DNA from: Thiorhodospira sibirica ATCC 700588
GTDB lineage: Bacteria; Pseudomonadota; Gammaproteobacteria; Ectothiorhodospirales; Ectothiorhodospiraceae
Length of the DNA stretch: 64,000 bases
NCBI RefSeq assembly: GCF_000227725.2
Contig: NZ_MU255056.1
Coordinates: forward strand, 1,103,591-1,167,590
Reading direction: 5' to 3'
The stretch's first letter is position 1. Every line of letters starts with the position of its first letter. The notes under the pieces were generated by a model, which ran no database searches, was not told the origin of the DNA, and worked only from the letters and a program-made list of their open reading frames with translations. Both the position numbers and the translations under genes were made by a program. Of this stretch, positions 1 to 64,000 are shown in pieces.

Positions 1-411
1 GCCAATATTGTCAGCCCTACCGAAGTGGTGGTGGTGTCAACCTTTCGCATGGAGCTTGATGGCGGTGGCGGCGACATGCACGTCACCATGCCCTATTCCA
101 TGATTGAGCCGATTCGCGAGCAGCTGGATGCCGGGATTCAAAGTGACCGCTTTGATGTGGATGATCGCTGGATCAAGGCATTGCGCGAGGAGGTGAAAGC
201 GGCAGAGGTCGGCGTTTCCTGCGTGTTGACCGATGTCACCATGAGCCTGGAAAAACTGATTGATCTTAGGCCCGGCGATATCATTCCTGTGGATATTCCC
301 GAGGTGGTGACCTTGAAAGCAGAGGACATCCCGATTGTGCGCGGGACATTTGGCATATCCAACGGTTTTAACGCGGTTAAGGTGACCGAGCGTATCAAAC
401 GTACTGATTAG
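1..411 (+). CDS. fliM: FliM flagellar motor switch protein, C-terminal part
   Basis: The window opens inside this gene; about 136 C-terminal residues remain of a family that is usually about 320-330 residues long. FliM is part of the cytoplasmic C-ring and binds phosphorylated CheY to reverse rotation. The visible part has the end of the middle domain (YSMIEPIREQL) and the C-terminal SpoA-type domain shared with FliN (LRPGDIIPVDIPEVVTLKAE). fliN follows after 11 bases, as in standard fliMNOPQR operons. Identity rests on both the residues and the context. Confidence 0.95.
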   Translation, partial: ANIVSPTEVVVVSTFRMELDGGGGDMHVTMPYSMIEPIREQLDAGIQSDRFDVDDRWIKALREEVKAAEVGVSCVLTDVTMSLEKLIDLRPGDIIPVDIPEVVTLKAEDIPIVRGTFGISNGFNAVKVTERIKRTD

Positions 412-422
412 GAGTCTGGACT

Positions 423-887
423 GTGAGTGATGAAGATAAAACGGCTGAGGTAGCCGATGATGATTGGGCGGCCGCCCTGGCAGAGCAAGAGACGAGCGAG
501 GAGCTAGCCCCTGAGCCTGCCACATCCAAAGGCAAAGAAAAGGCGTCAAAGGACGGGGATCATGTCCAGATGGCGCAGTTTGAGTCCATCTCTGCCGAGC
601 CGACGGAGGGCAGTGGCGGGGGCGAAGATATCAATCTGGATGTGATCCTGGATATCCCCGTCACCATTGCGATGGAAATCGGGCGGACCAAATTGCCGAT
701 CCGTAATCTTTTGCAGCTTAATCAGGGGTCGGTGGTAGAGTTGGATCGACTCGCCGGGGAACCGCTGGATGTGCTGGTTAACGGGACTTTGATTGCGCAC
801 GGTGAGGTGGTGGTGGTTAACGAAAAGTTCGGTATCCGCCTGACCGATGTGATCAGCCCGGCGGAACGTGTGAAGAAATTGAAGTAA
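423..887 (+). CDS. fliN: FliN flagellar motor switch protein
   Basis: C-ring protein of 154 residues that works with FliM and FliG in switching and export. The first 70 or so residues are acidic and low in complexity, as is common in gammaproteobacterial FliN. The last 80 form the SpoA domain (ILDIPVTIAMEIGRTKLPIR, then LVNGTLIAHGEVVVVNEKFG). The GTG start at 423 is preceded by AGGAG. It lies directly between fliM and fliO in one operon. Confidence 0.95.
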   Translation: MSDEDKTAEVADDDWAAALAEQETSEELAPEPATSKGKEKASKDGDHVQMAQFESISAEPTEGSGGGEDINLDVILDIPVTIAMEIGRTKLPIRNLLQLNQGSVVELDRLAGEPLDVLVNGTLIAHGEVVVVNEKFGIRLTDVISPAERVKKLK

Positions 888-906
888 GTCCGCAAAGGTG
901 CTCTTG

Positions 907-1332
907 ATGCGTCTTTTAATGATTCTCTGTGTCCTGTTGTCGGCCACGGCGCAGGCCACTGAACCGACGGTGCGCACCATTGCACCACCGGAACTCACGG
1001 GTGCGTATCTGCTGCAAATCCTGTTCAGTCTGCTGGTAGTTATCGGCGGCATCATTGCCCTGACCTGGTTGATGCGGCGTTTACAGCATCGCTCAGGGAG
1101 CGCCGGGCCTTCGCTGCGTGCCTTGGCGAGTCTGAATGTGGGCACCCGCGAGCGCGTGGTCTTGATTGAGATCGGTACGAAACAAATTCTGGTCGGAGTA
1201 GCGCCGGGCCGGGTGCAAACCTTACATGTTCTGGATGAATCCATTGATGTTTCAGGCAAAGAAACACACGGCGCGGACACACCATTCGCGCACCGCTTGA
1301 AAACAGCATTGAACACACGGAGCAAACCATGA
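907..1332 (+). CDS. fliO: FliO flagellar export assembly protein
   Basis: Small membrane protein that helps the FliP ring assemble in the flagellar type III export gate. I chose ATG 907 because AAAGG lies 8 bases upstream; the upstream GTG at 898 would overlap that site. The N-terminus (MRLLMILCVLLSATAQA) looks like a signal peptide. A membrane segment follows at about residues 30-52 (LLQILFSLLVVIGGIIALTW), then a basic cytoplasmic domain. The stop overlaps the fliP start (ATGA), which suggests translational coupling. FliO is poorly conserved, so the call leans partly on position. Confidence 0.9.
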   Translation: MRLLMILCVLLSATAQATEPTVRTIAPPELTGAYLLQILFSLLVVIGGIIALTWLMRRLQHRSGSAGPSLRALASLNVGTRERVVLIEIGTKQILVGVAPGRVQTLHVLDESIDVSGKETHGADTPFAHRLKTALNTRSKP

Positions 1333-2084
1333 AGTGCAAGGGTTTTCTTTGGCTGGCCGTGATGCTGTTGGCGCTGATTCCGCTGTCGGCAGCGCAGGCC
1401 CAGGCAACCTTTCCGATCCTGACGGTGACCCCCGGTGCGGGAGGCAGCGAGGAATATTCAGTCACCCTGCAAGTCCTGATCTTGATGACCATGCTCAGCC
1501 TGATTCCGGCGGCATTGATCATGATGACCTCCTTTACCCGCATCATCATTGTGCTGGGGATTTTGCGTCAAGGACTTGGCACCGCCCAAACCCCAAATAA
1601 TCAAATCCTTGTGGGGCTGGCGTTTTTTCTGACCCTGTTCATCATGCTACCCATTTTTGAACGCATCAATGAAGAAGCAGTGCAGCCCTATATGCAGGAG
1701 GAAATCACCTTGCAGGAGGGCTTGAGTCGCGCCAGTGTACCGATGCATCGTTTCATGATTGAGCAGACCCGGGAAACCGATCTGGCGATGTTTGCCCGCA
1801 TTGGGGGGTATGAAACCTTTGAGAGCCCTGACGATGTGCCTTTCTCGTTGCTGGTGCCGGCGTTTATCACCAGCGAACTCAAAACCGCCTTCCAGATTGG
1901 TTTTCTGATTCTGATTCCCTTTCTGATCATTGACCTTGTGGTAGCCAGTGTATTGATGTCGATGGGGATGATGATGTTACCGCCGGTGATGATTGCGCTG
2001 CCTTTTAAATTGATGCTGTTTGTGATGATTGATGGCTGGCCATTGTTGATGGGCACCCTGGCCTCAAGCTTTGTGGTGGTGTAA
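1329..2084 (+). CDS. fliP: FliP flagellar export gate protein
   Basis: Core pore protein of the flagellar type III export gate, 251 residues. An N-terminal cleavable signal (MKCKGFLWLAVMLLALIPLS, cut near AQAQA) is typical of FliP. Conserved segments include LIPAALIMMTSFTRIIIVLG, QTPNNQILVGLAFFLT and FLIIDLVVASVLMSMGMMML. The start overlaps the fliO stop, and fliQ begins on the next base after the stop. This tight packing points to one transcript. Confidence 0.97.
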   Translation: MKCKGFLWLAVMLLALIPLSAAQAQATFPILTVTPGAGGSEEYSVTLQVLILMTMLSLIPAALIMMTSFTRIIIVLGILRQGLGTAQTPNNQILVGLAFFLTLFIMLPIFERINEEAVQPYMQEEITLQEGLSRASVPMHRFMIEQTRETDLAMFARIGGYETFESPDDVPFSLLVPAFITSELKTAFQIGFLILIPFLIIDLVVASVLMSMGMMMLPPVMIALPFKLMLFVMIDGWPLLMGTLASSFVVV

Positions 2085-2354
2085 ATGACCCCCGAACTGG
2101 TGGTGGAGATTTCACGTTCGGCCCTGTGGCTGGTGATTTTGCTGGTGATGCCGCCGTTGCTCACCGCCTTGGTGATCGGGGTGATTATTGCGATGTTACA
2201 GGCGGCGACCTCGGTACAGGAAATGACCCTGACCTTTATTCCCAAGCTGCTGGGGATGTTTTTCGCGCTGATGCTGGCAGGGCATTGGATGCTGGGGCTG
2301 TTGATTGAATACACCCAGGAGCTGATTGAGAGCATCCCCTTTGTCATTGGTTAA
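2085..2354 (+). CDS. fliQ: FliQ flagellar export gate protein
   Basis: Small export-gate protein of 89 residues with two membrane helices (residues about 16-40 and 54-75), which packs around the FliP ring. The opening MTPELVVEISRSALW and the ATSVQEMTLTFIPKL segment are family hallmarks. It starts immediately after fliP. Unlike the rest of the operon it is followed by a 64-base gap that holds a strong hairpin. Confidence 0.97.
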   Translation: MTPELVVEISRSALWLVILLVMPPLLTALVIGVIIAMLQAATSVQEMTLTFIPKLLGMFFALMLAGHWMLGLLIEYTQELIESIPFVIG

Positions 2355-2381
2355 CGGGCCTTGTCACCCCGACAAGGCCCG
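2355..2381 (+). promoter_or_regulatory. intercistronic hairpin between fliQ and fliR
   Basis: A perfect 11-bp inverted repeat (CGGGCCTTGTC / GACAAGGCCCG) with the 5-base loop ACCCC lies right after the fliQ stop. No run of T follows, so it is not a classic terminator. An mRNA-stabilising or processing hairpin is an inference. Confidence 0.6.
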
Positions 2382-2418
2382 CTTTGCAGGCGGTTTCTGC
2401 ATTTCCTGGCGTTAAATC

Positions 2419-3189
2419 ATGGAAATTACGGTTGATGTCTTGTTTGGCTGGATCGGCGCGGCTTTGTGGCCGTTTTTGCGCATCAGCGGCATGTTCATTG
2501 CCGCGCCTTTATTCGGTGCCGGCAATGTCTCGGTGCGCTTGCGGGTGGTGTTTGCCTTTTGGATTGCGCTGATTGTCGCGCCCCTGTTACCGCCGCCGCC
2601 CCCGGTTGACCCCATCAGCCTGTTGGGTCTGGTCATGGCGGCGCGTGAGATTGTCATTGGTCTGGCGATTGGTACCTTGATTCAACTGGTATTTTCTGCG
2701 CTTACCATGGCCGGCACCAGCATTGCGCTGTCGATGGGCCTGGGCTTTGCCTCCATGGTCGATCCGCTGGATGGGGTGCAGGTGCCGGTGGTCAGCCAAA
2801 TCTTTGTCATTTTATCCACCCTGATTTTTTTGGCACTCAATGGCCATTTGATGCTCATTGAGCTGACCGTGGAAAGCTTCACCACCTTGCCGGTGGGCGG
2901 CGGTCTGGGGGCGGATGAGCTGTGGGCAGTGGTGAACTGGGGCGGGCGCATGTTCTCGGGCGCCTTGCTGGTGGCCTTGCCGGCGATGATTTCCTTGTTG
3001 CTGATTAACCTGGCCCTGGGGATTGTCAACCGCGCCGCCCAGCAGTTCAACGTGCTATCCGTCGGTTTTCCCATCCTCAAGCTGGCGGGCTTTACCATCC
3101 TGATTGTCGGTCTGCCGCTGATTGCGGTGCAATTTACCAATCTCTTAGCCGAGGCTTTTACGCTCATCGGCTTCATTTTGCGAGGCTAA
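2419..3189 (+). CDS. fliR: FliR flagellar export gate protein
   Basis: Polytopic membrane protein of 256 residues that completes the FliPQR export core. The sequence has the expected hydrophobic segments and the family patterns LWPFLRISGMFIAAPLFG and GLGFASMVDPLDGVQVPVVS. The start follows the fliQ-fliR hairpin gap, and flhB begins 5 bases after the stop. Confidence 0.96.
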   Translation: MEITVDVLFGWIGAALWPFLRISGMFIAAPLFGAGNVSVRLRVVFAFWIALIVAPLLPPPPPVDPISLLGLVMAAREIVIGLAIGTLIQLVFSALTMAGTSIALSMGLGFASMVDPLDGVQVPVVSQIFVILSTLIFLALNGHLMLIELTVESFTTLPVGGGLGADELWAVVNWGGRMFSGALLVALPAMISLLLINLALGIVNRAAQQFNVLSVGFPILKLAGFTILIVGLPLIAVQFTNLLAEAFTLIGFILRG

Positions 3190-3194
3190 GTATC

Positions 3195-4340
3195 ATGGCC
3201 GAAGACAATGACAGTTCCCAAGAGAAAAGCGAACAACCCACCCCCAAGCGCCAGGCCGATGCGAAACGCAAAGGTCAGGTGCCGCGCTCGCGTGAACTCA
3301 ATACGGTCTTGATTTTATTGGTCGGAGCCACCGTGTTATTGGTCTTTGGCGGCTTCATGGCGATGAAGATGGGGGCCTTGGCGACGCGCTTTTTCACCTT
3401 TGAGCGCGATCTGGCCTTTGATTCACAGCTGCTGCTGGGGGCCTTGACCGGCGCGATGGGCAGCGCCTTATTGGCGTTGATGCCATTATTTTTTGCAGTG
3501 GCGGTGGCGGCGATTTTCGGTCAGGCGGTCACTGGCGGGATTGCCTTTAGCGGTGAGGCGATTGGCCTCAAGCTCGATAAACTGGACCCCATCAAAGGCT
3601 TGAAGCGCATTTTTTCCGTGAAGGGCTTGATGGAGCTGTTCAAGGCCCTGGCCAAATTTGCCTTGGTGATTACGGCGGCGATTTTTTTGTTATGGGGCTT
3701 ATCCGACCGCCTGCTGGGATTGGGCACACAATCGGTGGAAACCGCCCTGGCCCATGTCGGCTGGATTGTGGCCTGGACCTTTTTGATGCTCAGTGCGGCG
3801 TTGTTGCTGGTGGCGGCCATTGATGTGCCCTTTCAATTATGGACCCATCAAAAGCAGCTGCGCATGACCAAGCAGCAGGTCAGGGATGAGATGAAAGACA
3901 CCGAGGGCAAGCCCGAGGTTAAAAGCAAAATCCGCCAGCTGCAATATCAGATGGCTCAGCAGCGCATGATGGGTGCGGTGCCTACCGCCGATGTGGTGGT
4001 CACTAATCCGACGCATTTCGCGGTCGCGCTTAAATATGACCAAAAAAAGATGCGCGCCCCCAAGGTGGTGGCGCGTGGGGTTGATCTGGTGGCCTTGCAA
4101 ATCCGCGAAATTGCTAAGGAAAACAAGGTGCCGTTGTTTGCGGCGCCACCTTTGGCACGAGCTTTGTATTTCAGTACGCAATTGGAGCAAGAAATCCCGG
4201 CAGGGCTATATATCGCCGTGGCACGCGTGCTGGCTTACATTTATCAAGTCAAAAATGTGGCGCGTCGTGGGCAGAATGCGGCGGAAAAACCCACCGATCT
4301 ACCGATCCCGGATGAATTCTTGCGTCCTTCCGTTCAATAA
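3195..4340 (+). CDS. flhB: FlhB flagellar export switch protein
   Basis: Export-apparatus protein (381 residues) that switches substrate class from rod/hook to filament by self-cleavage. The N-terminus has the usual charged motif (SEQPTPKRQADAKRKGQVPR), then four membrane segments. The autocleavage site NPTH is intact at about residues 271-274 (VVTNPTHFAVALKYD). It lies between fliR and flhA, as in many polar-flagellated gammaproteobacteria. Confidence 0.97.
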   Translation: MAEDNDSSQEKSEQPTPKRQADAKRKGQVPRSRELNTVLILLVGATVLLVFGGFMAMKMGALATRFFTFERDLAFDSQLLLGALTGAMGSALLALMPLFFAVAVAAIFGQAVTGGIAFSGEAIGLKLDKLDPIKGLKRIFSVKGLMELFKALAKFALVITAAIFLLWGLSDRLLGLGTQSVETALAHVGWIVAWTFLMLSAALLLVAAIDVPFQLWTHQKQLRMTKQQVRDEMKDTEGKPEVKSKIRQLQYQMAQQRMMGAVPTADVVVTNPTHFAVALKYDQKKMRAPKVVARGVDLVALQIREIAKENKVPLFAAPPLARALYFSTQLEQEIPAGLYIAVARVLAYIYQVKNVARRGQNAAEKPTDLPIPDEFLRPSVQ

Positions 4341-4353
4341 CGAGGACTAATTC

Positions 4354-6456
4354 ATGGGTGCGTTAACCAACGCCTTTAATGCCATCGGCCGCTCCGGGCT
4401 TGGAACTCCGCTGCTGCTGATGGCCATGCTGAGCATGATGATCATCCCGATGCCACCGATCGGGCTTGACCTGCTGTTTACCTTCAATATTGCGCTGTCG
4501 CTGGTGGTGATCCTGGTTGCGATTTACACCCCAAGACCTTTGGATTTTGCGGTTTTTCCGACCATTTTGCTGGTGGCGACCTTGCTGCGCCTGGCGCTGA
4601 ATGTGGCCTCCACCCGTGTGATTTTGCTGGAAGGACACACAGGAACTGATGCGGCGGGCAATGTGATCAATGCCTTCGGTGATTTTGTGGTCGGCGGTAA
4701 CTATGCCGTGGGTCTGGTGGTCTTTGCGATTTTGGTCATCATCAACTTTGTGGTGGTGACCAAAGGCGCAGGCCGTGTCTCGGAGGTCAGCGCCCGTTTT
4801 ACCCTGGATGCCATGCCGGGCAAGCAGATGGCGATTGACGCAGATCTCAATGCCGGTCTTTTGACGCAGGAGCAGGCCCGCGAACGGCGCGAAGAAATTG
4901 CCCGCGAAGCCGATTTTTATGGCTCGATGGACGGTGCGAGTAAATTTGTGCGCGGCGATGCCATTGCCGGCATTCTAATCCTGTTTATCAATATCATTGG
5001 CGGGCTGATTATCGGCACCATGCAACACAGCATGAGCCTGGGCGATGCGGCCACCAATTATGTGCTGCTGACCATCGGCGATGGTCTGGTGGCGCAGATT
5101 CCTTCCTTGTTGTTGTCCTCCGCCACTGCCATCATCGTCACCCGGGTTTCTGCGCGCCAGGATATGGGCGAGCAGGTGTTCAAGCAGATGTTCAGCTCGC
5201 CACGCGCACTCTATGTGGCAGCCGGGCTGATTGGTACGCTGGGCCTGGTGCCGGGAATGCCGAATGCTGTGTTTGTCGGTCTGGCCTTATTGATGGCCAG
5301 CAGCGCCTATCTGATCAACCAGCAGAAGGCTGCCGAGGTGAAGGCCAGCGTGGATCGTATTGAAACCGAGGCGGCGACCCGACCGCCCGAGGCCAAGGAG
5401 CTGGGCTGGGATGATGTGCCGCCGGTGGATCTGATCGGGCTGGAGGTGGGCTATCGCCTGATTCCGCTGGTGGATCGCTCGCAGGGTGGCCAATTGATGG
5501 GACGCATCAAAGGGGTCAGACGCAAGCTCTCGCAGGAGCTGGGCTTTTTGATCCAGCCGGTGCATATTCGCGATAACCTTGACCTGGCGCCAAATGCCTA
5601 CCGTATTTCTTTAATGGGGGTGACGCTGGGTGAAGGGGAGGTATTCCCGGAGCGGGAGATGGCGATCAATCCGGGGCGGGTGTTTGGCCCGCTGGAAGGT
5701 ACGGCCACCAAAGACCCCACCTTTGGGCTGGAAGCGGTGTGGATTGAGGCCAGTCGCCGCGAAGAGGCGCAAGGTCTGGGTTATACCGTGGTGGATGCCA
5801 GCACCGTGGTGGCTACCCATTTATCGCAGTTGCTCAAAGAACACAGTCATGAGCTGCTGGGGCATGAAGAGGTCCAGCATCTGCTGGATACCTTGGCCAA
5901 GCAATCGCCCAAGCTGGTGGAAAATCTCTTTCCCAAGCTGCTCTCGCTGGGGGTTATTCTCAAGGTTATGCAAAATCTGCTGGCTGAGCAGGTCTCGATT
6001 CGCGATATTCGCACCATCGCCGAGACGCTGGCCGAGCATGGGGCGGGGAGTCAAGATCCTGGCGTTTTGACGGCGGCGGTGCGGGTGGCGTTGTCGCGTT
6101 CTATCGTGCAAAACATCATGGGAACCGCGCCAGAGCTGCCTTTGATTGCCATTGACCCGACCTTGGAACAAATCTTGCAAAAATCAGCGCAAGGGGCCGC
6201 CGGAGGGGGTCTGGGTATTGAGCCAGGATTGGCTGACCGGTTGCAAAAATCCATCGCAGAGGCCGCACAACGCCAGGAAATGGCCGGCGAGCCGGTGGTG
6301 TTGGTGGTTTCACCGGAATTGCGGCCGTGGTTGTCTCGCTGGTTACGCAGTGCCGTGCGCGGTTTGACCGTATTGGCCTACACCGAGATCCCAGACAACA
6401 AACGAATTCGTGTAGTGGCTACAGTTGGGCGTCAGGACGCCAGATCTGAAGGCTGA
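4354..6456 (+). CDS. flhA: FlhA flagellar export gate protein
   Basis: Largest export-gate subunit, 700 residues, full length for the family. The N-terminal half has about eight membrane helices and the FHIPEP-family signature (GRVSEVSARFTLDAMPGKQM, then AIDADLNAGLL). The C-terminal cytoplasmic domain, which docks chaperone-substrate complexes, starts near residue 350. It follows flhB after 13 bases. flhF follows after 45 bases. Confidence 0.97.
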   Translation: MGALTNAFNAIGRSGLGTPLLLMAMLSMMIIPMPPIGLDLLFTFNIALSLVVILVAIYTPRPLDFAVFPTILLVATLLRLALNVASTRVILLEGHTGTDAAGNVINAFGDFVVGGNYAVGLVVFAILVIINFVVVTKGAGRVSEVSARFTLDAMPGKQMAIDADLNAGLLTQEQARERREEIAREADFYGSMDGASKFVRGDAIAGILILFINIIGGLIIGTMQHSMSLGDAATNYVLLTIGDGLVAQIPSLLLSSATAIIVTRVSARQDMGEQVFKQMFSSPRALYVAAGLIGTLGLVPGMPNAVFVGLALLMASSAYLINQQKAAEVKASVDRIETEAATRPPEAKELGWDDVPPVDLIGLEVGYRLIPLVDRSQGGQLMGRIKGVRRKLSQELGFLIQPVHIRDNLDLAPNAYRISLMGVTLGEGEVFPEREMAINPGRVFGPLEGTATKDPTFGLEAVWIEASRREEAQGLGYTVVDASTVVATHLSQLLKEHSHELLGHEEVQHLLDTLAKQSPKLVENLFPKLLSLGVILKVMQNLLAEQVSIRDIRTIAETLAEHGAGSQDPGVLTAAVRVALSRSIVQNIMGTAPELPLIAIDPTLEQILQKSAQGAAGGGLGIEPGLADRLQKSIAEAAQRQEMAGEPVVLVVSPELRPWLSRWLRSAVRGLTVLAYTEIPDNKRIRVVATVGRQDARSEG

Positions 6457-6501
6457 TACTGACATCTTAAATTTAATGTCTCGACCGCTGAGAATGCTCT
6501 T

Positions 6502-7920
6502 ATGAAAATTAAACGCTATTTTGCTTCTGATATGCGCCAAGCCATCCGCCAGGTTCGTGAATCCCAAGGCCCTGATGCGGTGATTTTATCAAGCCGCAAA
6601 GTGGATGGCGGCATCGAGATCATCGCCACCGTGGATTATGATGAGGATCTGGTGGCGGAGATGGCCAGCCAGCGAGCACCCGCCGATGCCCTGCCCAAAT
6701 CTCGCGCCAGTGTCACCGAGTCAAGTCCGCCAGCGCGGGGACGTGCGCTGACCGATAAGGTGGCCAAAGGGGAAGGCGCACTGGCCCAATTTGAGGCCAA
6801 GGCACAGGCTAGCGCCGCGTTAGGGCTTGGGCAGCGGGTGCCCACCGATGCCGAGATTGACGAGGCCTACGAAGATGGTCAGGACATTAACTCGGAGTGG
6901 TTTGTGCCGGTGATTTCGCCACCCAAAGCCGCCAAGCCTCGGCCCGAGCGAGTGATCGAATGGACTCAGGATCCAACCTTGATCTCCATGCGCCAAGAGA
7001 TTGAAACCTTGCGCGGGATGCTGCAGGATCAACTATCCTCACTGGCCTGGCAGGATTTATCACGGCGCGAACCGTGGCGGGTGCATGTCATCAAAAAATT
7101 GCGGGAAATGGGGATCGGTGAGGCGCTGTCTGCTGAAATCGGCGAGGCGCTGTCACAACCGCTTGACAATGATCCCCAGCAGCCCTGGGATGAGGCCCTG
7201 AGCTTGTTGATCGAGCGCCTGCCTGAATTGAATCAGGACATTTTAGAGCATGAGGGTGTGATTGCCTTGGTAGGCCCCAGCGGGGTCGGCAAAACCACCA
7301 CCATTGCCAAGCTGGCCGCCCGCGTGGCCTTGCGTCATGGCCGTGAAGCGGTGTCGCTGGTAACCACCGATGCCTATCGCATCGGCGCCTATCGTCAGCT
7401 GCAAACCTTTGGCCAGATTCTGGGTGTGCCGGTGCATCTGGCGCAAACCAAACGACAATTGCATGACATCCTGGATGGCATGGACAACAAACGGCTGGTG
7501 TTGATTGATACCGCCGGCATCGGCCCGCGTGATGCCCGCTTGGCGGAAGAGTTTTCCACCTTTTCCTCAATCCCAGGGATTCGTTCCCTGTTGGTGTTGG
7601 CAGCGAATATGCAGCGTGAATCCCTTGAGGAAACCATGCACGCATACGGTACAATAAAGCTTAGCGGCTGTGTGTTGACCAAACTGGATGAAACCAGCCA
7701 GTTAGGCGGTGCGCTTTCGGCGCTCGCACAATTGCGCCTGCCTCTGGCCTATGTCAGTGAAGGGCAGCAAGTGCCGGAAAATTTGGATTTGGCCAATGTG
7801 CCACAACTTGTGAACCGCGCAGCGGCGATGCTGCCTGAGCAAAAACAGACGCGGGCCGTCAAGCCCACTGCGCGGGTTCAGATACCTATGGCGAATCACT
7901 ACTATGTCGCAACTCAATGA
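6502..7920 (+). CDS. flhF: FlhF SRP-type GTPase for polar flagellum placement
   Basis: GTPase of the signal-recognition-particle family that marks the pole for flagellum assembly; 472 residues. It opens with the FlhF-type MKIKRYFASDMRQAIRQVRE, continues with a variable linker to about residue 180, then the NG domain. The P-loop GPSGVGKTT is at about residue 258, followed by DAYRIGAYRQL, the G3 motif DTAG and the G4 motif TKLDE. Its 3' end overlaps flhG by 17 bases. The FlhF/FlhG pair implies a single or few polar flagella. Confidence 0.97.
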   Translation: MKIKRYFASDMRQAIRQVRESQGPDAVILSSRKVDGGIEIIATVDYDEDLVAEMASQRAPADALPKSRASVTESSPPARGRALTDKVAKGEGALAQFEAKAQASAALGLGQRVPTDAEIDEAYEDGQDINSEWFVPVISPPKAAKPRPERVIEWTQDPTLISMRQEIETLRGMLQDQLSSLAWQDLSRREPWRVHVIKKLREMGIGEALSAEIGEALSQPLDNDPQQPWDEALSLLIERLPELNQDILEHEGVIALVGPSGVGKTTTIAKLAARVALRHGREAVSLVTTDAYRIGAYRQLQTFGQILGVPVHLAQTKRQLHDILDGMDNKRLVLIDTAGIGPRDARLAEEFSTFSSIPGIRSLLVLAANMQRESLEETMHAYGTIKLSGCVLTKLDETSQLGGALSALAQLRLPLAYVSEGQQVPENLDLANVPQLVNRAAAMLPEQKQTRAVKPTARVQIPMANHYYVATQ

Positions 7921-8794
7921 AAAGCTATCGGCTGCGCCCATGACGCATGACCTCCATCCTGTCCGTGTGATAGCGGTTTCAAGCGGCAAAGGTGGCGTGG
8001 GCAAAACCAACGTCTCGGTTAATCTGGCGGTGGGTTTGTCGCAACTGGGTCGGCGTGTGATGTTGCTCGATGCAGATTTAAGCCTGGCCAATGTGGATGT
8101 GTTGCTCGGCCTGCAGCCCAAAGAAAACCTCGCCCATGTGCTTAATGGCCAGCGGGGGCTGGAAGATATTCTGGTCAAGGGGCCCAGTGGTTTGCTGATT
8201 GTGCCCTCGGCCTCCGGGGTGGCGCGCATGGCCGATCTTAATGCTGCCGAGCATACCGGCATCATCCGCGCCTTTAGCGAGCTGCGTCATCCGCTTGACA
8301 CCCTGATTGTCGATACCGCTGCCGGCTTGCACAACAGCGTGATCAGCTTTTGCCGGGCGGCGCAAGACATCTTGGTCGTGGTCTGTGATGAGCCTGCCTC
8401 CATCACCGATGCCTATGCCTTGATCAAGGTCTTGTATAAAGATTACGGCATTGTCCGTTTTCGGGTATTGGCGAACCGGACGCACGGCGCCGGCGAAGGG
8501 CGTGCCTTGTTTCGCAAACTCACCGCCGTGTGTGATCGCTTCCTTGATGATGTAATATTGGACTATTTTGGTGCGGTACCTGACGATGAATATCTGCGCA
8601 AAGCCGTACAACGCCGTCAGGCCGTCACCGAGGCCTTTCCCAGCAGCCCCTCGGCACGGGCTTTTAAAGATTTGGCGCGCAAGGTCAGTGAATGGCCAAC
8701 TCCATCCGGCGGGGGCGGGGGGATTGAGTTTTTTGTGGAGCGCCTGGTCGGCACAAGCATGAGTGACGGGGGGCGTTTATCCTTTACGGGCTAG
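7904..8794 (+). CDS. flhG: FlhG/FleN MinD-like ATPase controlling flagellar number
   Basis: ParA/MinD-type ATPase of 296 residues that limits flagellum number and, in Pseudomonas, restrains the master regulator FleQ. The deviant Walker A motif SGKGGVGKTN is at about residues 26-35, followed by LLDADLSLANVDVLLGL and the Walker B/switch LIVDTAAG. The N-terminus is FleN-like. It overlaps flhF by 17 bases, and the next gene starts one base after its stop. Confidence 0.96.
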   Translation: MSQLNEKLSAAPMTHDLHPVRVIAVSSGKGGVGKTNVSVNLAVGLSQLGRRVMLLDADLSLANVDVLLGLQPKENLAHVLNGQRGLEDILVKGPSGLLIVPSASGVARMADLNAAEHTGIIRAFSELRHPLDTLIVDTAAGLHNSVISFCRAAQDILVVVCDEPASITDAYALIKVLYKDYGIVRFRVLANRTHGAGEGRALFRKLTAVCDRFLDDVILDYFGAVPDDEYLRKAVQRRQAVTEAFPSSPSARAFKDLARKVSEWPTPSGGGGGIEFFVERLVGTSMSDGGRLSFTG

Positions 8795-8795
8795 C

Positions 8796-9521
8796 ATGTA
8801 CGCACTACAAGAGCACGATCATCACTGGTTGGTAGAGCAGCACGCCCCTCTGGTCAAGCGGATTGCTTATTATCTGCTGGCCCGCCTTCCTGCCACCGTG
8901 CAAGTCGATGATCTGATCCAGTCCGGGATTGTGGGCCTGCTGGATGCCGCACGCCATTACGATCCATCACAGGGTGCCAGCTTTGAAACCTATGCCGGCA
9001 TCCGCATCCGTGGCGCGATGCTTGACGAGGTGCGCCGTCTGGATTGGACGCCCAAATCGGTCTATCGCAATGCCCGCCGCATCAACGAGGTGGTGCGTGA
9101 GATTGAAAACCGCGAAGGACGGGCGGCACGCGCCCAGGAAATCGCCGATGCCCTCGGTGTCAGCCTGGATGAATACTTCACCATGAGCAGTGAGGTCACC
9201 ACCGGACGCATTTTCAATTTCAGCGATCTGTTTGAACCTGAGAGCGGCGATGGTGAGGACAACTTTGTCGGCAATGAGCTTGATCCCCTAAACGCCAAAA
9301 CCCGTGCCGATTTCAAAGCCAGCCTGGCGCGTACCATTGCAGGACTGCCCGAGCGTGAGCAATTAGTGCTTTCGTTGTATTATGAAGAAGAACTGAATTT
9401 GCGCGAAATCGGCGAGGTGCTGGGGATCAGCGAATCCCGAGTCTGTCAGATTCACTCCCAGGCCCTGCTTCGAGTACGGGCACGCATGTCTGACTGGGTG
9501 GCGGACGGTGAGCGCGTTTAG
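8796..9521 (+). CDS. fliA: FliA flagellar sigma factor (sigma-28)
   Basis: RNA polymerase sigma factor for late flagellar and chemotaxis genes, 241 residues from ATG 8796. An upstream GTG at 8763 would add 11 residues but lies inside flhG; the ATG one base after the flhG stop fits the family N-terminus better (MYALQEHDHHWLVEQHAPLV). Region 2 is DLIQSGIVGLLDAARHYDP, and the region 4 helix-turn-helix is LREIGEVLGISESRVCQIHS. This is the last gene of the compact flagellar run. Confidence 0.97.
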   Translation: MYALQEHDHHWLVEQHAPLVKRIAYYLLARLPATVQVDDLIQSGIVGLLDAARHYDPSQGASFETYAGIRIRGAMLDEVRRLDWTPKSVYRNARRINEVVREIENREGRAARAQEIADALGVSLDEYFTMSSEVTTGRIFNFSDLFEPESGDGEDNFVGNELDPLNAKTRADFKASLARTIAGLPEREQLVLSLYYEEELNLREIGEVLGISESRVCQIHSQALLRVRARMSDWVADGERV

Positions 9522-9866
9522 GCGCCATTGATAAACCGGATACCCGCAAAAACGCAGGGCTTTTATCCCTTGATCGTGCGCCAGCCATCTTTTGGCCTTG
9601 CAAAATCAGGCCGTCTTCCCGATATTAGCCAGGTGCGTGGCAAATACCTATGCACGGCGACTCAAGGCTTCAGGGCCTAAAGGTCTGGCGGAGTGATTGG
9701 CACGCCAGTGGAGCGTTTCCTGACGGTTTGCATTTGAGGTGTGTGGCCCAAAAAAGCCAAACGATTACCCTTAAAGTCGTGTGTGCGGTTATAATTCCCC
9801 ACCCCATTCATAAAACCCATTTATTTTTAGAACACATTTAAAAGATCGTTTGACCGGGAGATAACT
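9522..9866. other. fliA-cheY intergenic region with possible promoter
   Basis: 345 bases with no convincing gene; a 63-codon frame here has no recognisable content. A perfect -10-like TATAAT lies at 9790-9795, about 72 bases before the cheY start. A matching -35 box is poor (TTACCC at 9765 with a 19-base spacer), so a promoter for the che genes is plausible but weakly supported. AGGGAG-type pairing sequence (GGGAG) precedes the cheY start. Confidence 0.3.
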
Positions 9867-10259
9867 GTGGATAAGGCAATGAAAATTCTCATCGTGGATG
9901 ATTTTTCCACGATGCGGCGTATTATCAAAAACCTGTTGCGAGACCTTGGCTATAACAACACCTCCGAGGCTGACGATGGCAGCTCGGCGTTGCCCATGTT
10001 GCAAAATGGAAATTTTGAGTTTTTGATCACGGACTGGAACATGCCCAACATGCCCGGCATTGAACTGCTCAAAGCCGTGCGCGCCGATGCCCGTCTTAAA
10101 GATCTTCCGGTGCTGATGGTGACGGCTGAGGCCAAGCGTGAACAGATCGTTGAGGCGGCGCAAGCCGGGGTCAATGGCTACATCATCAAACCCTTTACGG
10201 CAGAAACCCTGAAAGAGAAGATCGAAAAGATCTTTGAACGCTTGCAAACAGCGGACTAG
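9867..10259 (+). CDS. cheY: CheY chemotaxis response regulator
   Basis: Single receiver domain of 130 residues that carries the signal from CheA to FliM. The acidic pair is in [13 protein letters not shown], the phospho-acceptor Asp in [11 protein letters not shown], the Thr in VLMVTAEAK and the Lys in YIIKPF. The GTG start has GGGAG upstream; an in-frame ATG four codons later (9879) is an alternative. Residues closely follow Pseudomonas-type CheY. cheZ follows after a 188-base gap with a hairpin. Confidence 0.96.
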
Positions 10260-10305
10260 TTCCTTTTCTACCGGGCCGCGAATTTACACTGAATGGGCCA
10301 TTTGC

Positions 10306-10338
10306 ACAGGGCATACACCGTATGGGTGTATGCCCTGT
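10306..10338. promoter_or_regulatory. perfect palindromic hairpin between cheY and cheZ
   Basis: Perfect 14-bp inverted repeat (ACAGGGCATACACC / GGTGTATGCCCTGT) around a 5-base loop, about 45 bases after the cheY stop and 110 bases before cheZ. No T-run follows, so it is not a normal intrinsic terminator. It could be an mRNA processing signal or a protein-binding palindrome. Confidence 0.6.
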
Positions 10339-10447
10339 ATGGCTAAAAGAACAGCCCTCTGCAAATTTGCGGATCATTCGCCAATGCTTAGCGAAGGAGA
10401 GGCGCTCCCGTCGATATTCAAGGACGTTGCGCCGATACACATATATA

Positions 10448-11230
10448 ATGAATGAAGAGAGCAGCACGAGTCTTGAGTCTGAAATTCAACGGCGTCAGCT
10501 TGAGCAAGCCCGCGAACTGGTCAAGCTTATGGAATCCGGCGATGACCTTCAGGCGGGCAAACTGATTGAAGAATTAGGGCGTATGCATGAAAGCCTGCTA
10601 TTTCAGCAAATTGGCAAGTTGACCCGCGACCTGCACGAGGCGCTCAACGGCTTTCGCATGGACTCCCGTCTCTCTGAAATCACCGAGGAAGAAATCCCTG
10701 ACGCCAAGGAACGCCTGAATTATGTCGTCGTGATGACCGAGCAGGCCGCCAATCGTACCCTGACGGCCGTGGAAACCGTATTGCCGCTGATCGAATCGCT
10801 GACCCAGCAGGCCAGCGAACTTGGCAGTGATTGGCAGCGTTTTCGTCAGCGTGAGCTCTCCGCCGATGACTTTCGCGAACTCAGCCGCAAGCTTGATCTG
10901 TTCTTTGAGCAGATGAACCAAAACAGTGAACTGATGCGTCGCAATCTATCCGATGTGTTGATGGCGCAGGATTTTCAGGACCTCACCGGGCAGGTGATTC
11001 GCCGGGTGATCAATCTGGTGCAGGATGTGGAGGAAAATCTGGTGGGCTTAGTGCGCATCTCCGGCCAGCGCCTCTCCAATCCCGATGCCAAATTCAAACA
11101 AGAGCAAAAAGACACCGCAACCTTAACCACCGGCACTGGCCCGACAGTCCCTGGCACCTCGGATGCCAAGCAAGAGGTGATGACGGCGCAAGATGATGTG
11201 GATGATCTGCTCTCAAGCCTTGGTTTTTAA
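10448..11230 (+). CDS. cheZ: CheZ phosphatase of CheY-P
   Basis: Dephosphorylates CheY-P; 260 residues from ATG 10448. The open frame runs on upstream to 10322, but that part crosses the palindrome and does not look like protein. The long helical body holds the active-site segment MAQDFQDLTGQVIRR, whose Gln is the catalytic residue in the family. The extreme C-terminus (DDVDDLLSSLGF) is the CheY-tethering peptide, joined by a flexible Thr/Pro-rich linker. It sits between cheY and cheA. Confidence 0.95.
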   Translation: MNEESSTSLESEIQRRQLEQARELVKLMESGDDLQAGKLIEELGRMHESLLFQQIGKLTRDLHEALNGFRMDSRLSEITEEEIPDAKERLNYVVVMTEQAANRTLTAVETVLPLIESLTQQASELGSDWQRFRQRELSADDFRELSRKLDLFFEQMNQNSELMRRNLSDVLMAQDFQDLTGQVIRRVINLVQDVEENLVGLVRISGQRLSNPDAKFKQEQKDTATLTTGTGPTVPGTSDAKQEVMTAQDDVDDLLSSLGF

Positions 11231-11574
11231 AGGCCATCTGTGGACGAATAATCAACCGGTCAACGCCAAACTAAAAACAGGTTCACTTTTTGCAAGATAA
11301 TTCCTGTGCGCGGCAGGTTCCATGATAAGCGCCAAGGAACGTCACTAAACGTCAAATCGCTGCGATGAACGGCGTCGATCTTTTGACCAGGGCCGCGTGC
11401 AAAGACAAGCTAAACACCCAGCCGTTACGTTGCAGGCCATGAGTGTATCGGGTTGTATTGGCCTTTTGGGTTTGTTGATCCAGCTTCAAGCCTGTATCCC
11501 GGTACCGGCATAACGCTGGTTTTAATCGCTGCAACAGGCGGACTGCCACGCTTAACTTTTTAGGAACAGGTCGA
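11231..11574. other. cheZ-cheA intergenic region
   Basis: 344 bases with no gene that I can support. A weak sigma-28-like arrangement (AAAA, 15 bases, then an element ending GATAA) occurs near 11275-11301, but it misses several consensus positions. The cheA start is preceded by TTAGGAACAG. I see no repeat or clear terminator. Confidence 0.25.
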
Positions 11575-13629
11575 ATGAGTCTGGATACCGATGACGAAAT
11601 TTTGCAAGACTTCATGGTCGAGGCCGGTGAGCTGCTTGACCGTCTCAATGAGCAATTGGTGCAATTGGAACGGTCTCCGGATGATAAGGATCTGTTAAAT
11701 GCCGTATTTCGCAGCTTTCACACCATCAAAGGTGGTGCCGGTTTTTTAAAAATCAACAGCCTTGTGGACATCTGTCACCGGGCTGAAGATGTCTTTAATG
11801 TGTTGCGCCAGGGGCAGCGCCGCGTCGACGGCGAGCTGATGGATTCCGTGCTGCAGGTTCTGGACGTGCTTAACGGGATGTTCGATCAGCTGCGTGCCGG
11901 GATCGAACCCGACTCCGCCGACCAGACCTTGCTGACCACCCTGGAAAGCTTTACTCATCCCGATACCGGCAAAAGCGAAGCACCACCGCCCCCCCCGCCG
12001 GTCGCGCAAAGCGCCGCCCCAATCAGTACGCCGCCGCGTTCGGGGGATATCACCGATGATGAATTTGACGCCTTGCTGGATGCCTTGCAAGGTGGTCAGG
12101 GCAATGGCGCGCCCAGTGCATCCGCCACCCCGGCCCCGGATGGTGATATCAACGACGAAGAATTTGAGCTGTTGCTGGATCAGGCCAGCAGCCAACCTCC
12201 GGCGGCACCGCCGTCAGCTTCCTCGCCGCCACCACCACCACCCGCGCCCGCCGCAAAATCCTCAGCCGTCGAGCCTGAGCATATCTCTGAGGATGAATTT
12301 GATAATCTCCTGGATCAGCTCCACGGTAAAGGCGGCCCCAAAGATGCTGGTGCAGGCGCGTCTCCTGGTGTCGCGGCACCGAAACCTGCCGCCCCGGCGG
12401 CAAGTGAACCCAAGGCCGCTGCCGCTCCGGCAGCAGCTCGTGCCGCCCCTGCGCCCCAAGGTGAAACCTCGGTGCGTGTGGACACCAAGCGCCTTGACGA
12501 CATCATGAATCTGGTCGGTGAACTGGTTCTGGTACGCAACCGCCTGGCCACCTTGCGCTCCAAAATGGGAGATGAGCAGGTCTCCAAGGCCGTCACCAAT
12601 CTGGATGTGGTCACCGCTGATCTGCAAACTGCCGTCATGAAAACGCGGATGCAGCCGATCAAGAAGGTCTTTGGGCGCTTCCCGCGCGTGGTGCGCGATC
12701 TGGCCAGAAGTCTCAACAAGGAAGTCAATCTGGTGTTGCGCGGCGAAGAAACCGATCTGGATAAAAATCTGGTGGAGGCCTTGGCCGATCCGCTGGTGCA
12801 TCTGGTACGCAATGCGGTCGACCACGGGGTAGAGCCGCCGGATGAGCGCGAGCGCAAAGGCAAGCCCAGGGTTGGCGATGTGATTTTGGCCGCTGAGCAG
12901 GAAGGCGATCATATCCTGCTGACGATTACCGACGATGGCAAGGGTATGGATGCCGACGTATTGCGCAGAAAAGCGGTCGAGAAGGGCTTGATGGATGAAG
13001 AAGCTGCCTCCCGCATGAGCGATCACGATGCCTTCAATCTGATCTTTATGGCCGGTTTTTCCACCAAGACCGAGATCTCCGATGTCTCCGGACGTGGGGT
13101 CGGCATGGATGTGGTCAAAACCCGCATAGCCCAGCTCAACGGCACGGTGGAAGTCACATCAAAGCTGGGCGAAGGCAGCAAGATCTCGATCAAAGTCCCG
13201 CTGACCCTGGCGATTCTGCCCACGCTGATGGTGATGCTCGGCGAGCAGCGTTTTGCCCTGCCGCTGGCCAATGTCAGCGAAATCTTTGATCTGGATCTGA
13301 CCCGCACCAATCGGGTGGATGATCAGGAAGTGGTTATGGTGCGCAATCAGGCCCTGCCCCTTTATTATCTACGCCGCTGGCTGATCCGCAAACCAAGCCC
13401 CACGCAAAACGATAATATGGGACATGTGGTGGTGGTCTTTGTGGGTAATCGCCGGGTCGGCTTTGTGGTGGATCAGCTCATTGGACAAGAAGAAGTGGTG
13501 ATCAAGCCCCTGGGCTCCACCCTGCACGGCTTGCCCGGTTTTGCAGGGGCGACGATTACCGGTGATGGCGGCATTGCCTTGATTCTGGATATCCCCAGCC
13601 TGCTGAGAGCTTATACACGCGGGTTTTAG
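11575..13629 (+). CDS. cheA: CheA chemotaxis histidine kinase
   Basis: Central chemotaxis kinase, 684 residues. The Hpt domain comes first, with phospho-His H49 in FRSFHTIKGGAGFL. A Pro/Ala-rich linker (about 135-300) contains three acidic repeats: DDEFDALLDALQ, DEEFELLLDQ and DEDEFDNLLDQLHG-like (exact start SEDEFDNLL). Then come the dimerisation domain, the ATPase domain (HLVRNAVDHGVE, DDGKGMD, GRGVGMDVV) and a C-terminal CheW-like domain. I see no CheY2-type receiver. In Vibrio the CheA linker region contacts ParP, and parP lies downstream here. Confidence 0.97.
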   Translation: MSLDTDDEILQDFMVEAGELLDRLNEQLVQLERSPDDKDLLNAVFRSFHTIKGGAGFLKINSLVDICHRAEDVFNVLRQGQRRVDGELMDSVLQVLDVLNGMFDQLRAGIEPDSADQTLLTTLESFTHPDTGKSEAPPPPPPVAQSAAPISTPPRSGDITDDEFDALLDALQGGQGNGAPSASATPAPDGDINDEEFELLLDQASSQPPAAPPSASSPPPPPPAPAAKSSAVEPEHISEDEFDNLLDQLHGKGGPKDAGAGASPGVAAPKPAAPAASEPKAAAAPAAARAAPAPQGETSVRVDTKRLDDIMNLVGELVLVRNRLATLRSKMGDEQVSKAVTNLDVVTADLQTAVMKTRMQPIKKVFGRFPRVVRDLARSLNKEVNLVLRGEETDLDKNLVEALADPLVHLVRNAVDHGVEPPDERERKGKPRVGDVILAAEQEGDHILLTITDDGKGMDADVLRRKAVEKGLMDEEAASRMSDHDAFNLIFMAGFSTKTEISDVSGRGVGMDVVKTRIAQLNGTVEVTSKLGEGSKISIKVPLTLAILPTLMVMLGEQRFALPLANVSEIFDLDLTRTNRVDDQEVVMVRNQALPLYYLRRWLIRKPSPTQNDNMGHVVVVFVGNRRVGFVVDQLIGQEEVVIKPLGSTLHGLPGFAGATITGDGGIALILDIPSLLRAYTRGF

Positions 13630-13748
13630 CGCCTTGCTGAAGCAACCGCCGCTAAACCGCGTATCGGCATCTTGGCGCACGGGACGCTCGTTTTTTTGAA
13701 AATAACTATTGCGTGTTATGCGCGCTTAACGCTTGCGGAGTATAAACA

Positions 13749-14864
13749 ATGGCAGTACGTGTCCTTGTGGTCGATGATTCCGGTTTTTTTCGCCGGCGTA
13801 TCGTTGAGCTTTTGAATCTCGACCCGGGCATTGAAGTCATCGGCACAGCGGCTGACGGCAAAGAGGCGGTTGAGCAGGCGATCAAACTCAAGCCTGATGT
13901 CATCACCATGGACATCGAAATGCCGGTGATGGATGGCATTACGGCGGTAAAGCGCATCATGGCGGTGCAACCGACCCATATTCTGATGTTTTCCTCGCTG
14001 ACCTTTGATGGGGCCAAGGCCACCCTGGATGCCCTGGACGCCGGGGCGGTGGATTTTTTGCCCAAACGCTTTGAAGACATCAGCCGCGATCAGGATGAAG
14101 CCAAAAGTATGCTGCTGCGCCGGGTCAAGGCCATTGGTCTGGGCCGCAAACGCCCGTTAAGCAAGCCTGCACCGGGCACCCGGGCGCCTGCAGCATCGCC
14201 TGTCGCGCCTGCACCCGTGCCGTCCGCAGGAAAAACACCCAGCGCACCCCTTAGCCCAGTGTCGCCGGCAAGCACTGAACGGGGGCCGTTAAAACTGCGC
14301 GATTTTAAAGCGGTATTGATCGGCACCTCAACCGGTGGGCCGGTTGCCTTGCAAAACGTCTTGACGCAATTGCCGGAAAACTTTCCCCTGCCGTTGTTGC
14401 TGATACAGCACATGCCGGCTACCTTTACACCCGCCTTTGCCGAGCGCCTCAACCAGTTGTGCGCTATCCGCGTCAAAGAGGCGGAAGACGGGGATATCAT
14501 GCAGCCCGGCCTGGCCTTGCTGGCACCGGGGGGTAAGCAGATGATCGTTGACAAAAAAGGCACGCTGCTCCGGGTGCGGGTACAAGAGAGTCCACCGGAA
14601 CAAAATTACCGTCCCTGCGTGGACATCACCTTTAAATCAGCTGAGGTCTTAAAGGGGGAAGTTTTGGCAATTATCATGACCGGTATGGGCTCTGATGGTC
14701 GCGAGGGAGCCCGCTTGTTAAAATCGCACGGGGCCAAGATATGGGCACAAGACGAGGACAGCTGCGTGGTCTATGGTATGCCGGCGGCTGTGGTGGATGC
14801 CGGCCTTGCGGATCGCATCTTACCCCTGGCACACATCGGTAAAACCTTGGCAGGGGGTGTTTGA
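13749..14864 (+). CDS. cheB: CheB chemoreceptor methylesterase
   Basis: Response regulator that demethylates or deamidates receptor glutamates, 371 residues. The receiver domain has [12 protein letters not shown] and the phospho-acceptor in [12 protein letters not shown]. After a Pro/Ala-rich linker (about 140-180) the esterase domain has the Ser of [12 protein letters not shown], the His of [14 protein letters not shown] and the Asp of [11 protein letters not shown]. It ends overlapping the region just before motC. No cheR is present in the window. Confidence 0.97.
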
Positions 14865-14866
14865 GC

Positions 14867-15607
14867 ATGGATATTCTAAGTGTAATCGGGCTGGTTTTTG
14901 CGCTGGTGGCGATTCTTGGCGGCAGTATCGCCAAGGGCAGTGGTCTGGCGGCGTTGTGGAATCTGGCGGCATTCTTGATTGTGGTCATCGGCACCTTTGC
15001 CGCCGGCTTCATTCAGACCCGCCCAAAATTTTTCGCCCATGCCTTGAAGATCTTTCCCTGGGTGTTGGTTGCGCCAAAGATTGACGCCGTGGAAACCATT
15101 GAAAAGATTACCAGCTGGAGTCAAATTGCCCGCAAAGAAGGGCTTTTGGGGCTGGAGTCGCTGACCGAACAAGAGCCTGATCTGTTTGCCCGCAAGGGCC
15201 TGCAATTGTTGGTCGATGGCACAGAGCCGGAGGCGATTCGCAATATTCTTGAAGTGGAAATGGAAAGCAAGGAGCACTTCGACATCCAGGGTGCCAAAGT
15301 CTTTGAGGCGATGGGAATCTATGCGCCCACCTTAGGGATTATCGGCGCGGTGATGGGGCTGATGGCAGTGATGCAAAACCTGGCAGACCCCAGTCAGCTC
15401 GGGGCAGGTATTGCAGCGGCCTTTGTGGCCACCATTTACGGGATTGCCTCGGCCAATTTGTTCTTTTTGCCGGTAGGGAATAAGCTAAAGACCATTATTC
15501 ACGCCCGCACCGAACATCGGCAAATGATTATCGAGGGGATTATCTCCATTGCCGAAGGTGCCAACCCTCGTAATATTGAAACCAAGTTACAGGGCTATCT
15601 GCACTGA
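14867..15607 (+). CDS. motC: MotC flagellar stator protein (MotA family)
   Basis: MotA-like proton-channel subunit of the second stator type known in Pseudomonas (MotCD). The ATG at 14867, two bases after the cheB stop, is preferred to an in-frame TTG at 14861. The protein has about 246 residues, with membrane helices at roughly 3-20, 32-50, 146-168 and 180-200 (GIYAPTLGIIGAVMGLMAVM) and the cytoplasmic loop between. It pairs with motD downstream. Confidence 0.94.
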   Translation: MDILSVIGLVFALVAILGGSIAKGSGLAALWNLAAFLIVVIGTFAAGFIQTRPKFFAHALKIFPWVLVAPKIDAVETIEKITSWSQIARKEGLLGLESLTEQEPDLFARKGLQLLVDGTEPEAIRNILEVEMESKEHFDIQGAKVFEAMGIYAPTLGIIGAVMGLMAVMQNLADPSQLGAGIAAAFVATIYGIASANLFFLPVGNKLKTIIHARTEHRQMIIEGIISIAEGANPRNIETKLQGYLH

Positions 15608-15745
15608 CTCAGCCGCAGTACGGCAAGGCAAGCACTGCCTACTACAAGGATGCAAGAACTTCGACGGCTTTTGTGGTACGCCAGCGGGGTCCTTGTACGG
15701 CAGGTTGCGTGACATTGACAGATGGCTTTCTGCAGGTGGATTTTT

Positions 15746-16645
15746 ATGGCTAAGAAAAAAAAATGCGAAGACCATCAGAATCATGAGGCATGGGCCATCC
15801 CCTATGCAGACCTCATGACCCTGTTGTTGGCGTTTTTTGTGGTGATGTATGCCATCTCGGTTGTCAACGAAGGCAAATACCGGGTTTTGTCCGATTCACT
15901 GGTTACGGCGTTTCGGGCGCCGACGCAAAGTGAGCCGGTACCGATTGGCGAACTGGGGCGGCGCGTGCCCATGTCTACCGACGAACCGGCGATGGTGATT
16001 GCCCCTCTGGATGATCAAATCCCCTCGCGGCGTCTGGAAGACATCCTCGGCGATATGGACATCGAAGGCCTTTCGGAAGCGGTGGCCCTGATGTCCGAGA
16101 TGTCGGATGAAATCGAAGAGGCGATGGCGCCGCTGATTGATGCCGATCTGATCAATATTCACCGCGACCGTTTATGGATTGAGGTGGAAATCAACACCAG
16201 TATCCTGTTTGCCAGCGGCAGTGCGACGCTCTCGCCAGAGGCCATCCCTGTGCTGCAAAAATTAGCCGAAATCCTGGCGCGCTTTCCCAACCGCATCCAC
16301 GTAGAGGGACATACCGATAATGTGCCGATCAGCACCGTGGTGTATCCCTCCAACTGGGAGCTGTCCTCCGGTCGGGCCGCCAGCGTGGTGCATCTGTTTG
16401 GGCGCAACGGACTTGATCCAGAACAGATGGCGGCGATTGGCTATGGCGAATTTCGCCCGGTGGCCGATAATGCCACGCCCGAGGGGCGGCGCAAAAACCG
16501 CCGGGTCGCGGTGATTATCATGGCGGGTAAACGCCAGCCGACGGATACCGGCCGCCCGGAATTGCTGCGTGAAGATGTTGAAATGATGTTGCGCCGCCCC
16601 GCCTCACCGGAAGGGGACGCACAGGGAACAGTAGGGCTGCCTTGA
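15746..16645 (+). CDS. motD: MotD flagellar stator protein (MotB family)
   Basis: Peptidoglycan-anchored stator partner of MotC, 299 residues from ATG 15746. The in-frame ATG at 15722 would add eight residues without support. The single membrane helix with the proton-carrying Asp is AIPYADLMTLLLAFFVVMYA. The C-terminal OmpA-like domain has HVEGHTDNVPIS, NWELSSGRA and RKNRRVAVII. Its stop overlaps the next start (TGATG). The 138 bases before it hold no recognisable feature. Confidence 0.94.
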   Translation: MAKKKKCEDHQNHEAWAIPYADLMTLLLAFFVVMYAISVVNEGKYRVLSDSLVTAFRAPTQSEPVPIGELGRRVPMSTDEPAMVIAPLDDQIPSRRLEDILGDMDIEGLSEAVALMSEMSDEIEEAMAPLIDADLINIHRDRLWIEVEINTSILFASGSATLSPEAIPVLQKLAEILARFPNRIHVEGHTDNVPISTVVYPSNWELSSGRAASVVHLFGRNGLDPEQMAAIGYGEFRPVADNATPEGRRKNRRVAVIIMAGKRQPTDTGRPELLREDVEMMLRRPASPEGDAQGTVGLP

Positions 16646-17442
16646 TGCGAATATGGGCCATAGCGAACCAAAAAGGTGGTGTTGGCAAAACCACCACGGC
16701 GATTACCCTGGGAGCCTTGCTGTCGCTGGAGGGCGAGGATACCCTGCTGGTGGATCTGGATCCGCATGGCTCGCTGACCTCCTATTTTGGTTTTGATCCG
16801 GAAAGCGGCGCCGATGGGGTCTATACCCTGTTTCGCCAGATGGCCGCAGGTCAGCGCCCTTCCGCCAAGGAGCTGATCCGCCCGACCTCCTTTGCCCATC
16901 TACAGGTGCTCACCGCATCCACGGCGATGGCGACCCTGGATCGTCAGCTCGGCACCCGCGAGGGCATGGGTCTGGTCTTGAAGCGCACACTGCAAAGCCT
17001 GTCGGCGGAATATCGCAATGTCATGGTGGACTGTCCGCCGATGCTGGGGGTGTTGATGGTCAATGCACTGGCCGCCTGCAATCGCCTGCTGATTCCGGTA
17101 CAAACCGAGTTTCTGGCGCTTAAAGGACTGGATCGCATGCTGCACACCCTGAAAATGATCCAGCGCTCGCGCCAGATCCCCATTGATCATCTCATTGTCC
17201 CGACCCTGTTTGACCGGCACACCGAGGCCTCTGCACAAAGCCTGCAACGCCTGCACGAACATTATCACGAGAATCTCTGGGATGGCGTCATTCCGGTGGA
17301 TGCCAAATTCCGCGAAGCCAGCATGGCCGGTTTACCCCTGCCGATGATGTCGGATACCGCACGCGGCATCCAGGCTTATCGGGCTTTGCTGGAATTTTTA
17401 TTAGACAGTACCAGGAAAACACCGCAAGAGGCGCTTTCGTGA
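16645..17442 (+). CDS. parC: ParC ParA-like ATPase placing chemotaxis arrays
   Basis: ParA-family ATPase (265 residues) homologous by context to Vibrio ParC and to the Pseudomonas gene after motD, where it directs chemosensory arrays to the pole. The Walker motif is NQKGGVGKTTTAI, followed by LLVDLDPHGSLTSYF. The switch VMVDCPPMLG is clear. The ATG overlaps the motD stop, and the GTG of the next gene overlaps this stop by 4 bases. The functional name rests on gene order as well as family. Confidence 0.88.
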   Translation: MRIWAIANQKGGVGKTTTAITLGALLSLEGEDTLLVDLDPHGSLTSYFGFDPESGADGVYTLFRQMAAGQRPSAKELIRPTSFAHLQVLTASTAMATLDRQLGTREGMGLVLKRTLQSLSAEYRNVMVDCPPMLGVLMVNALAACNRLLIPVQTEFLALKGLDRMLHTLKMIQRSRQIPIDHLIVPTLFDRHTEASAQSLQRLHEHYHENLWDGVIPVDAKFREASMAGLPLPMMSDTARGIQAYRALLEFLLDSTRKTPQEALS

Positions 17443-18155
17443 AAGGGCCAAAACCGCAAACGCTGCCAGCGCAAAAACCCGCTACCTCATCGCTGGTACT
17501 GGATGAACAGCAGGCGCTGGCCAGTTATCTGGACAGCCTGCTGCAGGAAATCCCGGACTTCGATGCACCGGAGACTGCCTTGGCAAGCCCGGAGCCCGAC
17601 GTCGCCCTCGCCACCCAGACCGCAGGCGGGGCGGGTAACGATAAAATCGCCCATGAAGGTGAACGTCCCGCCTGGGCACAGGCGCCGTTTCAGTGCTTGC
17701 TGTTCAAGGTCGCCGGCCTCAGTCTGGCCGTGCCGTTGGTCAAACTCAATGGCATCATCCCCATGCCCAAGGAAGTGACCCCCATGCCAGGCCATGCAGC
17801 CTGGTTTTTGGGCTTGATCCAGCACTATGAACGCAAGGTCAAACTGGTCGATGTAGGCCCCATTGTGCTCCCCGATGGCTATGAGCGCTCACCGACTGAG
17901 CCAACGCATGTGATCCTGATTGATAATTACATCTGGGGCATGGCCTGCGAAGGCATCACCGAAACCATCACCCTGCGCCCCGAAGATGTCCGCTGGCGCA
18001 GCACACGCGGCGCCCGCGCCTGGCTTGCCGGGACGGTGATCAAACACATGTGTGCCATTTTAGACATCGACTCCCTGGCGGCAAGCCTGCACAAGGGGGA
18101 CTGGCAAATCGAACAGAATGCCGTAAAATCGCGCCGAGCTAAAGCCCGCTCTTAA
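17439..18155 (+). CDS. parP: ParP-like protein with C-terminal CheW domain
   Basis: 238 residues. A disordered N-terminal region of about 85 residues is followed by a CheW-like domain (CLLFKVAGLSLAVPLVKLNG, then WFLGLIQHYERKVKLVDVG). In Vibrio, ParP links ParC to CheA and receptors at the pole. The GTG start lies within the parC stop (GTGA overlap), so the two are probably coupled. It is a paralogue of, not a substitute for, the cheW gene that follows. Confidence 0.85.
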   Translation: MKGPKPQTLPAQKPATSSLVLDEQQALASYLDSLLQEIPDFDAPETALASPEPDVALATQTAGGAGNDKIAHEGERPAWAQAPFQCLLFKVAGLSLAVPLVKLNGIIPMPKEVTPMPGHAAWFLGLIQHYERKVKLVDVGPIVLPDGYERSPTEPTHVILIDNYIWGMACEGITETITLRPEDVRWRSTRGARAWLAGTVIKHMCAILDIDSLAASLHKGDWQIEQNAVKSRRAKARS

Positions 18156-18234
18156 GGTCTGGGTGGCCTGTTTTAACAACGCCATCCGGCCCAGCGCATC
18201 GCTTTGCCCGCCGGGTTTTTCCTGAGGCAACGGA

Positions 18235-18261
18235 TAAAACACCGGTTTCACGCGCTGAGAT
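18235..18261 (+). promoter_or_regulatory. possible sigma-28 promoter before cheW
   Basis: TAAA at 18235-18238, 15 bases, then GCTGAGAT at 18254-18261, compared with the FliA pattern TAAA-N15-GCCGATAA. The -35 and spacing match; the -10 matches only partly. It lies 45 bases before cheW in the only long gap of this operon half. Confidence 0.25.
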
Positions 18262-18305
18262 GATCGCGCATACATACAGACATTGATACGCACGAGGAGA
18301 TATTT

Positions 18306-18785
18306 ATGGCCAAAGAGGTTCAGGCAACCAACCGGGGGCCCGTGGCGCGTTATGTCAGTTTTCGCTTAGAAGACGAGACCTACGCCATTAATGTCATGGG
18401 AGTGCAAGAAGTCTTGCGCGTGGCAGAAATTGCCCCGGTACCCGGTGCCCCGGATTATGTGCTGGGGATCATCAACCTGCGCGGTAACGTCGTCACCGTC
18501 ATCGACGCCCGCCGCCGTATGGGCTTGTCGGACAAAGAACCCGATGATGCCTCGCGCATCGTCATTATTGAGGCCAACCATCAAGAGATTGGCATCCTCG
18601 TTGATAGTGTTGCCGAAGTGATTGAGCTGGCCGCTTCCGAGATCGAACCGGCACCTAATGTCGGCAATGACGAAAGTTCACGCTATATTCACGGCGTGGC
18701 CAGTCGCGATGGGGAACTGACCATTGTGGTGGATCTCAATCGACTTTTGACCGATGAGGAATGGTCGGAAGTCGCTACCGTCTGA
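18306..18785 (+). CDS. cheW: CheW chemotaxis coupling protein
   Basis: Adaptor that couples receptors to CheA, 159 residues. The fold is shown by YVSFRLEDETYAINVMGVQE, the conserved VLGIINLRGNVVTVIDARRR and the SVAEVIEL segment. The start follows ACGAGGAG with good spacing. It is followed after 12 bases by a small acidic protein and then a DUF2802 gene, the order found in Pseudomonas. Confidence 0.96.
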   Translation: MAKEVQATNRGPVARYVSFRLEDETYAINVMGVQEVLRVAEIAPVPGAPDYVLGIINLRGNVVTVIDARRRMGLSDKEPDDASRIVIIEANHQEIGILVDSVAEVIELAASEIEPAPNVGNDESSRYIHGVASRDGELTIVVDLNRLLTDEEWSEVATV

Positions 18786-18797
18786 AAGGATACGCTG

Positions 18798-19049
18798 ATG
18801 CCCGTCGATCTGGACCCCATAGCACCGGTAAATCCCATCAAACCGGGTAGCCGGGTACGCGAAGAAGGTGATCCCTCGCGGCGCTTTCCCGACCAGCTGC
18901 CCGAGCTGCAGCGCCGCGAAGAACAGCAAAAGGACTCAAAAAACGCACCAGAGCGCGACCAAACTGACCGCGCAGACGAAGAGCAGTCAGAGCCTGCACA
19001 AAAAAAACCCAAAGATCCGGGATCATCACTGATTGATGAGTATGTATGA
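18798..19049 (+). CDS. small charged hypothetical protein
   Basis: 83 residues, hydrophilic and Pro/Glu/Asp/Lys-rich, with no membrane segment or known motif. It opens MPVDLDPIAPVNPIKPGSRV. It has good spacing after cheW, and its stop overlaps the next start (ATGA). The position suggests a flagellar or chemotaxis accessory role; function unknown. Confidence 0.7.
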   Translation: MPVDLDPIAPVNPIKPGSRVREEGDPSRRFPDQLPELQRREEQQKDSKNAPERDQTDRADEEQSEPAQKKPKDPGSSLIDEYV

Positions 19050-19480
19050 TGGGCATTGAAATCTTCCTCATCATCGGCGTACTGACCCTGATACTCCTGG
19101 TCATCGTCAGCCTGGCCTTCGTCCTGATCAAGCGCCTGGAACAACGCCTGGATGGTATGAAAAAACGGCTCAGCGAACAGGAAACCTCCGTATTATCCCT
19201 GCGCGGTGCGGTCAGCGCATTATACGATGACGCCCAGCAGGTCACCCGGCGCCAAAACCGCATCGAACAACAGCTACGCCAAATTGGCGACCAGCAAGAA
19301 CAGCTGCTACTGCGAGACCCGGATACCGGCCCCTACCGCCAGGCCATGCACCTGGCCAAAAAAGGCGCCAGCGTCGAAGATCTGGTCACCACCTGCGGCC
19401 TCAATCGCGGCGAAGCAGAACTGCTGCTCTCGTTATACCGCACCAAAACCACCCCCCCAAACGACGCCGCTGAAGAATAA
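19046..19480 (+). CDS. DUF2802 membrane-anchored coiled-coil protein
   Basis: 144 residues. There is one N-terminal membrane helix (about 4-27, EIFLIIGVLTLILLVIVSLA), then a predicted coiled coil of about 60 residues, then a compact C-terminal DUF2802 region (MHLAKKGASVEDLVTTCGL, NRGEAELLLSLYR). DUF2802 genes sit at the end of flagellar/chemotaxis loci in many gammaproteobacteria; the role is not settled. It overlaps the preceding small gene by 4 bases and is the last gene before the IS nest. Confidence 0.85.
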   Translation: MMGIEIFLIIGVLTLILLVIVSLAFVLIKRLEQRLDGMKKRLSEQETSVLSLRGAVSALYDDAQQVTRRQNRIEQQLRQIGDQQEQLLLRDPDTGPYRQAMHLAKKGASVEDLVTTCGLNRGEAELLLSLYRTKTTPPNDAAEE

Positions 19481-19494
19481 AGTCATTCAAATGC

Positions 19495-20301
19495 TGGTAG
19501 TCCTGTAAATGGTAGTGCTGGATATGGTAAAATGTAGAGGTGATGGGTTCTAAAGCGTAAAAAACCATGCAGTGTCCTTCGTGTCATTCAGAGAAGGTGA
19601 TTAAAAATGGCCGTATCCATAACCAAACGCCGAAATTCGCGTGCAAGGCGTGTGGTCGGCAATTTATCGAGAATCCCCAGCATCGACTCAGTGAGGATAA
19701 AAAAGCGCTGATTGATAAACGCTTATTGGAAAGCATTCGACGTGCCGGTATCGCTCGGGTCGTTGGGATTTGACAGCGTTGGCTACAACAGCGATGTGAA
19801 CCAAAGTTATCAAGAGATACCGCGACAGGTACAGGTAAAAAACCAAAGGGAAGCGTGTGATCTCATGTGACGCGCTGTGGTCTTTTGTGGGAAACCAGCA
19901 TCATAAACCCTGGGGTTGGTAAGCGATCGATCAGGATACGGGCGAAAGGGTCGGCGTGTGTGTCGAGGATCGAAGTCGGCCAGGGGCCAAAGGGCTTTGG
20001 GAGTCCTTGCTCGCGGTTATCGTCAATGTAGTGTGTGTTACACCGATTTTTGGGAGGCCTATCTGGGGTATTGCCCACACAACGCCATCGTGCCGTGGGC
20101 AAGGAATCCGGCAAAACCTCTAAAATTAAACGCTTCAATGCGATATTAAGGCAACGCGTGTCTCGTTTAGTTAGAAAAGCCCTCTCGTTTTCAAAGAACC
20201 TCGAAAACCACATTGGAGCTATCTGGTATTTCGTTCACCATTATAACCAAACCTTGCCTGTCACCGCTGAATGACCATTCACTATTTCTGCAGGACTACC
20301 A
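19495..20301 (+). mobile_element. IS1-family-like insertion sequence, decayed
   Basis: About 807 bp, close to the usual 770 bp of IS1 elements. The ends are inverted: TGGTAGTCCTG at 19495-19505 and CAGGACTACCA at 20291-20301, with weaker pairing further in. The interior encodes a broken IS1-type transposase. The bases just outside (AAATGC left, AATTGC right) resemble a target duplication imperfectly, so that point is uncertain. Its right end abuts the interior of an older tnpB fragment. Confidence 0.8.
19567..20274 (+). pseudogene. IS1-family transposase pseudogene
   Basis: The first 68 codons encode the zinc-ribbon and helix-turn-helix start of an IS1 transposase (CPSCHSEKVIKNGRIH, then FACKACGRQF). 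The frame then closes near 19773. Later frames restore family sequence near the catalytic end (VCYTDFWEAYLG, KRFNAILRQRVSRLVRKALS, LENHIGAIWYFVHHYNQ). Several shifts and stops in between mean no functional protein. Confidence 0.85.
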
Positions 20302-20948
20302 AATTGCAGACCCGAATCAAACTGCGGCAACGCTTACGCTTTACCGGGAAGACCAAGCAAGCTACGATAAGCCAGTGTGCCGGAAAGTTTTATGCGTCTA
20401 TCCTGGTCGAGACTGAGGACTACAACCCGCATGCGCCTGAGCAGGCGTCGGTTGGTGTTGATTTCGGTGCTCGTGCGTTGGCGACCCTAAGCAACGGCGA
20501 AGTCAACCCCGCCAATCAGAAACTCAAGAAAAATGTGAAGGCTTTAACGCGTCGGCAACGGAAGTTATCGCGCAAGGTGAAAGGTAGCCACCGGCAAGCG
20601 AAAGCCCAGCTCAAGGTAGCCAAGCTGCAGGCCCGCATCAGCTACCAACGCCAAGCGGTTCTAGGTGTAAGCTCCATGAGCTGTCGGATACGCTGACGCG
20701 CACCTATCAGGTCATCACGATTTGAAAACCTGAATGTCACAGAAATGGTCAAAAATCGTCGGCGCGCGCGGTATCAGATGCCGGCTTTGGTGAGTTGAGA
20801 CGGCAGATTGAATACAAGACCGCGTTTCGCGGTGTGACCGTGGTCGTCGCGGATCGGTTCTTCCCGTCCTCGAAGAATTGCCACACCTGCGGGAAAATCC
20901 ATGACATGCCGCTGAACGCGCGGCAAATAATCTGCGACTGCAGTCATA
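20302..20948 (+). pseudogene. old TnpB (IS605 OrfB) fragment
   Basis: Remnant of a TnpB-type RNA-guided nuclease gene. The open part to 20696 gives the beta-barrel to RuvC-I region (ATISQCAGKFYASILVETED, SVGVDFGARALATL). A shifted part gives the RuvC-II region (TYQVITI, stop, NLNVTEMVKNRR). A third piece gives the zinc-finger region (DRFFPSSKNCHTCGKIHDM). The 5' end is cut by the IS1-like element and the 3' end by the element starting at 20949. The 14-mer repeat at 20661 interrupts the match. Confidence 0.8.
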
Positions 20949-21077
20949 TCATCAGTTTGCGCGGGAAACCCCGGCCGCAAGGCCAAGGAGGGATAGCGCG
21001 GCGTGCGAAGCAAGCCTCCTGCTCCCGCGCTCCTTTCTATGTTGAGGTTTTACACAGTGCGCTATCGCGTGTAATGT

Positions 21078-21880
21078 ATGGATATGGACATCAAACGCGC
21101 CTACCGCTTCCGGTTCTATCCAACGCCCGCGCAGGAACAAACCCTTGCCCGGACGTTCGGTTGTGTGCGTTTTCGCTTACAACCACATGCTGCGGCTGCG
21201 TACGGATGCGTGGTTCAAGGACCAAAAGCGCGTCGGCTATCACGAGACCTCCGCACGACTGACCGAGTTGAAGAAGACGCCAGAACATGCGTGGCTCAAC
21301 GAAGTCAGCAGCGTCCCGGTACAGCAGGCGTTACGCCATTTGCAAACGGCGTTCGCCAACTTTTTTGCCAAGCGTGCCGGGTATCCCGCGTTCAAGCGCA
21401 AGGACGGCTCGCAGTCAGCGGAATACACGACGAGCGCCTTCAAAGACGTGGCGGCACCTTCCAGGTGCCGCTGAAAACCAAGCGAACGCAAGATGCGTCC
21501 GCCACGTGCGCTCAACCCGGTTGATCAACGAAAAGCAAGTGATCGCCGTCGAGACGCTGGCCGTGAGCCACCTGCAGAAGAACCGCTGTCTGGCGAAGTC
21601 CATCAGTGATGCAGGCTAGTCGGAGTTTGTCCGGCAGTTAACGTACAAGGCGCAATGGTGTGGGCGAATGCTGGTGGGTATCGACCGCTGGTATCCGTCG
21701 AGCAAACGCTGTTCTGAGTGTGGACACACCGTAGCGAAAATGCCGCTGTCTGTCCGAGATTGGGTCTGCCCGGAATGCGGCAGTCTCCACGACCGCGATG
21801 TGAATGCAGCGCGCAATGTGTTAACCGCCGGGCTGGCGGGGTTAGTCTGTGGAGAGAACGTAAGTCCCGTGTTGCTGTAA
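21078..21880 (+). pseudogene. tnpB pseudogene in element copy 1
   Basis: It starts like TnpB (MDMDIKRAYRFRFYPTPAQE). An extra C near 21175 shifts the frame at CVRF compared with copy 2. At 21446-21507 a structured repeat replaces the central coding region, so the RuvC-I Asp is absent. The remaining 3' part keeps the RuvC-II Glu (IAVETLAVSHL), the zinc finger (CSECG, CPECG) and the RuvC-III Asp (DRDVNAARNVL). A TGG-to-TAG stop lies near 21618. Confidence 0.88.
21446..21507. repeat. structured repeat family A (alpha type) inside tnpB
   Basis: Outer 9-bp stem ACGTGGCGG / CCGCCACGT encloses two hairpins: GGCACC-TTCCA-GGTGCC and ACGCA-AGA-TGCGT. The same 58-bp core is at 47533-47590 and, with paired base changes, at 29904-29961. 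Confidence 0.85.
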
Positions 21881-21945
21881 AGCGGCATCGGCTGATCTCG
21901 TTGAAACAGAAAGTCCTGATCGTGAGGTTAGGAATCCCCGTCCTT

Positions 21946-21978
21946 CCTGCCTGCCGCGACGCACGCGGCGCAGGCAGG
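21946..21978. repeat. 33-bp palindrome inserted in the right-end hairpin loop
   Basis: Arms CCTGCCTG...CCGCG and CGCGG...CAGGCAGG around ACGCA, with a 2-base bulge. Copy 2 of the element has the plain loop (48021-48040) without this insert. Confidence 0.85.
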
Positions 21979-22113
21979 TAGGGCGGGGAGGATGTCAAGA
22001 GCGGTTTTTATGCAGCACATCGTGGGGCTGTGCCAGCAGGCGATGATAGGCTCTAAGGTCACGCCTTGCTGTCACGCCCTTGTTGACTTTTAATCGACCC
22101 TTTTATAGGCATC

Positions 22114-22671
22114 GTGGAAACGGATCTGAAAAAACGCTTGATCGGTGCAGCCATCTTGATCGCCTTGGCGGTTATTTTTGTGCCGATGGTGCTCGACGGT
22201 GCGGGGTATGAAGCGCGGCTCACTGAGGCGCCGCGCATACCGCCGCCTCCGGTATTGCCGCGTCCGGCGCTTCCCCCACCGGATTTGCAGATGATACCGC
22301 CCCCCGAAGAACCCGCTGTTCGCATCAATCAAAGAGAATCCCTACCTCCTTCGCTGGCGGGCATCCCGCCAGCATCCACCCCCGCCCCGGCCCCTGCGCC
22401 GGTGGCGCCACAGACTGATCTAAACCCCCGCCCGTTGAGCGGGTGGGCGGTACAAGTCCACAGTTTCGGTCAGGAAGGCACGGCCTTGAGTGAAAAACAG
22501 CGCTTGCAGGCCCTGGGGCTTGCGGTGTTTGTCGAGCCCTTTGCCCGTGATGGACGGCAGTTTTTTCGGGTCAAGGTGGGCCCCTTTACCGAACGCAGTG
22601 AGGCGCATACCCTCCAACAACGGCTGCGCAATGAACACAATCTGGATGGTATTTTAGTCAGCTATCCCTGA
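22114..22671 (+). CDS. dedD: DedD-like SPOR-domain division protein
   Basis: 185 residues from GTG 22114. One N-terminal membrane helix (LIGAAILIALAVIFVPMVL) is followed by a Pro-rich periplasmic linker (about 35-105), then a C-terminal SPOR domain (WAVQVHSFGQEGTALSEKQR, RVKVGPFTERSEAHTLQQRL). SPOR domains bind denuded septal peptidoglycan. The order dedD-cvpA-purF is classic in gammaproteobacteria. It begins 115 bases after the IS nest. Confidence 0.92.
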   Translation: METDLKKRLIGAAILIALAVIFVPMVLDGAGYEARLTEAPRIPPPPVLPRPALPPPDLQMIPPPEEPAVRINQRESLPPSLAGIPPASTPAPAPAPVAPQTDLNPRPLSGWAVQVHSFGQEGTALSEKQRLQALGLAVFVEPFARDGRQFFRVKVGPFTERSEAHTLQQRLRNEHNLDGILVSYP

Positions 22672-22774
22672 AAATAGTGTGTATCGCGTTTGGCATGGCG
22701 GCGGGAATGGTTTTAGCCTGCCTCGTGTCGTGCTGCCTCTAGCCTCTTTTTAACCTACCCTGGTCGCTTACGCT

Positions 22775-23305
22775 ATGATTTGGATCGATATTATTATTTT
22801 AGCCATCATCATGATCTCTACCCTGATCGGCATGTTTCGGGGCTTTGTCAGTGAGGCCTTGTCTCTGGCCACCTGGATTTTGGCGGTGTGGATCGGGATT
22901 GCCTATGCCGCGACGCTGTCGCACAGCATTTTGCCGGAGGCGATTACCGAGCCGAATCTGCGCGTGGGGATTGCCTTTGCGATTTTATTTGTCAGCACGC
23001 TGATTATCGGCGGGGTGATCAATCTGCTGGCCTCGATGCTGGTGAAAAAAACCGGCCTAAGCGGGACCAATATGAGCATCGGACTGGTATTTGGTCTGGG
23101 GCGCGGGGTGTTGATCATTGCGGCAGCAATCTTGCTGGCGGGTCTGACCACCTTGCCGGAGCAGGCCTTTTGGCAAGAGAGTATCATTTTACCAAAGATG
23201 GAGCCGGTGGCTTTGTGGCTGCGTGATTTGTTGCCCCAGGACTTAGCGAGCCATTTTCGCCTTGAGGGGATTTCCTCCCAAGGTATGCGTTCTCCCAACC
23301 CGTGA
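22775..23305 (+). CDS. cvpA: CvpA family membrane protein
   Basis: 176 residues with four hydrophobic segments (MIWIDIIILAIIMISTLIGM and later). The GMFRGFVSEALSLATWILA stretch is the family signature. CvpA is needed for colicin V production and envelope stress tolerance in E. coli. It ends 10 bases before purF, which suggests cotranscription. Confidence 0.93.
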   Translation: MIWIDIIILAIIMISTLIGMFRGFVSEALSLATWILAVWIGIAYAATLSHSILPEAITEPNLRVGIAFAILFVSTLIIGGVINLLASMLVKKTGLSGTNMSIGLVFGLGRGVLIIAAAILLAGLTTLPEQAFWQESIILPKMEPVALWLRDLLPQDLASHFRLEGISSQGMRSPNP

Positions 23306-23315
23306 GTAACTGACT

Positions 23316-24824
23316 ATGTGCGGAATCGTTGGCATTGTTGGCCATAGCCCTGTGAATCAGGCCCTGTATGACGCCTTGCTGGTATTGCAGCATCGTGGCC
23401 AGGATGCCGCCGGTATCGTCACCTGCGATGCGGAGGGGCGTTTGCATCTGTGCAAGGATAATGGCTTGGTGCGCGATGTGTTCAGCGCCCGGCATATGCA
23501 TAATCTGCTGGGTACCATGGGGATTGGCCATGTACGCTACCCCACCGCCGGCAGTGCCTCCTCTGCCGAGGCGCAACCCTTTTATGTGAATTCCCCGTTT
23601 GGGATTACCCTGGGCCATAACGGCAATCTGACCAATGCCGCCGAACTCAAGCGCGAGCTATTTTTGCAGGATCGCCGTCATATCAATACCGATTCGGACT
23701 CCGAGATCCTGCTCAATATTCTCGCTCAGGAGCTGTTGGGACAGCAGGGGCTGGAACTGGGGCCCGCCTCGGTATTTCGGGCGGTAGAGGGGGTGCATCG
23801 ACGCTGCCGGGGAGCCTATGCGGTGGTGGCGATGTTTGCCGGGCAGGGGATGCTGGCCTTTCGTGATCCCATCGGCATTCGTCCGGTGGTATTCGGGCAG
23901 CGTATGAGCGCGCAGGGGATGGAATATATGGTGGCCTCGGAGAGCGTGGCACTCAATACCCTGGGCTTTGAGCTGGTGCGCGATCTGGAACCCGGCGAGG
24001 CGATTTATATTGAGGCGGATGGCACCCTGCATACCCAAATCTGTGCGCACAGTCCACAATTTGCACCGTGCATCTTTGAATATGTGTATTTCGCCCGTCC
24101 CGATTCAGTGATTGATAATGTCTTTGTGCATCGGGCGCGGATGCGCATGGGCAAGCGCCTGGGGCAAAAAATTCGCCGCTGCTGGCCTGAGCATGATATT
24201 GATGTGATCATCCCCATCCCGGATACCGGGCGCACGGTGGCGCTGGAAATGGCGCATGAGCTGGGGATCAAATACCGCGAGGGCTTTATCAAAAACCGCT
24301 ATATCGGGCGCACCTTCATCATGCCCGGCCAAACCCAGCGGCGTAAGTCAGTCCGCCAAAAACTCAACAGCATTCACCTGGAATTCAAGGGCAAAAACGT
24401 GCTGCTGGTGGATGATTCCATTGTACGCGGCACCACCTCACGCGAAATCGTCTCCATGGCGCGTGAATCCGGTGCGCGCAAGGTGTATTTTGCCTCCGCC
24501 GCGCCGCCGGTGCGCTATCCCAATATTTATGGCATTGACATGCCCGCCGCCGATGAGCTGATTGCGCACAACCGCGATGAGGCACAAGTCTGTACGGCGC
24601 TGGGTGCAGATCGCCTGATTTATCAGGATCTGGAGGATTTGATCGAGTCGGTGCGCAAGGGCAATCCACGCCTGAAAACGCTGGACTGCTCGGTCTTCAC
24701 CGGCGAGTATGTCAGCGAAGTGCAGGGGGAGTATTTTCACATGCTGCGCCAGAAACGTAACGATCAGGCCAAGCAGGATCAGCTGCGCCCCTCGGCGACG
24801 CTGGATCTGCACAACCATGCCTGA
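23316..24824 (+). CDS. purF: amidophosphoribosyltransferase PurF
   Basis: First committed step of purine synthesis: PRPP plus glutamine to phosphoribosylamine; 502 residues, full length. The N-terminal glutaminase domain starts [10 protein letters not shown], with Cys2 as nucleophile, and has the [12 protein letters not shown] and GHNGNL motifs. The C-terminal phosphoribosyltransferase domain has the PRPP loop [16 protein letters not shown] at about residues 362-377. Confidence 0.98.
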
Positions 24825-24842
24825 GTTATCTCCTGTCTTCGC

Positions 24843-25550
24843 GTGAAAGGTTTGAGTCTTGCGGTCATCGTGTGCCTGACGATGCTGTTTCCCATCACAT
24901 GCGCGCTGGCGCAATCGCAACGCTGGGGCATCTGGCCAGACCTGTTTTTTGATGAATATCTTTCGGATGAACACATGGTAATTGACGACACTGAAAGGGC
25001 ACAGATGCAAGCCTGGCGTGAGCAGCTTAAAGCCGTGCTGGCGCAGCATTTTCCCCAGGAGCCGCTATCGCCTTTGGTGGTGGTGCGCATTGAGGAGCAG
25101 CGCCTGTATCTGTTTCCGACGGCAGAGGATGAAGAACTGCGTATCTTTCCCATTTCCACCTCGCGCCACGGCATCGGCAGTGAGGAAGGCAGCTACAAGA
25201 CGCCGCAGGGGGTACATCGTATCCGCCAGAAAATCGGTGCCGGGCAGCCCAAAGGGGCGATTTTTCGCGCCCGCATCCCCACCGGTGAGATTGCCAGACT
25301 GGTTACAGAACCCGAACGCACCCCCCGCGATAACATCACCAGCCGCATTCTTTGGCTGGAGGGTCTGGAAGAGGGGGTTAATCGCGGTCCGGGGATTGAC
25401 TCCTTTGCCCGCTATATCTACATCCACGGCACCGATGAAGAAGGCTTGATCGGAACGCCGGCCTCGGATGGCTGTGTGCGCATGAGAAATCAAGACGTAA
25501 TCTGGCTGTATGAGCAACTGCCACAGGGCACACTGGTGATCATTCAGTGA
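24843..25550 (+). CDS. L,D-transpeptidase (YkuD family), exported
   Basis: 235 residues with an N-terminal signal peptide (LSLAVIVCLTMLFPITCALA). The YkuD catalytic domain runs from about residue 80, with YIHGTDEEGLIGTPASDGCV near the C-terminus; the Cys of SDGCVRM is the expected nucleophile. Such enzymes form 3-3 peptidoglycan cross-links or attach proteins to peptidoglycan. The GTG start lies 18 bases after purF and has no strong Shine-Dalgarno sequence. Substrate cannot be told. Confidence 0.88.
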   Translation: MKGLSLAVIVCLTMLFPITCALAQSQRWGIWPDLFFDEYLSDEHMVIDDTERAQMQAWREQLKAVLAQHFPQEPLSPLVVVRIEEQRLYLFPTAEDEELRIFPISTSRHGIGSEEGSYKTPQGVHRIRQKIGAGQPKGAIFRARIPTGEIARLVTEPERTPRDNITSRILWLEGLEEGVNRGPGIDSFARYIYIHGTDEEGLIGTPASDGCVRMRNQDVIWLYEQLPQGTLVIIQ

Positions 25551-25603
25551 GCGCCGCCAAAATTGCCATCGCCAGGCGACCCGCGATACCTGGACCGCCT
25601 AGA

Positions 25604-25617
25604 GAGCTTACACCTAG
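25604..25617 (+). repeat. 14-mer repeat GAGCTTACACCTAG, copy
   Basis: Lies 9 bases before the cysM start. Identical at 28675-28688 and, on the other strand, at 20661-20674; near-identical at 48071-48084 and 54199-54212. Confidence 0.7.
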
Positions 25618-25626
25618 AGGTTTTTT

Positions 25627-26517
25627 ATGTCATTTCCTAGCATTGAACAGTGTGTCGGCAATACCCCGCTGGTACAGTTGCAACGCCTGACCGATCCGCA
25701 GCGCAATACCTTGCTGGTTAAATTGGAAGGCAATAATCCCGCCGGTTCGGTCAAGGATCGGGCCGCGCTGTCGATGATTCAGGGCGCGGAGGCGCGGGGC
25801 GAGATTGCGCCGGGAGACACCCTGATTGAGGCGACCAGCGGCAATACCGGCATCGCCTTGGCCATGGCCGCCGCCATCAAAGGCTATCATCTGATGCTGA
25901 TCATGCCGGAGAATATGAGCCTTGAGCGGCGCGCCACCATGAAAGCCTTTGGCGCAGAGATTGTGCCGGTGACGGCGGCACAGGGCATGGAAGGGGCGCG
26001 TGATCTGGCCCAGCAACTCCAGGCAAAAGGCCGGGGCAAGGTACTGGATCAATTTGCCAATGCCGATAACCCACGGGCGCATTTCACCGGCACCGGTCCG
26101 GAAATCTGGCGCGATACCCACGGGCAGGTGAGCCACTTTGTCAGCGCGATGGGCACCACCGGAACCATCATGGGCACCTCGCAATACCTCAAACAACAAA
26201 ATCCGGCCATTCAGATCATCGGCGTACAACCGCAGGAAGGCGCCAGCATTCCGGGGATTCGCCGCTGGCCCGAGGCCTATTTACCCAGAATTTTTGACCC
26301 CAGCGCTGTTGATCAGCTGCTGGAAGTGTCCCAACCCTTGGCCGAGCTGACCATGCAGCGCCTGGCGCAGGAAGAAGGCATCTTTTGCGGCGTCTCTTCT
26401 GGCGGTGCGGTGGCCTGTGCCCTGCAGCTTTGCGAGCACCTCGAAGGCGCGGTGATCGTCACCATTGTCTGTGATCGCGGTGATCGCTACATCTCTACGG
26501 GTGTGTTCCCGGCATGA
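25627..26517 (+). CDS. cysM: cysteine synthase B (O-acetylserine sulfhydrylase)
   Basis: PLP enzyme making cysteine from O-acetylserine and sulfide or thiosulfate, 296 residues. The PLP lysine is K43 in NPAGSVKDRAALSM. The phosphate- and substrate-binding loops are ATSGNTGIALA and SAMGTTGTIMGTS. The sequence is closer in feel to CysM than CysK (GNNPAGSVKDR, short length). AGAGG six bases upstream supports the ATG. Its stop overlaps the next start by 4 bases. Confidence 0.95.
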   Translation: MSFPSIEQCVGNTPLVQLQRLTDPQRNTLLVKLEGNNPAGSVKDRAALSMIQGAEARGEIAPGDTLIEATSGNTGIALAMAAAIKGYHLMLIMPENMSLERRATMKAFGAEIVPVTAAQGMEGARDLAQQLQAKGRGKVLDQFANADNPRAHFTGTGPEIWRDTHGQVSHFVSAMGTTGTIMGTSQYLKQQNPAIQIIGVQPQEGASIPGIRRWPEAYLPRIFDPSAVDQLLEVSQPLAELTMQRLAQEEGIFCGVSSGGAVACALQLCEHLEGAVIVTIVCDRGDRYISTGVFPA

Positions 26518-27287
26518 ATCCGGTCATGATTTTTGACATCGAAACCGTGCCAGATACCCAGGCCGGACGCACCCTGCATGAAGGGCTGGCGGATATGGAT
26601 GACCAAGCCGTTGCCGCCGCGCTGGGACATCTGCGCCGCCAGCAAAACGGGACGGATTTTCTCCCTTTGCATCTGCATCGGGTGGTCGCCATCTCGGTGG
26701 TTCTGGCAACCCACGATACTCTCAAGGTCTGGTCTTTGGGGGATCTGGATGCAGATGAGGCGGAGTTACTCAGTCGCTTTTTTGCCGGCATCGAGCGCTA
26801 TCACCCCACCCTGGTGAGCTGGAACGGCAGCGGCTTTGATTTACCCGTGCTGCATTATCGCGGCCTCCTGCACGGGATCAGCGCGCCGGATTATTGGGAA
26901 ATCGGCGACCAGGCGCGGGAATTTCGCTATAACAACTACCTTGGGCGTTATCACTGGCGACATATCGACCTGATGGACGTACTCGCCGGGTATCAACCCC
27001 GCGCCAATGCCCCGCTGACGCAGATCGCCACCATGCTGGGCTTTCCCGGCAAGATGGGCATGAGCGGCGATAAGGTCTGGGAAGCCTGGCAACGCGGTGA
27101 CCTGGAAGGCATCCGCAACTACTGCGAAACCGACGTACTCAATACCTATCTGGTGTATCTGCGCTTTGAGCGTTTCCGTGGCCGCTTGGATGCGACCGCT
27201 CTGCAGGCGGAACAACAGCGCCTGCGCGAGATGCTCAGCCAGTCTCCCAAACCACATCTGCAAGCCTTTCTCCATGCCTGGCCATAA
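26514..27287 (+). CDS. predicted 3'-5' exonuclease (PolB-like)
   Basis: 257 residues of the DnaQ-like family resembling the proofreading domain of family B polymerases. The metal-binding motifs are FDIETVPD (ExoI), WNGSGFDLPVL (ExoII) and YCETDVLNTY (ExoIII). It overlaps cysM by 4 bases and rlmD by 14. The substrate is not established; a role in DNA or RNA processing is inferred from family. Confidence 0.88.
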   Translation: MNPVMIFDIETVPDTQAGRTLHEGLADMDDQAVAAALGHLRRQQNGTDFLPLHLHRVVAISVVLATHDTLKVWSLGDLDADEAELLSRFFAGIERYHPTLVSWNGSGFDLPVLHYRGLLHGISAPDYWEIGDQAREFRYNNYLGRYHWRHIDLMDVLAGYQPRANAPLTQIATMLGFPGKMGMSGDKVWEAWQRGDLEGIRNYCETDVLNTYLVYLRFERFRGRLDATALQAEQQRLREMLSQSPKPHLQAFLHAWP

Positions 27288-28602
27288 ATTTTCTTCCGCT
27301 GCCCCGCAGACTTTCACCGTCGAACGCCTCAGCGCAGAAGGGTGTGGTGTGGCACGAATCGAAGGCAAGGCGGTGTTCATCGAAGGCGCCCTGCCCGGTG
27401 AACAGGTCAGCGCCCGCTATGTCCGCGGTCAACGGCGTTATGATGAGGCGCAACTGATCGAGGTGCTCAGTCCAAGCCCCGCACGGGTTACACCGCCCTG
27501 TCCGCATTTTAGCCATTGCGGCGGCTGTGCCTTGCAGCACCTCGCCCCCGATGCACAAATTCAGGCCAAAGCGCAGATCATGCGCGAACAGCTCGCGCAT
27601 ATCGGTGGGCTTGCTCCGGCGCAGCATCTGCCCCCGATCACCACTGCGCACACCCTGGGCTATCGACGCAAGGCCCGTTTAAGCGTGAAATATGTAGCCC
27701 CCAAAGGCGGCGTGCTGGTGGGTTTTAGGGAACGGCGGGGCCATTATCTGGCCGATTTGCAACACTGCCCGATATTGCATCCCCGCGTGGGCGAACGCCT
27801 CAACGTGCTCAAAGACCGCCTCACCACGCTGAAAAAACGCGACCGCATCCCGCAAATTGAACTCGCCGTCGGTGATGATGACCGCCCGGCGCTGATTTTT
27901 CGTACCCTGGATGTGCTGGGGGAAGCAGACCGGGAAACCTTGATCGCCCTGGGCAAAGACTGCGCGATGGACATCTGGCTACAACCCAAAGGCCCTGACA
28001 GCGCCGCTCCCTTATGGCCCACCGAGGACGCAGGTTTGTACTATGCCCATCCGGAATTTGCCGTCACTGTGCGCTTCACGCCGCTGGACTTTATCCAGGT
28101 CAACGCCGCCGTCAATCGCCTGATGGTGGCCCAAGCCATCGCCTTGCTAGCGCTTGAGCCACACCATAAGGTGCTGGATTTATATTGCGGCCTGGGTAAC
28201 TTCACCCTGCCGCTGGCCAGACACAGCGCCGAGGTGGTCGGCGTAGAAGGGGAGGCCAGCATGGTCGAACGCGCCCGCGCCAATGCGCAGGCCAATGGGA
28301 TTCATAATGTGCGTTACTACACCGCCGATCTCAGCCAGGCACAGGCAGATGCCCCGTGGTCTGGCGAACGTTTTGACCGGGTATTGCTGGACCCGCCGCG
28401 AGCCGGGGCAGCAGCCATCTTAGCAAACATCGCCGCCACCCAGGCCGAACGCATCGTCTATGTCTCCTGCAACCCCGCCACCCTCGCCCGCGACGCCGCC
28501 CAACTGGTTACCCAACACGGCTATCACCTGGAAGCCGCCGGGGCCATCGACATGTTCCCCCACACCGCCCACGCCGAATCCATCGCCGTGTTTAGCCGCT
28601 AA
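27274..28602 (+). CDS. rlmD: 23S rRNA (uracil-1939-C5)-methyltransferase RlmD
   Basis: 442 residues from ATG 27274. The frame is open further upstream but overlaps the exonuclease, and the TRAM-domain start (TFTVERLSAEGCGVARIEGK) fits here. Cysteines of the 4Fe-4S cluster are visible (CPHFSHCGGCALQH plus a later CPIL). The SAM domain has VLDLYCGLGNFTLPLA; the catalytic region has LLDPPRAG and VYVSCNPATLARD. Confidence 0.95.
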   Translation: MPGHKFSSAAPQTFTVERLSAEGCGVARIEGKAVFIEGALPGEQVSARYVRGQRRYDEAQLIEVLSPSPARVTPPCPHFSHCGGCALQHLAPDAQIQAKAQIMREQLAHIGGLAPAQHLPPITTAHTLGYRRKARLSVKYVAPKGGVLVGFRERRGHYLADLQHCPILHPRVGERLNVLKDRLTTLKKRDRIPQIELAVGDDDRPALIFRTLDVLGEADRETLIALGKDCAMDIWLQPKGPDSAAPLWPTEDAGLYYAHPEFAVTVRFTPLDFIQVNAAVNRLMVAQAIALLALEPHHKVLDLYCGLGNFTLPLARHSAEVVGVEGEASMVERARANAQANGIHNVRYYTADLSQAQADAPWSGERFDRVLLDPPRAGAAAILANIAATQAERIVYVSCNPATLARDAAQLVTQHGYHLEAAGAIDMFPHTAHAESIAVFSR

Positions 28603-28612
28603 ATACGCCGCA

Positions 28613-28638
28613 GGGAGCGCGCAGCTAAAGCTCCGCAT
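28613..28638. repeat. family B-type short hairpin
   Basis: GGGAGCGCGCAGC...GCTCCGCAT just after the rlmD stop. It resembles the terminal hairpins of the larger repeats at 33506 and 34287 and the one at 52131. Confidence 0.5.
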
Positions 28639-28674
28639 TGTCGTTGTATTCTTCCTTTAAGCCGAAAGAATTAA

Positions 28675-28688
28675 GAGCTTACACCTAG
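28675..28688 (+). repeat. 14-mer repeat GAGCTTACACCTAG, copy
   Basis: Exact copy directly before the DUF2442 fragment; surrounding bases differ from the other copies. Confidence 0.7.
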
Positions 28689-28695
28689 ACATGGT

Positions 28696-28887
28696 ATGGT
28701 TGGTTTGGCCGGTAAGGCAGTGCATTTTGATGAGCGGTATTTACAGGTTGATCTAGAGGACGGTCGGCGTATTTCCACACCGTTACATTGGTATCCGCCG
28801 TTGGAGCAGACGTCTGTGAAGACACTGCGTGATTATCATTTGAATATTGCGGCGATGTTGGAATTTCCGCTAAGCCGCGTTGCGTAG
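28696..28887 (+). CDS. DUF2442-like protein, short
   Basis: 63 residues. VHFDERYLQVDLEDGRRIST followed by PLHWYPPL matches the core of DUF2442 proteins, small proteins often found next to toxin-antitoxin-type genes. The C-terminus (DYHLNIAAMLEFPLSRVA) departs from the usual ending, so it may be truncated or fused to foreign sequence. No DUF4160-type partner is present. The 14-mer repeat lies 8 bases upstream. Confidence 0.55.
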   Translation: MVGLAGKAVHFDERYLQVDLEDGRRISTPLHWYPPLEQTSVKTLRDYHLNIAAMLEFPLSRVA

Positions 28888-28979
28888 AGGTTGCCGCCGG
28901 GAGTGCGGGGGAATTCGGCAGGCGGCATCGTTTCTTCCGGTATATTCAGCGTGGACACGCCAGCGTTTTAAACATCCGC

Positions 28980-29838
28980 TCAACGGCTGTCTTTATACAT
29001 CAATTGAGTAATCTGCTCGGAAACCAAGCCAATCAAAAAAACCGTCACCGCAGCGCTCAGCAAAAAGATGGTAGCCAAGGATAGCCGACCAAAGCTGAGA
29101 TAGGTGTAGGCATAATACCCGATAGCCAGCAAGCCATGCGCCAGCGCAACGGGCAAAAACAGCTTAAGCGGTGAGTATAAGGTGCCGATTTTAAAAATAA
29201 TCAGCAGGAAACGCACCCCCGTCTTTGAACAGGTGGATATGGCTTTTGCCGATGCGCCTGGCCGCTTTAATGGGGATATACGTCACCGGGTAGCCCGCCC
29301 GGAAAAAGGCCATCGTAATCGTGGTGGGATAGGAAAAGCCATTCGGCAACAGATACAAAAACTCGCGGAACTTATCGGCACGCACCGCCCGCAAGCCGGA
29401 GGTCAAATCCTGAATTCTTTGCCCGGTCATGTAGCTGGCCAGGCGATTATAAAAGCCATTGGCAATGCGGCGCCCGAAACTGGCTTGTGAAGCCCGGTCC
29501 CGCGCCCCGACCACCATATCATAACCCGCGTTGAGCGTATCCAGCAGACGGGGAATATCCGCCGGATCATGCTGCCCATCGGCATCCATAAACACAATCA
29601 CCTCGCCAGACGCCGCGCGCGCCCCGGTCTTAATCGCGGCCCCGTTACCCATGCTGTACGGATGCGAAACCACCTGCGCCCCCGCCGCCTGGGCTTGGGT
29701 TGCGGTATCATCGCTCGAGCCATCGTTCACGACAATCACCTGGGCATCAGGCCGCGTCTGCAAAATACGGCGCACCACCTCGGCAATACATAATCCTTCA
29801 TTCTTGGCAGGCAAAACAACGCTGATGGGTATAGGCAT
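28980..29838 (-). pseudogene. family 2 glycosyltransferase, frameshifted
   Basis: The N-terminal 210 residues form a GT-A domain of the dolichyl-phosphate mannosyltransferase type (ISVVLPAKNEGLCIAEVVRR, VIVVNDGSSDDTATQA, VIVFMDADGQHDPADI). The frame breaks near 29216 in a run of five G on the coding strand. The next frame supplies the normal two-helix membrane tail (RFLLIIFKIGTLYSPLKLFL, LIGLVSEQITQLMY) to 28980. One G fewer would restore a single gene. A sequencing error or a true null are both possible. Confidence 0.85.
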
Positions 29839-29903
29839 AATCGACGCATCGGTGACATAAGGATTCCCTAACTGTACTACAACGCGTAACGGCGCGCATT
29901 AAC

Positions 29904-30079
29904 GTGGCGGCATCTTCCAGATGCCGCATAAAAACCAGCGAACGCAAGATGCGTCCGCCACACCGTGGCGGCATCATCTTGATGCCGCAAAAAGAAAGCG
30001 ACGGCTGGAAGCCGCCGCCACGGGTGGCGGCATCATCTTGATGCCGCAAAAGAAAGCGACGGCTGGAAGCCGCCGCCAC
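29904..30079. repeat. tandem array of three family A structured repeats
   Basis: Three units at 29904-29961 (alpha), 29965-30021 and 30024-30079 (both beta). Each has the outer stem GTGGCGG/CCGCCAC. Alpha has hairpins GGCATC-TTCCA-GATGCC and ACGCA-AGA-TGCGT. Beta has GGCATCA-TCT-TGATGCC and CGGCT-GGA-AGCCG. This fills most of the non-coding gap between the glycosyltransferase and pilA. Confidence 0.85.
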
Positions 30080-30095
30080 GGTGGCATGGCTAAAC

Positions 30096-30120
30096 AATGC
30101 CGACTAAATAAGTCGGCATT
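30096..30120. promoter_or_regulatory. perfect hairpin upstream of pilA
   Basis: AATGCCGACT / AGTCGGCATT with loop AAATA, directly after the family A array and about 200 bases before pilA. No T-run follows. The rest of 30121-30327 shows nothing I can name. Confidence 0.55.
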
Positions 30121-30327
30121 GGGCAAGCGTGACAACGCACGAAGCAAGTAGGACGCATTTTGTGAGGGATAGGTAAACGGTGCTTGATAATCAAACGCTT
30201 GGGATTAAATACCCACATTGGCGCGGTGTATGCATGGACATTTGCACCCCTGGGATTGCGCAGCATCAGCTGCGCTTTAGACGTCTGGTTTCCAGGCTTT
30301 TTTCAATCGTTTATGGAGTGTCCAATA

Positions 30328-30816
30328 ATGAAAAGACAGTTACAACAAGGCTTTACTTTGATCGAACTGATGATCGTTATTGCGATCATTGGTATTTTGG
30401 CGGCGATTGCTTTGCCAGCTTATCAGGATTATACAATTAGGGCAAAGATGTCCGAAGTTGTTCTAGCGGCAAGTTCATGCCGTACAACGATCTCTGAGCT
30501 TTCTCAAACTGGACTTGCTGCGGCTCCTGCCGCAAATGGTTTCGGTTGCGGTGAGGATGACACTGGTCCCGTCTCTCAGTACGTTCAAACGATTCAAACT
30601 ACTGCAGACGGAGTCATCCAAGTTGTGCCTCGTAATATTGACGGCGCTGTTGATGGTGAAGTTGTTGAGCTGCGTCCGTATACCAATGCAGATGCAACAG
30701 TTGCTGCAGTTGGCGCTGATTTTGTGCGCGGTACGGCCCAGCCTATTCGTGCATGGCTTTGCGGACCAACGGGTGCTCTCGAAGCCAAATATTTACCGGG
30801 TACTTGCCGCGACTAA
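30328..30816 (+). CDS. pilA: type IV pilin (PilA)
   Basis: Major-type prepilin of 162 residues. The leader MKRQLQQG is cut before Phe by prepilin peptidase. The mature N-terminus [20 protein letters not shown] has Glu5 and the usual assembly helix. Four cysteines lie in the head domain, the last pair (WLCG, GTCRD) likely forming the C-terminal disulfide loop. The frame is open to 30184, but prepilin processing fixes the start at 30328. It stands alone, far from pilMNOPQ, and is followed by a strong terminator. Confidence 0.93.
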
Positions 30817-30843
30817 TTAGCAGCTAAATGGGAATGGAATTGT

Positions 30844-30937
30844 GGGGACAGTATACTTAATTCCCCTGACTGATCCTGCCTCGGAGTTCCGGGGAGTTCC
30901 GGGGACATATACTTAATTCCCCTGACTGATCCTGCCT
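30844..30937. repeat. two direct copies of a 37-38 bp motif after pilA
   Basis: Units at 30844-30881 and 30901-30937 start GGGGACA, contain TATACTTAATTCCCC and end CTGACTGATCCTGCCT. GGGGA...TCCCC can pair in each. They differ by one base. They resemble REP-type sequences linked to RAYT-like transposases; none is seen here. Confidence 0.65.
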
Positions 30938-30958
30938 GACCACAGGCACCCACCATCC

Positions 30959-30991
30959 AGCCCCCGAGGTTAGCGCCTCGGGGGCTTTTTT
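30959..30991 (+). terminator. rho-independent terminator of pilA
   Basis: Perfect 11-bp stem AGCCCCCGAGG / CCTCGGGGGCT with a 6-base loop TTAGCG, followed by six T. It lies 143 bases after the pilA stop. Confidence 0.9.
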
Positions 30992-31064
30992 CTGTGGTAG
31001 GCAACCACCACCCAGCCCCGCCATCGCCTCCCCAAACCCCCGGCAGATCGACTAGACTTGCCGC

Positions 31065-31250
31065 ATGGCCACCGACACCCCCGATCCATCCAACCCGGAG
31101 ACATCCACCAACGCCTCCCCGCGCCAATGGCACCGGGTCTTCGGCCTGGCGCTGGTCGATCTGTTCGCCGATGCCCCATGGGTGGTGGAACTGGAGCTGG
31201 AACTGGCCCTGAAAAGCCAACTGCTCGATGTCGCCATCATCGAAACTTAA
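31065..31250 (+). CDS. truncated hypothetical protein (possible nuclease-family N-terminus)
   Basis: 61 residues (MATDTPDPSNPETSTNAS, then WHRVFGLALVDLFADAPWVV and ELELALKSQLLDVAIIE). The latter part recalls the start of PD-(D/E)XK-like Rpn-type proteins, which normally continue for 200 or more residues. Here it stops just before a cluster of hairpins, so it is probably a 5' fragment. Family assignment is tentative. Confidence 0.45.
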   Translation: MATDTPDPSNPETSTNASPRQWHRVFGLALVDLFADAPWVVELELELALKSQLLDVAIIET

Positions 31251-31253
31251 CAA

Positions 31254-31603
31254 CCACCGGCTGAAAGCCGGTGGGTTAAAGTAACGGACTGAAAGTCCGG
31301 ATACGCGTCGACTAAACGACGCGTCCTAGCTGACACCGTGCCAAATCAAGGGACATCTGAAAACCACCGACGCCCAACAATGTTTTTTCAACACGGTACC
31401 TTCTCTGCTCAATGTCCTGTAACCCAGCGATGATCTGAAGCCCTGGCATTTTTAGCTGGTTTCGCTTCAACATGCGTCTATTTCTAATCACAGAAGGACT
31501 GTTTTGGAACCCTACTCTTTCACCACAGGCTTATACGCACTTTATCTGCGGGCCAGAAGGCTTGAGATGAAATCTGCCCGCCTGAAAGGCGGGGGTTTAA
31601 ACC
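31254..31603. repeat. hairpin cluster with shared TGAAA loops; IS200/IS605-like end
   Basis: Hairpins: CCACCGGC-TGAAA-GCCGGTGG (31254-31274), CGGAC-TGAAA-GTCCG (31285-31299), ACGCGTCG-ACTAAA-CGACGCGT (31303-31324) and CCCGCC-TGAAA-GGCGGG (31577-31593). The last is followed by the palindrome GGTTTAAACC. Between 31325 and 31576 I see no gene. The last hairpin looks like an IS200/IS605-type right end and abuts the 5' end of the next, truncated gene. Confidence 0.5.
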
Positions 31604-31646
31604 TTAAGTATGGAAATTAAAGGAATCTTTCTCGGTCACCCCCCAC

Positions 31647-32729
31647 ATGGATCGTCTCCCGGCTCCCAATGGTTGGCTTGATCCGCCTTTCACCCTCGCT
31701 GCTTTTGTCATTTGGGGTGGTTTGGTTGCTTGCATGTTTTGGCTGCGTAAAAAAATGCCAGTCCTGGCATTCGGGCTCATGTTTTTTCTCGCTGGGCATT
31801 TGCTCGAATCAACTTTCCTTAATTTAGAGCTGTATTTTGCTCATCGAAACTATGTACCGGCATTCGGACTGTACTTCGCGCTGGTTTATAGCCTCACTCA
31901 AATCCCCAAACAATATATTAAACTTGCGTGGGTTGGCTTTACAGGTTATTTGGTACTGTTTGCATTCGTATTGTATCAAGTCACATCGGGATGGAGTAAC
32001 CTTTATACCGCATCACATTTTTGGTTTGAAAAAAACCCCTATTCTGAACGTGCCACGCAGTTATTAGCCAACCAACTCATTGCAAACGGGGATTTTATCG
32101 GGGCGCGGCGTATCTTTGATAAAGCCGCCGAGCGCAGTCCATCGGTTGCCATGTTGCAGATTCAACGCACGCAATTTTGCAGGGAGCAAGAAGCTGAGTT
32201 TCCTGACTTACTCAAGGAAACAGAGGAAAAGCTCAGAGTCGCTGCTTACCATCAATTCGCCGCCATCGAGCTTTTCAAAATTAGCCATCAATACAACCCC
32301 GAAACATCTGCAAATTCAACATGCCCACCGCGCGACTATGATGCATTCGCTCGTTTGGTGCAAGCATTGCTGGATAACCCGCTTTATGCCGAAAATGACT
32401 TCACCCATGGCTACCTGATCGCGACGCTTGGCTTGATTGCCGTTCACCGTGACGACGATCTTGAGCGCGGCGCCGACTTATTTGAACAGGCATTCGCGAT
32501 TTATCCCGCCCAGGATTTCGCGACCTATGGGGCTTTCATGATGGGGAACCTGGGTCAATTTGAAAGAGCCTATGCGTTTCTTGACAGCGCGCGCGAACTC
32601 GCGCCAAAGCAGCCATTTAAACGCATCGAGCGTTTGCGGCATTATGATGAGGTGCAAACGGTTATTGAAGCGGCGCAAGCAATGAGCGAGCAATCAGAAA
32701 CACCCGTTGACACATTGCAGATGCCATAA
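31647..32729 (+). CDS. membrane protein with TPR-like domain, 5'-truncated
   Basis: 360 residues. Membrane segments lie at about 15-33, 38-58, 70-85 and 92-112 and include HLLESTFLNLELYFAHRNYV, a motif seen in large membrane TPR proteins of the O-antigen-polymerase/TMTC-like type. A soluble helical repeat region follows from about residue 130. Family members normally have several more N-terminal helices. The frame is open only from 31608, directly after the hairpin at 31577, so the 5' part seems lost. Proximity to pilA allows, but does not show, a pilin-modification role. Confidence 0.6.
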   Translation: MDRLPAPNGWLDPPFTLAAFVIWGGLVACMFWLRKKMPVLAFGLMFFLAGHLLESTFLNLELYFAHRNYVPAFGLYFALVYSLTQIPKQYIKLAWVGFTGYLVLFAFVLYQVTSGWSNLYTASHFWFEKNPYSERATQLLANQLIANGDFIGARRIFDKAAERSPSVAMLQIQRTQFCREQEAEFPDLLKETEEKLRVAAYHQFAAIELFKISHQYNPETSANSTCPPRDYDAFARLVQALLDNPLYAENDFTHGYLIATLGLIAVHRDDDLERGADLFEQAFAIYPAQDFATYGAFMMGNLGQFERAYAFLDSARELAPKQPFKRIERLRHYDEVQTVIEAAQAMSEQSETPVDTLQMP

Positions 32730-32754
32730 GGTAACCTGATTATTAATATAGCTC

Positions 32755-33055
32755 AGCCCGTTTAAGGAGGTGATGCGGCATGGGGGTTTGCGCACCGCCG
32801 CCTTACCCAGCTGAGGAAACATCGCAGCAAGATCGAAGCGGCGATTGAAGCGATAGCAGAACTCGCCGAGGTAGCGCGGCAGATGCTTGCCGCTGATGTG
32901 ATGATAGGAACCCCGCAGGCTGTTTTTTTGACGTTGCCCAGCACGGTGTTGAGCCACTGAAACTCAGGAATCTCCAGGCTGTGGTGGCCGCCACCGGTGA
33001 CGATGGGTAGTGCTCGAATTCGGCACTGACGAGCGCACGGCGATGGAGGGAACCT
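32755..33055 (-). pseudogene. IS1595-family (ISXO2-like) transposase remnant
   Basis: Reverse-strand frames give the C-terminal end of an ISXO2-type transposase: FQWLNTVLGNVKK in one frame, then NSLRGSYHHISGKHLPRYLG and EFCYRFNRRFDLAAM in another. The shift is at a run of seven A on the coding strand (one A too many). Only about the last 100 residues remain; the rest of the element is missing. Confidence 0.75.
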
Positions 33056-33086
33056 TGTTCGGTGAGCCGCACCCGCGCTTGCCCCC

Positions 33087-33473
33087 GTGGTGCTCGCCGC
33101 ACAGATTGCCGAGGATCCGTGGATTGCCTGGTTGCAGGCGCAGCAGGTGTTGGCACAGGTGGTCTATGATGACCCGGCAAGCCCGCAGCGCCCGGAGATT
33201 GAGGATACCTCAGATCGCAACTGGACACCGGAGATGCAACGCGCCTGGCCGCCTTTCATCATGGGTGTGAGTGAATTGTGGTTAGGCCTGATTGCTGAGT
33301 ATCAGCAAGACCCTGAACTGCCCAAGGATGCCCTGGCACGCTATCAGGCCTTGAGTGATACGCTGGATCAGCTCTGGCGGCATCAAGGCGGCCATGCCTT
33401 GATCCATCACTTAAGCGCTATATTTGCTTATCGTGAGGTCGACATCATCCGCCGCGAAACCTTCCGCTTCTAA
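33087..33473 (+). CDS. hypothetical protein, possibly a 3' fragment
   Basis: 128 residues from GTG 33087; the frame is open from 33066. It is soluble and Trp/Gln-rich (DPWIAWLQAQQVLAQVVYDD, WPPFIMGVSELWLGLIAEYQ, IIRRETFRF at the end). I do not recognise the family. The start abuts the IS1595 remnant, so it may have lost its N-terminus. A repeat of family B starts 33 bases after the stop. Confidence 0.5.
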   Translation: MVLAAQIAEDPWIAWLQAQQVLAQVVYDDPASPQRPEIEDTSDRNWTPEMQRAWPPFIMGVSELWLGLIAEYQQDPELPKDALARYQALSDTLDQLWRHQGGHALIHHLSAIFAYREVDIIRRETFRF

Positions 33474-33505
33474 CCCGCAAATTCAAGGAAGGGTGGCGCG
33501 TAGCC

Positions 33506-33604
33506 CCTGGGACCGCGTAGCACCAGCTACGCATCGAGGCCGCAGGCCTCGCGGGGGTTTATTAAAGCGTATTAAATGCGGAGCTTAAGCTCCACGCCCC
33601 CAGG
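33506..33604 (+). repeat. family B structured repeat, copy 1
   Basis: About 99 bp, CCTGGGACCGCG...CCCCCAGG. Contains hairpins GCGTAGC...GCTACGC, CGAGGCC-GCA-GGCCTCG and GGAGCTTAAGCTCC. It aligns along its whole length with the reverse complement of 34287-34380. Confidence 0.85.
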
Positions 33605-33622
33605 GACGGCAAGCACGATGTT

Positions 33623-34183
33623 TTATTGAGGCGGCAAAAAAGTTTCGATGATATCACCCTTGCGTTGCAACACGGTCACGCCTTGAGAGAGCGCCTGTTG
33701 TTTTAACTCATCATAGATCGAGAAGCTCGCTAGCACGAGATGATGTCGATAATCTTTGTACATGGGAAACAGCGTTTTAAAGTTTGTATACTTGCTGGTT
33801 AAGAGCTTTTTTAAATCGGCTTCATGGGCTTTATATTTGACTTCGATAATAGCGACATCTTCGCCATTGACCATCACAATATCGAACTCATCTTCCACTT
33901 TATCTGCGCTGCGCGTTAAGTTTTTATCAATAAAATCATAACGAATCCCGCCCAGCTCTTGAGTGTCTTTGAGTGAGTTAAAAAAGAACTCTTCGGTGAT
34001 TTCGCCCAGGTTGCGACCAAAGGCGCCGATCATTTCGCCGATTTTTTGAAGCTTACGATCAGTTTCGGCCATTTGGGCATCAGTCTTGGCAAACTGAGCA
34101 TCGGTTTTAGCCATTTGGGCATCGGTTTTAGCCTGAGCAACCGCGAGACTGGCAACCAGTGCTTTGAGTTCATCATCAGTCAT
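33623..34183 (-). CDS. coiled-coil protein with PD-(D/E)XK-like nuclease domain
   Basis: 186 residues from ATG at 34183; the frame extends upstream to 34303, into the repeat. The N-terminus has a heptad-like repeat (KTDAQMAKTDAQFAKTDAQM), a probable coiled coil. The C-terminal 110 residues show a restriction-like core: Asp in DEFDIVMVNG, then IIEVKYKAHEADLKKLL. This resembles DUF3782-type proteins. Whether it cuts DNA is inferred. It is bracketed by two inverted copies of repeat family B. Confidence 0.72.
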   Translation of the reverse strand: MTDDELKALVASLAVAQAKTDAQMAKTDAQFAKTDAQMAETDRKLQKIGEMIGAFGRNLGEITEEFFFNSLKDTQELGGIRYDFIDKNLTRSADKVEDEFDIVMVNGEDVAIIEVKYKAHEADLKKLLTSKYTNFKTLFPMYKDYRHHLVLASFSIYDELKQQALSQGVTVLQRKGDIIETFLPPQ

Positions 34184-34286
34184 AGGGATGTCTCCTTTTT
34201 TATGTGCAGTGCGATCAGTTAAATGTGCTGATGATACCTCAAAAAACTCACCCGTAAGGAAGCCTCTGCCGGGAGCGCGTAGCACT

Positions 34287-34380
34287 CTGGGATCGCGCAG
34301 CACCCGCTGCGCATTTGATACGCTTTAAACCCCACGAGGCCTGCGGCCTCGGTGCGCAGCGGGTGCTGCGCGGTCCCAGG
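34287..34380 (-). repeat. family B structured repeat, copy 2 (inverted)
   Basis: About 94 bp, inverted relative to 33506-33604. Paired changes keep the stem: GCGCAGC...GCTGCGC here against GCGTAGC...GCTACGC there. The central CGAGGCC-GCA-GGCCTCG hairpin is identical. A further partial unit (GGGAGCGCGTAGCAC) sits just left at 34271. 34381-34659 otherwise holds only the open leader frame of the next gene. Confidence 0.85.
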
Positions 34381-34659
34381 GGGCTTGTGTTTGCGTGGTA
34401 GGCGGGGTAGAGTAGCCACGCGGTGGCCGTTACGGCTGCTGCGCGGGATTGGCATCCCATGAAGAAGCGGAAAAGCCGCTTTGATGCGGTTTTTTTGTGT
34501 CTGTTATCTTTACTGCGCGCTTCTCGCTCCATGCGGGTGGCTGTATGTGGGCGTCTTCGACGCGCCAGACTTCTTCCTGGTATGCCAACCCATACAGTCG
34601 CCTGCGCCCCTTTAAGGGGGCACAGGAATTTATACACTTGTATGGAGTTGGCTAATCTA

Positions 34660-35496
34660 ATGAACACCGTTAACCCTTCTGTGATTCCCTTTCAGTTTGA
34701 TCATCTCGACATCCGCGTTTTGCTGCTGGACGGTCAGCCGTGGTTTATTGCCAAGGATGTGGCCGTTGCGCTGGGGTATCGAGACACCATTAACGCAATA
34801 AAAACACACTGCAAATATGCTAAGTCATTGAATGATATAGGGGTGGCGATTCGCCACCCCTATACAGATCAAGCACTTAGGCTTGATCCGCAAACCAAAC
34901 TCATCCCCGAACCTGACGTTTACCGTTTAATTCTGCGCTCAAAATTGCCCAGCGCAGCGCGCTTTGAGGCGTGGGTGATGGAGGAGGTCTTACCGACCAT
35001 CCGGCGCACCGGCGGCTATTCTGGTATACCTGACACACCTGCCGACCGCTGCCACGCGCCCGACATCGAAACCCACCTGACCCAGGCGGTGGATCACCTC
35101 AGCGGCGCTTTACACAACCTCACCGAAGCCCTGCAACAGGCCCAAGGCCGCAAGCGCGAGCATCTAAGCCACTTGGTACACCGCCTTAACCCCACGAACC
35201 TTCAACCCTCCACCGCATCACCTCCGTCCTCCCCGCCCCCCAGTTGCTACACCCCCGAACCGGAAAACGCCCTGAGCGAATCCATGCAAGAAAAACTCGC
35301 CGCCTGGCTACACGGCCGCAGCCGGTGTACCTTGTATGAGGTGTGCCTGGAAGTGTTTGGTATACCCCCCGAAGACCTCAACCGCGCCGGACAAACGCGT
35401 TTGGGCTGTATGCTCAAGGCATTGGGCTGGGTGTCACAGCGTGAAACCGTGGCGCCAAATCAGCGGGTGAAGGTGTATAGGCCGGTGGAGGGGTAG
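34660..35496 (+). CDS. BRO-family N-terminal domain protein (phage antirepressor-like)
   Basis: 278 residues from ATG 34660. The Bro-N domain covers about 1-115 (IPFQFDHLDIRVLLLDGQPW, FIAKDVAVALGYRD, AWVMEEVLPTIRRTGGYS). A Pro/Ser-rich linker follows at about 185-205, then a C-terminal domain (YEVCLEVFGIPPEDLNRAGQ). Another ATG at 34642 is possible. The frame stays open upstream to 34423, and that stretch (KKRKSRFDAVFLCLLSLLRA) resembles the ASH-type leader frames seen before phage genes. Bro-N proteins bind DNA; a phage or plasmid origin is likely. Confidence 0.78.
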   Translation: MNTVNPSVIPFQFDHLDIRVLLLDGQPWFIAKDVAVALGYRDTINAIKTHCKYAKSLNDIGVAIRHPYTDQALRLDPQTKLIPEPDVYRLILRSKLPSAARFEAWVMEEVLPTIRRTGGYSGIPDTPADRCHAPDIETHLTQAVDHLSGALHNLTEALQQAQGRKREHLSHLVHRLNPTNLQPSTASPPSSPPPSCYTPEPENALSESMQEKLAAWLHGRSRCTLYEVCLEVFGIPPEDLNRAGQTRLGCMLKALGWVSQRETVAPNQRVKVYRPVEG

Positions 35497-35604
35497 GGGC
35501 GGGGTGGTTTTTTGACCCCCTCCCCCCCTTACGGGGGTACTCCCCCTTGGCAGGGGGGGAGTTTTTAGCCGTGTAAGCCGGGGCTTCTCGCGCCAAGATA
35601 GTGA

Positions 35605-37389
35605 ATGGTTATACTATGGGCTTGTTCTGCAGGGGTGTTTACTTTGATTTCACAAGCGCGTCATTTGGCGATTTTGCGTGACCCGGAGCAGCAGCAATGG
35701 CTGGTGTTTCGCAATCCCTGCCGGGTGATGGTGGCCACCCGGTTAGATGAGGTGGTGCCGATGCTGGCACTTATCGAGGCTGAGGTAGCCGCCCACCATT
35801 GGTATGCGGCGGGATTTTTGGCCTATGAAGCGGCCCCGGCCTTTGATGCGGCCTTGTCAGTGCGTGCTGATGGGGCGTTTCCCTTGCTGTGGTTTGCACT
35901 GTTTGCGCAGTGTGAGCGCTTTAGCCATTTGCCACCGGCCATGACGCCCATGCCTGTGCTGTCCTGGGAGCCTTCGGTGGGTGCCACAGACTATGCTGCT
36001 GCCATTGAGCGCATCAAAGCACATCTGCGCGCCGGTGATAGTTATCAAGTCAATTACAGCTTTCGTTTGCAAAGCCCCTTTGCGGGCGATGCCTGGAGCT
36101 TTTTCCAGTCCTATGGCGGCGCAGTGCCGCCGCCCTATGCCGCCTATCTGCACAGCGATGACTGGGCTTTATGCTGTTTTTCCCCGGAGTTGTTTTTTCG
36201 TCTGGATGGGGAAATCGTGATATCGCGTCCGATGAAGGGCACGCGCCCACGCGGCCTGAGTTTGGCACAGGATCAGCAGTGCGCGGCGCAGCTCTCTGCG
36301 GCCTCCAAAGACCGGGCAGAAAATCTGATGATTACGGATATGGTGCGCAATGATCTGGGGCGCATTGCCAAAACCGGCACGGTGCGCACCGAGGCCCTGT
36401 TTGCGCTGGAAAAACACGCCACGGTCTGGCAGATGACCAGCACGGTCAAGGCGCACACTGACGCCAGCATTGCCCAGATCATCGCGCATCTGTTTCCAGC
36501 CGCCTCGATTACGGGCGCACCAAAGGCGGCGAGTATGCAGATCATCGCGCACACAGAAACCGCGCCCCGGCGTATCTATACCGGCAGCATTGGCTGGTTT
36601 GGCCCAGGGCGTCAGGCCTGTTTTAATGTGGCGATTCGTACCGTCTTGCTGGATAAAGTGCGCCACCGCGCCGAGTATGGCACCGGGGGTGGGATTGTGT
36701 GGGATTCCAGGGCGGAGGAGGAATTTGCGGAGTGCTTTGCCAAGGCGCGGGTATTGCGCCAAGCCATGCCCACCTTTGAGCTGCTTGAAACTCTGTTATG
36801 GACGCCGCAGCAGGGCTATTTTCTGCTGGATGAACATTTGAACCGCTTGTGTGAGTCGGCCCGTTATTTTGATTTTGGCGCAGATATTGCGATGATTCAG
36901 GCCAAGCTGGTGCGCCTGGCTGAGCGCTTTGGCCAGCAGCCGCGCCGGGTGCGCTTACTGCTCAAACGCAATGGCGATATGACCGTGACCGCCACCCATG
37001 CGCCGTCGCCATTTCGCACCCCGCCAGCCATCCGCCTGGCCGCTCAGGCGGTGCATTCGCAGGATGTGTTTTTGTATCACAAAACCACGCACCGTCAGGC
37101 TTATGCGCAAGCCTTGGCCTCTCGGCCCGGTGATGAGGATGTATTATTATTCAACGAGCGGGATGAAGTGACCGAATCGACACGCGCCAATATTGCGCTA
37201 CGCATGGGGCAGCGGCTGTATACGCCTCCGCAGCACTGTGGCTTGCTGGCGGGGACACTGCGGGCCTATCTGCTCAAGCGTGGCCTGCTGTGCGAACGGG
37301 TCTTGACGCGGCAGCAGGTGCAGCAGGCGGAGGCGATATATCTGCTCAATTCACTGCGCGGGCTGTATGCGGTGCGCCTGCTGCGATAA
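35605..37389 (+). CDS. pabB: PabB-PabC fusion: aminodeoxychorismate synthase I / lyase
   Basis: 594 residues joining two steps of p-aminobenzoate (folate) synthesis. Residues about 15-390 are the chorismate-using synthase (RAGDSYQVNYSFRLQ, ISRPMKGTRPRG, SITGAPKAASM, YGTGGGIVWDSRAEEEFAE). Residues about 395-594 are a PLP-dependent aminodeoxychorismate lyase of the aminotransferase IV fold (LLDEHLNRLCESARYF, VTESTRANIAL). ATG 35605 lacks a Shine-Dalgarno sequence; TTG 35644 has AGGGG eight bases upstream and may be the true start. The amidotransferase partner PabA is not in the window. Confidence 0.93.
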   Translation: MVILWACSAGVFTLISQARHLAILRDPEQQQWLVFRNPCRVMVATRLDEVVPMLALIEAEVAAHHWYAAGFLAYEAAPAFDAALSVRADGAFPLLWFALFAQCERFSHLPPAMTPMPVLSWEPSVGATDYAAAIERIKAHLRAGDSYQVNYSFRLQSPFAGDAWSFFQSYGGAVPPPYAAYLHSDDWALCCFSPELFFRLDGEIVISRPMKGTRPRGLSLAQDQQCAAQLSAASKDRAENLMITDMVRNDLGRIAKTGTVRTEALFALEKHATVWQMTSTVKAHTDASIAQIIAHLFPAASITGAPKAASMQIIAHTETAPRRIYTGSIGWFGPGRQACFNVAIRTVLLDKVRHRAEYGTGGGIVWDSRAEEEFAECFAKARVLRQAMPTFELLETLLWTPQQGYFLLDEHLNRLCESARYFDFGADIAMIQAKLVRLAERFGQQPRRVRLLLKRNGDMTVTATHAPSPFRTPPAIRLAAQAVHSQDVFLYHKTTHRQAYAQALASRPGDEDVLLFNERDEVTESTRANIALRMGQRLYTPPQHCGLLAGTLRAYLLKRGLLCERVLTRQQVQQAEAIYLLNSLRGLYAVRLLR

Positions 37390-37467
37390 GCCATGCAAGG
37401 CTGCGGGAATGCCGATTCAACGCCGCCTTATGCCGTGATTTCAACTTTGCGATATAGGATTTTCGTG

Positions 37468-40400
37468 ATGCATAGCAGTGGAAACAGGCCCAACACTCAC
37501 AAGGTCAGCCGGATCTGGATCATCATGATGGTGATCACGGTATTGATTTCCGGGGTGCTCTCCAGCATTTGGGCCATGCAAAAAGCGGATCGAAAAATCC
37601 GCGAGGATTTGTTACTCACTACGCAGTTAATCGCCCAAAGCATTCCACCGGATCACCTGCTCAACCTCCGGGCGCGGGTGGCGCAGCAAGACAGCCCCAG
37701 CTATCAGCGTCTTAAAACCCAGCTGGCGGCGATTAAAAGCACTTACCCGGATTATGCCGCCATTTATCTGATGGGCTTGGCATCGCCACCGCACACAACA
37801 GACGACCCCGCAGTTTTTTTCTTCATCAGCAGTGATGCACCCGCAGACAAGGCCAAAGCCTTGAGCGGAACCGCTTATGTTGAGGCCCCGGAAGGCTTGC
37901 GCTATGCCTTTAAGCAGCGCACCGCCATCCTTGAAGGGCCATATCGTGACCGCTGGGGGCAATGGATCTCCGCTTTTGTGCCACTGCCCGGCGGCGCTAT
38001 GAGCTTATCTGAGACGCCGCCGGAAGCCTATGCAGTCCTTGGCATGGATCTTAACATCACCCTGTGGCGTGGGGAGATTATTGCAGCGGGCCTGCCTTCG
38101 CTGCTGGTTATGCTGATCTTGCTGGGCATTTTGCTGCTCGGCGTGTGGGCTTTTGCCCGTTATGCCAAAGACCCGCAGACCTCGCCGTATAAGCTGCGTC
38201 TGCTGGCGGTCAGTCTGGCGGTGCTTGCCGGATTATCCGTGACCCTGTTTATCGCCAGCAATGCCCATCAGGATGAAGCCCAGGCCCGCAGCGCTTCATT
38301 TAAAACCTTGGCAATCACCAAAACCGCCGGTTTTTTGGAGGATATGCGCGGCATCCTGGATACCGAGCTTGAGGGCCTGGCGCGCTTTTATGAGACCCAG
38401 ACAGAGATCACAGCAGCCCAGTTTAATTATTACAGCGCCTATCTTTTGCAAAATCCGGCGATTGATGCCTGGGCCTGGGTGCCGGCCATTACCGATGCCC
38501 AGCGCAGCGCCTTTGAGCAACAGATACAGGCTCAAGGCATCGCAGACTTTGTTATCTGGGAACAAAACGCGCACGGCATTCGCCAAGGCGTCAGCCAGCG
38601 CGCACAGTATTTCCCGATCCATTACATCACCGCCCACCATGACACCCAGCGCCTGCTCGGCTATGACATGGGCTCTGAGGGACTGCGCCGCGAGGCTCTG
38701 GAATATGCTGCACACACCGGGCTGGCGACCAGTTCCAAACCGCTGACGCTGATCAAGAACTTCCCGCATGAGCAGGGGGTGTTGATCTATCGCCCGGTCT
38801 TTCATCAGACCGACCCCAAGGCCCTGCGCGGCTTTGTCGTGGCGATGCTGTCTTTACCCAGTCTCCTGGCCAGCTCAAGCCCCGATGAAACGGTGATGTT
38901 GAGTCTGTCTTTGCAGGGCCATACGGCACCCGCTACACCGTTGGCGCTTTCCTGGGAAAGTGAGTGTCAGCCGACCCTGTCCTTGCAGCGACCCATCCTG
39001 GCACTGGGCAATGCCTTTGTGCTGAATGCCTATGCCGGCCCGGCCTTTATGGCCCTGTATCCGGTGCGTGCGGTCTGGCTGACCGGCATCATGGGACTTT
39101 GTTTAACCCTGGCGCTGGCAGCGGTGGTCAGCGCGGTATTTTTGCGCCGCGAAATTCTCGAACAAAAGGTCTCGGAGCGCACCGCTTCCCTGCGCCAAAG
39201 TGAGGCCCGCTTTAACCATCTGGCCCAACAAAGCCGCACCATCATCTGGGAAACCGATGCCCAAGGGCGCTATGTCTACCTCAGTGATGTGGTGTATGAG
39301 GTATTGGGCTACCCGCCCGGTGAGCTGATCGGTATAAAACCCTTTGAAGAACTGCACGCCCAGGCGTTCGATTCACAGACCGGCGAAGATCTGCATACCC
39401 TCTGGCAGCAGGGGCGCCCCTTCCAAAACCTTGAGCTGCTGACTAAAACCCGCAACGGCCAGCCCCTCTGGTTATCCAGTAACGGCATTCCCTTGTTTGA
39501 TGAAGATGGCCAGTTACGCGGCTACCAGGGTGCTGACACCGACATCACCCCCCGCAAAGAAACCGAGCAGGAAATCTTTGAAGTCAACGAGGCCCTAAAA
39601 AAACAAATGTGTCTGGCGACCCAGATGGCCTTTCAGGCCGAGGCCGCCAATGCCACCAAAACCGAATTTCTCGCCAATATCAGCCATGAACTGCGTACCC
39701 CGATGAATGGCGTCATTGGTATGAATGGCCTGTTGCTGGAAACCGAGCTTACCGAGGAACAAAGGGAATATGCCGCCATCGTGCGCAATAGCGGTGAGCT
39801 GATGATGAGCATGATCAACGACATTCTCGATGTCTCCAAAATCGAGGCCGGTAAGCTTGATCTGGAGATTTTGGCCTTTGATCTGGAAGGAATGCTGGGC
39901 GATCTGGTGGATATTATGGCGCTGCGCGCCTATGACAAGGGCCTGGAGCTGTTTTATACCCTTGAACCTGGCCTGCCCCGGCATATGCGCGGTGATCCGG
40001 GGCGGTTGCGGCAAATTCTTAGCAACCTCATCTGCAACGCCATCAAATTCACCCCCAAAGGCGAAATTGCCATTCGTGTCGCCTGCGTTCAGCAACAAAG
40101 CGATATGGCCGTGCTGCGCTTTGCCGTGCGTGATACCGGCATTGGGATTCCGCCAGACAAGTTGGGGCAGCTGTTTGAAAAATTCACCCAGGTAGACAGC
40201 TCCACCACCCGGCGCTATGGCGGCATGGGGCTGGGCCTGGCCATTGCCAAACAACTCACCGAAATGATGCACGGCGAGATCGGTGTTGTCAGCGAAGCGG
40301 GCCAAGGCTCGGAATTCTGGTTCACTGTCCGCCTGGAAAAACAGCCCGAAGATCTCCAAAAATCCCCACGGGAACGCGCCGAACTCAAAGGCGCCCGCGT

Positions 40401-41244
40401 CCTGGTTCTTGACGCCAGTCAGGGACATGGCGATATGCTCGGACAACAACTGCAGTCCTGGGGGATGCGTATCACCCACGTCATCGACCAGCAAGGCGCA
40501 TTCGAGCGACTGCGCGAGGCTGCCGCTGACGATCCCTTCCACATCATGCTGGTGAACACCCAGATGTCGCGTGACGAAGGTGAGGCGATCAGCAGCGCGC
40601 TACGCCAGGAACCGCGCCTGCAGGCCACCCGCCTGATCCTGCTCACCCCGCTGGGGATACGCGGTGATGCGCGCTATTATGAAACATTGGGCTTTGCTGC
40701 CTACCTTACCAAGCCGGTCAAGCCCCATGAACTGCAAGGCGCCTTATCCCTGGTGCTTGCTAAACCCACCACGGCCGACGCCAGCAGCACCCTCAATGCC
40801 GCACAGATCATCACCCGTCACACCGTGCGCGAGGCGATCAAGCGCTTTGCTGACTGCAAGGCCCGCATCCTGCTCGTGGAAGATAATCTGATTAACCAGC
40901 GCATGATGATGCAAATGCTCAAAAAACTCGGCCTGCGTGCTGATGCCGTCGCCCATGGCGCAGAAGCGCTCAACGCCCTGGAAATGACCCATTATGATCT
41001 GGTGATCATGGACGTAAAAATGCCCATCATGGACGGTCTGGAAGCCACCCGCCAGATTCGCGCCCACGCCACCCCCATGCGCTCCAGCCAGGACATCCCG
41101 ATCATTGCCATTACTGCCCACGCCATGCATCTGGATCGGGAAAAATGCCTGCAAGCGGGCATGAACGACTACCTCGCCAAACCCATCACCCTGCACTCAC
41201 TGATCGAGGTTCTGGATCGCTATCTCAGCCCTGCAACGGCCTGA
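37468..41244 (+). CDS. hybrid sensor histidine kinase with CHASE, PAS and two receivers
   Basis: 1258 residues from ATG 37468 (AGGA eight bases upstream; the frame is open to 37393). Order: membrane helix (about 15-35), periplasmic region, helices near 210-255, a CHASE-type sensor region (about 270-540, [20 protein letters not shown]), helix, PAS (about 590-700), HisKA with H740 in ISHELRTP, HATPase_c, then two receivers. The first receiver lacks its acceptor Asp (N1030 in MLVNTQM). The second is intact ([12 protein letters not shown]1182 in IMDVKMP, AKPI). It is followed by the hydrogenase genes, but a link is not shown. Confidence 0.9.
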
Positions 41245-41247
41245 ATC

Positions 41248-41271
41248 ATGGCGGTATCTTCCAGATGGCGC
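41248..41271. repeat. decayed half of a family A repeat
   Basis: ATGGCGGTATCTTCCAGATGGCGC matches the left half of the alpha unit with two mismatches that break its stem. It lies 4 bases after the kinase gene. Confidence 0.5.
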
Positions 41272-41411
41272 GTGTTTACATGCCTTCGCCCTGGCTGGAC
41301 AGCGCCGCCTTGGCGTATCGAACCCAGGTTCCTCGGACATCGCGGCAAAATGTGTCATAAGCTTGCTTTGGATCAACGTATTCACGATGTTGAGGGCATA
41401 GAATCGGGAGT

Positions 41412-42530
41412 ATGGATACTCAATATGCCTTTTTGCCGCGCAATGCATTGGATCAATTGCTCGATGCCTTACGCAAAGCCGGTTTTGACCGGTTAGTCGG
41501 CCCGATTGCTCGCGATGGGGCTATTGTCTATGACACATTAACCTCGGCGGCGCAGTTGCCGCATGGCTATCGCGATGAACAGGCGCCGGGGCGTTATCGT
41601 CTGCATCAGGCCGATAGCGGGCGATGCTTTAGCTGGGCCAACGGGACGCAGACGCTCAAGCCCTTGACCTTTGCGCCCCAAGAAGTGCTGTGGCACTGCG
41701 AGCGTGATGCCGAGGGCTGTCTGCGCTTTAAAAATCCCACGGTCAACCATTCTCCCACCGCCGTCATTGGGGTGCGCGCCTGTGATCTGGTGGCCTTGCG
41801 CTTGCAGGAGCGGCATTTCCTCGGGGGGCGTTTTCATGACCCTCATTACGGAGCGCGCCGCGAGAGTCTGTTTTTGCTGGCGGTGCATTGCACCCATCCG
41901 GCCAAAACCTGCTTTTGTGCCTCCACCGGGGATGGCCCCAAGGCCGCGATTGGCTTTGATATCGCCCTGTCAGAACTCGATGAGGGTTTTATTCTGGAAG
42001 CCGGGAGTTTGCGCGGTGGCGAGCTCATCCGCACGCTGGCACTGGATGACGCCACCGAGCGCCAGCGCGAGCTGGCCAAGACCGAGATTGAAACCGCTGC
42101 CTTGCAGCAAAGCCGCAGCCTGCCTTCGCAGAATTTGCGTGAAGCGCTGTATGCCCGCCTGGAGGATCGGCACTGGGACAAAATCGGGATGCGCTGTCTG
42201 TCCTGTGGCAACTGCACGGCAGTGTGTCCAACGTGTTTTTGCCATGCCGAACACAGCGTACCGACCCTGGATGGTACGCAGACCACGCACCAGCGCCAGT
42301 GGGATTCGTGCTTTACTGCGGTACACAGTTATATGGGGCATTTTCTGGTGCGTGAAGAGACCCGCTTGCGCTATCGCCAATGGTTAAGCCACAAACTGGC
42401 AAGCTGGCATGATCAGTATGGGCGTTCGGGCTGTGTGGGCTGTGGGCGCTGCATTACCTGGTGCCCCTCGGGCATTGATTTAACCGCTGAGGTGGCGGCC
42501 CTGACACGGCAGGAAACAAGCCATGTATAA
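41412..42530 (+). CDS. hydB: group 3b [NiFe] hydrogenase, beta (Fe-S) subunit
   Basis: 372 residues; electron-transfer subunit of the NAD(P)-linked bidirectional hydrogenase/sulfhydrogenase type. Two 4Fe-4S motifs near the C-terminus are [16 protein letters not shown] and [12 protein letters not shown]. The N-terminal part has [20 protein letters not shown], typical of the family. First of four overlapping or close genes; it overlaps the next by 8 bases. Electrons would pass between the flavin subunit and the catalytic dimer. The 167 bases before it show no clear promoter. Confidence 0.92.
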
Positions 42531-43356
42531 CCCGGATTTGCCGCTGGAAGTGCGGGTCGTAGACAAGATCCGCGAAACCCCGTCGATTTTTACCCTGCAT
42601 CTGGAATTTACCGACCCCGATATTGATCTGGAATATCGCTGTCAGCCGGGGCAGTACAATATGCTCTATCTGTATGGCGTGGGCGAGGTACCCATCTCCA
42701 TTGTCTCTGACCCGGAACATCGCGGCCCGCTGGAACATACCATCCGCTCGGTTGGGCGCGTAACGCGGGGCTTAGACCGGCTGCGCGTCGGTGAGCGCAT
42801 TGGCCTGCGTGGCCCCTATGGGCGCGGCTGGCCGATTCGTGAGGCCGAGGGGCGGGATGTGGTGATTGTCACCGGGGGCCTGGGCTGTGCGCCGGTGGTG
42901 TCGATGATCCGCTATGTCTTGCGACGCCGGGAACGCTTCGGGCGTCTGGTGATCATGCAGGGCGTCAAGCATACCGATGAGCTGATCTGGCGCAAACAAT
43001 ACGAGCAATGGCAGCGCCTGCCCAATACGCAGGTATTGCTATCCTCGGATATCAGCGGCCCTAACTGGCCGTTTAGCGTAGGCAAGGTCACGGTGCTGTT
43101 TAATCAGGCCCGGCTGAACACGCGCAAAAGCATTGTCATGCTGTGCGGCCCGGAAATGATGATGAAGGCGAGCATCGAGCGCCTGCTGGCCCTGGATATG
43201 CCGCCGGAGGCCATCTGGCTGAGTATTGAACGCAATATGCAGTGTGGCATCAATCACTGCGGTCATTGCCAGGTCGGCCCGCATTTTGTCTGTCAGGATG
43301 GCCCGGTGTTTCATTATCCGGAGCTGGCGCCCTGGCTGGGTGTGACCGGGTTTTAA
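42523..43356 (+). CDS. hydG: group 3b hydrogenase, gamma (FAD/NAD(P)) subunit
   Basis: 277 residues with a ferredoxin-NADP reductase fold. The flavin site is about [20 protein letters not shown]; the nucleotide-binding stretch is [17 protein letters not shown]. The C-terminal cysteines [14 protein letters not shown]...FVC likely hold a 2Fe-2S cluster. It exchanges electrons with NAD(P)H. Start overlaps hydB; 57 bases separate it from the small subunit gene. Confidence 0.92.
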
Positions 43357-43413
43357 TAGCCCCTCTCCGCCGTTTTCCTGGCATCTGCCAATCACAGCAA
43401 AGGAGTCTCCGAT

Positions 43414-44247
43414 ATGTCTGCATGGAGTCCCGAACATCCCGACGCGCTGGATCAGCTAAACCAGCGCCCACAGCCGCGCCCCAAGGTGGCGGTGCATAAA
43501 TTCAGTTCCTGCGATGGCTGTCAACTGGCCTTTATCAATGCCGGTGAGGCGCTGATCACGCTCTCGCAACTGGTGGATATCGTCCATTTTGCCGAGGCCG
43601 GACCGCTGGATGCCGAGGCGGAGGTGGATATCGCCTTTGTCGAGGGCAGCATCTCCACCCCGCACGAAAAAGAGCGCATTGAACAGGTTCGCCGTCAGTC
43701 GCGCTTTCTGGTCAGCATTGGTGCCTGTGCCACCTCCGGGGGCTTGCAGGCACTGCGCAATTTCAACAGCCACAGCGCCGAACAATGGACGCAGGCGGTC
43801 TATGCCCAGCCTGCATACATTGACAGCCTGGAAACCGCCACGCCAGTGGCCGAGCATGTCAAGGTGGATCTGGAGTTGTGGGGCTGTCCGGTGAATGCGC
43901 GGCAGGTCTTTGCCGCGATTCGTGCCCTGCTGTTTGGGGTCATGCCCTTGATCGACAAAGACAAATTGTGCGTAGAATGCAAGCGCCGTGGCAATGTCTG
44001 TGTGCTGGTCGCCAAGGGCGAGCCGTGCATGGGGCCGGTGACGCATCTGGGCTGTGGCGCGTTGTGTCCGGCCTTCGGGCGGGATTGCTACGCCTGCTTT
44101 GGCCCGGCGGAAAATCCCAATACACACGCCCTGGCGCGTCGTTTTGTGGGGCTGGGCCTGCTGCCTGAAGAGATTGCCCACCGCTTTCATTTTATCAACA
44201 GTCATACCCCGGCATTTCGTAGCGCTGGTCTGGAGTGGGCGGAATGA
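43414..44247 (+). CDS. hydD: group 3b hydrogenase, delta (small) subunit
   Basis: 277 residues. KFSSCDGCQLAFINAGEALI carries the proximal-cluster Cys pair, with further ligands in SIGACATSGG and WGCPVNARQ. The C-terminal Cys-rich part (LCVECKRRGNVCVL, CMGPVTHLGCGALCPAFGRD) holds the other clusters. There is no twin-arginine signal, so the enzyme is cytoplasmic. AAAGGAG precedes the ATG. It overlaps the large subunit gene by 13 bases. Confidence 0.93.
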   Translation: MSAWSPEHPDALDQLNQRPQPRPKVAVHKFSSCDGCQLAFINAGEALITLSQLVDIVHFAEAGPLDAEAEVDIAFVEGSISTPHEKERIEQVRRQSRFLVSIGACATSGGLQALRNFNSHSAEQWTQAVYAQPAYIDSLETATPVAEHVKVDLELWGCPVNARQVFAAIRALLFGVMPLIDKDKLCVECKRRGNVCVLVAKGEPCMGPVTHLGCGALCPAFGRDCYACFGPAENPNTHALARRFVGLGLLPEEIAHRFHFINSHTPAFRSAGLEWAE

Positions 44248-45539
44248 CCGAGCTGCGTGATATCCGTATTGAAGTGCCGGTGCTGGCACGGGTTGAGGGC
44301 GAAGGCGCGCTGGAGCTGGAAGCGCGCAACGGCAAGATCGAGCATCTGCGGCTGCGCATCTTTGAACCCCCGCGCTATTTTGAAAAATTCCTTGAAGGGC
44401 GCTCCTATCAGGCGGTGCTGGATATAGTTGCGCGGATCTGCGGCATCTGTCCGGTGGCCTATCAGATGAGCGCGGTACAGGCGATTGAGCAGGCTTTCGG
44501 GGTCACGCCTTCCGCCTGGGTCACAGACCAGCGCCGCCTGATGTATTGCGGTGAATGGCTGCAAAGTCATGCCCTGCATATTCACCTGCTGGCGCTGCCG
44601 GATTTTCTCGGCTTTGACAACGGCATCGCAATGGCCGCCAAATACCCCGAAGAGGTCAAGCGCGGTCTGCGCCTGCAACGCCTGGGCAACGATATTATCG
44701 CCCTGTTTGGCGGGCGCTCGGTGCATCCCATCGGGGTGCGTCCGGGGGGCTTTCACCATAACCTCAATCCTGAACAGCTCGCCCGCTGTCTGGAAGGCTT
44801 GCGAACAGCCCTGCCCGATGCCCGTGCGCTGGTGGGCTGGACTGCTGGCCTATCGCTGCCCGACGATCAACAGGATTTCACCAACGTGGCCCTGCGCCAT
44901 GCCAGCGAATATGCCATGTACAGCGGTCGGGTGATCTCCGACCAAGGGCACGATCTGGCGGTGGATGAATACGAGCGCCATTTCCGCGAATTGCATGAGG
45001 CTCACTCCACCGCGCTGTATTCGCTGCTGGATGGTCGGCCCTACCTGGTCGGTCCGCTGGCGCGGCTTAATCTCAACCATGACCAGCTATCCCCAGCCGC
45101 CCAGCAGGCCCTGGCCGAAACGGGCTGGCAACTCCCCAGTCGCAACATGTTTCACTCCATCATCGCCCGGGCGGTGGAAACCTACGAAGTGGTACTGGAG
45201 GCGATTCGCCTGCTGGAAAACCATCAACCCACCGACACCCCCTATGTGGTCTGCGAACCGCGTGCCGGGGAAGGCTTTGGCGCCACCGAGGCCCCGCGTG
45301 GCCTGCTATGGCATCACTACCGCTTCAGTGAAGACGGCAAGGTCTTGCACGCCCGCATCGTCCCGCCGACGGCGCAAAATCAGGCCCGCATGGAAGAAGA
45401 CCTGCGCCAGTCGCTGGAAGCCTTCGGGCTGCATCATGAAGATGACGCCATCCGCCTGCGCGGAGAAACGGTCATCCGCAATTATGACCCCTGCATTTCT
45501 TGCGCAACCCACTTCCTCACCCTCAAAATGCGCCGTTAA
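44235..45539 (+). CDS. hydA: group 3b hydrogenase, alpha (large, NiFe) subunit
   Basis: 434 residues. Nickel-binding Cys pairs are intact: RICGICPVAYQ near residue 73 and DPCISCATH near the C-terminus. Only 9 residues follow that motif (FLTLKMRR ending), so there is little or no cleaved tail, as in other group 3b enzymes. The set hydB-G-D-A is complete. No hyp maturation genes are in the window, so they must lie elsewhere if the enzyme is active. Confidence 0.95.
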   Translation: MGGMTELRDIRIEVPVLARVEGEGALELEARNGKIEHLRLRIFEPPRYFEKFLEGRSYQAVLDIVARICGICPVAYQMSAVQAIEQAFGVTPSAWVTDQRRLMYCGEWLQSHALHIHLLALPDFLGFDNGIAMAAKYPEEVKRGLRLQRLGNDIIALFGGRSVHPIGVRPGGFHHNLNPEQLARCLEGLRTALPDARALVGWTAGLSLPDDQQDFTNVALRHASEYAMYSGRVISDQGHDLAVDEYERHFRELHEAHSTALYSLLDGRPYLVGPLARLNLNHDQLSPAAQQALAETGWQLPSRNMFHSIIARAVETYEVVLEAIRLLENHQPTDTPYVVCEPRAGEGFGATEAPRGLLWHHYRFSEDGKVLHARIVPPTAQNQARMEEDLRQSLEAFGLHHEDDAIRLRGETVIRNYDPCISCATHFLTLKMRR

Positions 45540-45681
45540 GACGCAGCGCATCGCCTCTCTGCCATGCGCCGCACATCAACGCGGCGCATTTCTACGCGGC
45601 ACCGACAAGGTGTTGTCGTGCTGTCGGCTTTCCTGTTTACTTCGTAATGCCTATTTTTTGCATAAAAGGCAATAAAACTAA

Positions 45682-46677
45682 ATGCTTGAAATATTCAATT
45701 ATCTGGCGGACCGTCTGGTTTATGAGCTGATCGGTTTGGCCCCTGAAACCGCGCTAGGCAGTGCCGCGAGTTTTTTTGTCGCCAGTGTCAGCAAAATCTT
45801 TGTCCTGCTGGTGGTGCTGATTTATGTGCTGGCATGGCTGCGCGCCTCGCTGAATCTGGAGCGGGTGCGCGGCTACATCGCCGGCAAGCACCGGCTGACG
45901 GGGTATTTTTTGGGCGCCGGCTTTGGCGCTGTCACGCCATTTTGCTCCTGCTCCAGTGTGCCGGTATTTATTGGCTTTACCTCGGCACGCATCCCTATTG
46001 GGGTCACCATGTCCTTTTTGCTCACCTCACCGATGATCAATGAGGTGGCGGTGGTATTGCTATGGGGCTTGCTCGGCTGGCAAATGACCCTGTTGTATAT
46101 CGTCGTGGGCTTGAGTATTGGGATTTTAGGCGGTGCGCTCCTCGATGCCTTGCGCGCCGAGCGGTATTTACAACCCTTTTTGGCCAAGGCCTATGCCGAG
46201 GGTGCGATGACCGATGCCCGCACCGAGAGCAAACGCCTGAGCCTGCGTGACCGTCACGACTTTGCCCGCGACGAGACCCTGGGGATTTTGCGTCGCGTGT
46301 GGATCTGGGTGTTTATCGGTGTTGGCCTGGGCGCGGTATTGTATGGCTATGTGCCGGATGATTGGGTAGAGCGTCACCTGATGGACGGAGCCTGGTGGCA
46401 GGTGCCGCTGGCCGTGCTGCTGGGGATTCCGCTGTATACTAACGTCACCGGGATTGTTCCGGTGATGGAAAGCCTGCTGCTCAAAGGCGTGCCGATCGGC
46501 ACCACGCTGGCGTTTTGCATGAGTACCGTGGCCGCCAGTTTCCCGGAATTTATGCTGCTCAAACAGGTGATGCAATGGCGTTTACTGGCGCTGATTTTTG
46601 TGCTGCTCCTGCTGGCCTTTACCTTGGTCGGCTGGCTGCTCAACGCCTTGGCACCACTATTGTTTGTGGGTTTGTAG
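45682..46677 (+). CDS. permease, DUF318/ArsP-like family
   Basis: 331 residues with eight or so membrane helices in two halves. The conserved TPFCSCSSVPVFIGFTSARI and the repeated TSPMINEVAV / TVAASFPEFMLL pattern identify the family. Members export organic arsenicals in some bacteria; other substrates are unknown. A thioredoxin-like gene follows after 25 bases. The gap of 142 bases after the hydrogenase contains no clear terminator. Confidence 0.88.
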   Translation: MLEIFNYLADRLVYELIGLAPETALGSAASFFVASVSKIFVLLVVLIYVLAWLRASLNLERVRGYIAGKHRLTGYFLGAGFGAVTPFCSCSSVPVFIGFTSARIPIGVTMSFLLTSPMINEVAVVLLWGLLGWQMTLLYIVVGLSIGILGGALLDALRAERYLQPFLAKAYAEGAMTDARTESKRLSLRDRHDFARDETLGILRRVWIWVFIGVGLGAVLYGYVPDDWVERHLMDGAWWQVPLAVLLGIPLYTNVTGIVPVMESLLLKGVPIGTTLAFCMSTVAASFPEFMLLKQVMQWRLLALIFVLLLLAFTLVGWLLNALAPLLFVGL

Positions 46678-46702
46678 TTACAGCGTTTTTTTGGAGATCG
46701 TC

Positions 46703-46939
46703 ATGAAACAAATTAAAGTGTTAGGCAGCGGCTGTGCGCGCTGCGCAGATACCGCCAAGCTGATTGAAGCCACCGCCGAACGTTTGGGTGTGGCCGTGCA
46801 AGTGGTCAAGGAAACCAATCCACAGGCTTTGGTGACCTATCGGGTCATGTCCACGCCTGCGGTCGTCATTGATGAAACCCTGGTACACAGCGGTTCAATG
46901 CCCAAGACCGAACACATCGAAGGCTGGCTGCAAAGCTAG
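46703..46939 (+). CDS. thioredoxin-like small redox protein
   Basis: 78 residues, thioredoxin fold without the usual N-terminal helix. The active site is CARC (VLGSGCARCADTAKLIEAT), then the cis-Pro segment MSTPAVVIDETLVHSG. Such proteins are often encoded beside DUF318 permeases. TTGGAG precedes the ATG. The upstream part of the open frame (from 46598) overlaps the permease and is not used. Confidence 0.88.
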   Translation: MKQIKVLGSGCARCADTAKLIEATAERLGVAVQVVKETNPQALVTYRVMSTPAVVIDETLVHSGSMPKTEHIEGWLQS

Positions 46940-47163
46940 AGACGCTGCACACGGACCGTAAGCGAACGCTGATAGTCATTGCCTTGCAGGCCATGACTGG
47001 CAAATATGTTTGATTGCCGGGTCAATAGCTTATTTCATCAGTTTGCGCGGGAAACCCCGGCCGCAAGGCCAAGGAGGGATAGCGCGGCTTGCGAAGCAAG
47101 CCTCCCGCTCCCGCGCTCCTTTCTATGTTGAGGTTTTACACAGTGCGCTATCGCGTGTAATGT

Positions 47164-47965
47164 ATGGATATGGACATCAAACGCGCCTACCGCTTCCGGT
47201 TCTATCCAACGCCCGCGCAGGAACAAACCCTTGCCCGGACGTTCGGTTGTGTGCGTTTTGCTTACAACCACATGCTGCGGCTGCGTACGGATGCGTGGTT
47301 CAAGGACCAAAAGCGCGTCGGCTATCACGAGACCTCCGCACGACTGACCGAGTTGAAGAAGACGCCAGAACATGCATGGCTCAACGAAGTCAGCAGCGTC
47401 CCGGTACAGCAGGCGTTACGCCATTTGCAAACGGCGTTCGCCAACTTTTTTGCCAAGCGTGCCGGGTATCCCGCGTTCAAGCGCAAGGACGGCTTGCAGT
47501 CAGCGGAATACACGACGAGCGCCTTCAAAGACGTGGCGGCACCTTCCAGGTGCCGCTGAAAACCAAGCGAACGCAAGATGCGTCCGCCACGTGCGCTCAA
47601 CCCGGTTGATCAACGAAAAGCAAGTGATCGCCGTCGAGACGCTGGCCGTGAGCCACCTGCAGAAGAACCGCTGTCTGGCGAAGTCCATCAGTGATGCAGG
47701 CTGGTCGGAGTTTGTCCGGCAGTTAACGTACAAGGCGCAATGGTGTGGGCGAATGCTGGTGGGTATCGACCGCTGGTATCCGTCGAGCAAACGCTGCTCG
47801 GAGTGTGGACACACCGTAGCGAAAATGCCGCTGTCTGTCCGAGATTGGGTCTGCCCGGAATGTGGTAGTATCCACGACCGCGATGTGAATGCAGCGCGCA
47901 ATGTGTTAACCGCCGGGCTGGCGGGGGTAGTCTGCACAGAGAACGTAAGTCCCGTGTTGCTGTAA
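47164..47965 (+). pseudogene. tnpB pseudogene in element copy 2
   Basis: First frame 47164-47559 is intact from MDMDIKRAYRFRFYPTPAQE through CVRFAYNHMLRLRTDAWF to YTTSAFK. A family A alpha repeat at 47531-47592 then introduces a stop. The 3' part continues in another frame with the RuvC-II Glu, zinc finger and RuvC-III Asp (NEKQVIAVETLAVSHLQKN, CSECGHTVAK, DRDVNAARNVL). The RuvC-I Asp region and part of the barrel are absent. It lacks the extra C and the TAG stop of copy 1. Confidence 0.88.
47531..47592. repeat. family A (alpha) repeat inside tnpB, copy 2
   Basis: Identical to 21446-21507 over 62 bases, including the outer stem ACGTGGCGG / CCGCCACGT. Confidence 0.85.
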
Positions 47966-48070
47966 AGCGGCATCGGCTGGTCTCGTTGAAACAGAAAGTC
48001 CTGATCGTGAGGTTAGGAATCCCCGTCCTTTAGGGCGGGGTGGATGTCAACGCGTATAATCCGACTTAAT

Positions 48071-48084
48071 CTAGGTGTAATCTC
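48071..48084 (-). repeat. 14-mer repeat variant
   Basis: CTAGGTGTAATCTC, the reverse complement of GAGCTTACACCTAG with one mismatch, 21 bases after the right end of element copy 2 and 86 bases before gpmI. Confidence 0.6.
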
Positions 48085-48169
48085 TGCTCGGGGACGGACG
48101 ATGTGTATGTATGCACGCCAAAGCCCCGACCTGTCTGTTTAATCTCTCATCCTCGGAGTCTGCATCTTT

Positions 48170-49705
48170 ATGCCTTTTGCCGCCCGCCCACCGCGTACCC
48201 CCACCATACTGATCATTATGGATGGCTTTGGGGTTAATCCCGCCAAGCACAATAATGCCATCTATGCCGCCAACACCCCGCGTCTGGATACTTATTTTGC
48301 CCATCATGTGCATACCCTGCTCGATTGCGCTGGTCATGCCGTGGGTCTGCCCGAAGGGCAGATGGGCAATTCCGAGGTCGGTCATCTGACCCTGGGCTGT
48401 GGCAGCATCGTGCGTCAGGATCTGGTGCGCATTGATGACGCCATTGAAAACGGCGAATTCGCGCAAAATGCGGCGCTGGTGCAGGCCATTGAGGCGGCCA
48501 AGGCCAAGCAGCGCCCGCTGCATTTGATCGGCCTGGTCTCGGAAGGGGGCGTACACAGTCACACCCGCCATCTCAAGGCACTGCTGGCGCTGTGCGGGGC
48601 GCATCAGGTCACGCCCATGCTGCATGTGATCACTGACGGGCGGGATACTGCGCCCAAATCTGCCGGCACTTCCTTGCAGGGAATTGCCAAGGATCTGGCG
48701 GCGGTGGGTGGACAGGTGGCCACCTTGAGTGGCCGGTACTATGCCATGGATCGGGATCAGCGCTGGGAGCGTACCGAAAAAGCCTTTAATGCGCTGGTGG
48801 ATGGCGAAGGTGCGGTCTTTGAGGATGTCTTGGTCGCCCTGGACCATGCCTATAATGCTGGTGAAACGGATGAATTCATCACCCCGCGCATTCTCTGCCC
48901 TGAAGGCCGGATGCAGAACGATGATGAGGTGATTTTCTTTAATTTTCGCAATGACCGGCCGCGCCAGTTGACCCAGGCACTGACCCAGGCCGCCTTTACA
49001 GGCTTTGCACGCGGGGCTTTTCAGGGTTTGCGCGTGACGACGCTGACCCAATATGACCCGAACTATGGCCTGCCGGTCGCCTTTATGCCGGATCGTCCGG
49101 GTGTCACCCTGGCCGAAATCATCAGTCAGGCCGGGGTGGCGCAGTTTCATTGTGCCGAGACGGAAAAATATGCTCACGTCACCTTCTTCTTCAACGGCGG
49201 CAAGGAAGACCCCTTCGCCGGCGAGGCGCGGGTAATGGTGCCCTCTCCCAAGGTAGCCACCTATGACCTCCAGCCAGAGATGAGCGCCGTTGAGGTTGCC
49301 GATGCGGTGGTGGAGGCCATCCAGGCAGAGCAATACGGCTTTATCATCGTCAACTTTGCCAACGGCGATATGGTCGGCCATACGGCGGTGCGAGAAGCGG
49401 TCATCAAAGCGGTGGAGGCGCTGGATGAGGCGGTCGGGCGCGTGCTGGATGCGGCCCAGGCCAAAGGCTATGCGGTCATTCTCACCGCCGATCATGGCAA
49501 CTGCGAGGAATTGATCGACCCGCTCACCGGCGAGCCACACACCCAGCACAGCATGTATCCGGTGCCCTGCCTGATCATCGACCAAAGCCCGTGGCGCCTG
49601 CGTACCGGCGCGGGACTGAGCGCCATTGCCCCGACGGTGTTGCAACTGATGGGGATTGCGCAGCCAGAAAGCATGCAAGGCCGCAGCCTGTTGCTTGATC
49701 CATAA
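48170..49705 (+). CDS. gpmI: cofactor-independent phosphoglycerate mutase
   Basis: Interconverts 3- and 2-phosphoglycerate with two Mn ions, 511 residues, full length. The metal-binding start is ILIIMDGFGVNPAKHNNAIY. The phospho-serine S68 is in GQMGNSEVGHLTLG. Later metal ligands are NFANGDMVGHTAV and LTADHGNCEEL. The start follows CTCGGAGTC. A large open frame on the other strand is a shadow of this gene. Confidence 0.97.
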   Translation: MPFAARPPRTPTILIIMDGFGVNPAKHNNAIYAANTPRLDTYFAHHVHTLLDCAGHAVGLPEGQMGNSEVGHLTLGCGSIVRQDLVRIDDAIENGEFAQNAALVQAIEAAKAKQRPLHLIGLVSEGGVHSHTRHLKALLALCGAHQVTPMLHVITDGRDTAPKSAGTSLQGIAKDLAAVGGQVATLSGRYYAMDRDQRWERTEKAFNALVDGEGAVFEDVLVALDHAYNAGETDEFITPRILCPEGRMQNDDEVIFFNFRNDRPRQLTQALTQAAFTGFARGAFQGLRVTTLTQYDPNYGLPVAFMPDRPGVTLAEIISQAGVAQFHCAETEKYAHVTFFFNGGKEDPFAGEARVMVPSPKVATYDLQPEMSAVEVADAVVEAIQAEQYGFIIVNFANGDMVGHTAVREAVIKAVEALDEAVGRVLDAAQAKGYAVILTADHGNCEELIDPLTGEPHTQHSMYPVPCLIIDQSPWRLRTGAGLSAIAPTVLQLMGIAQPESMQGRSLLLDP

Positions 49706-49728
49706 ACACCCGCGCAGGGATAACGATC

Positions 49729-50256
49729 ATGCGTTGGCACTGCGTTGAGCGACGGCACTATCTCGCTGTGTGGCTGTTGCTGGGCTATCTGGGGACGGCG
49801 GCCTTATATCTACATCTGGCCAGGGCCAGCGAATCGCCCAGCCCCTTGCACGGCATCACCTTACAGATCGGCGAACATCGCCTGTTTGCCGAACTCGCCG
49901 ATACGCCACAGACCCGCGCCCAGGGCCTGATGTGGCGCACAAAATTACCCCCGGATCACGGCATGTTATTTGTCTGGCCAGAACCGATGGCGGTGTCGAT
50001 GTGGATGAAAAACACTGTATTACCTTTGTCGGTGGCCTTTATTGATGCCCACGGACAGATCATCAATATCGCAGACATGGAACCGCTCACCACCACCTCC
50101 CATCATGCCAGCGCCCCGGCACAATATGCGCTGGAAATGATGCAGGGCTGGTTTGCCGAGCGGGGCATTGGCCCCGGCGATGCGGTGTATCCCCTCACGA
50201 CCTTCACCGATTCTGATGATCCCTTGCGCCATCCTGCGGAGATGTCATGGCCTTGA
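49729..50256 (+). CDS. DUF192 family exported protein
   Basis: 175 residues. An N-terminal hydrophobic segment (LAVWLLLGYLGTAALYLHLA) acts as a signal or anchor. The DUF192 domain has AELADTPQTRAQGLMWRTKL, GMLFVWPEPMAVSMWMKNT and PLSVAFIDAHGQI. The function of the family is unknown. It overlaps the next gene by 10 bases, which suggests cotranslation. Confidence 0.88.
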   Translation: MRWHCVERRHYLAVWLLLGYLGTAALYLHLARASESPSPLHGITLQIGEHRLFAELADTPQTRAQGLMWRTKLPPDHGMLFVWPEPMAVSMWMKNTVLPLSVAFIDAHGQIINIADMEPLTTTSHHASAPAQYALEMMQGWFAERGIGPGDAVYPLTTFTDSDDPLRHPAEMSWP

Positions 50257-51587
50257 ATCATATCCTCATCGTTGAAGACGAAGCGGTGATCCGGCGGGCC
50301 TTGCGCCGCCTGCTGGAACGCGAAGGCTATCGCATCACCGAGGCCGACAGTCTGGCGCAGGCGCGCAGCCTGACACCGCAAGCGCAGTTTGCCTTGCTCA
50401 TCTGCGATCTGCGTCTGCCCGATGGTGAAGGTGTATCATTGATTGCGGATTATCCAAACACCCCGGTCTTGATCATGACCAGCTACGCCAGCGTGCGCTC
50501 AGCGGTGGAAGCGATGAAACAGGGCGCGGCCGACTATATCGCCAAGCCCTTTGATCATGAAGAAATGCTGCTGTTGGTCGCACGGCTGCTCAAGCAACAT
50601 GACCTGGAACAGGAAAACGCCCGCCTGCGCTCCGATCTGGGGCAAGCCTATCCCGTGGAAGGCATTATTCACCGCTCACCGGCGATGCGCGGCATCTGCG
50701 AAACCTTGAGCAAAGTCGCCCCCACCGATGCCACCGTCCTGATTCGCGGCGAATCCGGCACCGGTAAAGAACTGGTTGCCCGCGCCATTCACACCAAAAG
50801 CCACCGCGCCAAGGCACCGATCATCGCCGTCAACTGCGCCGCGATCCCGGAAAACCTGCTGGAATCTGAACTCTTCGGCCATGAAAAAGGCGCCTTCACC
50901 GGAGCCTTGCAAACCCGCGAAGGACTGATCGAAGCGGCGGAAGGCGGCACCCTGTTTCTCGATGAAATCGGCGAACTCACCCCGGCGGCGCAATCGCGCC
51001 TGCTGCGCGTCTTGCAGGATGGCGAGATTCGCCGCGTCGGCGCCACCCGCAACCGGCGCGTAGATGTGCGCCTGCTCGCCGCCACCCATCGTGACCTGGA
51101 GAGCATGGTCAAAGAGCGCAGCTTTCGCGAAGACCTGTATTACCGGCTTAAAGTCATGGAGATTCATATCCCCCCCTTGCGCGAACGTGGCGAGGATATC
51201 CCCCTGCTGGCGGAATTTTTACTGAGCAAGGCCTGCCAGCGCCTGAAACGTCCGTCCGTCCGCTTCAGCCAGGCTGCACTCAACGCCATGCAACGCCACC
51301 GGTGGCCGGGCAATGTGCGAGAACTGGAAAACTGCATCGAACGGGCAGTAATTTTATGCGACAGCGCCGAGATTCAATGCGAACATCTCGGCATCGCCGC
51401 CGCCGAAAAACCCAGCAGCGTCGCCACCGACCTCAGCCTGGATGACTATTTCAAACGCTTTGTCATGGAAAATCAGACGCAGATGACCGAAACCGAACTG
51501 GCCAAACGCTTAGGCATCAGCCGCAAAGCCTTATGGGAACGCCGCATCCGCATGGACCTCCCCCGCCCCGGCAGCGCCCGGTCATAA
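50247..51587 (+). CDS. sigma-54-dependent response regulator (NtrC family)
   Basis: 446 residues in three parts: receiver (acidic pair in ILIVEDEAV, acceptor in ICDLRLPDGEG, K in AKPF), AAA+ domain (Walker A GESGTGKELVARAIH, sigma-54 loop GAFTGA, RWPGNVRELENCIERA) and a C-terminal Fis-type helix-turn-helix (LAKRLGISRKALWERR). It should activate sigma-54 promoters when phosphorylated. No partner kinase is adjacent. The targets are unknown. Confidence 0.93.
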   Translation: MALNHILIVEDEAVIRRALRRLLEREGYRITEADSLAQARSLTPQAQFALLICDLRLPDGEGVSLIADYPNTPVLIMTSYASVRSAVEAMKQGAADYIAKPFDHEEMLLLVARLLKQHDLEQENARLRSDLGQAYPVEGIIHRSPAMRGICETLSKVAPTDATVLIRGESGTGKELVARAIHTKSHRAKAPIIAVNCAAIPENLLESELFGHEKGAFTGALQTREGLIEAAEGGTLFLDEIGELTPAAQSRLLRVLQDGEIRRVGATRNRRVDVRLLAATHRDLESMVKERSFREDLYYRLKVMEIHIPPLRERGEDIPLLAEFLLSKACQRLKRPSVRFSQAALNAMQRHRWPGNVRELENCIERAVILCDSAEIQCEHLGIAAAEKPSSVATDLSLDDYFKRFVMENQTQMTETELAKRLGISRKALWERRIRMDLPRPGSARS

Positions 51588-51799
51588 ACGCCCCGCTGGG
51601 AGCGCGAAGGACGGTTTTGCGTTATGATGGCTAAGGCCGTCCTGACCGTTCCTCGCCAAAGGCAGGGGCGGAATATGCGCCGCACTTGTTTAACCCACAC
51701 ACGACAAACGGAGGACGCGAACAGGGCTGCGTGATCATGCAAGGCACGATGCGGCTGCCCTCTCCGGCATCAATGTCGGGGTTTTTCGCGGAGATGCAG

Positions 51800-52066
51800 A
51801 TGAAAGTAACCGTTGATATTGAAGCCAAGCCTGAAGAATTGCGAGTATTTATGGGCTTTCCTGATGTGCGCCCCTTGCAAGATGAGCTGATGGCGCGGAT
51901 GCGTGATCAGTATCTGGAAATGCAGGACCCTGAATCCATGGCCTTGTTAATGCAGAAGATGGTGATGGGCGGGATGCAAACCGCCACGACGATGGAGAAA
52001 TTTTTCTGGGAGGCGTTTCGGCAGCAATCCGAAATGATGACCGGAAGCAAGAATAAGGATAAATAA
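51800..52066 (+). CDS. DUF6489-like small protein
   Basis: 88 residues from ATG 51800 (MKVTVDIEAKPEELRVFMGF, PDVRPLQDELMARMRDQYLE). The frame is open to 51686, but GCGGAG just upstream and family similarity favour this start. The C-terminal half is helical and Met/Gln-rich. Function unknown. It converges on htpG across a large hairpin. Confidence 0.75.
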   Translation: MKVTVDIEAKPEELRVFMGFPDVRPLQDELMARMRDQYLEMQDPESMALLMQKMVMGGMQTATTMEKFFWEAFRQQSEMMTGSKNKDK

Positions 52067-52067
52067 A

Positions 52068-52129
52068 GTAAACAGCATCAGCCCCGACGCGCCGAGTAAG
52101 GCTCGGTTCACCGGGGCTGATGCGTTTAC
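52068..52129. terminator. large hairpin between convergent genes
   Basis: GTAAAC-A-GCATCAGCCCCG pairs with CGGGGCTGATGC-GTTTAC (18 bp, one bulge). A second stem CCGAG/CTCGG lies inside. It begins one base after the DUF6489 stop and could end transcription from both sides; it lacks a clear T-run on either strand. Confidence 0.55.
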
Positions 52130-52130
52130 T

Positions 52131-52155
52131 GGAGCGCGCAGCTTCAGCTGCGCAT
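52131..52155. repeat. family B-type short hairpin
   Basis: GGAGCGCGCAGCT-TC-AGCTGCGCAT, lying 21 bases beyond the htpG stop; same pattern as 28613-28638. Confidence 0.55.
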
Positions 52156-52176
52156 CAAACATCCCTGTTTAGCCGT

Positions 52177-54072
52177 TTAGAAAATCAGCTGATTCAGGCG
52201 GCGTACAAACTGGGCGGGGTCTTCCAGTTGTCCGCCTTCGGCTAAAACCGCCTGTTCAAACAAGACCAGCCCCCACTCCTTGAAGCGCTCGCTGTCTGAC
52301 TCAGCGCGCAGGCGCTCGACAAAACGGTGGCGCGGGTTGACTTCCAAAATGGGCTTATTACCGCCGATCTGGTGACCAGCCTGTTTCAGCAACTGCTGCA
52401 TATACAAGGCCATATCCTGCTCAGAGAGCACGATGCAGGCGGGTGAATCCACCAGTCGATGCGACACGCGCACATCTTCGACGCGCTCGCCCAACACTTC
52501 TTTCAATCGCACCAGCACGTCCTTGGCCTCTTCCTCGGCGGCCTTGGCGGCTTGTTTTTCGTCTTCGCTTTCCAGATCACCCAGATCCAGCGCGCCCTTG
52601 GCCACCGATTGCAGGGACTTGCCCTCAAAGTCGTGCAGATGCGAAACCAGCCATTCATCCACCCGATCCGACAGTAATAAAACCTCCAGGCCATGCTTGC
52701 GGAAGGTTTCCAGATGCGGGCTGTGGCGGGCGGCGGCATGGGACTCGGCGGTGATGTAATAAATCGCCTTCTGGCCTTCTTTCATGCGGGCAATATAGTC
52801 CGCCAGCGAGACCGTTTGCTGTTCGCTATCGCTGTGGGTGCTGGCAAAGCGCAATAATTTGGCAATGGCCTCGCGATTGCTGTAATCCTCCGCCGGACCT
52901 TCCTTGAGTACCCGTCCAAAGGCATCCCAGAAACCCTGATATTTTTCGGGGTTTTGTTCGGCCATATCCTGCAGATGGGCCAGCACCTTTTTCACCGATC
53001 CGCCGCGAATGCTGTCGATCAGGCGGTTATTTTGCAAAATCTCGCGGGAAATGTTCAGCGGCAGATCGTTGGAATCCACCACTCCGCGCACAAAGCGCAA
53101 ATACGCGGGCATCAGGTGTTCGGCCTCGTCCATGATGAACACCCGCTGCACATAGAGCTTGATGCCCTTGCGGGTATCGCGGTCCCACAAATCAAAGGGC
53201 GCCCGGGCGGGGATATAAAACAGGGTGGTGTATTCCTGTTTGCCTTCTACCCGGTTATGCAACCAGCTCAAAGGGTCTTCAAAATCATGCGCGACGTGCT
53301 TGTAAAATTCGCGGTATTCCTCATCGCTAATTTCGCTTTTGGCGCGTGTCCATAAAGCCGAGGCACGATTAACCGTTTCCCATTCTGGGGCATTGCTCTG
53401 CTCATCAGCCTCATCGCCGTGGCGCTGCGCGGGCATCATGATCGGCAGCGGGATATGGTCAGAATAGCGGGTGATGATATGGCGCAAACGCCAGGCATCT
53501 AAAAATTCGTCTTCGCCCTCTTTAAGATGAAGGACAATCTCGGTGCCCCGTGCGGCGCGCTCGATGGTCTCTACGCTGAAATCCCCTGAGCCATCGGATT
53601 CCCAGCGTACCCCGTGCTCTGCGCCCATGCCTGCGCGGCGCGTGCTCAGGGTGACTTTTTGGGCGACGATGAAGGAGGAATAAAAGCCCACGCCAAACTG
53701 ACCGATCATGTGGGCATCTTGTTTTTGATCCCCGCTGAGGCGGGATAAAAATTCGCGGGTGCCTGATTTGGCAATGGTGCCGATATTTTGTATCACCTCT
53801 TCACGGCTCATGCCGATGCCGTTATCGCAGATGGTGATGGTGCGAGCGGTGGGATCAAAACTGACCTCAATGTGCATCTGCGACTGGCCTTCCAGCAGGG
53901 CATCATCGGCCAGTGATTCAAAGCGTAGCTTGTCGCAGGCGTCGGCGGCATTGGAAATCAGCTCGCGCAAAAAGATCTCTTTGTTGGAGTACAGCGCATG
54001 AATCATCAGGTGCAGCAATTGGCTGACCTCGGTCTGGAAACGCAGGGTTTCCTTATGGGCATCTACACTCAT
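52177..54072 (-). CDS. htpG: HtpG chaperone (bacterial Hsp90)
   Basis: ATP-dependent chaperone of 631 residues. ATP-binding motifs lie near the N-terminus: [44 protein letters not shown]. The middle domain has [14 protein letters not shown]. The ATG at 54072 is preferred to a TTG one codon earlier. The upstream gap 54073-54236 carries no clear heat-shock promoter that I can defend. Confidence 0.97.
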
Positions 54073-54198
54073 CAAAACACTCCAAAGTTAGGCTTGGCGG
54101 ATTCGTTAAGCTCCCTTGATAAGGGCAGAGGCGCAGGATTTCAAGCCCAGAGCGCAGATGATATCGCGACGTGGGATAGTTTCCTGGTGTCACTTGGA

Positions 54199-54212
54199 TA
54201 GCTTACACCTAG
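54199..54212 (+). repeat. 14-mer repeat variant
   Basis: TAGCTTACACCTAG, 13 of 14 bases of the repeat, immediately left of family A sequence. Confidence 0.6.
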
Positions 54213-54319
54213 GCAAACGCAAGATGCGTCCGCCATGTGGCGGCATCATCTTGATGCCGCTCCAAAAAAATGCGACGGGTACCGACGTGCATCGCAGCAG
54301 GCAGGGAAGCCGCCGCCAC
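54213..54319. repeat. family A repeats: half alpha plus divergent beta unit
   Basis: 54213-54235 matches the right half of the alpha unit (AACGCAAGATGCGTCCGCC). 54237-54319 is a beta-like unit with the stem GTGGCGG/CCGCCAC and the hairpin GGCATCA-TCT-TGATGCC, but with a longer second hairpin (TGCGA...TCGCA). It lies between htpG and the next convergent-side gene. Confidence 0.7.
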
Positions 54320-54328
54320 ACGGCAGTT

Positions 54329-54922
54329 TTACGCCTGCAGCAAAGCCTCCAGCGCCTTGATATCGGCGCCTTTCATCGGGCGGCCATCCACCGGGCTGGG
54401 AGGGGGTTGGCGCATGGCTTTAAGCGGTAGCACAATGGCTTCAATGTCTACGCCATTGCCGCCAAAACACAGGCTGGGGTAAGACACATAACCCTGGGCG
54501 TGACGGATGCGGCGTTCATCGCTATGCCAGTGAATGCCGCGATCATGCAGATAGAAAATCACCTCTTCTACGCTGTCACTAAACAGATGCAAAGTCACCT
54601 CATCACGACCATTGACAATGCCGCTGAGCACCGGCCCCACCAGGCGCGGGGCAAAGGGTTTGAGCAGATACATGGCCTGGAGCGCATTTTCACGCAGATG
54701 GCGCAGGTGTTGTTGGGTGTGTTCATCCTCAAACAGGCTCTGGCGTTCCAGTACCGCCGCCTCAATTTCCGTATTGCGTGGCAGATTGCGGGTTTGTTCC
54801 GCGCCCAGACGTTCGGCGGCCTTGCGCTTGGCCAGACGGTAGTCCTTAACCCCTTCATCAAGAATGATGCGTGCCGCCTCCTCGGTAATCAATTGGCGGA
54901 CTCGAAGATCATTGACAGACAT
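54329..54922 (-). CDS. conserved hypothetical protein, nucleotidyltransferase-like
   Basis: 197 residues. The helical N-terminal half has DYRLAKRKAAERLGAEQTRN. The second half, PFAPRLVGPVLSGIVNGRDE then VTLHLFSDSVEEVIFYLHDR, recalls minimal nucleotidyltransferase folds (a G-S/G-V-L pattern then a hydrophobic-acid strand). The usual paired acidic residues are not clear, so activity is doubtful. I recall similar proteins in gammaproteobacteria but no function. Confidence 0.7.
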   Translation of the reverse strand: MSVNDLRVRQLITEEAARIILDEGVKDYRLAKRKAAERLGAEQTRNLPRNTEIEAAVLERQSLFEDEHTQQHLRHLRENALQAMYLLKPFAPRLVGPVLSGIVNGRDEVTLHLFSDSVEEVIFYLHDRGIHWHSDERRIRHAQGYVSYPSLCFGGNGVDIEAIVLPLKAMRQPPPSPVDGRPMKGADIKALEALLQA

Positions 54923-55009
54923 TATCGTGCATCACTTTATTGTCGTTTTTATAGGCGGGTGTAGCATGGGCTTGCCTCAAGGCAGACACGCCGGGTACGC
55001 GCTCCGTGC

Positions 55010-57418
55010 TTAAAAAATGGACTCCGGGGGTAATTGCCAGCGGGCAGCGGGGGTGCCGCCATCATAGGTCGGTTGCTGGGCAATCTTGAGCAATTGCTCG
55101 GAGGTCAGCGCCTCGACCAGACCGCCAGGGCTATCCCCGCTCAGACGCCGCCCGGTGGCGGGATCAATGCGCACCGTCACCAACCCTTCAGGAAGCGGCG
55201 GTTCAATGTCAGGATATTGCGTCAAAGCCTGTTCCATGAAGTTGATCCAGATCGGCAAGGCCGCTGAAGCACCGGTTTCCCGTCCGCCCAGCGAGCTTGA
55301 ACGGTCAAAACCCACCCAGGCGGTGGCTGCCAATTGCGGATGATAACCGCTAAACCAGGCATCGCGTAAATCATTGGTGGTTCCCGTTTTGCCGGCCAAA
55401 TCGGTGCGGCGCAGGGCCTTGGCGCGTTGTCCGGTGCCGGAGCGGATGACTTCTTGCAAAATGGAGTTCATCTGATAGGCATGGGCCGGATCCATGACGC
55501 GTTGGGCCTCAATGCCCTGAGGGTCGCGATAGCTACCCGGAATATGGGTACATGGCTGGGGACAGGCGCGCCGTTGCGGTGCGGCAAATACCACGCGACC
55601 GTGCGCGTCATAGACGGTCTCAATCACCCAGGGGCTAATTTTAAAGCCGCCATTGGCAAACACCGCATACGCCGCCGTCAATTCCAGCGGCGTAACCGTA
55701 CCGCTACCCAAGGCCATCGACAGGCGGCGCGGCTGGGTGCGCAGATTCAAGCCAAAGCGGTCAAGGTATTCATGCGCGTAAGCAACGCCCACCGTGTCCA
55801 GCAAGCGAATCGCCACCAGATTGCGCGATTGCGCCATGGCCTCACGCAGCCGGGTTGGCCCATAAAAGCGGCCACTGTAATTTTCCGGACGCCAAAAACC
55901 GCCCGGAAGGGAGGGATCACGAATCACAATCGGGGCATCGTTGATCACGCTGGCGGGTGAATAGCCTTGGGCAAAGGCTGCCGCAAAAATAAAGGGTTTA
56001 AAGGCCGAACCGGCCTGACGTTCTGCCTGAACCGCCCGATTGAAATGGCTCTGAAAAAAATCATAGCCACCCACCAAGGCGAGCACCGCCCCATCCGCTG
56101 GATTCAACGCCACCAGGGCACCACCCACCTCGGGAACCTGCGAAAGTTTCCAGTTTGTCGCCGCATCATCGACCGCCATGACGCGAACAATCTGCCCCGG
56201 TGCAAGCACCTCATCAACCCGCCGGATGGCCGGGCCGCGTCGCGATTCACTGATATAACGCCGTGCCCAGGAAACCGCCGCTAAATCCAATGCAATATAG
56301 CGCCCACCGCCCAGATACACGCGCGCTTTTTGCGCGTCTGCACTCATGACCAGGGCCGGCAACAGCCAGCCGCCCACCCGGGCAAAATTTGCCAGTTCGC
56401 GATCCCAGGCGGCCTCATCGGCATGGCGGGACAAATCCAGGCTGGCCTCGGGGCCACGATAACCGTGCCGGGTGTCGTATTCCATCAAGCCCAGCCGCAG
56501 CGCATCATTGGCCGCAGCCTGCAGGTGCGCATCCACACTGGTGATGACCCGATAGCCCTCAGTATAGGCCCGCTCGCCAAAACGGCTGATCATTTCCAGG
56601 CGCGCCATTTCGCCCACATAGGCAGCACTGAGCTCAATGGTCGGGGTGTGCATACGGGCCGTCACGGGGGCAGAGAGCGCCGTTTTGAATTCATCTTCGC
56701 TGATATATCCCAGATGAAACATACGCCCCAGGACATAGTTGCGTCGGGCAATGGCGCGGGCGGGATTGTTGATCGGGTTGGCGGCAGAGGGGGCTGTGGG
56801 CAGTCCGGCAATCATGGCCACCTGCGCCAGATTGAGCTGATCCAGCGTCGTTCCGTAATACACATGGGCGGCGGCAACCACGCCATAGGCCCGCTGCCCC
56901 AGATAAATCTTGTTCAGGTACAGCTCAAAGATCTCATCTTTGCTCAGCTCACGCTCAATCTTGAGCGCCAGAAAAATCTCCGTGAGTTTGCGGGTATAGG
57001 TTTTGTCACGGTGCAGGAAGAAGTTGCGGGCAATCTGCATGGTGATCGTGCTGCCGCCCTGGGTGCGCTCGCCGGTAGTTGCAAGATTCAAGGCAGCGCG
57101 TAAAATGCCCTGGTAATCCACGCCGGGGTGTTCGTAAAAGCGGTCATCTTCGGCCGCCAGAAAGGCCAGTTGCACTAACGTGGGCACGGCACTTAAGACG
57201 ATGGGCTGGCGCCGCTGTTCGCCATATTCAGAGATTAACAGGCCATCGCGGCTAAAGACACGCAGCGGGACCTGCAGCTGTACATCGCGCAGGGTTTCAA
57301 CGTCTGGCATGTCCTTTGCTAGATAAATATAAACCCCTAAGGCACCGAACAGGCCAAAGGTCAGCAAGGCGAGGAGCGTTCCCATGCCCCAACGTAGAAA
57401 TCCAAGAACAAATCTCAT
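55010..57418 (-). CDS. mrcA: penicillin-binding protein 1A
   Basis: Bifunctional peptidoglycan synthase, 802 residues. An N-terminal membrane helix comes first. The transglycosylase domain has AAEDDRFYEHPGVDYQGILR and QGGSTITMQIARNFFL. The OB-like insert follows, then the transpeptidase domain with the active Ser in AGSAFKPF, the SRN triad in AQSRNLV and KTGTT. It is divergent from pilM, an arrangement common in gammaproteobacteria. Confidence 0.97.
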   Translation of the reverse strand: MRFVLGFLRWGMGTLLALLTFGLFGALGVYIYLAKDMPDVETLRDVQLQVPLRVFSRDGLLISEYGEQRRQPIVLSAVPTLVQLAFLAAEDDRFYEHPGVDYQGILRAALNLATTGERTQGGSTITMQIARNFFLHRDKTYTRKLTEIFLALKIERELSKDEIFELYLNKIYLGQRAYGVVAAAHVYYGTTLDQLNLAQVAMIAGLPTAPSAANPINNPARAIARRNYVLGRMFHLGYISEDEFKTALSAPVTARMHTPTIELSAAYVGEMARLEMISRFGERAYTEGYRVITSVDAHLQAAANDALRLGLMEYDTRHGYRGPEASLDLSRHADEAAWDRELANFARVGGWLLPALVMSADAQKARVYLGGGRYIALDLAAVSWARRYISESRRGPAIRRVDEVLAPGQIVRVMAVDDAATNWKLSQVPEVGGALVALNPADGAVLALVGGYDFFQSHFNRAVQAERQAGSAFKPFIFAAAFAQGYSPASVINDAPIVIRDPSLPGGFWRPENYSGRFYGPTRLREAMAQSRNLVAIRLLDTVGVAYAHEYLDRFGLNLRTQPRRLSMALGSGTVTPLELTAAYAVFANGGFKISPWVIETVYDAHGRVVFAAPQRRACPQPCTHIPGSYRDPQGIEAQRVMDPAHAYQMNSILQEVIRSGTGQRAKALRRTDLAGKTGTTNDLRDAWFSGYHPQLAATAWVGFDRSSSLGGRETGASAALPIWINFMEQALTQYPDIEPPLPEGLVTVRIDPATGRRLSGDSPGGLVEALTSEQLLKIAQQPTYDGGTPAARWQLPPESIF

Positions 57419-57772
57419 GATAAGCGCGCTTGATGGAGAGGTTTTTAAGGGTGCTTCATCAAAAAATGATCACTGCGTCTCAAAAAAACAATGAAGAAAG
57501 GATCGCATTTTTATAAAATTACACTAGCAATAGTGGGCAGTTAGGTCTACTATTTAAACAGGATTAGCAGGTTGCCAAAGGCTTGCATTTACTGCTCCAT
57601 ATAGGCTAATAAAGGGAGGTTAGAGCCAACCCATATCTGCTGTAGCATGAGCCATGGATACCTTGATGGCGTGGATGTCGGTCTGCTAAGGCAGTGTCAG
57701 GAGCCTCCGTTTGCCTGTGGAGAGGGAAAGGGGCAAACCCCGACCACATTATAACCTCATTTAGAGTGTGCC
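57419..57772. other. mrcA-pilM divergent intergenic region
   Basis: 354 bases, more A+T-rich than its surroundings, with no gene. A possible promoter for pilM is TTGCAT (57583-57588), 17 bases, then CTAATA (57606-57611); the -10 is weak. An A-rich stretch at about 57460-57500 may belong to the mrcA promoter. No repeats of families A or B were seen here. Confidence 0.35.
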
Positions 57773-58834
57773 ATGATCGGATTGCGTCGAAAAAGCCAGT
57801 CGTTGCTCGGGATCGACATCACCTCCACTTCCGTCAAAATGGTGGAGCTCAGCCGTATGGGAAAAACATACCGAGTGGAAAGCTATGCCGTGGATCCCTT
57901 GCCCAACAACGCAGTGTTGGAAAAAAACATCCAGGAAGTGGATGCCGTCGGTGATGCCATCAAGCGGGCCTACCGGCGCTCAGGCAGCAAAACCCGTCTG
58001 TGTGCCATGGCCGTGCCCTCATCTGCCGTTATCACCAAAGTCTTGAGCATGCCCGCCTCGCTCAAACACGATGAAATGGAAGCACAGATCCAAATGGAAG
58101 CCGATCAATACATCCCCTACTCGCTGGAAGAAGTCAATCTGGATTTTGAAGTCATCGGCCCCTCCCCCAAGAACCCTGAAACCGTCGAAGTGTTGCTGTC
58201 TGCCTCGCGCAGTGAAAATGTCGAGATGCGCGTGGCCGCCGCAGAGCAGGCCGGCCTGACACCCCAGGTCATGGATGTAGAAGCCTATGCCATTGAACAT
58301 GTGCTGCCACTGCTGATGTTACAAAATCCCAAGCTAGACCCCAATGCCACCATTGCCATTGCCGACATTGGTGCGACCATGACCTCCATCACCGTGTTTA
58401 AAAATCAGCGGCTCATCTACACCCGAGAACAGACTTTTGGCGGGCGCCAGTTGACAGAAGAAATCATGCGTCACTACGGCATGAGTTATGACGAAGCCGG
58501 ACGTGCCAAAAAGGAAGGCGGGCTGCCCGAAAATTACCTGATTGACGTGCTGGAGCCGTTCAAGGAAATGATGGTGCAGCAAGTGAATCGTTTTTTACAA
58601 TTTTTCTTTGCCTCCGGCACCGAAGAAACCCTCGATCAAATTATCCTCGCGGGGGGCTGTGCCGCCATTCCGGGGGTTGATGACTTGTTGGAGGCACAAG
58701 CGGGTACACCGACACAAATTGCCAACCCCTTTGCCCAGATGGGACTCAACGCTCGCGTTGATCCACAGCGTATCGGCAATGATGCGCCATCCCTGATTAT
58801 CGCCTCAGGCCTGGCCTTAAGGAGCTTTGACTGA
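57773..58834 (+). CDS. pilM: PilM type IV pilus inner-membrane platform protein
   Basis: 353 residues, actin-like fold. It starts MIGLRRKSQSLLGIDITSTS (phosphate-1 loop), with later PDIGATMTS-like (IADIGATMTSITVFKNQRLI) and ILAGGCAAIPGVDDLLEA. PilM sits on the cytoplasmic side and binds the N-terminal tail of PilN. Its last base is the first of pilN (TGATG), so the two are coupled. Confidence 0.96.
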   Translation: MIGLRRKSQSLLGIDITSTSVKMVELSRMGKTYRVESYAVDPLPNNAVLEKNIQEVDAVGDAIKRAYRRSGSKTRLCAMAVPSSAVITKVLSMPASLKHDEMEAQIQMEADQYIPYSLEEVNLDFEVIGPSPKNPETVEVLLSASRSENVEMRVAAAEQAGLTPQVMDVEAYAIEHVLPLLMLQNPKLDPNATIAIADIGATMTSITVFKNQRLIYTREQTFGGRQLTEEIMRHYGMSYDEAGRAKKEGGLPENYLIDVLEPFKEMMVQQVNRFLQFFFASGTEETLDQIILAGGCAAIPGVDDLLEAQAGTPTQIANPFAQMGLNARVDPQRIGNDAPSLIIASGLALRSFD

Positions 58835-59379
58835 TGTCGCGGATCAACTTACTGCCCTGGCGTGAACAAAAACGCCAGGAACAACAGCGCGAATTTTCGA
58901 TCATCGCCGGTTTTGCCGCCGTATTGGCCTGTATCGGCGTCTTTTATGCCTACACGCATGTCAACGGCCTGATTGAATATCAGCAAAACCGCAACACCTT
59001 TTTGCAAAATGAGATCCGCCTTATGGATCGGCAGATCGCCGAAATTAAAGAACTGCAAGCCACGCGTGACGCCCTGGTCGCACGCATCAACATCATCCAG
59101 CAATTACAAAGCAGTCGTCCGGTGGTGGTGCATCTGTTCGATGAGCTGGTGACCACCTTGCCCAACGGAATGCATCTCACCTCCGTGGTGCAGCGCGGTA
59201 ACTCGCTAGAAATCAATGGTCGCGCCGAGTCCAATGCGCGTATCTCGGCGTTTATGCGCAACCTTGAAGACTCTCCCTGGTTTAATGAGCCGGTGTTACA
59301 GGTCATCGAGGTGCAGGTGCAAAATAACCAGCGCCTGAGCCATTTCCGTCTCACTGTACAGCAAAAAAACCCGAGTTAG
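58834..59379 (+). CDS. pilN: PilN type IV pilus assembly protein
   Basis: 181 residues. The cytoplasmic tail MSRINLLPWREQKRQEQQRE carries the PilM-binding INLLPWR motif. One membrane helix follows (about 22-42), then a periplasmic coiled coil and a ferredoxin-like domain. It pairs with PilO. It starts on the pilM stop and ends 13 bases before pilO. Confidence 0.96.
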   Translation: MSRINLLPWREQKRQEQQREFSIIAGFAAVLACIGVFYAYTHVNGLIEYQQNRNTFLQNEIRLMDRQIAEIKELQATRDALVARINIIQQLQSSRPVVVHLFDELVTTLPNGMHLTSVVQRGNSLEINGRAESNARISAFMRNLEDSPWFNEPVLQVIEVQVQNNQRLSHFRLTVQQKNPS

Positions 59380-59392
59380 GCAGGGGGCCATC

Positions 59393-59980
59393 ATGAATAT
59401 GCAAATGGATCTCGACTTAAACAATATTGATCTCAAAAATATTGGCTCGGCACCGGCACCGATCAAGGCCATTGCCATCGTGTTAATCATGGCGCTGATC
59501 GGCGGAGGCGGATACTATTTTATCATCAAAGACCAGCTACTGCAGCTTGACAGGGTCGAGCAGCAGGAACGCACCCTGCGCCAAAGTTTTGAAGCCAAAC
59601 AGCGCCAGGCCGCCAATCTGGAAGCCTATAAAGACCAAATTGAAGAAATGCGCCGCATGTTGGGAACCATGCTGCGTCAGCTGCCTAACCGCACGGAAAT
59701 CCCCCGCCTGCTGGTAGATATTTCCCAAACGGGGTTAGCGGCAGGTTTGGAGATTGAGCTGTTTAGGCCAGAGCGCCCTGTGCCAAGGGGGTTTTACGAA
59801 GAAAACCCCATTCAGCTACGCATGAAAGGCAATTATGAGCAGATTGCCAACTTTACCAGCGGCGTTGCCGAGCTCCCGCGTATCGTTACCTTGCATAATG
59901 TGAATCTGCAATCCGAGCAGGACGGGCGAATGTTGGTCATTCAGGCAACTGCCCGCACTTACCGTTACCTGGAAAACTGA
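59393..59980 (+). CDS. pilO: PilO type IV pilus assembly protein
   Basis: 195 residues: short cytoplasmic start, a membrane helix at about 22-42 (IKAIAIVLIMALIGGGGYYF), a coiled coil to about 90, then a periplasmic domain (GLAAGLEIELFRPERPVPRG, FYEENPIQLRMKGNYEQI). Forms heterodimers with PilN and aligns PilP/PilQ with the inner-membrane complex. Confidence 0.96.
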   Translation: MNMQMDLDLNNIDLKNIGSAPAPIKAIAIVLIMALIGGGGYYFIIKDQLLQLDRVEQQERTLRQSFEAKQRQAANLEAYKDQIEEMRRMLGTMLRQLPNRTEIPRLLVDISQTGLAAGLEIELFRPERPVPRGFYEENPIQLRMKGNYEQIANFTSGVAELPRIVTLHNVNLQSEQDGRMLVIQATARTYRYLEN

Positions 59981-60062
59981 TCATGGTCGGCCTGCATCTC
60001 GCTACAATCTGCGTAGTCGGCAAACTGCAAATACTGGACTCACCCTTCAGGAGAGCAAACGC

Positions 60063-60590
60063 ATGCGTCATCTAAGCACGCTCTTGGCCGTCCTGTTGAT
60101 TCTGGGATTGAGCGGCTGCGCCGGCGATATGTCCGATCTGGAGCGCTATGCTCGCGAGGTTAAGGCCCGTCCGGGGGGGCGCATTGAGCCTGTTCCAGAA
60201 CTCAAGCCCTATCAAAGCTTTGTGTATCCAGGGCATGAACGCAACCCCTTTGACGCCGGGATTTTTGCTACCCGCGTGATCGAAGATGATCCTACGGCCC
60301 CTGCGGTTGCCGGTATCCGGCCTGACCAATACCGCACGCGTGAATTTTTGGAAAGTTTCCCCTTGGATACCTTGCGGATGGTAGGTACACTGACGCGCGA
60401 TGAAGACTTTTATGTTCTCATCCGTACCCCAGATCGTAGCATTCAGCGCGTGAGTCTGGGCAACTACATGGGGCAAAATCACGGCAGAATTACGGGAATC
60501 AGCCAAACTGGCGTTGAACTGATGGAAATAGTGCCAGATGGTCACGGTGGGTACATGGAGCGCGAGACAACGATCGCGCTATCAGAATAG
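60063..60590 (+). CDS. pilP: PilP type IV pilus lipoprotein
   Basis: 175 residues with a lipoprotein signal (LLAVLLILGLSGC, lipobox LSGC). A disordered linker follows, then a beta-sandwich domain from about residue 95 (LDTLRMVGTLTRDEDFYVLI, GQNHGRITGISQTGVELMEI). PilP links PilNO to the PilQ secretin. AGGAG precedes the ATG by 9 bases. pilQ follows after 13 bases. Confidence 0.96.
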   Translation: MRHLSTLLAVLLILGLSGCAGDMSDLERYAREVKARPGGRIEPVPELKPYQSFVYPGHERNPFDAGIFATRVIEDDPTAPAVAGIRPDQYRTREFLESFPLDTLRMVGTLTRDEDFYVLIRTPDRSIQRVSLGNYMGQNHGRITGISQTGVELMEIVPDGHGGYMERETTIALSE

Positions 60591-60603
60591 AGGCAAGATA
60601 ACA

Positions 60604-63080
60604 ATGAAACCGGCAAATCCTATTTATTACACAGCAACCGCCAGACCCTTTCGCGTCACCGTGCCCGACGCTGATCATGACGCCTTGCGATTTTGGACGC
60701 GCTGGGTATTTATCAGTGTCTTGATGCTGATGATGGGCAGCGCCGGTCATGTTTATGCCCAGACGCCCCAGGAAGCACCGCGTAACGCGCTTACCCAGCT
60801 GCGTCATGTGAGTTTGCCTGGCGACCGTTTGCAAGTGGTACTGGATTTTGAGCAGGCCCTGATCGCTGAACCCGGCTCGTTCAGCATCGAAAACCCGGCC
60901 CGCCTGGCCTTCGATTTTGTAGCTACCCGCAACAGCCTCAGCACCCGCACGCATCCCGTCAACGTGGGTCTTGTGCAATCGGTGAATGCCGTTGAAGCCG
61001 ATGGGCGCACCCGCGTGGTACTCCATCTAACCCACATGATGCGCTATGAAACCCGCATAGACAATCAGCAATTTACCATCTTACTAACGCCCAGAGAGTC
61101 AACCGCCAGCCGCGACCGGCCTATTCAGCCGCTGATTGCGGACCAGGTAGTGACTGAAGAAGAACCCATTCCAATGCCTGAGGCAGTCCCAGTTCCGCCA
61201 CCGCCGACCGTAGTTGCACCCGGTTATGCACCCCCCCCCTACCTTCACTGGCCGACGAAGCTCAGCGTTCCCCCTTGTGGCAGGTGCGCGAAGTACGTCC
61301 CATGGAGGTAACGCCGCCGTCAAGCGTTGTGGCAACCGCACCCTCCCCCGTCACCACACCCGCGCCACCCGGCAGACCTGCGGTATCCGCAACAGATACG
61401 CGGCGCATTGAAAATGTAGATTTTCGCCGGGGTGAAGGAGGTGAGGGCCGCGTTATCATTGATTTGAGTGACCCCGCAATCTTGGTGGATATGCGCGAGC
61501 GGGCCAATGAGGTTGAATTGATGTTCCCCCGCACCGCGTTACCGCAACGTCTTGAACGCCGCCTGGATACCACGGATTTTGCTACACCAGTCAACACCAT
61601 TGATACCCGACGTGAGGCTGACCGGGTGCGCATGACCATCGCCCTGACCGGTGCCTATGACCTGCTATCCTGGCAGGCGGATGGTCGCTATACCCTGGAA
61701 GCGCGGCCCTTAAGCGATCAGGAACGCGCCGACATCGAACGCGAACGCTTTGCCTACACCGGTGAACGCCTGTCCTTGAATTTTCAGGATATTGAAGTGC
61801 GTTCAGTGTTGCAGTTACTGGCGGATTTTACCGATCTGAACATCGTCGTCAGCGATACCGTCAGCGGCAATATTACCTTAAGATTGCGCAATGTCCCTTG
61901 GGATCAGGCCCTGGAGCTGATTCTGGTCACCAAAGGACTGGATCAGCGCCAAAGCGGTAGCGTGATCTATGTGGCCCCGGCGCAGGAAATCGCCGAGCGG
62001 GAGCGCCAACAACTGGAAGCCCAGCGCCAGGTGCGCGAGTTGGAACCGCTGCGCACTGAATTTATCCGCCTGGATTACGTGAAAGCGGGTGAGATTGCGC
62101 AAATTATTCGCTCAGAAAGCACCCGCACCGTGCAATCTGATGTGGCAGGCGTAGATCGCAACGTCAGAGGATTTTTATCCAATCGCGGCCACCTGGAAGT
62201 CCACGACGCCACGAATACCCTGTTGATTCGTGATACGGCGACCCAGATCGCTGAGATTCGTACACTCATCGCCGCCCTGGACATTCCGGTGCAACAGGTT
62301 TTGATTGAAAGCCGTATTGTTATTGCGGCAGAGACCTTTATGCGTGATTTAGGCACCCGCTTTGGGGTCACCGGCGGGCGTCGTGAAGGCGATACCACCT
62401 ATGCTACGAGTGGATCCATTCCGGCCAGCAGTAGTATTGTCGGTGGTGGTCGCGTTGATCCTACGGGAATTGGATTGAATGATCGTTTAAATGTTTCTTT
62501 ACCGAGAACATTGGCTTCAACGGGACAAGGGCAGATTGCGTTTTCCATTTTGCGCCCAGATGTTTTGCTGGATCTGGAAATTTCAGCGGCCCAGCACGAA
62601 GGACGTTCAGAGTCATTAGCCAGCCCCAGGCTTATTACTTCTAACGGCAAGACGGCCAGTATCACTCAGGGAACACAAATTCCTTATCGGCAAGACACTG
62701 ATGAAGGTGGGCGTGGCCAGACTGAGTTTAAAGATGCAACCCTGGAAACGGAGGTCACCCCACAAATTACCCCCAATGGCAACCTGATTTTAGAAATAAT
62801 GGTGAAGAAGGATGAGCCTGACTGGGTTAATGCGGTTGAGGGACAGCCAGCCATCGCAACACGAAGAATCAATACACAAGTGTTTTTACGCAATGGCGAA
62901 ACCGTCGTGCTCGGCGGTATTTATGAAACATCGAGTTCATCAGGTCAGACCAAAGTCCCATTGCTCGGCGATATTCCGGTCGTTGGTGCCATGTTTCGTA
63001 ACAATAGCCGTAGCAGTGAAAAAAGAGAGCTCCTTATTTTTGTGACGCCTAAAATTGTAGATCAAAGCACGATCAACTAG
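60604..63080 (+). CDS. pilQ: PilQ type IV pilus secretin, interrupted by frameshift
   Basis: Outer-membrane secretin through which the pilus passes. The first frame runs from ATG 60604 to 61311: signal region (WVFISVLMLMMGSAGHVYAQ) and a first AMIN domain. The second frame, open past 61275 to 63080, holds a second AMIN domain, STN/N0 (LNFQDIEVRSVLQLLADFTD), N1 and the secretin domain (VTPQITPNGNLILEIMVKKD, VPLLGDIPVVGAMF). The break is at nine C (61231-61239); ten or seven would join the frames as ...PLPSLADEAQRSPLWQ. An error, a null or phase variation are possible. Confidence 0.92.
61231..61239 (+). other. nine-C tract at the pilQ frameshift
   Basis: C9 between GCA and TACC in the Pro-rich linker of pilQ. 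Length 9 puts the secretin domain out of frame with the signal peptide. Confidence 0.85.
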
Positions 63081-63158
63081 CGTTCACGTCTGCTTGCTAA
63101 AACAGAACCGGATTTTTAATGCCGCACCCTGATATTTTGGATTATCGGAGTCATCCTT

Positions 63159-64000
63159 ATGTATAAGTTTTTCACCTCGCTGTTTATCATGATATTTGCC
63201 TTGACGCTGGCAGGGTGCGGCGGTGGAGAAGGCGGTGGCTCCGGCCTGTTTGGCGGGGAGTCGATTCAGGTCAAGATTCAGGTCGCCAATGCCACGATCC
63301 CGGCAAACCTGAACAATGAAGAGCCTAATCTGTTCCGCCCCACCACCACCGAGGTCAATGTCTTGGTGCAGGATAAAGCCACCGGGCGCGGAATGCAGGG
63401 CATGGTCGTCAACCTCAACGTCAATGACGTGCGTCACGGCTATCTGACCACCCTGGAAGAAAGTGGTGGGGAATTTACCACCCCCATGGGTCAAACCACC
63501 GCGACCACTTCTGGTGGCGGCTTTGCCAAATTCTTCTTCACCAGTTACAGCGAAGCAGGCACGGCAACCCTGACGGCATCCGTTACTGATCCCAATGGTG
63601 GAGCCACCGTCAACGCCAGAACCACGATTGAAATTGTCGGCGAAGTGCGCGAAGTACAAAACCTCACCTTCACCGGCCCCTACATTGAGGCCCTGCTCAC
63701 CGGCGCCACCCGCTTTGGCAGTGCCACCTTACAAAACGGCACCTACAGCCGCGTCATCAGCGTCACCGCCACCGATCACCAGGGCAACCCGGTCAATCCC
63801 AACACGCCGATTTTCTTCTCACTGATCGACGCCCCGATTATTGACTACCCGCAAAGCGGCTGGGGACGCTTTGCCATCACTGGCACCAATGCCAATCCCG
63901 CAGAAAACGGCTTTGACTTACACGCCCCCGGCGGCAACTTTCTGAATCGGGGAGCGCGCTTAAATGACCGCGTCGTGCTTGATCCCCATATCAACGCGCC
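63159..64000 (+). CDS. lipoprotein with Ig-like domains, partial
   Basis: Open to the window edge; at least 280 residues. The signal FFTSLFIMIFALTLAGC has a lipobox (LAGC) followed by a Gly-rich spacer (GGGEGGGSGLFGG). Then come beta-rich stretches (TEVNVLVQDKATGRG, GTATLTASVTDPNGGA, SRVISVTATDHQGNPVNPN) that look like bacterial Ig/invasin-type domains. Function unknown. It stands where aroK commonly follows pilQ. The start at 63159 follows ATCGGAG. Confidence 0.75.
   Translation, partial: MYKFFTSLFIMIFALTLAGCGGGEGGGSGLFGGESIQVKIQVANATIPANLNNEEPNLFRPTTTEVNVLVQDKATGRGMQGMVVNLNVNDVRHGYLTTLEESGGEFTTPMGQTTATTSGGGFAKFFFTSYSEAGTATLTASVTDPNGGATVNARTTIEIVGEVREVQNLTFTGPYIEALLTGATRFGSATLQNGTYSRVISVTATDHQGNPVNPNTPIFFSLIDAPIIDYPQSGWGRFAITGTNANPAENGFDLHAPGGNFLNRGARLNDRVVLDPHINA

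Follow-up and report, generated by a model that had tools for sequence, protein, structure and literature searches.

A REPIN-like family of paired, mostly unlike hairpins in Thiorhodospira sibirica, whose assembly shows no transposase to match

The repeats described here (family A) are very probably a lineage-specific family of REP dimers, of the kind known as REPINs and as the GTAG superfamily. Each unit holds two inverted hairpins, almost always unlike, joined by an A-rich linker, and the family would be a non-autonomous single-strand DNA mobile element whose RAYT has probably been lost, or which the single remaining RAYT serves. Miniature mobile DNA of this kind is already known; what marks family A is that its two hairpins differ and that the assembly shows no transposase to match.

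The window, which is the whole 64-kb stretch analysed (C4:1103591-1167590, C4 being the contig label in genome coordinates), was scanned for arms with five 24-base arm consensus sequences and for whole units with a covariance model (R1). The features found were the following.

21448-21505, + strand: REP dimer with arms CACC / ACGC, within a deleted tnpB (R1, 80.4 bits)
21946-21978, + strand: 33-bp palindrome inserted into the 3' hairpin of a tnpB-type IS, at its apex (alignment, sequence and genome copies; no counterpart in the copy near 47990)
29904-29961, + strand: REP dimer with arms CATC / ACGC (R1, 81.9 bits; two-hairpin DNA fold, z -5.8)
29965-30021, + strand: REP dimer with arms CATC / CGGC (R1, 79.0 bits; DNA fold, z -5.2)
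30024-30079, + strand: REP dimer with arms CATC / CGGC (R1, 78.0 bits), in tandem with and near-identical to the 29965 unit
41248-41271, + strand: single decayed REP arm of the CATC class (3 mismatches to the arm consensus), just past the stop of ORF 37393-41244
47533-47590, + strand: REP dimer identical to 21448-21505, within a second deleted tnpB (covariance model)
54213-54236, - strand: single REP arm of the ACGC class with its head decayed to ATGG (2 mismatches to the arm consensus), adjoining the 54237 unit
54237-54319, + strand: REP dimer, its right arm enlarged by an insert related to the 33-bp palindrome (R1, 56.2 bits; sequence)

The earlier note had named units starting at 29904, 29965, 30024, 21448, 47533 and 54237, and the covariance model and arm scan recovered all of them; the half unit that it reported at 54213 and the decayed half at 41248 were borne out as well. 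Arm copies in the window carry 0-3 mismatches, and ten Markov-resampled windows that kept the dinucleotide content gave zero arm matches, even at 5 mismatches. Elsewhere in the window, positions 34527-34611 match RF01695 (C4 antisense RNA; 47.1 bits against a gathering score of 45), and an ORF at 33623-34303 on the - strand has a sub-threshold Pfam match to a Card1-like endonuclease domain (22.3 bits against a cut-off of 26.4).

The earlier note had proposed that a covariance model be run against the full genome and relatives. Trained on 25 distinct units and scoring only about 96 candidates per genome, the model found 98 units here (genome of 3.2 Mb in 5 contigs, 98% complete); a few more were met in flanks, so that 98 is a minimum. 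In 57 other genomes, which include 36 of the host's own family and no congener, it found no unit. By its closest HtpG proteins alone, those of Ectothiorhodospira (76% identity) and Thioalkalivibrio (72-75%), the genome would probably be placed near these two genera. A stem-blind pattern, GTGGCGG-N40..50-CCGCCAC, occurs at 36 places in the genome, all but one of them (35) being units, and a general single-arm pattern gives 224 arms compared with 4 for the reversed pattern. The dimer, two inverted REPs with a spacer as in REPINs, is the dominant form; single arms also occur. The exact CATC arm had no match in 84,980 genomes, the exact arm pattern none in viral contigs and the window repeat none in plasmids, in searches from which the source genome or very near records were perhaps excluded. 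Hence, family A is confined to the present genome among the genomes searched. We infer the mobility of family A from its copy number and dispersal.

Like REPs of the GTAG superfamily, these high-copy units are mainly extragenic. With ORFs of 150 codons or more called mechanically, 11 of 91 units were embedded in one, compared with 529 of 800 nearby control stretches (66-69% of controls). Most heads are preceded by C or T. The guide model of PMC8266576 predicts that the flanking dinucleotide depends on the head, and GTGG and GTAG heads gave no clear difference here, GTAG heads being few. About 10 family-A units directly abut the ends of other repeats that end in ...GGCGCTCCC or similar (C4:1019183, 1275211, 2512856 and 2764499, C5:1870 and others), and GCGCTCC or GGAGCGC lies within 100 bases of 20 of the 91 units.

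Each unit consists of an arm, an A-rich linker of 7-13 nt and an inverted arm. Read from its own end, an arm is GTG followed by an 8-bp hairpin with a 5-nt loop of the TTCCA or ATCTT type, and four stem classes dominate: CATC/GATG, CACC/GGTG, ACGC/GCGT and CGGC/GCCG. Among 87 distinct units, the left head is GTGG in 68 and GTAG in 11, and the right head is GTGG in 67 and GTAG in 8; the GTRG tetranucleotide thus stands directly before a short palindrome, as in REPs of the GTAG superfamily. To the left of the linker lies a CATC or CACC arm, and to the right an ACGC, CGGC or CACC arm. Like was paired with like in 1 of 30 distinct exact-head units, compared with 7.9 expected by random pairing (P ~0.0004, which is optimistic because copies share descent). 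This near-absence suggests avoidance of long perfect palindromes, or a need for unlike ends.

Family A resembles the REPINs of Pseudomonas fluorescens SBW25, in which two inverted REPs with a spacer are extragenic and high in copy number and compensatory changes are common (PMC3116915), but differs from them in its unlike arms (like-with-like in 1 of 30) and in that no cognate RAYT was found. Because the two arms are unlike, a long hairpin beyond the heads is impossible in family A; the less stable 'clover' configuration that Bertels and Rainey described for REPINs (PMC3116915) is close to its predicted two-hairpin form. With the E. coli BIMEs that combine y and z REPs (PMC8266576), family A shares the mosaic of unlike inverse REPs, the GTRG head and strand-specific hairpins; it differs from them in its stem sequences, in having no conserved two-base bulge, and in its 8-bp stems and 5-nt loops. 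It is also like the HH dimers of the GTAG superfamily, whose stems are 6-9 bp, in its outside GTRG head, alternative complementary stem residues, G.T pairs and dimeric form, and GTAG families with degenerate heads, comparable to the GTGG/GTAG heads here, are known (PMC3733652). The comparison with the GTAG families listed there (e.g. GTAG-5 of Thioalkalivibrio sp. HL-EbGR7) is by description, not by consensus sequence. The anatomy of family A is that by which GTAG-superfamily REPs (PMC3733652) and REPINs (PMC3116915) are defined, the cognate RAYT excepted.

Consistent with the earlier note, the window holds no RAYT: the Y1 transposase matches of the genome, at C4:1251738 and C4:2141118, both lie outside it. 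PF01797 matches at two places in the genome: C4:1251738, where a fragment adjoins a tnpB gene, and C4:2141067-2141408. NF047646 matches only the latter, which is a REP-associated tyrosine transposase of 243 aa and the only RAYT-family gene detected in the genome. The search beyond the window that had been proposed therefore did reveal a RAYT, but one flanked by different repeats and not by family A.

L009 1260-1440 and 2110-2285 (C4:2140906-2141902), direct orientation: RAYT-flanking repeat, with the RAYT between the two copies

This repeat is larger than a family-A unit, and copies or fragments of it match at 31 places in the genome. Like family A, it has two unlike hairpins and an A/T-rich linker; its predicted fold is a three-way junction closed by an outer CACCGGGGG/CCCCCGGTG stem, and it has no GTRGCGG heads. 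No family-A unit was seen in the 3.2-kb locus of the RAYT. Relatives have up to 15 NF047646 matches each, and no GTRGCGG arms were found at those of their RAYT flanks that were examined. Therefore, the mobiliser of family A is absent, undetected, or the single RAYT working outside its own repeats.

REPIN populations have a RAYT gene flanked by the same REPs. Because the sole RAYT here is flanked by another repeat family, we file family A as REP dimers, or REPIN-like, with the cognate RAYT missing. The RAYT at C4:2141067-2141408 could instead mobilise family A together with its own flanking repeats, so that the units are not orphans. We consider this possible though unlikely: it is the only RAYT-family gene detected and its repeats share the two-hairpin plan, but their outer stem and lack of GTRGCGG heads set them apart from family A, as does the want of a family-A unit at the locus. 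For the REP-dimer reading, we envisage that a REP-associated tyrosine (HUH) transposase would have recognised the GTRG head and hairpin on single-stranded DNA and copied the units to intergenic sites. Because the search detected no transposase gene to match, the units are probably orphans of a RAYT since lost, or else are served by the single one that remains; REPtron loss has been described (PMC3733652).

The earlier note had seen GGCACC/GGTGCC exchanged for GGCATC/GATGCC and suspected compensatory change. The exchange is real: this pair is T-A in 61 units and C-G in 19 genome-wide, hence Watson-Crick in 80 of 87 compared with 52.9 in shuffles (pair L7). Counted in the same way over the 87 distinct units, the left-hairpin pair L4 gave 72 compared with 53.2, and the right-hairpin pairs R5, R6 and R7 gave 78, 74 and 76 compared with 39.5, 29.0 and 52.3. 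The variable outer-stem pairs were at shuffle level (O3, 66 and 62.7; O7, 54 and 54.7). The genome-wide excess of paired changes, whose failure would have told against the earlier note, is thus present, within each arm's own 8-bp hairpin only. The shuffles disregard the relatedness of copies, which makes covariation P values optimistic; more weight therefore lies with the difference that one and the same set of sequences shows between hairpin pairs and outer pairs.

The earlier note also took the outer GTGGCGG/CCGCCAC as the enclosing stem of a three-way junction. This part of its model is not supported, since the outer stem neither covaries nor forms in the predicted DNA fold, in which units show two hairpins with open ends (z between -5 and -7); the three-way junction is therefore rejected for family A. 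One arm may also exchange a GTGG head for GTAG, or the reverse, with no matching change in the other. Hence, the outer complementarity is a shared GTRG head and not a selected helix.

The wobble pairs carry a further signal. With the arms read from their own GTRG heads, we counted 105 G.T wobbles and 27 A.C mismatches; therefore, the two arms prefer opposite strands. This is expected of two inverted single-strand recognition elements rather than of one RNA, and TnpA-REP proteins are known to bind one strand of the REP, leaving the complementary strand unbound (PMC8266576). It bears on a second alternative, that the units are selected as structured RNAs (a three-way junction), transcription terminators or mRNA-end stabilisers and that their dispersal is secondary. 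Strong hairpins in mostly intergenic places would suit such roles, and the sequence offers a hairpin followed by a T-run on the strand opposite the A-rich linker; but the closing stem that a junction RNA needs does not covary, the two arms have opposite wobble polarity, and no Rfam family matches at the unit positions. Relative to co-directional neighbours, 21 units lie in line and 21 against, and this absence of orientation bias speaks against the terminator role. We consider the RNA alternative improbable as a whole.

Target duplications were not found at the units, where matches of 2-9 bases stood at control level. The earlier note had suggested REP/BIME or MITE elements with selection on folded DNA or RNA. 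The REP/BIME half, with selection on folded single strands, is supported by the 98 or more units, by covariation inside the arms, by the GTRG heads and by the intergenic sites and lack of target duplications; a MITE of a DDE element, for which target-site duplication is the mark, is not supported, given that same lack. That the units are such a MITE or the debris of a tnpB-type IS is very improbable, for although they are short inverted-repeat units at many sites and six lie within IS copies, they lack target duplications, the rest lie elsewhere than in the IS, and the unit is missing from a related tnpB copy.

The six tnpB-type IS copies carry one identical 58-base unit and are 93-100% identical over 873-991 bases. 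The related tnpB copy at C4:2915775-2917065 has ~406 bp of tnpB in place of the unit. By this comparison, the unit took the place of ~406 bp of tnpB before the IS multiplied; because of that order, the tnpB-borne units are passengers that the IS has copied along with itself. The tnpB deletion may have arisen, for instance, by recombination between two inserted units. The possibility raised in the earlier note that all units are fragments of one known IS is rejected, as all but six are outside the tnpB element. The 58-base unit has 0 variable columns across the six IS copies, whereas nearby stretches have ~4 per 58; this invariance, not significant alone, is suggestive of gene conversion or constraint.

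A 33-bp palindrome, CCTGCCTGCCGCGACGCACGCGGCGCAGGCAGG, is present in 58 copies in the genome (at most 3 mismatches; 29 identical) and in none of the 57 other genomes. Its sites include the following.

21946-21978 of the window; 54237-54319 of the window (variant); C4:571425-571457; C4:2470276-2470306; others

Filled and empty forms differ by 33 bases added without duplication or loss. In family A, the palindrome enters between TG and GAA of the right-arm TGGAA loop, and in the tnpB-type IS between CCTT and TAGG of the 3' hairpin. Among 31 distinct palindrome sites, 12 are tandem composites; 8 of the other 19 lie in a predicted hairpin loop, compared with 3.5 at control positions. Apex targeting by the palindrome is a lead, not proof. 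We put forward tentatively, as a doubtful reading, that an almost exclusively heterodimeric REPIN population without its transposase has been invaded by a palindrome that inserts without target duplication at single-stranded hairpin apices, both in REP arms and in the IS 3' hairpin, and that would thus be a mobile element targeting cruciforms or single-strand loops. This side observation may be more novel than the REP dimers themselves, and structure-directed insertion could be tested on the hairpin-loop insertions, whose empty and filled forms are exactly defined.

With family A, the known REP families gain one that is lineage-specific and heterodimeric, covaries cleanly within its hairpins and apparently lacks its transposase. 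It is well suited to the question of whether a REPIN population can persist once its RAYT is gone.
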